Virus record (IMG/VR): IMGVR_UViG_3300000545_000002
Span: 1 to 29,825 of that record
DNA length: 29,825 nt
DNA from: a virus
Direction: 5' to 3' (one strand)
A program made the translations under genes and the position numbers. The notes under the pieces are model-generated. The model did no database searches, was not told where the DNA came from, and worked only from the letters and a program-made list of their open reading frames with translations. The number at the start of each line of letters is the position of its first letter. Within the stretch, counting starts at the first letter, position 1. This document shows positions 1 through 29,825 of the stretch, one piece after another.

Positions 1-89
1 GCTCTGTCACTGGCGGCATCGGGGGCGCAGGCAGCGCAGGCGGCGACGGCAGCGCAGGCGCCGTGATTTTGGAACTCGTGCCGGCCTGA
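1..89 (+). CDS. C-terminal end of a glycine-rich protein (partial)
   Basis: The frame that starts at base 3 is open from the window edge to TGA at 87-89. It encodes a tail of Gly/Ala/Ser repeats (GGIGGAGSAGGDGSAG) ending in AVILELVPA. A glycine-rich stretch closing with a short hydrophobic beta strand is a common C-terminus of phage fibre or decoration-like proteins, but only 28 residues are visible and no function can be assigned. It lies 38 bp upstream of the tail sheath in the same direction, so it is probably a structural gene of the late operon. The other two frames give low-complexity Arg- or Ala-rich translations and are less likely. Confidence 0.55.
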   Translation, partial: SVTGGIGGAGSAGGDGSAGAVILELVPA

Positions 90-127
90 TCGGCAGCAAC
101 GACACCTAACAGACGGGACACAATCTC

Positions 128-1573
128 ATGACACAACCAAACGTCACTATCACCGAGCTGGACGGCGCGCTCGGGGTGCTCCCGCCTACGTCGGGCGCAC
201 TGCATGCCATCGTAGGTCCGTGCAGCGCAGGACCTTTCGACACGCCAGCAGCGTTCGGTCGCGTGCGCGACATTCAAGCGAACTTCGTCAACGGCCCCGC
301 CGTCGAAGCTGCAGCGCACTACATCGAGCGCTACGGGCGCGCAGTGCTCTTCGTGCGCTGCAACGCTGCAACTGCTGCAGTGCTCGACGCCGTAGACGAC
401 ACGACCGTCGCAGGCACATCAGTCGTCACAGCGACAGGCACGCCGACAGACGACGTCGAGCTCAAAGTCAAAATCCTCACGGGTGCCACCATCGGCGTTG
501 CAGGCGCGACCTATCAGCTGAGCGCTGACGGCGGGCGCAACTACGGCCCGATCACCGCGCTCGGTACTGCGAACACGCTCGTTGCGCCTGACAACATCGG
601 CGTCACGTTTCACTTCGCTGCAGGCACGCTGATCGCTGGCGATTTTTTCACCGCGGTTGGCCATGCGGCCACGTGGAGCGGCGCGAACATCCTGACTGCG
701 CTCGCAGCGCTGAAGGCCTCGCAACAGTACTGGGAGCTGGTGCAGATTGTCGGCCCCGTAGACGCAGGCACGCTGCCGAACATCGACACTGCGATCGCCG
801 GCATGGCGACTGCGGGCAAGTACAAGGCCTGGATCGGCAACACGCGTATCCCTGCGATCGGTGAGTCGGAGTCCACCTACGCAACGTCGCTCGCGGGCTT
901 TGCGGCTGACAGCAGCAAGTACGGCTCTCTCTACGCAGGCGGCTGCAAGCTAGTCTCTAGCGTAAGCGGCAGGCGCTACCGTCGCCCCGCGAGCTTTGCA
1001 ACCGCTGCGCGCGAGGCCTCTGTCTCGCACGAGATCGACATTGCTGACGTGAACCAAGGCGCGCTCGAAGGCGTGACGATTCGCGACGTCAACGGGAACC
1101 CAGACGAGCACGACGAGACGGTGAGCCCAGGCCTTGACGACCTGCGCTTCGGCACGCTGCGCACGTGGGACGGCTTCGGCGGCGTGTACGTCAACCGCCC
1201 GCGGCTGTTCTCTCCCACCGGCTCGGACTTCCAGCTCATGCCGCACAGACGCGTGCTGAACATCACGCACGAAGCACTGCGCGTGTACTTCATTCGCCGC
1301 CTGAACAAGCCCGTGCTCGTGTCTAAGAGCACCGGCTTCATCCTGGAGTCTGAAGCGAGCGAGATCGAAAAGGGCGCACTTGCAGTCATGCGCGCGACGC
1401 TGATGTCGAAGCCGAAGGCTAGCGGCATCCAGTTCGCGCTGAGCCGCACCGACAATCTGCTCTCTACGCGCACGCTGACAGGGCAAGCGCGCGTCATCCC
1501 GCTTGCGTACCCCGAGTTCGTCTCGCTCGACGTCGGTTTCTTCAACCCAGCGCTGCAGCTCGTAGCTGCGTAA
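128..1573 (+). CDS. Contractile tail sheath protein
   Basis: This 481-residue protein has the size and architecture of myovirus tail sheath proteins (Mu gpL/P2 FI type), which polymerise around the tail tube and contract on infection. The N-terminus (MTQPNVTITELDGALGVLPP) matches the usual sheath opening, and residues about 375-478 hold the conserved C-terminal sheath domain (ITHEALRVYFIRRLNKP, then STRTLTGQARVIPLAYPEF). The middle, about residues 90-190, reads like an inserted surface domain. It is followed 12 bp later by the tube gene, the standard sheath-tube order. The ATG is reached from an upstream GGGACACAATCTC leader with a weak ribosome site. Assignment rests on family resemblance and gene order; confidence is high. 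Confidence 0.9.
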   Translation: MTQPNVTITELDGALGVLPPTSGALHAIVGPCSAGPFDTPAAFGRVRDIQANFVNGPAVEAAAHYIERYGRAVLFVRCNAATAAVLDAVDDTTVAGTSVVTATGTPTDDVELKVKILTGATIGVAGATYQLSADGGRNYGPITALGTANTLVAPDNIGVTFHFAAGTLIAGDFFTAVGHAATWSGANILTALAALKASQQYWELVQIVGPVDAGTLPNIDTAIAGMATAGKYKAWIGNTRIPAIGESESTYATSLAGFAADSSKYGSLYAGGCKLVSSVSGRRYRRPASFATAAREASVSHEIDIADVNQGALEGVTIRDVNGNPDEHDETVSPGLDDLRFGTLRTWDGFGGVYVNRPRLFSPTGSDFQLMPHRRVLNITHEALRVYFIRRLNKPVLVSKSTGFILESEASEIEKGALAVMRATLMSKPKASGIQFALSRTDNLLSTRTLTGQARVIPLAYPEFVSLDVGFFNPALQLVAA

Positions 1574-1585
1574 AGGAGTTCTGCA

Positions 1586-2065
1586 ATGTCCGATCCTATC
1601 ATCGTGAACGGCAACCAAATCAGCTGGGGCTCCATCGTGCTCAAGCTGGACCAGGAGCGTTTCACTGGCTTTACCGCCATCTCGTTTGGCGACAAGCGCG
1701 AACGCGTAAAGGCATACGGCATGGGGCGCGCGCACGCACCGCGCGGTCGCTCGCGCGGCAAGTACACCATCGAACCCGTGAAGCTCACCGGCTGGAAAGA
1801 GTCAGTTCAGATCTTTCGGCAAGCGCTCGCCAACAAGGCGCCTGACTTGCAGTCGTACGGCGACATCGAGTTTCAGATCATGGTGCAGTACATCGAGCCA
1901 TCCGAAGCAGAGATCGACATCGAGATCGAGCGCTGCGTTTGGATGACGAACACCTCGAACGACGAGGAAAACCCAGACCCGCTCAAAGAGGAGGTCGAGT
2001 TCGACGCGATGTTGATTCGTCGCAACGGCTTGCTGCTCTTTGACAACTCGGAGCTAGTCGCATGA
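1586..2065 (+). CDS. Tail tube protein
   Basis: This 159-residue protein directly follows the sheath and would form the inner tail tube through which DNA passes. The stretch SWGSIVLKLD followed by GFTAISFGDKRERVKAYGMG, then APRGRSRGKYT, resembles a tail tube family common in Mu-like and related myoviruses. The second half, with VQYIEPSEAEIDIEIERCVW and PDPLKEEVEFDAMLIRRNG, has the alternating beta pattern expected of the tube fold. A strong AAGGAG precedes the ATG. Its stop overlaps the start of the next gene by 4 bp (ATGA), so translation of tube and chaperone is probably coupled. No alternative role fits the position as well. Confidence 0.82.
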   Translation: MSDPIIVNGNQISWGSIVLKLDQERFTGFTAISFGDKRERVKAYGMGRAHAPRGRSRGKYTIEPVKLTGWKESVQIFRQALANKAPDLQSYGDIEFQIMVQYIEPSEAEIDIEIERCVWMTNTSNDEENPDPLKEEVEFDAMLIRRNGLLLFDNSELVA

Positions 2066-2499
2066 GTGACGACGACACACAGGATATCAGTGCACTAAGG
2101 GCAAAACGCGCAGAGCTTGCTGCTGCGCGTCAAGCCGGAGTCGAAGCGCGCGCACAAGCACGCGCGCTTGGGCTGGAGCAGCTCGCGCTGCGGGACGAAG
2201 TAGCGCTCGACGACGCTATCGACAAACACGGCGACGTGGACGTGTCGATCGCAGTTGTCCAGACCGACAAGGGAATGATCATCCTGAAGCGCGCTTCAGC
2301 GATGAAGTTCCGGCGCTTCCAGGACAAAGGCGCAGCAACCACAGAGGACGTCAACGCGCTTGTGCGCCCGTGCGTTGTGTGGCCTAGCCAGGGCGAGCTG
2401 GACGTCATACTTGAGGAGCTGCCTGCAACGCTGCTTCGCATGGCGAGCGCGGTCATTACGCTTGCTGGCCAAAAGAGCGACGACTTAGCAAAAAAATAG
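2062..2499 (+). CDS. Tail assembly chaperone, zero-frame product (gpG-like)
   Basis: The zero-frame product has 145 residues and lies between tube and tape measure, where nearly all tailed phages encode the chaperone that coats the tape-measure protein during tail assembly. Residues 8-60 are charged and helical; residues 60-140 hold a globular part (SIAVVQTDKGMIILKRASAM, then EDVNALVRPCVVWPSQGELDVI). It ends in LAKK at a run of seven A residues followed at once by TAG, the layout of a programmed frameshift site. The function is inferred from position and from the frameshift, because these proteins diverge too fast for firm recognition by motif. Confidence 0.82.
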   Translation: MSDDDTQDISALRAKRAELAAARQAGVEARAQARALGLEQLALRDEVALDDAIDKHGDVDVSIAVVQTDKGMIILKRASAMKFRRFQDKGAATTEDVNALVRPCVVWPSQGELDVILEELPATLLRMASAVITLAGQKSDDLAKK

Positions 2500-2684
2500 T
2501 CGAGCTACGCGCGCTGGCCCGTCGCGATGACGGGCTCGCCGCGCGGTGCCTCCTAGCTGCGTTTGGCACGCGCGTAACAGGCGAAGGGGCAGAGAGCGCG
2601 CGCGCGTACGTAGGCGCGCTCTACTTGCTGGAAGGCCTTGCAGAGCTGCGCCACCTGCGAAAAGCGATGACGTCGAAGGGATAG
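2062..2684 (+). CDS. Tail assembly chaperone, -1 frameshift product (gpGT-like)
   Basis: Slipping back one base on A7 at 2490-2496 carries ribosomes from frame 2062 into an open frame from 2496 to TAG at 2682-2684. This adds 62 residues, starting IVELRALARRDDGLAARC, to the 145-residue product, about 207 residues in total. The extension has no ATG or GTG near its start, so it could not easily be a separate gene, and it ends only 3 bp before the tape measure ATG. It contains alanine- and leucine-rich helices (YVGALYLLEGLAELRHLRKA). By analogy with lambda G/GT and P2 E/E', the long form would bind the tape measure while the short form coats it. The frame arrangement is seen; the role is inferred. 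Confidence 0.82.
2488..2499 (+). promoter_or_regulatory. Programmed -1 ribosomal frameshift site (A7 slippery run)
   Basis: The sequence reads GCA AAA AAA TAG in the zero frame. This gives the canonical heptamer A AAA AAA with the zero-frame stop directly after it, a combination that favours slippage because the stop codon slows the ribosome. The -1 frame beyond it stays open for 62 codons. No stimulatory stem-loop or pseudoknot was established by eye. Confidence 0.8.
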
Positions 2685-2687
2685 CCG

Positions 2688-4649
2688 ATGGCAGAGGACG
2701 CAAAAGCAACATTCGACATCGAGCTACAAGACAACGTCAGCGCAGGCGCGCAGTCAGCAGCAAGCGCGCTCTCTAAGCTGCAGGGCCAGCTGGAGGGCGA
2801 CACCAAGGCGCTTGCTGACATGCAGAAGGCGATGCGTCAGCTGAAGGGCGCAACCACGGCTGACGTGAAGCAGCCGATGGAAGAGCTGACCAAGCGCATC
2901 GTCGAACAGAAGGACCGAATCGCTGAGGCGCAGGGTCGCTTCGTCGCCCTCGGCGGCACGTTCGGCAAGGCAGGCAAAAGCGCGTCGAGCTTCAGCGCGC
3001 GCATCGCGGAGCTGCAGCGCACCTCTGCCTCAATGCCGGGCAACTTGAACGGCATCGTGCAGAAGCTCACTTCGGTCACAGAGGGCATGAAGGGCGCGAC
3101 TGCTGGCGCGATCGGGCTCGCGGTGGCGTTCGCTGCAGTCGCTGCAGGCAGCGCAGTGGTCGCAAAGCACCTCTTTAGCGAGGCGCTTGCTGCAGGCGAC
3201 GCGCGCCGCAACGAAATGCTGCACCTCGAAGCACTGACGAAGATGCGAAACATCTTCGGCATCCTGCCAGGCAAGGCAGACGACATCATGAACGCGATCG
3301 ACCGCGTCTCTGCGTCGGTGTCCATCAGCCGCGAGAAAGTAACAGGCTACGCAGAGCAGCTCTTCCGCGCAGGCGTGCGCGGCAACACGCTGGCCGATGC
3401 GCTTGAGGGCACGGCGATCAAGGCCTCTGCGCTCGGAGACTCTGCAGGCTCTGGCTTCGCAGGCTTCGCAGCAGACCTCGCGATCGCTGGGGGCTCGGTC
3501 AAGAATCTCACCAACGACATCAAGAACCGCTTCGGCGGCATCGTGCAGCGCCAAATGTCCTCGCTAGAGGTGCAGCAGCGTAAGCAAAAAGAGAACTGGG
3601 CGAGCCTGTTTCGCGGCCTGAACGTTGAGCCTGTGCTCGATGCGATGAAGCGCCTGCGCGACATCTTGAACATCAACACAGCGTCAGGGCAGGCGCTGAA
3701 GTCTCTGTTTACCTCGATGCTGAAGCCGATGTTCGCTGCAGCTGAGACGGGCATTGTGTTCATGCGCCGTTTCTTCAAGCAGATGATCATCGGCGCGCTG
3801 CAGCTCAAGCTTGCGTGGCAGGACGTGCGTTACTGGTTCGCCAAGACGTTCGGCAAGTCGCAGACGCAGTCAGCAGGCGACCTGCTCGACAAGATTCAGC
3901 TCGGTAAGTGGACGGTCTACTTACTCGCCGCGGCGTTCTCTTACCTCGCCATCATGGTGGGCTCGACTGTCATCGGCGCGTTCACAAGCTTCGTCATGTT
4001 TCTCACGACTGCAGTCATCGTCGCGTTGTGGGAGGGCGTCGTTGCAGCTGCAAGCTTCGCAATCGCTATCCTCGGCGTCACGTGGCCGTTCTTGCTTGCA
4101 GCCGTAGCACTCGCCGCGTTCGCGGTCGGGCTGATGTATCTCTACGACCTGTGGAATGAGATCGACTGGACGGCTCTCGGCACAGGCCTGTGGGAGAGCA
4201 TCGTCAAAGGTCTGCGTAGCGGTTGGGCGAAAGTCAAATCAGTGTTCGCAGACCTTGCAGACGAAGCTGCAAACGCATTCCGCAGCGCGCTCGGCATCGC
4301 GACGCCAGCAAAGGTATTCGCTGAGCTGATCTATCAGCTGCCGTCTGACGTCAAGACACAGGTCGCAGGCAGCCCCCGCACGCAGAGCAGCAACGCTGCG
4401 CGCGTAGGCGGCGCGCCTAAGCTCGGCGGGCAGACGCAGAAAGGCCCGCCTGCAGACGGCCTGATCGGCGGCAAGACGGCGAGCAACACGAAGACGAGCA
4501 CCGTCACGATCGGCTCGCTCAACGTGCACGCGCCATCGGCCGAGCCGCACGCGCTTGCACGCACATTCCGCCGCGAGCTGGAGCGCACACTTGAGGGCCT
4601 GCACGCAGAGTCCGGTGCACCGCAACGCCAAGGAGCTGCTGCGCCATGA
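2688..4649 (+). CDS. Tail tape measure protein
   Basis: This is a 653-residue protein. Residues 1-130 are helical and coiled-coil-like, rich in Ala, Gln, Lys and Glu (DNVSAGAQSAASALSKLQGQ). A small hydrophobic stretch lies near residues 140-165, and a long hydrophobic region at about 406-485 contains several possible membrane segments (LLAAAFSYLAIMVGSTVIGA, VTWPFLLAAVALAAFAVGLM). The C-terminus is Gly/Thr/Ser-rich. This is the usual plan of tape measure proteins, which set tail length and enter the host membrane during ejection. It starts 3 bp after the chaperone extension and overlaps the next start by 4 bp. The size predicts a short to medium contractile tail. Confidence 0.9.
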   Translation: MAEDAKATFDIELQDNVSAGAQSAASALSKLQGQLEGDTKALADMQKAMRQLKGATTADVKQPMEELTKRIVEQKDRIAEAQGRFVALGGTFGKAGKSASSFSARIAELQRTSASMPGNLNGIVQKLTSVTEGMKGATAGAIGLAVAFAAVAAGSAVVAKHLFSEALAAGDARRNEMLHLEALTKMRNIFGILPGKADDIMNAIDRVSASVSISREKVTGYAEQLFRAGVRGNTLADALEGTAIKASALGDSAGSGFAGFAADLAIAGGSVKNLTNDIKNRFGGIVQRQMSSLEVQQRKQKENWASLFRGLNVEPVLDAMKRLRDILNINTASGQALKSLFTSMLKPMFAAAETGIVFMRRFFKQMIIGALQLKLAWQDVRYWFAKTFGKSQTQSAGDLLDKIQLGKWTVYLLAAAFSYLAIMVGSTVIGAFTSFVMFLTTAVIVALWEGVVAAASFAIAILGVTWPFLLAAVALAAFAVGLMYLYDLWNEIDWTALGTGLWESIVKGLRSGWAKVKSVFADLADEAANAFRSALGIATPAKVFAELIYQLPSDVKTQVAGSPRTQSSNAARVGGAPKLGGQTQKGPPADGLIGGKTASNTKTSTVTIGSLNVHAPSAEPHALARTFRRELERTLEGLHAESGAPQRQGAAAP

Positions 4650-5182
4650 GCTTGTGGAACCCCATCACCGAGCCGCAAGACTGGGTGGACTTCTCAGGCG
4701 TGCGCTCGCCTGGCATCGCAGACATCGTCGGCGCAGGCAGCCCGCGCTCTTGGGACGAACGCGAGTCGTACGCGATCGCAGGCGCGTTCGTTTTCTATCA
4801 CGGCAAAAAGCTGTCGCACTTCAGCGTCAAGCTGCGCCTCTACACCGTAGAGGACTGGACCATCTGGTGGGAGAAGTTAGAGCCGCTGCTCTCAGTGCTA
4901 CCGAGGCGCGGCGTCGGCACGAAGGCATTCGACGTCACGCACCCGTACCTCGCTGCCTGCAAGATACGCGCAGCTGTCGTAGAGGACATCACGCAGCCGG
5001 AGCAGACCGCGGACGGCGAGTGGACGATCGAGATCAAAATGATCGAGTTCCACAAGCCGTTCATCGCAGCCGCGAAAGTAGACGGCGCGAAGGCAACGCC
5101 TGCAGACCCAGAGGATGCAGAGATCGAGCAACTCAACGCCCAGGACGCCGCGAAGAACGCCGCGTTTGATGCCCTGCCATGA
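4646..5182 (+). CDS. Tail/baseplate protein, possible hub adaptor
   Basis: This 178-residue protein lies between tape measure and hub/spike, the place where myoviruses encode the adaptor linking tube and baseplate hub (gpU, LysM-adaptor or Mu gpN types). The visible core is FYHGKKLSHFSVKLRLYTVED, followed by WTIWWEKLEPLL and FDVTHPYLAACKIRAAVVED; these are alternating beta strands with aromatic residues. The C-terminal 30 residues are acidic and Ala-rich, probably flexible. The start (ATGAG) overlaps the tape measure stop, and its own stop overlaps the next ATG. The exact family is not recognised; the baseplate role comes from position. Confidence 0.6.
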   Translation: MSLWNPITEPQDWVDFSGVRSPGIADIVGAGSPRSWDERESYAIAGAFVFYHGKKLSHFSVKLRLYTVEDWTIWWEKLEPLLSVLPRRGVGTKAFDVTHPYLAACKIRAAVVEDITQPEQTADGEWTIEIKMIEFHKPFIAAAKVDGAKATPADPEDAEIEQLNAQDAAKNAAFDALP

Positions 5183-6432
5183 CCGCACCAACTGAAACAT
5201 TCATCGCCGTCAACGGGCTCGCAGTGCGCACGCTGCGCCTGCAGGTGTCCGCTATCGGGCCGTGGGTCGCTGACGTGGACCTTGCCGAGCCTGCAACGCT
5301 CGAGGGCACTGTGACGCTCAGCGTCGGAGATACGCAGCTTGTAGGCACGGTGAGCCCCCTACAGGCTGGGTCCTTTGCGCTGCAGACTTCCGCGCAGGTA
5401 ATCGGGGGCGCTGGCGCCTGGGGCAAGCTCCTAAGCGCAAAGGGCTACCACAACGACGCAGGCATCAAGGCGCGCCTGATCGCAGAGGACGCAGCGCGCG
5501 AGTGCGGAGAGACGCTGCAGTCTTTCGCGCCGACGCTCGAGCGCGTAGGCAGCGACTACGCGCGTGCGAACGAAGCTGCCTCGACCATCCTCGAATACGC
5601 AGCCGGGGGCGCTTCGTGGTGGGTGGACTTCAACGGCCTGACGTACGTCGGCGTGCGCCCTACGTCAGACCTGTCTCCTGACGCATACGTGCTGCTTGAC
5701 TACGACGCGAAAGAGCGCGTCGCGCACCTGGCCGTCGACGACCTGTCTGCGCTGCAGATCGGCGCCGTCATGACCGACGAGCGCCTAGACGGGCCGCAGA
5801 CCGTGCACGACTTCGAGCTGAGCAGCAGCGACAACTCACCGCTGCGCGCCTCTGTGTGGTTCGGTGGGCTGCCGAACGAGGCCGGGCGCCTAGCAGGGCT
5901 GCTGCGCTCCATCATCCGGCACTCTGTCGCCGGCGAGCTGCTCGGGCTCTACCGCTACCGCGTCGTCACCATGAACGACGACCTGCGCGTCGACCTGCAG
6001 GCCACGCGCAAGCAGGCAGGCCTGCCTGACCTGCGCAGCGTGTCGCAGTTCCCTGGCATGCCTGGCGTTGCAGCCACGCTCGCGCTCGGCGCAGAGGTCG
6101 TCGTGCAGTTCATCGACGGCGACCCAGCGCAGCCGATCATCACCGGCTACGTCGGCCCGGGCGGCGCGGGCTTCGTCCCGACGCTCATCGCTATCGCAGG
6201 TTCGGAGCAAGCTGCAGCGCGCCAGGGCGACCTCGTGCAGTCGGGAGGTGTAGGCACCATCGTCACGCTGTGGCCGCTCCCGCCCGCGGTTCCAGCGCCG
6301 CCTAACGCTGCAGTCGTTGCAGGCGTGCCGCACCTCATCTCGTTCGACTCTGTGGTGCCTACGCTTGCGCCGCCGCTCGCTGCGCCGCTCTACGGCGCAG
6401 TCTCTACAGGCTCGCCCAAGGTGAAGCTGTGA
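5179..6432 (+). CDS. Baseplate hub/spike protein (gpD-like plus gpV-like parts)
   Basis: This 417-residue protein appears to join two baseplate parts usually encoded separately. Residues 1-280 resemble hub proteins of the gpD/gp27/Mu gpP kind, including an alternation of beta strands and WWVDFNGLTYVGVRP. Residues about 280-330 carry the OB-fold signature of gpV/gp5/VgrG spikes (PGMPGVAATLALGAEVVVQF, then DGDPAQPIITGYVGP). A downstream RQGDLVQSGG resembles spike-associated GD turns. The C-terminus is Pro/Ala-rich. Such hub-spike fusions occur in contractile injection systems. It would trimerise at the tail tip and pierce the outer envelope. No lysozyme domain is visible. The spike part is firmer than the hub part. 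Confidence 0.75.
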   Translation: MTAPTETFIAVNGLAVRTLRLQVSAIGPWVADVDLAEPATLEGTVTLSVGDTQLVGTVSPLQAGSFALQTSAQVIGGAGAWGKLLSAKGYHNDAGIKARLIAEDAARECGETLQSFAPTLERVGSDYARANEAASTILEYAAGGASWWVDFNGLTYVGVRPTSDLSPDAYVLLDYDAKERVAHLAVDDLSALQIGAVMTDERLDGPQTVHDFELSSSDNSPLRASVWFGGLPNEAGRLAGLLRSIIRHSVAGELLGLYRYRVVTMNDDLRVDLQATRKQAGLPDLRSVSQFPGMPGVAATLALGAEVVVQFIDGDPAQPIITGYVGPGGAGFVPTLIAIAGSEQAAARQGDLVQSGGVGTIVTLWPLPPAVPAPPNAAVVAGVPHLISFDSVVPTLAPPLAAPLYGAVSTGSPKVKL

Positions 6433-6941
6433 GCGTCGCTGTCCTAGGAGAGCTGTCGATCGAGGGCGCAGTGCCGCTGCTGGCTGCGTTTGCGACAGGC
6501 TTCGATGGCGCTGCAGGCTTCAGCATCCCGGAGTTGAACGCCAAGCTGCTCGGCTTGAACAACGTGCTGACGGCCATCACCGTCGCGCCCCCCGCGCTCG
6601 GGGCCACCATCACGGCTGCGCTCGCAACCGTTGCTAGCCTGCAGGCAGCCATCGGCGGCCCCACTGTGACGCTGCAAGGCCCTGCGATCGCGGCGCAGAT
6701 TGCCGTGCTCACTGGGCAGCTGAACGCACTGCTCGCAGCAGACGCGGCGCTGGTCATCCCGAGCGCGACCATGAGTGTCTACGTGTTCGACGGGAACTCG
6801 CCCGCGCTCGGCAACGAGCTGCAGGCCGCCATCGACACGACGCTCCCAGGCGCAGGCGGGCACACGAACGCACTCGTCTTTGCGACCACTAACCCCGCCG
6901 CGTGGGCTGCCATGTCCACGGTGTTCAAGGTGACGCCATGA
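6429..6941 (+). CDS. Baseplate-region protein of unknown function
   Basis: This 170-residue protein starts at GTG 6429, overlapping the stop of the hub/spike gene (GTGA). It is very rich in Ala, Leu, Thr and Val with few charges. Residues 30-120 read as long amphipathic helices (LLGLNNVLTAITVAPPALGA; QIAVLTGQLNALLAADAAL). Residues 115-165 look globular (MSVYVFDGNSPALGNELQ; GGHTNALVFATTNPAAWAAM). It sits where Mu-like phages place small baseplate accessory genes and is coupled at both ends by 4-bp overlaps, which argues for a structural or assembly role. No family was recognised. Confidence 0.6.
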   Translation: MSVAVLGELSIEGAVPLLAAFATGFDGAAGFSIPELNAKLLGLNNVLTAITVAPPALGATITAALATVASLQAAIGGPTVTLQGPAIAAQIAVLTGQLNALLAADAALVIPSATMSVYVFDGNSPALGNELQAAIDTTLPGAGGHTNALVFATTNPAAWAAMSTVFKVTP

Positions 6942-7417
6942 ACCCAACACTGACTGCAGCGTTCGACGTCCAGCTCGCGGAGCTGCGCGCAGGCGGGCGC
7001 GTTGCTGACGTGCCCGAGCCGCCGCTCTACTGGGGCACGGACCTCTCGTGCGTGACCGACTGCACTGAGACGTTTTCCGAGCTCCCACCGGGCGGGGCGC
7101 TCATCATCGCGCAGGCTGTAGTGCGGCGCTTTCTCACGCCGCGCGGCGGGCTCATCGACGACGCCGACTACGGGCTCGACCTGCGCGGCTACTGCAACCG
7201 CGGCGTCACGCGGGAGGACCTGCGCACGCTGCAGTCGCGCTGCGTCGCAGAGGCGCTGAAGGATGAGCGCGTGCAGTCAGTGACGATCAACGTCGTCAGC
7301 GACGGCGCAAGCCTGCTCGAAGTCACCGCGCTGCTTACGCCCGCAGACTCCTCGATCGGGCGCTTCGGCTTTGTACTGGCCGTGTCGGACGAAACCACCC
7401 TGCTCACGCTGATTTGA
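6938..7417 (+). CDS. Baseplate wedge protein, gp25/gpW-like (Mu gp46-like)
   Basis: This 159-residue protein starts at ATG 6938, which overlaps the previous stop; a longer in-frame start at 6902 would run into the preceding gene and is not needed. Residues 48-150 (FLTPRGGLIDDADYGLDLRG, later RCVAEALKDERVQSVTINVV) match the gp25/gpW/Mu gp46 family. In that family a short helix pair, an acidic residue pattern and a C-terminal beta strand connect the wedge to the sheath initiator position. It immediately precedes the gpJ homologue, the conserved order in P2- and Mu-type baseplates. The 6-bp gap to the next gene carries GAGGCTCG. Confidence 0.78.
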   Translation: MNPTLTAAFDVQLAELRAGGRVADVPEPPLYWGTDLSCVTDCTETFSELPPGGALIIAQAVVRRFLTPRGGLIDDADYGLDLRGYCNRGVTREDLRTLQSRCVAEALKDERVQSVTINVVSDGASLLEVTALLTPADSSIGRFGFVLAVSDETTLLTLI

Positions 7418-7423
7418 GGCTCG

Positions 7424-8629
7424 ATGGCATTCTTTTCCCTTGCAGACCTGACAAAACCCGCGACGCGCGCAGAGGTGCAAGCGTCGATCTATCGCGTGTA
7501 CGGCGTGCTCGGCGTGAACACCACGTCGTGGGCCTCGGGCGCAGTCGTCCGAACGATGACGGTCGCTGTGAGCGCGATGCTGAGCGCGTTCTCATCGCTG
7601 CAGGCGCAGATCGCACAGTCTGGTTTCCTCGACCTCGCGGTGAACGACTGGCTCACGCTGGTTGCTAAGTACGTCTACGGCGTGACGCGCACTGACGCGA
7701 CGTTCGCTGCGGGCTTCATCACGCTGTCGAACTCAGGCGGCGGCATTTACAACATCGACCCCGGCGACCTCATCGTCGCAACGCCTGTCACGTCCGACCC
7801 GAAAAGCGGCAAGGCGTACCGCAACGACACTGCGTTCGTGCTCGGCGCGAGCCAGACGATCACAGTGCCGATCACCGCTGTAGAGGCTGGGTCCGACAGC
7901 ACCACGGGCGCAGCCACCATCACGCGCCTCACTACTGCGCTGCTGAACGTTACGTGCTCGAACGCTGCGTCACTCGTGGGGCTCGACGCCGAGAGCGACG
8001 CAGCGCTGCGCCTGAAGTGCTCCGAGAAGCTCGGCGCGCTCTCCCCTATGGGGCCTTGGGACGCGTACGCCTACGCAGCACGCAACGCGCACCGCTCAAC
8101 GGGAGAGCCGTGCGGCATCACGCGCACACGCACGCTGAAGGACGGCTTTGGCAACGTGACGCTGGTCGTTGCCTCTGCGAGCGGCACTGTGGGAGGCACG
8201 ATCGGGAACCTCGCTACAGACCTGGGCGCCGTTGACGAAGCAGTGCAGCAGCTTGCTGCGCCTCTCGCCGTCACGGCCCACACCGCGTCAGCCACAGCGG
8301 TCAACCAGGCTGTCACGTACGAGCTGTGGGCGTACAACACCAGCGGGCAGAGCAACGCGCAGATTGCGGCGTCTGTAGCTGCAGCGCTGAGCGAGTTCAC
8401 CGTGCGCCAGCCAATCGGGGGTAACACGCTGCTCTCGTCCGACACGACAGGCTACGTCTGGCTCGACGCCATCAAGGCAGCCATCAGCAGCGTTCTGCCG
8501 CAGATATTCCACGTCGTAGTCACGGTGCCTGGCGGCGACGTTGCACTCACGAACACGCAGGTGATGACGCTCGGCACAGTGACGGGCAACGTGCACCAGG
8601 TTGCGTCGCCGGAAGGCGGCCCAGCGTGA
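7424..8629 (+). CDS. Baseplate assembly protein J-like (Mu gp47-like)
   Basis: This is a 401-residue baseplate wedge protein. The N-terminus (FLDLAVNDWLTLVAKYVYG) and the core segment GLDAESDAALRLKCSEKLGA near residues 187-206, followed by GPWDAYAYAARNA, match the signature of the gpJ/gp47/gp6 family, in which this helix pair forms the wedge dimer interface. The region with FGNVTLVVASASGTVGG and the C-terminal beta strands (IFHVVVTVPGGDVAL) complete the family architecture. It is placed between the gp25-like and gpI-like genes, as expected, and its stop overlaps the next GTG start. Confidence 0.85.
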   Translation: MAFFSLADLTKPATRAEVQASIYRVYGVLGVNTTSWASGAVVRTMTVAVSAMLSAFSSLQAQIAQSGFLDLAVNDWLTLVAKYVYGVTRTDATFAAGFITLSNSGGGIYNIDPGDLIVATPVTSDPKSGKAYRNDTAFVLGASQTITVPITAVEAGSDSTTGAATITRLTTALLNVTCSNAASLVGLDAESDAALRLKCSEKLGALSPMGPWDAYAYAARNAHRSTGEPCGITRTRTLKDGFGNVTLVVASASGTVGGTIGNLATDLGAVDEAVQQLAAPLAVTAHTASATAVNQAVTYELWAYNTSGQSNAQIAASVAAALSEFTVRQPIGGNTLLSSDTTGYVWLDAIKAAISSVLPQIFHVVVTVPGGDVALTNTQVMTLGTVTGNVHQVASPEGGPA

Positions 8630-9306
8630 GCGACTCTACAACGCGCACATACCGCGACCGCCTGCGCATGGTGTCGCCGCCGTGGCTGCAGCACGGCTGG
8701 GCCGAAAAGCTGCTCTACGCGTACGGCGCGCAGATCGACGCGTTTGCTGACGCGCTCGTGGCCGGCGTCAAGATGCGGTTTCCTAACCTCTACTCTGCCG
8801 AGTCGTTGCCGCTGATTGGACGCGAGCGCCGCATCTCGCGCGGTCTACTCGAAGATGACGCAACGTATGCAGCGCGCCTCACGCGCTGGCTCGACGACCA
8901 CAGGCGCCGCGGCGGCCCGTACGCAATGCTCGCGCAGCTGCACGCGTACTACTCACCGAACACGTTCCCGATCCAGCTCATCTATCGCTCGGGGCGCCGC
9001 TACTCGATGGACGCTGCGGGCGTCGTTGTGCGCGATGACATCCCGTGGCACCCCGATGGGCTGCCGGCGAAGTGGGCGCGCTGGTGGCTGATCTTCAACT
9101 CGGACACATACGTCCCGCCGCTAAGCGCACAGGATGCTGCAGACCTCGCGCTCATCCCAACAGAGTGGAACGCCGCGCACTGCACCGGCATCGTCATCGT
9201 GCTCCCGAGCAACGGTGAGCTTTGGGACTACCCGCTCGGGCACACGTGGAACGAAGGCGGCGTGTGGGACACCCCAGACGTCGTGTCAGTGATTCAGGTC
9301 TACTGA
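8626..9306 (+). CDS. Tail protein I-like (Mu gp48-like), baseplate-fibre connector
   Basis: This 226-residue protein starts at GTG 8626 inside the stop of the gpJ-like gene. The N-terminal half contains RISRGLLEDDATYAARLTRW followed by a proline/arginine-rich loop, and the C-terminus ends with aromatic repeats (GELWDYPLGHTWNEGGVWDT) seen in many proteins of the Mu gp48/P2 gpI position. These proteins close the wedge and anchor the tail fibre. The next gene downstream is fibre-like, consistent with that role. Sequence identity to named families is moderate; gene order raises confidence. Confidence 0.72.
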   Translation: MSDSTTRTYRDRLRMVSPPWLQHGWAEKLLYAYGAQIDAFADALVAGVKMRFPNLYSAESLPLIGRERRISRGLLEDDATYAARLTRWLDDHRRRGGPYAMLAQLHAYYSPNTFPIQLIYRSGRRYSMDAAGVVVRDDIPWHPDGLPAKWARWWLIFNSDTYVPPLSAQDAADLALIPTEWNAAHCTGIVIVLPSNGELWDYPLGHTWNEGGVWDTPDVVSVIQVY

Positions 9307-9318
9307 AGGAGCACCGAG

Positions 9319-10518
9319 ATGGCGCATGCACTTACAGAGCTAGATGACTTTACGTCGCCGATCACGGTGCCCGATGGCACTGACAGTCGGAACAACGCAG
9401 CAGAGGTCGTAGAGGCGCTTGCGCAAGCGCTCGCGAACCGCACCAAAGCGATCAACGAGCACGTCGCGTGGTTCGACGTTGCGAACGTGTTCACCGAGGG
9501 CAACACGTTCGAGGACAACATTCTGGCAAAGGCTGGCGTCGGCGTTGACTCTGCAAGCGCTAACAGCCCTGGGCTCACAATGTTCACGAGCGCAGACGCA
9601 GACCCGAACAGCGGCAACCGCTGGAAGACGGTCGTTCAAGCGCTGCTCGGCGGCGGCAACTCCGACACGATGATGTTCAGCGGCATCCCGTCCGAGCAGG
9701 CGCAGCTGCTGTTCAGCATCAACGCGCGCTGGGAGCCCGTAACGCAGCGCTGGATTCAGCAGGACCCGTCGCTGCCGTCGTCAGCGTTCATGCTCACCTG
9801 GTCGGGGCGGATTCAGGTGTGCTTTGTGACAGTAGGCGCCTCGCCCTGGGCGACGTGGCCGCTTTCCAACTCGACGGAGCTCCGCGTAGGCAACGTCACG
9901 GCGACAGAGGACATCAACGCAGCTGACGACGTGATTGCAGGAGACGACGTCGTAGCGGGCGGCGACGTGAGCGCAACGGGCCTCGTCACTGGCACTGCAG
10001 GCCTTGTGTCTGGCAACGACATCACGCTGCCTGCAGGCAAGCACGTGAAGTACGGCGTGCCAGCAACGATCTTTCGCCGCGTGCGCCTGAGCGCCGGCAT
10101 CAACGACAACACCGTGCTCGGCGCAGTGTTCGACGGCGAAAAATGGAAGTCGTCCGCGACTGCGTACGTCGTCACCATCCCGCTCCCGTCGCTGCCGTCG
10201 CTCTCCGAAATCAGCCAGGTGTGGCTGCGCTACACCGCGACAGGTGCGCCGGGCACGTTCGAGCTGGTGCGCACACTCATCAGCGACTGGGGCGTGAGCC
10301 CGAGCGGTGCAACGCCGACAGAGACTGTGCTCGCGAGCGGCACGCTGACGACAACAGGCAGCGGCGTAAAGACTGTCGCGCCTACGCTTACGCCCGAGGT
10401 GGTTGCCAACGGCAGCTACGATTACTCGCTGCGCATCACTGGCGACCCCGCCGCGACGCACGAGCTGCTCGGCGCAGCTATCAGCTTCAAACCCTCGAGC
10501 CCGTGCTCCATCGACTGA
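9319..10518 (+). CDS. Tail fibre-like protein
   Basis: This 399-residue protein has a strong AAGGAG site before its ATG. Residues 1-60 are helical and Ala/Asn-rich (NNAAEVVEALAQALANRT), as in fibre attachment domains. Residues about 190-240 contain short imperfect strand repeats of the V-x-A-x-x-D-V kind (VTATEDINAADDVIAGDDVV, then AGGDVSATGLVTG), which suggest a trimeric beta-helix or beta-prism shaft. The C-terminal 150 residues look like a globular beta domain. It follows the gpI-like protein, where receptor-binding fibres are normally encoded. Host specificity cannot be read from it. Confidence 0.65.
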   Translation: MAHALTELDDFTSPITVPDGTDSRNNAAEVVEALAQALANRTKAINEHVAWFDVANVFTEGNTFEDNILAKAGVGVDSASANSPGLTMFTSADADPNSGNRWKTVVQALLGGGNSDTMMFSGIPSEQAQLLFSINARWEPVTQRWIQQDPSLPSSAFMLTWSGRIQVCFVTVGASPWATWPLSNSTELRVGNVTATEDINAADDVIAGDDVVAGGDVSATGLVTGTAGLVSGNDITLPAGKHVKYGVPATIFRRVRLSAGINDNTVLGAVFDGEKWKSSATAYVVTIPLPSLPSLSEISQVWLRYTATGAPGTFELVRTLISDWGVSPSGATPTETVLASGTLTTTGSGVKTVAPTLTPEVVANGSYDYSLRITGDPAATHELLGAAISFKPSSPCSID

Positions 10519-10530
10519 GGTGTCCGAACC

Positions 10531-11469
10531 ATGAGCTTTCTAGACAATCTGTTCGCTACAGGCATCGCGGCCGCGCTCAAGACCCCCACCGGCTCGATCG
10601 ACGTCAGCGCCTCTACGCCTGTCGTTGACTACGTGCTCAAGGTCCAGGACGCAGAGCACGCTATCTGGGCGCCTGGAGGCGTTGGGCCTGCAGGCCCTGC
10701 AGGTCCTGACGGGCCTGCAGGTGACGACGGTCCCACAGGCCCACAGGGCCCGCGTGGCCTGTCCACCGACCTGTTCCTCACGCCGCAAGCCTCGCCCGAC
10801 GCGTGGGACCTAAACGCGTCGGTGATGACCGACCCTGACCTGGCGAACAACGGCTGGACAGTAGCGCTGCGCGACTCGCCGTGGACGGTGCTGACGCGCG
10901 CAGGAGACATCGACCGCGCGCTCGGCAACGCTGTAGCGGGCACCTACCGCTCGACGTTACTGGGCGGCGTGCTCATCCTGCAGCTGCCGTCTGCTGGGCA
11001 GGTCCAGATATACAAAGCGACCTCAGGCGCGTTCACCTACAAATCGAGCATGTATTGCGGCGAGTTCGCGAGCGCGAACGCTGCTTACGTGTTCGTGTCG
11101 AGCGGCGTTCAGTTCGGCAGCGGCGTAGCGAACGAGTTCTACTTCGGAGGCCTAGAGAACACGTCTGTAGTGGCTGTGCGATGGGTCGGCCCCGGCAGCG
11201 GCACGTACTCAGTCGAAAGCGGCGGCGGCGCTTCGATGGGCGCTATCTCTGAGGTCAAGCGCAAGATGGTCTGCTATCTCGACCATAACCCGAGCGTCCT
11301 GACGCGTTTCTTCGCCATCACCCAAGAGGGCCTCATCGTCACAACCGTTCGCACCACTGGGCTCGCCGTTGCGCCTGCAGTGTACGCAGGCGCATGGCTC
11401 ACGCATTCTGCGAACCGCTGGGCCTTCATCAACTTCATCCGCCGCACGCCTCTGAACCAGTTCCCTTGA
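10531..11469 (+). CDS. Collagen-like tail fibre or tip protein
   Basis: This 312-residue protein has an N-terminal 50 residues (MSFLDNLFATGIAAALK) followed by a collagen-type Gly-X-Y tract of about eight triplets near residues 50-76 (GPAGPAGPDGPAGDDGPTGP and then QGPRG). The remaining 235 residues form a predicted globular domain with many aromatic and glycine residues. Short collagen tracts trimerise phage fibres, and the C-terminal domain would bind the receptor. It starts 12 bp after the preceding fibre gene with a weak GAGGTG site. Alternative roles such as a decoration protein are possible but less likely at this position. Confidence 0.68.
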   Translation: MSFLDNLFATGIAAALKTPTGSIDVSASTPVVDYVLKVQDAEHAIWAPGGVGPAGPAGPDGPAGDDGPTGPQGPRGLSTDLFLTPQASPDAWDLNASVMTDPDLANNGWTVALRDSPWTVLTRAGDIDRALGNAVAGTYRSTLLGGVLILQLPSAGQVQIYKATSGAFTYKSSMYCGEFASANAAYVFVSSGVQFGSGVANEFYFGGLENTSVVAVRWVGPGSGTYSVESGGGASMGAISEVKRKMVCYLDHNPSVLTRFFAITQEGLIVTTVRTTGLAVAPAVYAGAWLTHSANRWAFINFIRRTPLNQFP

Positions 11470-11479
11470 GGAGATACAC

Positions 11480-12250
11480 ATGACGCAACACGCACGCACC
11501 TACGGCTGGCGCCGCGACCTGCCGTCACCGTTCGTTCCGCAGCACACGCACTTGCCGCTCATGGCTGCGCCGATCCTTCCCGAAGTGGACCTCACGCCGA
11601 AGTGGCCCGAGCCGTACGACCAAGGCTCGCTCGGGAGCTGCACCGGCAACGGGCTGGGCGGCGCTGTGCACTACGTGCTCAAGCAGGCGAATGCGGTGCC
11701 TCTCGCATGGCAGCCGTCGCGGCTGTTCATCTATTACAACGAGCGCGCTCGCGAGGGCTCGATCGGTGTGGACGCAGGCGCAGCCATCAGCGACGGCGTA
11801 AAGGTTATCCAGCACATGGGTGTGCCCGATGAGAAGCTGTGGCCGTACAACATCAGCCGCTTCACGCAGCGCCCGTCACAGTCTGCGTACTCGCAAGCGC
11901 TGAAGCATCGCGCGCTCTCAGTCGGGCGCGTGCGGCAGACCCATACAGACCTGCGCACTGCGCTCTCGCAGGGATACAACATCGTGTTCGGCTTCAGCGT
12001 GTTCGAGTCGTTCGAGACAGACGCCGTTGCCTACACAGGCGTAGTGCCTATGCCTGCGCCGAACGAAGAGCTGCTCGGCGGGCACTGCGCAGTGCTCGTA
12101 GGGCATAGCGACTCGCGCAAGCGCTACATCATGCGTAACTCATGGGGCACGGACTGGGGCCGTGGTGGCTACTGCGAGATGCCCTATGCATACATCGAGA
12201 ACCCCGACCTCGCGTCGGACTTCACAATCGTAAAGGTGGTTGAGCAATGA
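11480..12250 (+). CDS. Papain-family (C1) cysteine peptidase
   Basis: This 256-residue protein has a complete papain catalytic set. Gln48 and Cys54 lie in DQGSLGSCTGNG, His202 in GGHCAVLVGHS, and Asn220 in RNSWGTDWGRGGYC. The fold lacks an obvious signal peptide or long inhibitory propeptide, although about 45 residues precede the active site. It is translated from a strong GAGGAGATACAC leader directly after two fibre-like genes. Possible roles are a virion or fibre-associated protease that digests a host surface protein, or a lysis-stage or anti-host enzyme; the sequence does not choose. The stop overlaps the next start by 4 bp. Confidence 0.88.
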   Translation: MTQHARTYGWRRDLPSPFVPQHTHLPLMAAPILPEVDLTPKWPEPYDQGSLGSCTGNGLGGAVHYVLKQANAVPLAWQPSRLFIYYNERAREGSIGVDAGAAISDGVKVIQHMGVPDEKLWPYNISRFTQRPSQSAYSQALKHRALSVGRVRQTHTDLRTALSQGYNIVFGFSVFESFETDAVAYTGVVPMPAPNEELLGGHCAVLVGHSDSRKRYIMRNSWGTDWGRGGYCEMPYAYIENPDLASDFTIVKVVEQ

Positions 12251-12624
12251 GAACACTGATCGCACTGAGCTTGACGCTCTACTCGCTGAGCGCCTTCGGC
12301 TGCGCGGGCTTCAACGGCAGCAACGTCTGGCATGACACCGTCAAGTGCGCTGGCCCCGTCGGCGGCGCGCTTGTGCAGCAAGTCGAAGCCATCCTGATTC
12401 AAGGCGTAGGACCTGACATCGGCGCTACCGCGATCGCAGCGCTCGAAAAGCTTGCAGCGCAGTACGGCCCTGACCTCATTGCGTGCATCGTCGAACAGTT
12501 TATCGAGCACTCGATGCAGCCTAACGGCGACATGCTCGGCAAGCCTAGAAGCGACGCAGCAGCGCGCGCTCAGGACTTCTTGAACCGCAAGGGCGTCTCT
12601 GCAGTCATCACTGGCGGGAGCTAA
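12247..12624 (+). CDS. Small putative exported or lipoprotein
   Basis: This 125-residue protein begins with a short basic/hydrophobic leader (MRTLIALSLTLYSLSAFGCA). It looks like a signal peptide with a weak lipobox around Cys19, although Phe at -2 is unusual. The mature part is helical (GALVQQVEAILIQGVGPDI; AIAALEKLAAQYGPDLIACI) and contains three cysteines. It is coupled by ATGA to the papain-type protease, so the two may act together at the cell envelope. An outer-membrane spanin component is conceivable but the proline-rich character of typical spanins is absent. No family was recognised. Confidence 0.55.
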   Translation: MRTLIALSLTLYSLSAFGCAGFNGSNVWHDTVKCAGPVGGALVQQVEAILIQGVGPDIGATAIAALEKLAAQYGPDLIACIVEQFIEHSMQPNGDMLGKPRSDAAARAQDFLNRKGVSAVITGGS

Positions 12625-12628
12625 CACC

Positions 12629-13354
12629 GTGAGCGCACCCGTCAAGCACAAGCCCGCGAAGCGCGTCGGGCTCAAGCACAAGTCAGAGCCCAAGCCCAAG
12701 CGCCCCACGCTGCAGCCGCTAGCTGCGAAACCTGCAGCGGGGGCGAGCGCCCCAACGTGGAGCACGACGCGCGTCAAGCTGGGCGACCTTACGCCGTGGC
12801 CGCGTAACCCGCGCCGCATCAACGACGCGCAGTCTGCGCGCCTGCTCGACTCTTTCGACTCGTTCGGCCAGGTGGAGCTGATTGCGCTCGGCCCTAACAA
12901 CGAGGTCTACAACGGGCATCAGCGGCTGAAGGTGCTCGCCGCCAAGCACGGCCCCGACTTCGAGCTCGAAGCGCGCGTGTGCTCGCGCGAGCTGTCAGAG
13001 ACAGAGCGCGAGAAGCTGACCATCTATCTGCACAAGGGGGCTGCCGGTGACTTCGATCTCGAAGTGCTGCTGAAGGAGTTCGACCCTGTGCTGCTCGACG
13101 CATGGGGCATGCCCGACTTGAACATCCCCGACGTCGCTGAAGACGAGTGGAAGGAAATGCCCGAGTTCGACGGCACGCCGCGCTCCTACGCGCACGTCAA
13201 AATCCTGTTCACCGACGCAGAGGGCATCGCGAAGTTCGCGCAGCTGATCGGGCAACCGATCACGAGAGAGACTGCCTCTGTGTGGTTCCCGCAAAAGGAG
13301 CGCACCGACCTCTCTACTGAGCAGTGGGTCGGTGACGAGGAGGTGTCTGCGTGA
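12629..13354 (+). CDS. ParB-fold (ParB/sulfiredoxin-type) DNA-binding or nuclease-like protein
   Basis: This 241-residue protein starts at GTG 12629. The first 45 residues are a basic Lys/Pro/Ala tail. Residues about 47-110 form a ParB N-terminal-type domain with KLGDLTPWPRNPRRIND and EVYNGHQRLKVLA, the paired NPR and NGHQR boxes of phage ParB-like proteins. The C-terminal half is acidic and not recognised. In phages, such single-domain ParB proteins usually neighbour DNA methylases or base-modification enzymes and are not partition proteins. Here the next gene, overlapping by 4 bp, is a glycosyltransferase. A CTP-binding or nuclease activity is a family-based possibility only. Confidence 0.78.
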   Translation: MSAPVKHKPAKRVGLKHKSEPKPKRPTLQPLAAKPAAGASAPTWSTTRVKLGDLTPWPRNPRRINDAQSARLLDSFDSFGQVELIALGPNNEVYNGHQRLKVLAAKHGPDFELEARVCSRELSETEREKLTIYLHKGAAGDFDLEVLLKEFDPVLLDAWGMPDLNIPDVAEDEWKEMPEFDGTPRSYAHVKILFTDAEGIAKFAQLIGQPITRETASVWFPQKERTDLSTEQWVGDEEVSA

Positions 13355-14184
13355 ACCCCCGCTATCCCGTGTATGTGATCTCCAAGGGGCGCGCTGACAC
13401 GCGCCTCACGGTGCTCGAGCTTGAGCGCCTGCGCGTCCCGCACCACGTCGTGATCGAGCCGCAGGAGTACGAGGCCTATCGCTCTGTCATCCCGGCAGAG
13501 CGCTTGCTGCGCCTGCCGTTTAGCAACCTAGGGCAAGGCTCTATCCCGGCACGCAACTGGGTGTGGGAGCACGCCAAGGCGGCAGGCGCAGAGCGGCACT
13601 GGATACTCGACGACAACATTCGAGACTTCAGGCGGCTGCACCAAGGAGATCGGCGCCTCGTCAACGACGGCACGATCTTCAAGGCGGCAGAGGACTTTGT
13701 AGACCGCTACGAGAACGTCGCGATCGCAGGCTTCGAGTACACCATGTTCGCGCAGACGGCGCAGTGCTCGTGGCCTGCAGTGCGCTTCAACACTCGCGTC
13801 TACTCCTGCATTCTCATCAAGAACGACCTGCCGTATCGCTGGCGCGGTCGCTACAACGAGGACACCGACCTCTCGCTGCGCGCGCTCAAAGACGGCTGGT
13901 GCACGGTGCTGTTCGTCGCATTCCTGGCGACAAAAGTCGCAACGATGCGCATGAAGGGCGGCAACACCGAGGAGCTGTACCAGGGCGATGGGCGCCTCGA
14001 CATGGCGCGCTCTCTACAGGCGCAGCACCCCGACGTCACGAAGGTGACGCGCCTGTGGGGGCGCTGGCAGCACAAGGTTGACTACAGGCCTTTCAAGACG
14101 AACAAGCTCAAGCGCAAGGCAGGGCTTGTGCTGCGCGACAAGCCGAATAACTACGGCATGCGCGTCGCGCTCCCCAGCAGCTAG
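13351..14184 (+). CDS. Glycosyltransferase resembling TET-associated DNA glycosyltransferase (TAGT)
   Basis: This 277-residue protein starts at GTG 13351. The N-terminal YVISKGRADTRLT, the acidic metal-binding box WILDDNI (Asp87-Asp88), and NEDTDLSLRALKDGWCT (Glu170-Asp171) form the order expected of GT-A fold enzymes. The overall pattern matches the TAGT family described from phages that hydroxylate and glycosylate 5-methylcytosine. In that setting the enzyme adds sugar to hydroxymethylated cytosine in phage DNA, which protects it from restriction. No oxygenase or cytosine methylase is visible in this window, so the DNA substrate is inferred. A role in glycosylating virion proteins or host surface sugars is an alternative. 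Confidence 0.7.
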   Translation: MNPRYPVYVISKGRADTRLTVLELERLRVPHHVVIEPQEYEAYRSVIPAERLLRLPFSNLGQGSIPARNWVWEHAKAAGAERHWILDDNIRDFRRLHQGDRRLVNDGTIFKAAEDFVDRYENVAIAGFEYTMFAQTAQCSWPAVRFNTRVYSCILIKNDLPYRWRGRYNEDTDLSLRALKDGWCTVLFVAFLATKVATMRMKGGNTEELYQGDGRLDMARSLQAQHPDVTKVTRLWGRWQHKVDYRPFKTNKLKRKAGLVLRDKPNNYGMRVALPSS

Positions 14185-14684
14185 CGGCTGCGCCCGATCT
14201 CGAAGTGCATCGGGTCGCAGCTCGTCCCGTGCCAGTCGCCTCCCCAGACAATGTCTAGGTCGTAGGCGATCGGCACGAGCGGCAGCAGCGTCCCGACGTG
14301 ATCGACAGGTGCCGGGGGGCGGCCCATCGGATTGTGCGACGCGTTCAGGTCGAGCGCAGTGCCGCGCGAGTGCCTGCTGAGGCCTGCCTCGGACACAGGC
14401 ACGTTCAGCCCGCGCTTGAAGCGCGCATTGAAGCCGCCGTCCACGGTGAGGATGCACTTGTCTGCGCCTACGAGGCGCGCGCGCCGCAGCCACTCGGTGA
14501 ACACAGGCGCTGCAGCGCGGTGCACGGTGGCATGCCGGCCAGGGATGACTTCGATCTGCACGAGGCGCTGCAGCTGCCACGCTTTGGCAACGTGCACGAC
14601 GCGCTTGTCGTCGATGGTGAAGTCGAGAGGGAACTGGTGCTGCAGCTCGGCTTGAGACAACTGGTGCGGGAGGTCGGTAGACAT
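14181..14684 (-). CDS. M15-type peptidase, probable endolysin
   Basis: This 167-residue protein has the zinc-peptidase pattern of the M15 family. It shows SRHSRGTALDLN (His105, Asp112), an Asp/Trp-containing region, and DPMHFEIG with His160 near the C-terminus. M15 enzymes of phages cleave L-alanyl-D-glutamate or D-Ala-D-Ala bonds in peptidoglycan. No cell-wall-binding domain and no signal peptide are visible, typical of endolysins from Gram-negative phages, which need a holin for export. It is the last gene of the leftward operon and is read against the late genes. Its TAG stop and the TAG stop of the glycosyltransferase share the palindrome CTAG. The ribosome site is weak. Confidence 0.8.
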   Translation of the reverse strand: MSTDLPHQLSQAELQHQFPLDFTIDDKRVVHVAKAWQLQRLVQIEVIPGRHATVHRAAAPVFTEWLRRARLVGADKCILTVDGGFNARFKRGLNVPVSEAGLSRHSRGTALDLNASHNPMGRPPAPVDHVGTLLPLVPIAYDLDIVWGGDWHGTSCDPMHFEIGRSR

Positions 14685-14705
14685 TCCCGCAGTCTGACGC
14701 CGCTA

Positions 14706-14733
14706 GGCGCCGCCGTCGCTGTACGGCGGCGCC
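14706..14733. other. GC-rich hairpin upstream of the M15 gene
   Basis: Perfect 11-bp arms GGCGCCGCCGT and ACGGCGGCGCC flank a six-base loop. It lies in the only gap (14685-14748) between the peptidase gene and the preceding minus-strand gene. There is no T-run on either strand, so a simple intrinsic terminator is unlikely. It could attenuate, stabilise or process the lysin message. Confidence 0.6.
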
Positions 14734-14748
14734 CGCTAGTGTGTGCTC

Positions 14749-15054
14749 CTAGGCGAGCGGGTTCGGGCGCCTGTGCTTGTGGCGCTCACGCAGCACAGGC
14801 CCAACCTCTGCAGCTGCCTCTTGCATCTCCCGCAGCTCGTTGCGCGTCGCAGCGTGCGGCACGTCGTGCAGGTCGATAGGCTTGCCGCGCAGCGTTGCGT
14901 CGAGCTGCATCACTTGCCCGCAATAGATGCAGACGAAGTAATCGTTCTCCTCGACTGGGCACGGAGTGTTGCGGTCCCACAGCAACATGCCGCAGGTGCA
15001 ACGCGTCTCTTGTATCTCGCGCCCGCGCGCGCGCTCCCGTTGCTGGCGTCCCAT
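14749..15054 (-). CDS. Small zinc-ribbon-like protein
   Basis: This 101-residue protein holds CTCG near residue 19 and CIYCG near residue 42, a pair of Cys knuckles separated by about 20 residues, as in zinc ribbons. The N-terminus (GRQQRERARGRE) and C-terminus (RERHKHRRPNP) are strongly basic, so nucleic-acid binding is plausible. The start codon follows the upstream stop directly. Function unknown. Confidence 0.65.
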   Translation of the reverse strand: MGRQQRERARGREIQETRCTCGMLLWDRNTPCPVEENDYFVCIYCGQVMQLDATLRGKPIDLHDVPHAATRNELREMQEAAAEVGPVLRERHKHRRPNPLA

Positions 15055-15426
15055 TCAGTTCATCTCCGCTGCTGCCTTGTAGGCGTCTAGCAGCTGCTGC
15101 GCGCGCTCTGTTCCCACGACAACGAAGAGCCTACGCAGCTGCAGCTCCGTGTCTGCTAGGGGCTGGAGCGCAGGCGTAGAGAGCGTCGCAGCCCAGCTAG
15201 CTGGAACGGGGCGCTTGCTCTCGTCTGCAGGCACTGCATGCCCGTTGACAGCGCGTGCACTGGCCGGCTGGGGCGAGGCCTTGTCTGCGTTAGAGCGCAC
15301 TTTCGAGATGTACGACTTGCTCACGCTCCCGAGCTTCGCGAGCTTGGCCGCCTTGATGACCCTTGCAATAGGCATGTTGCGCGGTTGCGAGAGGATGAAG
15401 TCTTTTACGACCGCAGGTCGCGCCAT
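15055..15426 (-). CDS. Small protein with HTH-like N-terminus
   Basis: This 123-residue protein is read from ATG 15426, which overlaps the previous stop (TGATG) and has GGGGG six bases upstream; a GTG one codon earlier is too close to that site. Residues 8-45 (DFILSQPRNMPIARVIKAAK, then LGSVSKSYISKVRSN) look like a helix-turn-helix unit with a recognition-helix-like end. A Pro/Ala-rich linker follows, and then a C-terminal helix (LQLRRLFVVVGTERAQQLLD). It may be a small regulator. No named family is assigned. Confidence 0.6.
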   Translation of the reverse strand: MARPAVVKDFILSQPRNMPIARVIKAAKLAKLGSVSKSYISKVRSNADKASPQPASARAVNGHAVPADESKRPVPASWAATLSTPALQPLADTELQLRRLFVVVGTERAQQLLDAYKAAAEMN

Positions 15427-15998
15427 CACTTGCCCCCTTGCGCGCGCATGTCCGACTGCGCTTGCTGCAGCGCAGCATCGACAGCCGCCTTTGCGTCCGC
15501 CCTTGCCTCTGCCTCTGCCTTGCGCACAGTGAGCCTCTTCTGGAACTCATCGCGGCCTGCCTGCAGCATCTCACGCGCTTTCTCTAACGTGATGGGGTGG
15601 TGCAGTAAGTGCTCTGGCACCTGCTTTCCTGGAGGCAGCAATCCAGCAAGCGTGCGCTCTGCACGGCAGCTGGCGTTCACTGTGTCTATGCAGAGCTGAA
15701 GTATCGCGTCCTCTGCCTCTGCACCTAGAGGGACCATCGTCAGCTTCAGCGACTCCTTTCCTGCCTTCGACAGTCTGCGCCCCCCGCCTTCGTGCACACT
15801 CTTCACTGCTTCGAGGATGGACAGCCAGTGCTCGTCGCTCCCAGCTGGAGGCGCAACCGGCAGCTTGTAGTCTTTGATGCGGCACGCAGGGCAAGTGCAA
15901 TTGGTGTGCTCCGGCTCGTCGTCACGGTCGTCGTCGTTGCTGAGGCCGAGCAGACTCTTGAGCAGGTTGCTGATCTCTTTGGGCATGTTGTTTGGCAT
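15426..15998 (-). CDS. Hypothetical protein with CxCxxC motif
   Basis: This 190-residue protein has an acidic start (LLGLSNDDDRDDEPEH), a Cys knuckle CTCPAC near residues 34-39, and a predicted helical middle. The C-terminal 50 residues form a charged coiled coil (KRLTVRKAEAEARADAKAAV). It overlaps the next gene by one base (TGATG). A second ATG five codons in is possible. No family was recognised; the Cys knuckle fits with the other small Cys-motif proteins of this operon. Confidence 0.6.
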   Translation of the reverse strand: MPNNMPKEISNLLKSLLGLSNDDDRDDEPEHTNCTCPACRIKDYKLPVAPPAGSDEHWLSILEAVKSVHEGGGRRLSKAGKESLKLTMVPLGAEAEDAILQLCIDTVNASCRAERTLAGLLPPGKQVPEHLLHHPITLEKAREMLQAGRDEFQKRLTVRKAEAEARADAKAAVDAALQQAQSDMRAQGGK

Positions 15999-16024
15999 TG
16001 TTCTCTCTTCTGGGTTGGGTTGCG

Positions 16025-16495
16025 TTAGTTGTCAGTGCAGGCGCTGCATAGGCGCCCGACAATGCAGTGCGCGTGATTGTATGGGCATACGTGCTCGTCC
16101 TTCGGGGCAAGCTCGCGCGCACGCTGCAGCGCCTTGAAGTGCACGTCCATGTGCATGAGCTGCTGCGCTGTCGCGTGGCGCCACTTGCTGCACGCACACA
16201 CAACGATCTCTTCAGGGCTCACGCCGAACACCGACACACCGGGCAGCATCGAGTCTGCACCGTGCAGCAGCACGAACGTCACAGGCTTGCTTGGGTCTTT
16301 CGGCACTTCGTACGCGTGCAGAGCGTAGTGCTGCAGAGTGTTCTGCACGCCGCGATAGCAGACGAGCGGCGTGTAGCGCTGCGTGATCTCCACAATGCGC
16401 GGCTCGCTCTGCTGCAGCGGGTCCGCTACCCACGCACGAAACTCCGCAATCAGCTCCTCGTTCGACAGAACAGACTCTGGGAATATGTCACTCAT
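16025..16495 (-). CDS. Hypothetical protein with C-terminal Cys/His cluster
   Basis: This is a 156-residue protein. ATG 16495 is chosen because GAGGAGG lies at the right distance and the codon overlaps the preceding stop by 4 bp; a longer open frame to 16546 would intrude further into that gene. The centre has alternating strands (PVTFVLLHGADSMLPGVSVF; EEIVVCACSKWRHA). The end has CPYNHAHCIVGRLCSAC, a possible zinc site. No known family is recognised. Confidence 0.62.
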   Translation of the reverse strand: MSDIFPESVLSNEELIAEFRAWVADPLQQSEPRIVEITQRYTPLVCYRGVQNTLQHYALHAYEVPKDPSKPVTFVLLHGADSMLPGVSVFGVSPEEIVVCACSKWRHATAQQLMHMDVHFKALQRARELAPKDEHVCPYNHAHCIVGRLCSACTDN

Positions 16496-16683
16496 GCTGT
16501 GCCTCCTCGGGCGCGTGCCATTCGTTTGAGCAGCTCTGCATAGCAATCCTCGCAGAGCGTTGCGTCGGTAGGTTTCTTCGGAGAGCCGAAGTGCTTAGCG
16601 CGCTCTGCAAGCGCGTCTGCTTCAGACCAGTCGTCGTGCAGGCGGTAGGCGCGCTTGCACCAGTCGCAGAAGAAATAGCTCAC
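16492..16683 (-). CDS. 63-residue zinc-ribbon protein
   Basis: This short protein starts at GTG 16683 within the stop of its upstream neighbour (GTGA). It has CDWC at residues 6-9 and CEDC at 44-47, a textbook CxxC pair separated by 34 residues. Such small ribbons often bind DNA, RNA or a polymerase subunit. Function is unknown. It is coupled at both ends by 4-bp overlaps. Confidence 0.7.
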   Translation of the reverse strand: MSYFFCDWCKRAYRLHDDWSEADALAERAKHFGSPKKPTDATLCEDCYAELLKRMARARGGTA

Positions 16684-17081
16684 AGCGGGCCTCTATGCGC
16701 CCAGGGCTGCATCAGGATGATGCTGGAGGCCTGCGGGCCAAGACAGTTTAGGTCGAGGCGTTGCGAGTGCCCCGTTGAGCCGACCGCGTTGATCGCTACG
16801 TCTAGCGCGCGAGCAATCTCCTGCAGCTCTGCCTCTGTGGGCTCGGGATTGCTCGGCGTCACGACGTAGCTTGTTTTCTCGTCATCGCTGCCGTGCACAC
16901 GGTCGTCTCTGTAGTGCCGGAAGCGATAGCCGATTTTCCAGGGCTTGCCTGCAGGCCTGTACATCCACCCAAGCACGTCGAAGTGCTCGGTGCCTGCGTA
17001 CCAGACAGCGCGCACGAACGTATCCTCGTCGAGCACAATGAATGAGTTGTCTCGCAGCTCTGCTTCGTATTCGTCGGTCAT
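16680..17081 (-). CDS. Hypothetical protein (133 residues)
   Basis: A strong AAGGAGAG precedes the ATG at 17081. The protein is acidic at its start and has a compact beta-rich section (FIVLDEDTFVRAVWYAG; FDVLGWMYRPAGKPWKIGYR). A helix follows (EAELQEIARALDVAINAVG), then a hydrophobic C-terminus. No membrane segment or catalytic motif is evident. It is placed between two Cys-motif microproteins. Function not recognised. Confidence 0.6.
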   Translation of the reverse strand: MTDEYEAELRDNSFIVLDEDTFVRAVWYAGTEHFDVLGWMYRPAGKPWKIGYRFRHYRDDRVHGSDDEKTSYVVTPSNPEPTEAELQEIARALDVAINAVGSTGHSQRLDLNCLGPQASSIILMQPWAHRGPL

Positions 17082-17102
17082 AGCTCTCTCCTTGGTTGAG
17101 TG

Positions 17103-17264
17103 TCATGGGTCCACCGGGCAGGGCGGCAGGTCGCCCTCGTCGACGCCCAGCTCCCACTCGAAGTAGCAAATAGCGCAGTAGAGATCGGTGCTGTGCTGCG
17201 TGCCGTCTTCGTCCTCCCACTCGTCGTACGTCCAGTCGTGGCTCATCGCAGGTGTCGGGCTCAT
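17103..17264 (-). CDS. 53-residue acidic Cys-motif protein
   Basis: The short frame from ATG 17264 to TGA at 17105-17103 encodes an acidic protein with WTYDEWEDEDG and then YCAICYFEWELG and a late Cys-Pro. The CxxC plus third Cys suggests metal binding. The ATG overlaps the stop of the excisionase-like gene (ATGA) and has GGGAG upstream; an internal ATG six codons later is the alternative. Its inclusion in the chain of overlapping genes supports that it is real. Confidence 0.6.
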   Translation of the reverse strand: MSPTPAMSHDWTYDEWEDEDGTQHSTDLYCAICYFEWELGVDEGDLPPCPVDP

Positions 17265-17530
17265 GGCTGGTGCAGCTCCCTTGCGCGCAGCCAGTCGATC
17301 ACAGCTGCACGCGGTATGAGGATCGGAGAGCCGCCGCGCCCAGTGTGCGACTGCACCGCGCGCAGCGTTCCATCTCGGCAGTGCCTGCGCACCGTCTCAG
17401 GAGCTAGGCGCAGCACCGCTGCTGCCTCCTCGATCGTGAGCAGAGGCGCCAGGTCCTGATAGATATCTTTCAACCACGGGGCCATTGCAGGCGTGCGCTC
17501 TGTGGACATAGGCGCGTGGGCATAGCGCAT
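17261..17530 (-). CDS. Excisionase-like helix-turn-helix protein
   Basis: This protein has 89 residues from ATG 17530. Residues about 31-75 form a MerR/HTH_17-type winged helix (LLTIEEAAAVLRLAPETVRR, HCRDGTLRAV, then ILIPRAAVIDWLRA), as in recombination directionality factors and small regulators. It is the first gene of the leftward operon and lies divergent to the integrase across the putative attachment region, where an excisionase is commonly found. No good ribosome site precedes any start; internal ATGs at 17509 and 17485 are possible and keep the domain. It may also regulate its own operon. Confidence 0.75.
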   Translation of the reverse strand: MRYAHAPMSTERTPAMAPWLKDIYQDLAPLLTIEEAAAVLRLAPETVRRHCRDGTLRAVQSHTGRGGSPILIPRAAVIDWLRARELHQP

Positions 17531-17677
17531 GGATGCAATCCAAATCTACAAGCAACGCGTACCCCGCGAGAGATAGGTGCTACCCGTGAGCACGCTGTGT
17601 GCGCCTGCAGATAGCTCCGCTTAGCCTGCGCATGTCAGCAGCAAAGGCCCGCGAGAGAACGAGTGCGCACGTCAGCA

Positions 17678-17696
17678 GCGCTGCACAACGCAGCGC
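17678..17696. repeat. 7-bp inverted repeat, candidate crossover core
   Basis: GCGCTGC and GCAGCGC flank ACAAC. Inverted arms separated by a few bases resemble the core-type sites of tyrosine recombinases. The position between the excisionase-like and integrase genes makes it a candidate attP core, but any palindromic operator could look the same. Confidence 0.35.
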
Positions 17697-17755
17697 ACAT
17701 GTACCCCGCAGAAACGTGTGTTTAGGGGTTTACTTGTCTCGTTGCTTTGGGTAGC

Positions 17756-17769
17756 AAGTGCGCGCACTT
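17756..17769. promoter_or_regulatory. Perfect 14-bp palindrome upstream of integrase
   Basis: AAGTGCGCGCACTT is identical to its reverse complement. It lies about 185 bp upstream of the chosen integrase start and abuts a TATCTC half-site. It is a likely protein-binding site, perhaps for a repressor or the integrase itself. Confidence 0.5.
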
Positions 17770-17952
17770 ATCTCTCTCGTGCTACTGCTCCACCATGCAG
17801 CTAGTGCACGTGAGATATGCCTGCTAGGATACGGCCTTTGGACACGAAAACAGCGGGTGAACGCAATAAGCCTCGTGCGACATATCAACGGATATCTACG
17901 ACGTTCAACCCCAAAACATGTGCAAAGCAATGTGCACCCCAGGAGACACAGA

Positions 17953-19497
17953 ATGAGCCCAAAACACGCAAAGCAGCGTTCTCAGCACCCAGGCGTGCTT
18001 GTGATACGCCCGACAGCAGCGCGCCCGTACTACGCGCTGCGCTACACGGACCCCGCCACAGGCACGTCCAGGCAGCCCAGGCTGGACGTAGCCTCCGAGC
18101 ACGAGGCAGAGCAGGCAGCGCTCCAGCTCGTGGAAGGCCTGCGAGCGCAGAGGGCAAGCTCTGCAGCGCCCACCGCAGCTCCAGCCCCGAGAGCGCCTGC
18201 TAGGGTCCGCCCCGAGTCTAAGACAAAGGGCGTCGTCATCATCAAGCCCAGGCCGGGGCGCTCGTTCTACGCGCTGCGCTACACCGACCCGAGCACAGGC
18301 AGAGGCCGCGAGCCCAGACTGCCGGGCGTGACGACGCTGGAGGCCGCCGAAGCTGCAGCGCAGACGCTGTCGCGCACGCTGCTGCGCCGGCAGCTCGAAG
18401 TAACGCTCGCAGGCGGGCGGGAGTTCGCCGGCACGACCTGCAGCATCCGCGAGGAGGTCAGCACGTACCTCGCCGCTGTCGGGCGCAAAGTGTCCCGACG
18501 CGGCAGGCGCACAAGCCCCATCACGCTGCGTCGCTACCGCGACGGGCTCACAGAGTTTGCAGACTGGTGCGAGCGTCGCGGCGTGCTGCAGCTCGGCGGC
18601 CTGTCACGCGGATTGCTCGCCGACTGGCTTGTCTCTCGGCAAGAAAAGCTTGCGCACGGGCACGCGCGCGAGCCGTCCAGCGTCAACCAGGAGGTCAAGC
18701 CTATACGCCAGATGCTGATTGCAGCAGCTGTCGCTGGGCGCTTTGTGCACCTGTCTGGCGACGCTCTGCGCGGCGCACTCGGAAGGCTGGTGCAGCCTGC
18801 GCCCAAACCACGCTGCTACAGGACGGCAGAGATAAAGGCGATCTTCGAAGCCGCGTTCGCTTACGACGACTCGCCAAAGCGCAAGCGCAGCACGCCGCCG
18901 ATGGCGCCCGTCGTCGCAGTAGCGTTGCTCTCAGGCATGCGACGCGGCGAGCTAGCTACGCTGCAGTGCCACGAGGTGGTGTTCGATCATCCATCAGAGT
19001 ACGACGAAGCGAGTACGGGGCTAGACGTGATCCGTCTGCCTGCAGCAAAGACCAAGACGCACGAACCCCGCGACGTCGAGATGGGCACGCACACGAAAGA
19101 GGACGGGCGCGTTGTGCCCAGATACTCCCCGCTGCTTGCGGAGCTGATGCGCGCACTGACATCCGGGCGCAAGCACGGCTACGAGCGCGTGCTGCGCACC
19201 GGCTACCAGGCGATGGGAGACAAGGCCAAGAAGCTCATCAAGCTCGGGGCGCCTGCAGACTTCCAGATGAAAGACCTGCGCTCCACGTGCGCTACATACC
19301 AGTCTCCGCTACCGGGCAACGCCAAGGCTAAGGCAGCTCGCATGGGGCACACGCTGGCGGTTGCTGACATGCACTACTTGGCAATCCCAGGCGGCACGCC
19401 CACTGAGGCGCCAGACCTTGAGACTGTGATGAAGTGCGCGGAGCAAGTGCGCGAAGTCATCCGGCGCGTACTGCAGAGCAAGGTGGTGCGTTCATGA
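17953..19497 (+). CDS. int: Tyrosine recombinase (phage integrase) with duplicated N-terminal arm domain
   Basis: This protein has 514 residues from ATG 17953, chosen because AGGAG lies just upstream; the open frame to 17758 has no such site. The catalytic core shows Arg330 (GMRRGEL), Lys366/368 in the hairpin, KDLRSTCATY with Arg443, MGHT with His466 and HY with the nucleophile Tyr475. The usual His of HxxR is Lys440. Residues 14-66 and 93-146 are two copies of one module (YYALRYTDPATGTSRQPRL, FYALRYTDPSTGRGREPRL), probably DNA-binding arms, joined by an Ala/Pro linker. A SAM-like core-binding domain spans about 160-270. It would insert the phage into the host chromosome. The stop overlaps the next ATG. 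Confidence 0.92.
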   Translation: MSPKHAKQRSQHPGVLVIRPTAARPYYALRYTDPATGTSRQPRLDVASEHEAEQAALQLVEGLRAQRASSAAPTAAPAPRAPARVRPESKTKGVVIIKPRPGRSFYALRYTDPSTGRGREPRLPGVTTLEAAEAAAQTLSRTLLRRQLEVTLAGGREFAGTTCSIREEVSTYLAAVGRKVSRRGRRTSPITLRRYRDGLTEFADWCERRGVLQLGGLSRGLLADWLVSRQEKLAHGHAREPSSVNQEVKPIRQMLIAAAVAGRFVHLSGDALRGALGRLVQPAPKPRCYRTAEIKAIFEAAFAYDDSPKRKRSTPPMAPVVAVALLSGMRRGELATLQCHEVVFDHPSEYDEASTGLDVIRLPAAKTKTHEPRDVEMGTHTKEDGRVVPRYSPLLAELMRALTSGRKHGYERVLRTGYQAMGDKAKKLIKLGAPADFQMKDLRSTCATYQSPLPGNAKAKAARMGHTLAVADMHYLAIPGGTPTEAPDLETVMKCAEQVREVIRRVLQSKVVRS

Positions 19498-19898
19498 AAG
19501 GCAAGCGCAATCTGGACCGGCGCGGCCTCCACCACGGACGACTGCAGCAGGAGCTGCGGGCGTTCACGCACCCGGCGCAATCCTATCCCCACGGTCGCTA
19601 CGCGTACACGGAAGGCGTGCGGTACCTCGCAGAGCGCATAGACGCGTACTGGCTGATCGACGCCATCCTGTCTCTCCAGCTCGAGCCCCGCGTTGCGAAG
19701 CACGCGGCGCAGAACTGGATGCTACGAAGCTCTGGCGGCGACGACTGCTGGTCGCTGCACGCAGCAACAATCGACGATCGTTACTGCGTTTACGCGGAGA
19801 GCATCGAGTGGAAGTGCTTCCCGATGCCAGACACGCTGCTCTGCTTCGCTGACTGCACGCTAATGCTCGCCAGCGAATACAAAGGACCCCGCTCATGA
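19494..19898 (+). CDS. DUF6876-like protein, copy 1
   Basis: This 134-residue protein starts at ATG 19494 inside the integrase stop (ATGA), so it is probably co-translated with it. The block YTEGVRYLAERIDAYWLIDA, followed by a variable middle and a C-terminal CTLMLASEY, fits the family I recall as DUF6876, found in phages and integrative elements. The middle has NWMLRSSGGDDCWSLHAAT and YAESIEWKCFPMPDTLLCFA. Copy 2 follows with the same plan. The biochemical role of the family is not known to me; linkage to integrases suggests an accessory or anti-host function, which is inference. Confidence 0.7.
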   Translation: MKGKRNLDRRGLHHGRLQQELRAFTHPAQSYPHGRYAYTEGVRYLAERIDAYWLIDAILSLQLEPRVAKHAAQNWMLRSSGGDDCWSLHAATIDDRYCVYAESIEWKCFPMPDTLLCFADCTLMLASEYKGPRS

Positions 19899-20287
19899 CC
19901 GACAAGCCCACGGCGACCGAGCTCGAAGCAGAGCTGCAGAACTTCACCGGGTCGCAAACGTTCTACAGGCACGCACTGCTCCGCAGCTGCGTCTACACCG
20001 AAGGCGTGCAGCACCTCGCAGAGCGCGCGCAAGCGCACTGGCTTGTGGACGCCATTGTCTCGCACCAGCTGACGCCGAGCGTTGCTGCAGAGGCGTTCCA
20101 GGTGTGGACGCTGCAGCAGCTGCAGGCAGACATCGTCACGGGAGCTGCAGGCGCCTGGGTGCTCTCCTGCGAGGACGGCAACGGCAAGGCAGTAGCAGCG
20201 CAGGAGATCGGCTGGAGCACGTTCCCGCTGCAGCGCATACAGCTGTGGTTCGTGGACTGCACGCTGCTCCTGCCGTCAGAATACTGA
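19895..20287 (+). CDS. DUF6876-like protein, copy 2
   Basis: This 130-residue protein starts 4 bp inside copy 1. LQNFTGSQTFYRHALLRS, YTEGVQHLAERAQAHWLVDA and the ending LWFVDCTLLLPSEY match copy 1 at equivalent places, and the middle (AGAWVLSCEDGNGKAVAAQE, IGWSTFPLQRIQLW) is closer to the usual family form. The two copies are well diverged, so duplication is old or they were acquired separately. A strong terminator follows 38 bp after the stop, closing the integrase operon. Confidence 0.75.
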   Translation: MTDKPTATELEAELQNFTGSQTFYRHALLRSCVYTEGVQHLAERAQAHWLVDAIVSHQLTPSVAAEAFQVWTLQQLQADIVTGAAGAWVLSCEDGNGKAVAAQEIGWSTFPLQRIQLWFVDCTLLLPSEY

Positions 20288-20325
20288 CAGCGTGCAGGGC
20301 CCACAGAGGCGACACTGCAGAACGC

Positions 20326-20370
20326 AAAACCCCCGCTAACGCTGCATGCGTTAGCGGGGGTTTTCTTTTT
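20326..20370 (+). terminator. Strong rho-independent terminator, probably bidirectional
   Basis: Perfect 17-bp arms at 20326-20342 and 20348-20364 (AAAACCCCCGCTAACGC and its complement) surround a TGCAT loop, followed by TTTTCTTTTT on the plus strand. It ends the integrase operon. On the minus strand the stem also closes with four U residues, so it can end the convergent early operon whose last stop is at 20381. Confidence 0.95.
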
Positions 20371-20380
20371 GGCGCAGGCC

Positions 20381-20557
20381 CTACTCGCTTTCGGGGTGCG
20401 GCTGGCCTGCGTAGTGCGCTCGGCATTCGTGCCAGGTGTCTAGGTCGGAAAGTATCCAGCCGTGCCCTCTGCAGGCGCAGGTCTCGGCCGGCCGATCGAC
20501 GTCTTGGTTGGCGTCGAAGTTTGCGTAGTAGCTCTCGTATTCCGACGAGGCGCTCAT
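20381..20557 (-). CDS. 58-residue Cys/His-motif protein
   Basis: The short frame runs from ATG 20557, inside the stop of the H1-like gene (ATGA), to TAG at 20383-20381. It encodes an acidic protein with the cluster ETCACRGHGW and then WHECRAHY, giving a CxC plus Cys/His arrangement that could bind zinc. The overlap with its neighbour and the clean end just before the terminator support it being a gene. Function unknown. Confidence 0.62.
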   Translation of the reverse strand: MSASSEYESYYANFDANQDVDRPAETCACRGHGWILSDLDTWHECRAHYAGQPHPESE

Positions 20558-21366
20558 GACGCCACCGCCGTCTTTTCCTCGTCCGTGAGGGCAACGCGCA
20601 GGACCGAGAGGTCTGCGTCCGAACCGGAGGCACGCAGGAACGTGCTGACGCGTGCAAGCGCCATGCGGGTGGTGGAGAGCGCAAGGCCCTGCCGCTCGAA
20701 GTGCTTGCGGTAGGCCGCGAGGGTCGCGGTGTCTACTTTGCCCGTGACCGGGGGCTTCGACGCGAGGCAGTAGTCGATGAACGCGCCCACCGGGCGACGC
20801 AGGCCGTTGACGTAGGCAGGAGAGAAGGCCTTCGAGCTGTCGGCCAACCAGCGCAGGTACGTGCTGCGCAGGTCGGTCGCCTTCGGGGCCTTGCCGGCGA
20901 CTGCTTCGAGCACGTCCGCAGCGTCCACGGCGGACGTGCTAGGCGCCTTCGGAGCCTTGGGCGCCTTCGGGGCCTTGGAGGCCTTAGGCGCTGCAGCTGC
21001 AGGCGCTGTAGGAGCTGCAGGAGCTGCCTTGGGGGCCTTGCTCTTGGAGGCCTTCGGGGCAGGAGCTGCAGCAGCAGCAAGCGCCTCGTGGGCAGCCTGC
21101 AGCTCTGCAGCCTTGGCAGCCTTGCGCGCTGCAGCGTCCGCCTTGGGCGTAGCGCGGAGGTGCACAACGGGCGCTGCAAGCGCTGCAGGCGCTGCAGCTG
21201 CAGCTTTCAGCATCGCGGCCTCGAGCCGGATGCCTGCCTGCACCTTGGTCAGCATCGCGACCAACTTGCGGTCGCCGCGCGCTGCTGCCTCTTCGATCGC
21301 GCGCTCTTGCGCCTTGCCGTTGCTGCTGACTGACTTCGTGGACTTGTTCGACTTCGTGTTTGACAT
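20554..21366 (-). CDS. Histone H1-like Ala/Lys/Pro protein fused to a recombinase core-binding-like domain
   Basis: This 270-residue protein has three parts. Residues 1-50 are Ser/Lys-rich and helical. Residues about 50-150 are an Ala/Pro/Lys tract with KAPKAPKAPKAP repeats, like bacterial histone H1-like proteins. Residues about 164-260 (TDLRSTYLRWLADSSKAFSP, FIDYCLASKPPVTGKVDTAT, LAAYRKHFERQGLALSTTRM) resemble the helical SAM-like N-terminal domain of tyrosine recombinases but without a catalytic domain. It probably binds DNA, as an architectural protein or as a modifier of integrase action; this is inference. It has a 170-bp upstream gap, so it probably has its own promoter. Confidence 0.65.
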   Translation of the reverse strand: MSNTKSNKSTKSVSSNGKAQERAIEEAAARGDRKLVAMLTKVQAGIRLEAAMLKAAAAAPAALAAPVVHLRATPKADAAARKAAKAAELQAAHEALAAAAAPAPKASKSKAPKAAPAAPTAPAAAAPKASKAPKAPKAPKAPSTSAVDAADVLEAVAGKAPKATDLRSTYLRWLADSSKAFSPAYVNGLRRPVGAFIDYCLASKPPVTGKVDTATLAAYRKHFERQGLALSTTRMALARVSTFLRASGSDADLSVLRVALTDEEKTAVAS

Positions 21367-21536
21367 CTGGGTTACTGCTTTCTTTCTTTCGTGGCGTTGA
21401 CGTGACTCCCCAAACGTACGGATGGCTGCAGTTTCCTCCAGCGACTCATGTCGTTTTGTCAGCGAACTGGGAATATATCTCGCGTGAGTGCACTAGACCG
21501 CCTCGCAAGTTTTCCCAGCTCTACCAGTTCTGCCGC
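21367..21536 (-). promoter_or_regulatory. 170-bp gene-free stretch upstream of the H1-like gene
   Basis: No gene was seen. On the minus strand a purine-rich GAAAGAAAGAAAG near 21375-21392 can serve as ribosome site for the H1-like gene. TATATT around 21473-21478 (complement) is a possible -10 box but lacks a good -35. The plus-strand TATCTC at 21476-21481 resembles half of the operator found at 28067-28080. A separate, repressible promoter is plausible. Confidence 0.4.
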
Positions 21537-22313
21537 TCACAGCTGCGCGCGCTCCCAAACCGCTGGTCGATTGTTCCACAGCTGCAGGTCTTTTCTCTGC
21601 CGATAGCCTGCGTCGACGAGCGTTGCGTTGAACGCCCTAGACGCAGTCGCCCCATCGACTTGCGCCCCATCGACTGCGTAGCTCGGGAAGTGCCCGATAC
21701 TCGGTGATGTAAACGTGTTCGCAATGACTAACAGACGCGGTCTGCGCGCAAGCACCTCGCGCAAGTGCTCGATCGGCGCAGCCCAGTGCTCAAAGTATTC
21801 AGAGGCAAACACCGCATCGACTGTCTCCACCTCTGCAATGTTGGCGCAGAGGTCGAAGCTGTAGCTCGCCGCCATCGAGAGGCAGAGCTTGCCTTGCTCC
21901 CCGACCAGCACGTTCGTGCCGCACACGCGCGCTGCAGGCGCCATCTGGCTGAGCGCTGCAGTCGAGTAGCCTGTGCCGCACCCCAGGTCGACAATGCTCT
22001 TAGCGCCTGCAAACACACCTGCCTTGTCCAGCTCGCGCAGGTACTTGCGGCTGTAGGTAGCCCAGCAATACCAGACCTCTGCAAGATAGACCGGGCGCTC
22101 GTAGACGCTGTAATCAGGCGCGCCGGCAGCGATGGACGCGTACCACTCTGCCTGCAGCACCCCCAGGGCAGGCTGCACCTGGGGGTGAATGCGTATGGCG
22201 TCGTCAGCGATCAAGCAGATCGCCCTAGCGCGCCGCTCCCCGAGCAGCGGCGTGAGCCTCGTGAAGTACTCGTGCAGTGCTTTACGGGGAGAGGCGGCTA
22301 GGACGTTTCTCAT
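21537..22313 (-). CDS. Class I SAM-dependent methyltransferase
   Basis: This 258-residue protein has motif I of class I methyltransferases at residues 107-116 (SIVDLGCGTGYST), a motif II/III-like stretch (ARVCGTNVLVGEQGKLCLSM) and VDAVFASEYFEHWAAPIEHL in the position of the post-IV helix. No DNA-methylase catalytic box (DPPY, NPPY or PCQ) was seen, so DNA base methylation is not supported; a small molecule, sugar or protein substrate is more likely. It lies in the early operon and overlaps its upstream neighbour by 4 bp. An extra N-terminal helical domain (residues 1-85) may recognise the substrate. Confidence 0.75.
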   Translation of the reverse strand: MRNVLAASPRKALHEYFTRLTPLLGERRARAICLIADDAIRIHPQVQPALGVLQAEWYASIAAGAPDYSVYERPVYLAEVWYCWATYSRKYLRELDKAGVFAGAKSIVDLGCGTGYSTAALSQMAPAARVCGTNVLVGEQGKLCLSMAASYSFDLCANIAEVETVDAVFASEYFEHWAAPIEHLREVLARRPRLLVIANTFTSPSIGHFPSYAVDGAQVDGATASRAFNATLVDAGYRQRKDLQLWNNRPAVWERAQL

Positions 22314-22528
22314 GGCTGCGCAGGGCCTCCGAGCAGCGCGCGCACTGCAGCGTCTTTCGACTCCAGCAGCTTGCGCAGAGCAACCGTGCGCTCAGGGCTG
22401 CGCGGGAGCGTCAGCACCATCACGTTCGCCATGTCAGCGAACGGTTTCGACACCTCTGCGAGCGGCGCAGGTAGGTGGTCGTACTTGAAGAACTGGATAA
22501 TCCACTCGGGTCTGTTCTCTACGCTCAT
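22310..22528 (-). CDS. Conserved small phage protein (72 residues)
   Basis: The sequence PEWIIQFFKYDHLPAPLAEV, SKPFADMANVM and LPRSPERTVALRKLLESKDA matches a small protein I recall from many unrelated tailed phages, often in early operons. It has no catalytic residue pattern. The role is not known to me. It overlaps both neighbours by 4 bp. Confidence 0.75.
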   Translation of the reverse strand: MSVENRPEWIIQFFKYDHLPAPLAEVSKPFADMANVMVLTLPRSPERTVALRKLLESKDAAVRALLGGPAQP

Positions 22529-23028
22529 GTCTTGTTTCCCTCTGTGATGCTGACCACTGCGGCCAGCTTGCGTTTCAACTCCGTGAGTTCTGCTGCGACG
22601 GCGTCTGCAAGCTTGATTGTTGCGGCTGCGTCGCGGCGCAGCTCCTGCTCGAACGCCGTGCGCTCCTGCACGTGAGCGCGCATGCGCTGCGCTATCTCGT
22701 TTCCCATCTCAAGCCACGCTGCGACGTCGTCCTTCGGCGGCTCGGGAGCAGCTGCAAGCGCCTGCTCGAGCGCTGCGACTGTCGCGTCTTTCAAGAGCCT
22801 CACCTCCGAGAACGGCGGCGGCGGCTTGCGCGTCTCGTCCTCTACGCGCGTCACCTGCTTGAAGAGCACTGTTGCTGGCAGGCCTGGCTTGTCTTGATAG
22901 TCCACGCGCACTGCTGCGCGCAGCACTTCGAGCACGCGCGCCTTGCGTGGGTGCGGCCCGTGCCCTGTCACGAGCACGTCGTCGCCGCGCTGCAGCTGAT
23001 CGCGGAACGCCCTGAGCTTGTCGTTCAT
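22525..23028 (-). CDS. Hypothetical protein: SH3/KOW-like start and coiled-coil end
   Basis: This protein has 167 residues from ATG 23028, which overlaps the preceding stop; an open frame extends to 23148 but would lie inside that gene. Residues 1-65 are beta-rich (DDVLVTGHGPHPRKARVLEV, RAAVRVDYQDKPGLPATVLF) like a KOW or SH3 barrel. Residues 75-160 are charged and helical, probably a coiled coil (RMRAHVQERTAFEQELRRDA). No family was recognised. Confidence 0.6.
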   Translation of the reverse strand: MNDKLRAFRDQLQRGDDVLVTGHGPHPRKARVLEVLRAAVRVDYQDKPGLPATVLFKQVTRVEDETRKPPPPFSEVRLLKDATVAALEQALAAAPEPPKDDVAAWLEMGNEIAQRMRAHVQERTAFEQELRRDAAATIKLADAVAAELTELKRKLAAVVSITEGNKT

Positions 23029-23318
23029 GGCGCCACCGCCGCAGCTGCGCGCCGATGCTCTTTCGCGCACCACTCGCAGTCGCAGCCGACCTCGCCCATG
23101 CACGCAGAGCACGGGCAACCGGGCAGCGGCTCGGGCGTCTCGAAGCACAGGTCGATGTTCTCGATGCGCGCAGGGTACGCAGGCAGGGCTACGCGAAAGC
23201 GCAGCGTCTGCGTCTCGGGGCCGTCGAGCACGTCGTACGAGCGCAGCTCTGCACCGTACGCCTCAAGCACTGTGCGCAGCTCTGCTACGCACTGCTCGCC
23301 CATGAGCGGGGTCGTCAT
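23025..23318 (-). CDS. Small protein with paired CxCxxC motifs
   Basis: This 97-residue protein has a globular first half and then CPCSACMGEVGCDCEWC near residues 68-84. That is two CxCxxC units seven residues apart, a compact metal-binding site for zinc or an iron-sulphur cluster. It overlaps the RecD2-like gene upstream and the next gene downstream by 4 bp, so it may assist the recombination proteins. No family was recognised. Confidence 0.65.
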   Translation of the reverse strand: MTTPLMGEQCVAELRTVLEAYGAELRSYDVLDGPETQTLRFRVALPAYPARIENIDLCFETPEPLPGCPCSACMGEVGCDCEWCAKEHRRAAAAVAP

Positions 23319-25687
23319 AGCGCCAACCCCGCGCTGAGGCGCGCCGGCAGGTCTGTGTTGCGAGGCAGCTCGTTTGCATTGCCCACAGCGCGCTGCAGCC
23401 CGTCGCGGTTGCCCACGAGCACTACGCCCTCACTTGCGCGCGTAAGCGCTGTGTAGAGCAGCCTGCGCGTCAGCATGCGTGTGTGCGTTGAGTGGCAGAC
23501 CACGATGACCCACGGGTACTGCGACCCTTGCGACTTGTGGATCGTCATCGCGTACCCGAGCTGCAGCTCCTCACGCGCTTGCTTGAACGTGTACTGGATG
23601 AGCGGCGTTGCTGGGATCGGGCTCCCGCTCTCGCGCGCTTTCATGATGGCGCGCGCAGTCGTCTCGTCCGCGTCGAGGCGCACCCACGTGATCGGCGTCT
23701 GCCGGCCGCGCTTGTCTACTTCCATTTCCATGTGCTCGATCACGCCCGTGTCGCCGTTGCGTACCTCGCGCTTGTAGTCGTTCTTGGTGATGAGCACGCG
23801 CGCCCCCACTCGGAGCTCCGTCCCGTCCTCGAGCGCAATGCGCGCCAGGTCCTGATCGCTCACGCCGCCAGTGCGCGGGTTGAAGTGCTCTGACAACAGA
23901 CGGTTGATGACCGCTACGCCTGCAAGGCCTTTGTTCTGCGGCACGAGCACAGGCGCAGGCATCCCAGACGCGAAGCCACGCTTAGGCTTGTAGCCCGCGG
24001 CAAGCTTCGCAGCGCTGAAGCCTACGTCGTCGTTGTGCTTGCCGCGCAGGATGTTCTCTATCACTGCAGGCACGCAGTCGGCGCGCACCTCGTTGACGTA
24101 GCGGAAGTCTGGCCGCGGCGTCAGGTCAGGCATCTTGCCAGCAAGCACCAGCGGCGCAGACTCTGCGACCCACGAGCCTTCGCCCTGCCGGTACACAGGG
24201 CCGAGTCGCACTACTGTGCTCGGTCTGCCTGCGTCTGCATCGCTCAGCGCGCGCAGATGGTCTGCAAACGGCTGGCCTGCGCCCACAGGCGGGAGCTGAT
24301 CGGCGTCGCCTACAAAGCGCACTGCAGCCTTATTGCCGCCGCGCTCGACCGCGCCCATCAACGCAGCCCACAGCTGCAGGTCCACCATAGAGGCCTCGTC
24401 CACGATGATCACGCAGCGCTGCGTTATGTCTACGCGCTTGTATGCGCCTCCGCTCAGCTTGCAAGTGTCGCAGTCAACGACGTACTCAGGCCGATACTCC
24501 AGCAGGCGATGCAGCGTCATCGCCTCGCGGTCTGTGGCCTCTGCCATGCGGCGCGCTGCCTTGCCTGTAGGCGCAGCCAGGATGACCTGCAGGCCTTGCG
24601 CTTCGATCTCCGCGACTGCGTACTGCAAGATGGTCGTCTTGCCTGTGCCGGGGCCTCCCGTGATGAGGCCGATCGGTCGGGCCGGGTTCGCCATCAGCTC
24701 GATCGCGTCGAGCTGGAAGGGGTGCAGCTCGCGCTTTGGTTTCTCAGCCAATGCGCGAGCTGCAGCAGACGCAGCGAACATGCCGCCGGAGCGCTCAACG
24801 TCCTCACTAAGCAGGTCGCATGTGCAACGCGCTGCAGTCGCCTCTGCGCGCTCGAACGCAGGCAGATAGATGCGTGCGCCGTCAGGTGTGACGACGCGCT
24901 TCGCAGCAATCAGCTCCTGCAGCACTGCTGTCGTCTCGTCGATCGAGACACCCAGAAACGAGTTCGACATCCACACGAACATCGCATACGTGCTGAACGC
25001 GTGGCCCTGCTGCGCCATCTCTGCCATCTGGTACAGGATGCCCGCGCGCACACGTTGCTTAGAGTGCTTGGCAATGCCGCACTTCATCGCGACCTCATCG
25101 GCGCGCTGAAAGCCGAACCCGCTGATGTGCTCTGCGAGCAAGTACGGGTCGGCGTAGAGACGGTCGCAGGCCTCGGCCAGCGGCCAGTGCTTGATGATGC
25201 GTGCAATCTGCGCCTGCGTGAGCTTCCAGCCCCGCAGCGTGGCGTAGTGCTCGCGCGCAGTGCCCTCTAGCACGTAGGCTTCGCGCACGACCTCTGCGAG
25301 CTGCTCGCCTAGCACCTCTGCTAGCTCCTCGTGCCCGCGCTCTAGAGAGGCCCACAGCTTCGCAGGGTCGTTGTCGAAGCGTCGCATGATGGCTGCAGCC
25401 TTGATCTTGCCGATGCCGTCGCAGCGATCTGCAAGCCACAGCTCCACGCCCTCAGCTGACAGCGGCGGTTGCGACGACAAGACAGAGCGCGCGTGAAACT
25501 GCTCGCCCCACTTTGAATCCTCCCAATCCCCGAGCAGCTCGGCGCAGCAACCGGGCCGCGGCAGATGGCAGCCTGTCACCTTGTGTTCCTTCCCGTTCGG
25601 CGTGCGCACCGTCACTATGTGCCAGCCAGTCGATTCGCGTGGCTCGTCGCGCCACGACACTACTTCGCAGACCAGTGAGTCGCTCAT
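23315..25687 (-). CDS. RecD2-like superfamily 1 DNA helicase
   Basis: This 790-residue protein has an N-terminal OB-like part, then helix-hairpin-helix-like segments (GVELWLADRCDGIGKIKAAA; LAEHISGFGFQRADEVAMKC), as in RecD2. The motor starts with Walker A GGPGTGKT at about residues 344-351, then motif Ia APTGKAARRMAEAT, motif II VDEASMVD, and motif III GDADQLPPVGAGQ. Near the C-terminus AMTIHKSQGSQYP and LLYTALTRASEGVVLVG are motifs V and VI. RecD2 enzymes unwind DNA 5' to 3' and are monomeric. Here it probably works with the Fe-S nuclease of the same operon. GGAAGG lies 7 bases before the ATG. Confidence 0.92.
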   Translation of the reverse strand: MSDSLVCEVVSWRDEPRESTGWHIVTVRTPNGKEHKVTGCHLPRPGCCAELLGDWEDSKWGEQFHARSVLSSQPPLSAEGVELWLADRCDGIGKIKAAAIMRRFDNDPAKLWASLERGHEELAEVLGEQLAEVVREAYVLEGTAREHYATLRGWKLTQAQIARIIKHWPLAEACDRLYADPYLLAEHISGFGFQRADEVAMKCGIAKHSKQRVRAGILYQMAEMAQQGHAFSTYAMFVWMSNSFLGVSIDETTAVLQELIAAKRVVTPDGARIYLPAFERAEATAARCTCDLLSEDVERSGGMFAASAAARALAEKPKRELHPFQLDAIELMANPARPIGLITGGPGTGKTTILQYAVAEIEAQGLQVILAAPTGKAARRMAEATDREAMTLHRLLEYRPEYVVDCDTCKLSGGAYKRVDITQRCVIIVDEASMVDLQLWAALMGAVERGGNKAAVRFVGDADQLPPVGAGQPFADHLRALSDADAGRPSTVVRLGPVYRQGEGSWVAESAPLVLAGKMPDLTPRPDFRYVNEVRADCVPAVIENILRGKHNDDVGFSAAKLAAGYKPKRGFASGMPAPVLVPQNKGLAGVAVINRLLSEHFNPRTGGVSDQDLARIALEDGTELRVGARVLITKNDYKREVRNGDTGVIEHMEMEVDKRGRQTPITWVRLDADETTARAIMKARESGSPIPATPLIQYTFKQAREELQLGYAMTIHKSQGSQYPWVIVVCHSTHTRMLTRRLLYTALTRASEGVVLVGNRDGLQRAVGNANELPRNTDLPARLSAGLAL

Positions 25688-25721
25688 GGTTCAGACCTTC
25701 CAGGTTGTTGAGTGTCAGAGC

Positions 25722-25753
25722 GCAGCGCGCGTTGTGACTACTGCGCGCGCTGC
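25722..25753. other. Intergenic hairpin in the early operon
   Basis: Arms GCAGCGCGCG and CGCGCGCTGC flank a 12-base loop between the 51-residue gene and RecD2. It has no T-run, so it may pause polymerase or protect and process the message, not terminate it. Confidence 0.55.
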
Positions 25754-25763
25754 CGCTCTCGGG

Positions 25764-25919
25764 CTACTTCGCTTGCCGAATAATCTCGAGCGCGCCGACG
25801 CTCGCTGCCACGATCGCCGTGGCAATGCGACTTGCTGCACGCGCTTTGAAGAGCTGCTTCGTCAGCCCTACAATCGCGTACGCGCACGACGCCACTGCAA
25901 TGCCATCACCGATCGTCAT
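25764..25919 (-). CDS. 51-residue hydrophobic protein, possible membrane hairpin
   Basis: The frame runs from ATG 25919, inside the stop of the preceding gene (ATGA), to TAG at 25766-25764. It has two hydrophobic runs (GIAVASCAYAIVGL and IATAIVAASVGALEII) separated by a basic loop (TKQLFKARAASR). This could be a two-pass membrane peptide, or simply amphipathic helices. Its place in an early recombination operon argues against a classical holin. Confidence 0.5.
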   Translation of the reverse strand: MTIGDGIAVASCAYAIVGLTKQLFKARAASRIATAIVAASVGALEIIRQAK

Positions 25920-26824
25920 GGCTGCGCGTTCACAAACTTCTGCGCCTCTGCGTTCGAGCCGTACTCGAAGCTGGCGTCTCCGCCGCCACTCTCTGACGCA
26001 GAGACTTGCTGCTCGACTTCGTTGAGGCGCTCGGCCAGCGTCTCACGCACTGCAGTCGCAGACTCCTTGAGCAGCTTCAGATCGTTCGGGGAGAAAATCT
26101 CTCCCTTGTCGAGAGAGAGCTGCGCGTAGTTCCCGCTGGCGTCCATCTCCAGCGACGCAGTGACGTGGTAGGCGTAGAGCGGCAGGTCGGTGCGCTGACC
26201 GTTGCGGGTGCCACCCTTCGCGAAGTGGTGCTGGTGCAAGTAGTTCATGATCGGCGGACGTGACGTGCGCTTTCCGCGCAGGGCGAACACGCGCGTGTTT
26301 CCGAGCTCGACGCACATCAGGTCCACGTTCTCAGTGCAGTTGGAGCGCACCTTGCCATCGGCTTGCTTCGTAGCGCGCTTGTCCGGGCAGCCCTCGCACT
26401 TGCGCTGGTGCCCGTCCTCGGCCCAGATGCCTGTCACCTGGTCGAAGCTGGAGCACACGCGGTTCGTGCGGCCCTCGCCGTTGTCGTACACGCCGTACGC
26501 GTTCGACTTGTGCAAGCCCAGGATGGCGAACTCGACTGTCTCTTGCTCCTCGCCCGTGATCGAGTCGTAGAAGCGGTCCTGTCTGCGCTGCGCGCCGCCT
26601 GGTGTCTTACCCTTCATGTTGAAGAGCTTCATCGCAGTCTTGAAGTCGCTGGCCTGCAGCTCAGCGCACGTGTCGTCCTCTTCGATGTTGATGCCTGCAG
26701 CAGCAAGTGCTGCGACCGCTTCGTCGTCCACGTTCGGAGCGAGCGCGAGCGCGGAGGCTGCGGGTGCAGGAGCTGCTGCGCGTTGCGGAGGTGCTGCGGG
26801 TGCTCGTGGCGGTGTCTTAGCCAT
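25916..26824 (-). CDS. Early-operon protein with zinc motif, possible single-strand DNA-binding role
   Basis: This 302-residue protein has an Ala/Pro-rich N-terminal 30 residues and an acidic C-terminal section, framing a core with FYDSITGEEQETVEFAILGL, CEGCPDKRATKQADGKVRSN plus following cysteines, and LPLYAYHVTASLEMDASGNY. It lies next to the Fe-S nuclease, 17 bp downstream. Many phages put a comparable Cys-containing protein between nuclease and helicase genes, and I regard it as a putative ssDNA-binding or recombination mediator on context only. No catalytic motif was found. Confidence 0.6.
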   Translation of the reverse strand: MAKTPPRAPAAPPQRAAAPAPAASALALAPNVDDEAVAALAAAGINIEEDDTCAELQASDFKTAMKLFNMKGKTPGGAQRRQDRFYDSITGEEQETVEFAILGLHKSNAYGVYDNGEGRTNRVCSSFDQVTGIWAEDGHQRKCEGCPDKRATKQADGKVRSNCTENVDLMCVELGNTRVFALRGKRTSRPPIMNYLHQHHFAKGGTRNGQRTDLPLYAYHVTASLEMDASGNYAQLSLDKGEIFSPNDLKLLKESATAVRETLAERLNEVEQQVSASESGGGDASFEYGSNAEAQKFVNAQP

Positions 26825-26841
26825 GTTGTGTCTTTCGGTTG

Positions 26842-28026
26842 TTAGTCGTTGTCTGTTAGGTCAAGCCCAGCCTCTGCGAAGGCCTGGGTAAGTCTCTGCA
26901 GCTCTTCGCCCTGCGGCGCGTAGCCATCGTTGAGGCACTGCTGCTTGAATGGGCACCTGTTGCAACGCTCTCCAACAAGATCGAGAAAGCGCCCCATGCG
27001 CACCGTGCCAACCACTGTGCGCAGCCGGTGCTTCAGGCGCGGCACCTCTGTCTCTTCACGCGAGACGGGCAACCACGCGGGGCCTCGGTGCTCTCCTGCT
27101 ACGAACTTCACTTCGCCTGGTTGCGTCAGGCCGTAGTGCTTCACGTCCTCTGCGCGCTTGACTGCTTTCTTGCCGGCTTTCTTGTATGGGATGTAGTCGC
27201 GCAGGTGGATGTGATGAATCTCGGACGGGAACTCATCGAAGCGCACCGTGCCGGGGTGCGTCTCCCCGCGCGCGAGCTGCTCTAGTGCTTGCTCTAAGGC
27301 ATCGCGCTCAGCCTGCCAGTGCGTGGAGCGCGTGACGCTGCGCCCCATGCACGTACCTACCCATTGCCCGTCAGGCGTGCGCTCGAAGCTCACGTGCTCG
27401 CGGCTGAGGAACGTGCCGAAGCGCATGCCAGCAGAATAGATGCCTGACTCCCAGCCGTGGTTCAGCTCGATCGGGTCGGGCTTCGTCTTGCCTGTTTTCC
27501 AATCGGCAAGCGCAAGTGTGTGCGGCGCGCTCTTCGGCCTGTAGAGCAGGTCGGTGTGCCCTGCGAAGTAGAGCCCGTCCAGCTCCAGCGTGAAGCCAGC
27601 CTCCAGCAGCACCACCTCTGCAACGTGCTTGTGCAGAACATCGAGAGCGCCGTGAATCATGTCGATGTAGTCATCGTCAGTCGCGCCGTTCCACTCGATC
27701 TGACGACCTCCTAGCTCTGTCTCCAGCTCGTCCCAGAACGTTGCTTTGACGCGCGAGCGCGTCACTGCGCCTGCGCCTGCGAGCACTGCTGCGCGCACTT
27801 CATCGTTCGACAGTGCGCGCGCTAGCGTCTCGTGTGCTGCAGAACCGCATGCAAGCGACGCGCTGATGATGCCGCGGTCGCCTGCGTCACGCTTACCGTC
27901 AGCGTGCGTTGCGTCCATCTCGTATTGAAAGCGCTTCGGGCAGCCGTGCGTCCCAGTGATGGTGTTCAGATGCGATTTGTGGATCGGGAAGTCGATCGTG
28001 CCGAATCGTCGATAGTTCCAGGCCAT
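26842..28026 (-). CDS. RecB-family PD-(D/E)XK nuclease with Fe-S cluster (Cas4/AddB-like)
   Basis: This 394-residue protein has Cys29 (GTHGCPKRFQYEM) near the N-terminus and CNRCPFKQQC near residues 352-361, together the four-cysteine set of Cas4/AddB/Exo5-type iron-sulphur nucleases. The nuclease core shows GHTDLLYR (Asp) and LADWKTGKT (Asp and Lys of the DxK box), plus downstream GWESGIYSAGMRF resembling motif QxxxY. It would resect DNA ends in phage recombination together with the RecD2-like helicase. It is the first gene of the leftward operon. Its ATG lies only 9 bases beyond the -10 box of a good promoter, with no ribosome site visible. Confidence 0.88.
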   Translation of the reverse strand: MAWNYRRFGTIDFPIHKSHLNTITGTHGCPKRFQYEMDATHADGKRDAGDRGIISASLACGSAAHETLARALSNDEVRAAVLAGAGAVTRSRVKATFWDELETELGGRQIEWNGATDDDYIDMIHGALDVLHKHVAEVVLLEAGFTLELDGLYFAGHTDLLYRPKSAPHTLALADWKTGKTKPDPIELNHGWESGIYSAGMRFGTFLSREHVSFERTPDGQWVGTCMGRSVTRSTHWQAERDALEQALEQLARGETHPGTVRFDEFPSEIHHIHLRDYIPYKKAGKKAVKRAEDVKHYGLTQPGEVKFVAGEHRGPAWLPVSREETEVPRLKHRLRTVVGTVRMGRFLDLVGERCNRCPFKQQCLNDGYAPQGEELQRLTQAFAEAGLDLTDND

Positions 28027-28035
28027 GTCTGCGGA

Positions 28036-28064
28036 GGTATATCCGCGGAGTCGTAAGCGGTCAA
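28036..28064 (-). promoter_or_regulatory. Sigma-70-type early promoter
   Basis: On the minus strand TTGACC (28064-28059), a 17-bp spacer and TATACC (28041-28036) form a strong consensus-like promoter. The -10 hexamer is exactly framed by GCGGA/TCCGC arms (28031-28046). Transcription should begin at about 28027-28031, almost at the ATG of the nuclease gene. Confidence 0.75.
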
Positions 28065-28066
28065 TC

Positions 28067-28080
28067 TATCTCGTGAGATA
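28067..28080. promoter_or_regulatory. Operator-like palindrome TATCTC-N2-GAGATA
   Basis: TATCTC GT GAGATA has perfect 6-bp arms and lies two bases upstream of the -35 box. A bound dimer there could repress or activate the early promoter. The XRE protein at 28521-29177, the Cro-like protein and the HTH protein at 17261-17530 are candidates for binding it. Confidence 0.65.
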
Positions 28081-28241
28081 TTTTTGTAGACCGCCGCTGC
28101 GTAGGTGCCCCACTGGAGCACACCGCGTGCAGACATCTCACCAAAGCGATAGCGAAGCGCAGAAGCTGCTGGGCAACTGGGGCGCGCTTGCTGTACTTCA
28201 AAGAGCCCGACACGTGCTCAACACGAAGGTGACACAAGCCG

Positions 28242-28553
28242 ATGATCGCACTTCAGATCGCTCATGCCTTGCAGGACCTATGTCCATCGCTCTCTGCAGA
28301 GGGGATGGCTGCAGCGCTTGGCATTCAGCTCTGCCCTCTGCCGTGCGCTGCGTATCGCTACAGGCGTGCGCCTGCGAGCGTCGAGTACGACGCACTTGCA
28401 ACGCCTGCAGAGCAGGAGCGCGCCTTGCAGCGCGCTGTCGTGCTGCACGTACTTGACGCGCTCAAACTGCCTGCAGGCTCACCGTCGATCATCGCGATCA
28501 CAGAGCAAGTGTTCGGCTACCTACGCGCGCCCCTTCGCAAGCGCAGCGCGTAG
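28242..28553 (+). CDS. Small protein, possibly a degenerate ImmA-like factor
   Basis: This is a 103-residue protein with GAAGGTGA upstream of its ATG. Residues 20-70 (GMAAALGIQLCPLPCAAYRY, later EYDALATPAEQERALQRAVV, LHVLDAL) are reminiscent of the ImmA/IrrE layout, in which a strand pair is followed by RxxFTLAHELGH, but the metal-binding HExxH is absent. It is adjacent to and convergent with the XRE repressor, the usual partner of ImmA proteins, and the two 3' ends overlap by 33 bp. The family link is weak; it may be an unrelated small protein. Confidence 0.5.
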   Translation: MIALQIAHALQDLCPSLSAEGMAAALGIQLCPLPCAAYRYRRAPASVEYDALATPAEQERALQRAVVLHVLDALKLPAGSPSIIAITEQVFGYLRAPLRKRSA

Positions 28554-29177
28554 CGCCTCAGGCGTGACGCTTGGCACGCCGGCTGCTGCCGCCTCTGACA
28601 CAGCGCGGGCGTTCGCTGCTGCCTGCAGCGCCTGCAGCTCGTCGCGTGAGTAGGCGTATGCAGCGCACCAAGCCTCGACGTAGTCGGCTGTAAACGACTG
28701 GTAGCGCCCCGCAGGGCTTGCAGCGTGCTCACCGAACGCAGCGCGCACAGCAGGCGCTACACGCTGCGCGTCGAACAGAGCGCGTATCTCTGCCTCTGTG
28801 AGTGGCTCAGGCCTCTGCGCAGGCGCAGCAGCTATTGGCTGCACCGCCGTGACAGGTGCGCTCACGGCGGGTGCGCCTGTGCGCCCAAAGCACAGCTCGT
28901 CCATGCTGTAGCCCAGCAGCGGCGCGGCGCGCTCTAGCATGTCAAGCGACATAGCGGCGGCGCCTGCGTCCCATCGGTTGATGGTGTGATAGTTCGTGTC
29001 AAGCGCTGCAGCAAACGAGCGCCGTGTAAAGCCTGCGCGCAAGTAGGCGGCCCATATGCGCCTGTGGCGTGTCGGTTCGGAGAGCGGGTCGTCTACGTTT
29101 GGCTTCGGCAGAGGCACGGGTGCGCCGATGACCTTGCGTGTGGTGTGAAGAGGTCGCCGTTTGCGGGCTGGAGTCAT
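28521..29177 (-). CDS. XRE-family repressor (CI-like)
   Basis: This is a 218-residue protein. Residues about 38-98 (RIWAAYLRAGFTRRSFAAAL, DTNYHTINRWDAGAAAMSLD, MLERAAPLLGYSMDELCFG) form a lambda-repressor-type HTH domain. An Ala/Pro linker follows, then a helical C-terminal domain (ADYVEAWCAAYAYSRDELQA) with no recognisable S24 Ser-Lys peptidase dyad. A CI-like role is supported by the divergent Cro-like gene across a 197-bp gap. An AGGA precedes the ATG. If it is the lysogeny repressor, induction cannot be by self-cleavage and would need another route, possibly the small neighbour. Confidence 0.72.
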   Translation of the reverse strand: MTPARKRRPLHTTRKVIGAPVPLPKPNVDDPLSEPTRHRRIWAAYLRAGFTRRSFAAALDTNYHTINRWDAGAAAMSLDMLERAAPLLGYSMDELCFGRTGAPAVSAPVTAVQPIAAAPAQRPEPLTEAEIRALFDAQRVAPAVRAAFGEHAASPAGRYQSFTADYVEAWCAAYAYSRDELQALQAAANARAVSEAAAAGVPSVTPEALRAALAKGRA

Positions 29178-29374
29178 GTGTCATACATCCTGTGTTAGCT
29201 ACCTGGGCCTGCAGCGTATAGCACGCGAGAGACATTGCCCAGATATTGCGCGCGGGAAATGTGCGCGTGTGTGTCCGATCCGAGTTGACGCGCTCCGGCA
29301 CATATGCCTTGCGCGTCGCACCGATTTGGTGGACGGTGTGCCTCCCGAGACATCACCCACCCGAGAGGCCTTGT
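29178..29374. promoter_or_regulatory. Divergent control region between CI-like and Cro-like genes
   Basis: The 197 bp hold no gene. On the minus strand an extended -10 element TGCTATACG (29223-29215) lies about 38 bp before the repressor start and has no good -35. On the plus strand TTGACG at 29285-29290 could serve as a -35 box for the Cro-like gene, but a matching -10 at 16-18 bp is not clear. GAGAGG precedes the Cro-like ATG. No repeat of the TATCTC palindrome was found here. Confidence 0.5.
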
Positions 29375-29755
29375 ATGACGCTGCTGGAGTTCGTTGCTAC
29401 GCATTGCCCTGACGGTCCGCCGCAGCTGCGCCGCCTCATCTTAGAGCGCACTGGCGTCAGCGTGCCGTACGCCTACTGCTGGAAATGGTGCAACGCCAAG
29501 AAGCTTGCAGCCGTCAGCGTCGAGAACGCTGCGCTGCTGCACGCTGCAACCGAAGGCAAGTGCACACTGAACGAGCTGCTGTCGCTCAAGACGATACGCA
29601 CACGCAGGGTACCGAAGCGCGCGAAGGCGAAGGCTGCTGCGAAGAGCAAGCCAAAGCGCCCGGCGCGCAACGTAGTAAGCAAGCTGCGCGCGCGCATCGC
29701 TGAGCTGGAAGCGCAGCTCGTGCAAGTCGCTACAGACGCGTCGCGCGTCGCCTGA
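29375..29755 (+). CDS. Cro/YdaS-like small regulator
   Basis: This protein has 126 residues from ATG 29375, preferred over an in-frame ATG at 29246 because GAGAGG is in place and the extra residues look random. Residues 1-65 (VSVPYAYCWKWCNAKKLAAV, SVENAALLHAATEGKCTLNE) follow the YdaS/Cro pattern in which a helix with a Trp precedes the IE-x-A-T-x-G turn. Residues 75-105 are a basic Lys/Ala/Arg stretch (AKAKAAAKSKPKRPARN), then comes a coiled-coil-like C-terminus (LRARIAELEAQLVQVA). It faces away from the repressor and probably is its Cro-type opponent. A hairpin follows the gene. Confidence 0.68.
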   Translation: MTLLEFVATHCPDGPPQLRRLILERTGVSVPYAYCWKWCNAKKLAAVSVENAALLHAATEGKCTLNELLSLKTIRTRRVPKRAKAKAAAKSKPKRPARNVVSKLRARIAELEAQLVQVATDASRVA

Positions 29756-29789
29756 GCTGCAACTGCAGCACCCCTAAAAGAGCACCGGC

Positions 29790-29825
29790 GAGGCACCGGC
29801 GCGGATGTTCCGCGTTCGGTGCCTC
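29790..29825 (+). terminator. Probable terminator hairpin at window edge
   Basis: GAGGCACCGGCGCGGA (29790-29805) pairs with TCCGCGTTCGGTGCCTC (29809-29825), apart from one small mismatch, around a TGT loop. It lies 34 bp after the Cro-like stop. The U-tract, if any, lies outside the window. A 9-bp direct repeat gcaccggcg overlaps the left arm. Confidence 0.6.

Follow-up and report, generated by a model that had tools for sequence, protein, structure and literature searches.

The TAGT name, and the link of these glycosyltransferases to TET, are said to go back to Iyer et al. 2013. The DNA gentiobiosyltransferase of phage T6 is a member of the TAGT family and transfers a second glucose onto alpha-glucosyl-hydroxymethylcytosine (PMC13216743, PMC13390438). 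Solitary TAGT homologues were reported in 288 of 753 phage genomes, and their function was left open by the authors (PMC13216743). According to a passage of PMC8056088, the glucosyltransferase of Aeromonas phage Aeh1 was predicted by Iyer et al. 2013 to modify DNA, with the base unknown. Neither Aeh1 nor phage 65 appears in a list of phages that have gene 42 or glucosyltransferases, and the same source describes the DNA of T4 relatives without the gene 42/glucosyltransferase network as probably free of major modification (PMC2993671). Both Aeh1 and 65 carry a TAGT of the type analysed here. Our search found no literature joining TET, ParB and glycosyltransferase.

We analysed a 29,825-base virus fragment from IMG/VR (the window), in which genes for tail sheath, tape measure and baseplate proteins lie upstream of a TAGT gene (13351-14184, + strand). 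This ORF encodes 277 aa, starts with GTG and overlaps the preceding 241-aa ORF (12629-13354, + strand) by 4 bp (GTGA). A preliminary description of this DNA had called the product a TAGT-like GT-A glycosyltransferase with Asp87-Asp88 and Glu170-Asp171, and each of these assignments was borne out. PF20691 (TAGT) was the sole Pfam family matched, with E 6e-50 and 170.4 bits (curated cut-off 27.5 bits) over the entire model (positions 1-205 of 205), in agreement with the top PHROG, 842 (beta-glucosyl-HMC-alpha-glucosyltransferase, E 1e-45). No capsule or LPS glycosyltransferase family, the competing identity named in that description, scored in Pfam or NCBIfam. The fold of the window protein was judged via a natural fusion homologue, the TAGT part of which is 61% identical to the window TAGT; its model (mean pLDDT 88.8) matched GT-A enzymes. 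Residues D87 and D88 (DDN, 13609-13614, + strand; predicted nucleotide-sugar/metal motif) and E170 and D171 (in RGRYNEDTD, 13858-13863, + strand; predicted catalytic-base motif) were invariant in a six-way alignment of the window TAGT, three relatives, the TET-linked TAGT of Nonlabens phage P12024L and the T6 enzyme. The nearest relative shares 86% amino-acid identity with a dN/dS of 0.14, and the ORF is, as judged from this comparison, under purifying selection. We found no defence-system match for the window TAGT.

Comparison with the T2/T6 beta-glucosyl-HMC-alpha-glucosyltransferase revealed PF20691, the GT-A fold and the DD and ED motifs as common features (PMC13216743), whereas pairwise BLAST between the T6 and window enzymes was non-significant (E 0.12) and the T6 branch of the tree was very long. 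A hydroxymethylase gene adjoins the T6-type enzymes examined, and an alpha-GT is encoded by T6 as well; the window branch has neither. P12024L gp27, the TET-linked TAGT, belongs to the same family and retains the motifs, at 24% identity to the window TAGT. It adjoins TET/JBP and a methyltransferase gene. In the tree, a long branch set apart from the rest carried the hydroxymethylase-linked TAGTs, and the two TET-linked enzymes shared a different long branch that fell inside the wider set; with only four and two members of these kinds, respectively, their exact placement was not relied on. The solitary TAGTs of Aeromonas phages Aeh1, 65 and Ah1 and of Tenacibaculum phage PTm1 fell into the same branch as the window TAGT. 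What sets this branch apart from the T2/T6-type TAGTs is a second domain, hereafter the companion, and the placement in the tree, together with the PF20691 match and the model of the fused homologue, assigns the window enzyme to a companion-linked branch of the family.

In the window, the companion is carried by the protein encoded at 12629-13354, which the preliminary description had presented as a ParB-fold neighbour of the TAGT. The gene does encode a real ParB fold, as judged from a structural model and profile comparisons, despite the fact that a Pfam search gave no ParB call. Its ParB/Spo0J-like N-terminal domain comprises residues 44-172 (12758-13144, + strand). The core (residues 44-130) was modelled at pLDDT of about 89-97, and Foldseek matched it to ParB-nucleotide structures, the first being ParB-CDP (6sdk, E 7e-6). 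The family profile matched Spo0J (E 6e-11), and residues 44-176 matched PHROG 498 (E 4e-14). At the position of the CTP motif GERR, the window protein has GHQR. PHROG 498 contains phage ParB-fold proteins with DNA methyltransferase domains, and the ParB-like N-terminal domain is common to them and the window protein; the latter, however, lacks a methyltransferase domain, and its C-terminal ~70 residues, which are not ParB, contain the companion instead.

The companion is a domain of about 53 residues (residues 173-226, EWKEMPEF...VWFP; 13145-13306, + strand) with the pattern W-x-x-M-P-E-F ... F ... F-A-x-L-I-G-Q ... T-K-S-I-W-x-P. It had no meaningful score in Pfam, PHROGs or NCBIfam, and sequence searches retrieved no relatives of either the TAGT or the companion among solved structures. 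With the window TAGT as bait, the companion was found beside or inside the TAGT gene in 79 of 81 loci, and with the companion as bait, a TAGT was nearby in 79 of 80, the sole exception being a locus that ends at a contig edge; searches with a bait favour similar loci, and their counts are biased in that direction. Across 226 distinct TAGTs, the companion was fused or no more than ~60 bp away in 182 and within 2 kb in a further 39, giving 221 in total. It was absent at five, among these the TET-linked P12024L, where no companion was found near gp27, and one truncated locus. In INPHARED, a TAGT adjoined the companion in all 19 records with the domain. Three arrangements of the companion were seen: a gene of its own, the C-terminal part of a longer, ParB-type protein (companion proteins of at least 150 aa; 61/226), and a fusion to the N-terminus of the TAGT. 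The last arrangement is that of Aeh1, 65, Ah1 and PTm1, which, unlike the window, have no separate ParB carrier. The statement that TAGTs often lie near ParB-like genes stands in part: the link is real, and a ParB-type carrier accompanies ~27% of the distinct TAGTs. Our main new finding is that the companion is a near-constant partner, almost always present with TAGTs of this branch. For the structure-based alignment we used trimmed domains and natural fusions; stand-alone companions were scattered over the TAGT part. Two tandem TAGT genes were observed in Vibrio phage Kuja and IMG/VR contigs (L006, L007, L194, L086, L059 and L060), with a companion domain for each of the two in several cases, an arrangement that suggests sequential sugar additions.

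A survey of gene neighbourhoods revealed a methyltransferase next to the TAGT in several relatives, and a gene of the same family is present in the window (21537-22313, - strand), 7.4 kb from the TAGT and on the opposite strand. It encodes a class-I SAM methyltransferase of 258 aa with FASEYFEH and WNNRP motifs, 29-40% identical to the homologues that adjoin TAGTs. This virus family co-occurs with TAGTs: in IMG/VR, a TAGT was located within 7 kb in 44 of 49 distinct loci, mostly as an immediate neighbour and in some cases fused to the methyltransferase. Two more loci had a TAGT farther away in the record (46/49), and the remaining three are fragments of 5-10 kb. A contig scan with the family yielded one real relative (L342), which has a TAGT and a companion next to it. 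We consider the pairing of the TAGT with the companion and with the methyltransferase firm because of the two-way test and the fusions. The methyltransferase is nevertheless an optional partner, because the 44-kb contig of the closest relative (TAGT 86% and ParB 77% identical) contains TAGT and ParB and no detectable copy of it. The window methyltransferase had no matches among 50,697 phage records, and its family was not found in INPHARED, which sets the window apart from the solitary-TAGT phages Aeh1, 65, Ah1 and PTm1. Its Pfam matches were generic methyltransferase domains, none of them C5-cytosine methylase, and the defence-system search gave weak type II methyltransferase and mads_2 matches for the window ParB protein and the methyltransferase. 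Seven of 11 family members weakly matched a PHROG labelled tRNA methyltransferase (best E 5e-5), and the weak matches of the companion included ferredoxin-like or RRM-like folds. These similarities would fit a TAGT, companion and methyltransferase set that glycosylates and methylates RNA or tRNA, a role that we regard as very unlikely: all of the supporting matches are weak, and the PDB matches of the methyltransferase profile are mostly small-molecule enzymes.

The preliminary description had linked the TAGT to a TET/5-methylcytosine pathway, with a reduced or different modification route as the alternative, and had stated that the TET/JBP oxygenase and cytosine methylase of such a pathway are missing from the window. 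That absence is correct. The 29,825 bases contain no TET/JBP, C5-cytosine methylase, thymidylate synthase/hydroxymethylase, alpha-GT or beta-GT, with the qualification that a methyltransferase of another type, tied to the TAGT, is present at 21537-22313. The window being a fragment, the lack of a gene there carries little weight by itself, and the missing enzymes could in principle be encoded elsewhere in the genome of this phage, as a classical TET route would have it; in P12024L a TAGT does lie beside TET/JBP. The wider search, however, makes such a route extremely improbable. No TET/JBP scored above the cut-off in 97 IMG/VR records of this TAGT branch, among them the 44-kb contig of the closest relative, or in nine named phages with this TAGT type, and the same search detected P12024L, our positive control, whose enzyme is only 24% identical and sits on a long branch. 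C5-methylases were rare (3 of 34 records searched). On these sequence comparisons, the TET route is not supported for this TAGT branch. The T-even route finds no support either. A search of 72 IMG/VR records, among them the window, gave no PF00303 (thymidylate-synthase-type); most of the IMG/VR records searched for acceptor-making enzymes are fragments, so the absence is statistical and not absolute. PF00303 genes were present in larger named phages, where they may be ordinary thymidylate synthases, a distinction from hydroxymethylases that the profile cannot make. An alpha-GT was found only in T6 and a beta-GT only in the control phage COW86c.

The genes around the TAGT bear on the nature of its substrate. 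In the window, the TAGT closes a run of tail and fibre genes, so that the ParB and TAGT genes follow tail genes and not terminase, and in Vibrio phage 1.076.O the TAGT lies between portal and head-morphogenesis genes. Both positions would suit an enzyme that glycosylates a protein of the phage virion or of packaging; the companion would then recognise the acceptor, and the methyltransferase would finish the glycan. Consistent with this, the closest PDB folds of the modelled TAGT include many protein O-glycosyltransferases (GalNAc-T2, Z 14.2; POMGNT1), and we found no DNA acceptor pathway. The acceptor type, however, is not given by similarity of GT-A folds, the characterised relative named in the literature (T6) acts on DNA, and the context of the TAGT varies among relatives, with tail, head, terminase or polymerase genes nearby. 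We therefore consider modification of a protein unlikely. A terminase gene was near 26 of the 61 distinct TAGTs with a long, ParB-type companion, versus four of the 123 with a short one.

Sugar-nucleotide genes were found near some relatives: in the vicinity of 215 distinct TAGTs we counted UDP-glucose dehydrogenase (19), NAD-epimerase (26) and FkbM methyltransferase (4). The first two lie close to short-companion TAGTs (L059, L147 and relatives), often together with DNA polymerase. In some relatives, such neighbours suggest that the transferred sugar may be more than plain glucose. They would also be expected of a host-surface or lysogenic-conversion glycosyltransferase acting on LPS or capsule, and glycosyltransferase clusters of phages have been proposed to act on outer polysaccharides (PMC7824862). 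Such a role appears decidedly improbable for the window enzyme, whose best family is TAGT and which, as described above, matched no family of that kind. In the neighbour clusters examined, we noticed neither a flippase nor a polymerase nor a membrane anchor, and an LPS or capsule substrate would leave the ParB link and the fixed companion unexplained. In a small branch (L233 and relatives), a radical SAM/SPASM protein is encoded directly downstream of the TAGT.

Several other genes of the window were recorded. Within the tail/fibre run, just upstream of the ParB gene, lies a papain-family cysteine protease (11480-12250, + strand; PF00112, E 6e-10). An M15-type peptidase (14181-14684, - strand; PF13539, E 4e-11), probably an endolysin, is convergent with the TAGT and overlaps its end by 4 bp. 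A 579-aa ORF (17758-19497, + strand), partly 60% identical to the contig of the relative and without a Pfam match, looks by eye like a tyrosine recombinase. Two adjacent ORFs (19434-19898 and 19895-20287, + strand) both match one place in the relative contig and are probably tandem duplicates, and a RecD2-type helicase with an HHH domain (23315-25687, - strand) is 62% identical to that of the relative. Between the window and G001 (L378-L380), the tail genes are 33-64% identical, as compared with 86% for the TAGT and 77% for ParB, hinting at strong constraint on these two genes or their recent exchange.

Of the possible substrates, DNA appears to us the likeliest, because the T6 family member acts on DNA, because a DNA-modifying role was predicted for the Aeh1 enzyme (PMC8056088), because the companion is often carried by ParB, a DNA-associated class of fold, and because of the gene order near terminase. 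Against DNA stand the lack of acceptor-making enzymes (no TET/JBP above the cut-off among 106 records; no PF00303 among 72 IMG/VR records, mostly fragments), the omission of Aeh1 and 65 from the list in PMC2993671, and the position of the window genes after tail genes instead of terminase. The TAGT and ParB genes as a DNA hypermodification unit, as the preliminary description had it, are thus plausible and not more than that, because every known way of providing DNA with a hydroxyl acceptor is missing. Taken together, the locus is, on sequence grounds, a solitary TAGT with a fixed companion, often ParB-carried, and an optional methyltransferase. In the explanation that we favour, the ParB-fold/companion protein would bring the glycosyltransferase to its substrate, most likely the phage DNA before or during packaging. 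The TAGT would then transfer a sugar from a nucleotide-sugar donor, the methyltransferase, where present, would cap the sugar or the modified residue, and the product would protect the phage genome from host nucleases. As a whole, this ParB/companion-guided glycosylation with methyltransferase capping is the reading we prefer, with a confidence that falls a little short of even. As far as testable, the acceptor is not a hydroxymethylpyrimidine made by TET or a hydroxymethylase, which leaves an acceptor pathway of a new kind or else an acceptor that is not modified beforehand and is perhaps sequence-limited. More tentatively, and with rather less confidence, one may envisage a widespread undescribed system of TAGT, companion (often ParB-carried) and optional methyltransferase that glycosylates nucleic acid, in some cases with a methylated sugar, and does so by a new acceptor chemistry that needs no hydroxymethyl- or TET-derived handle.

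The TAGT family itself is known; what is new here is the fixed companion domain and the partner methyltransferase. Solitary TAGTs are a recorded puzzle (PMC13216743), to which these two partners give a shape, and which they make accessible to reconstitution on a small scale. If DNA is the substrate, glycosylation in these phages would be independent of hydroxymethylpyrimidines, which bears on restriction evasion and on type IV restriction. If it is not, a family labelled DNA glucosyltransferase by annotation pipelines would be mislabelled across many phages.
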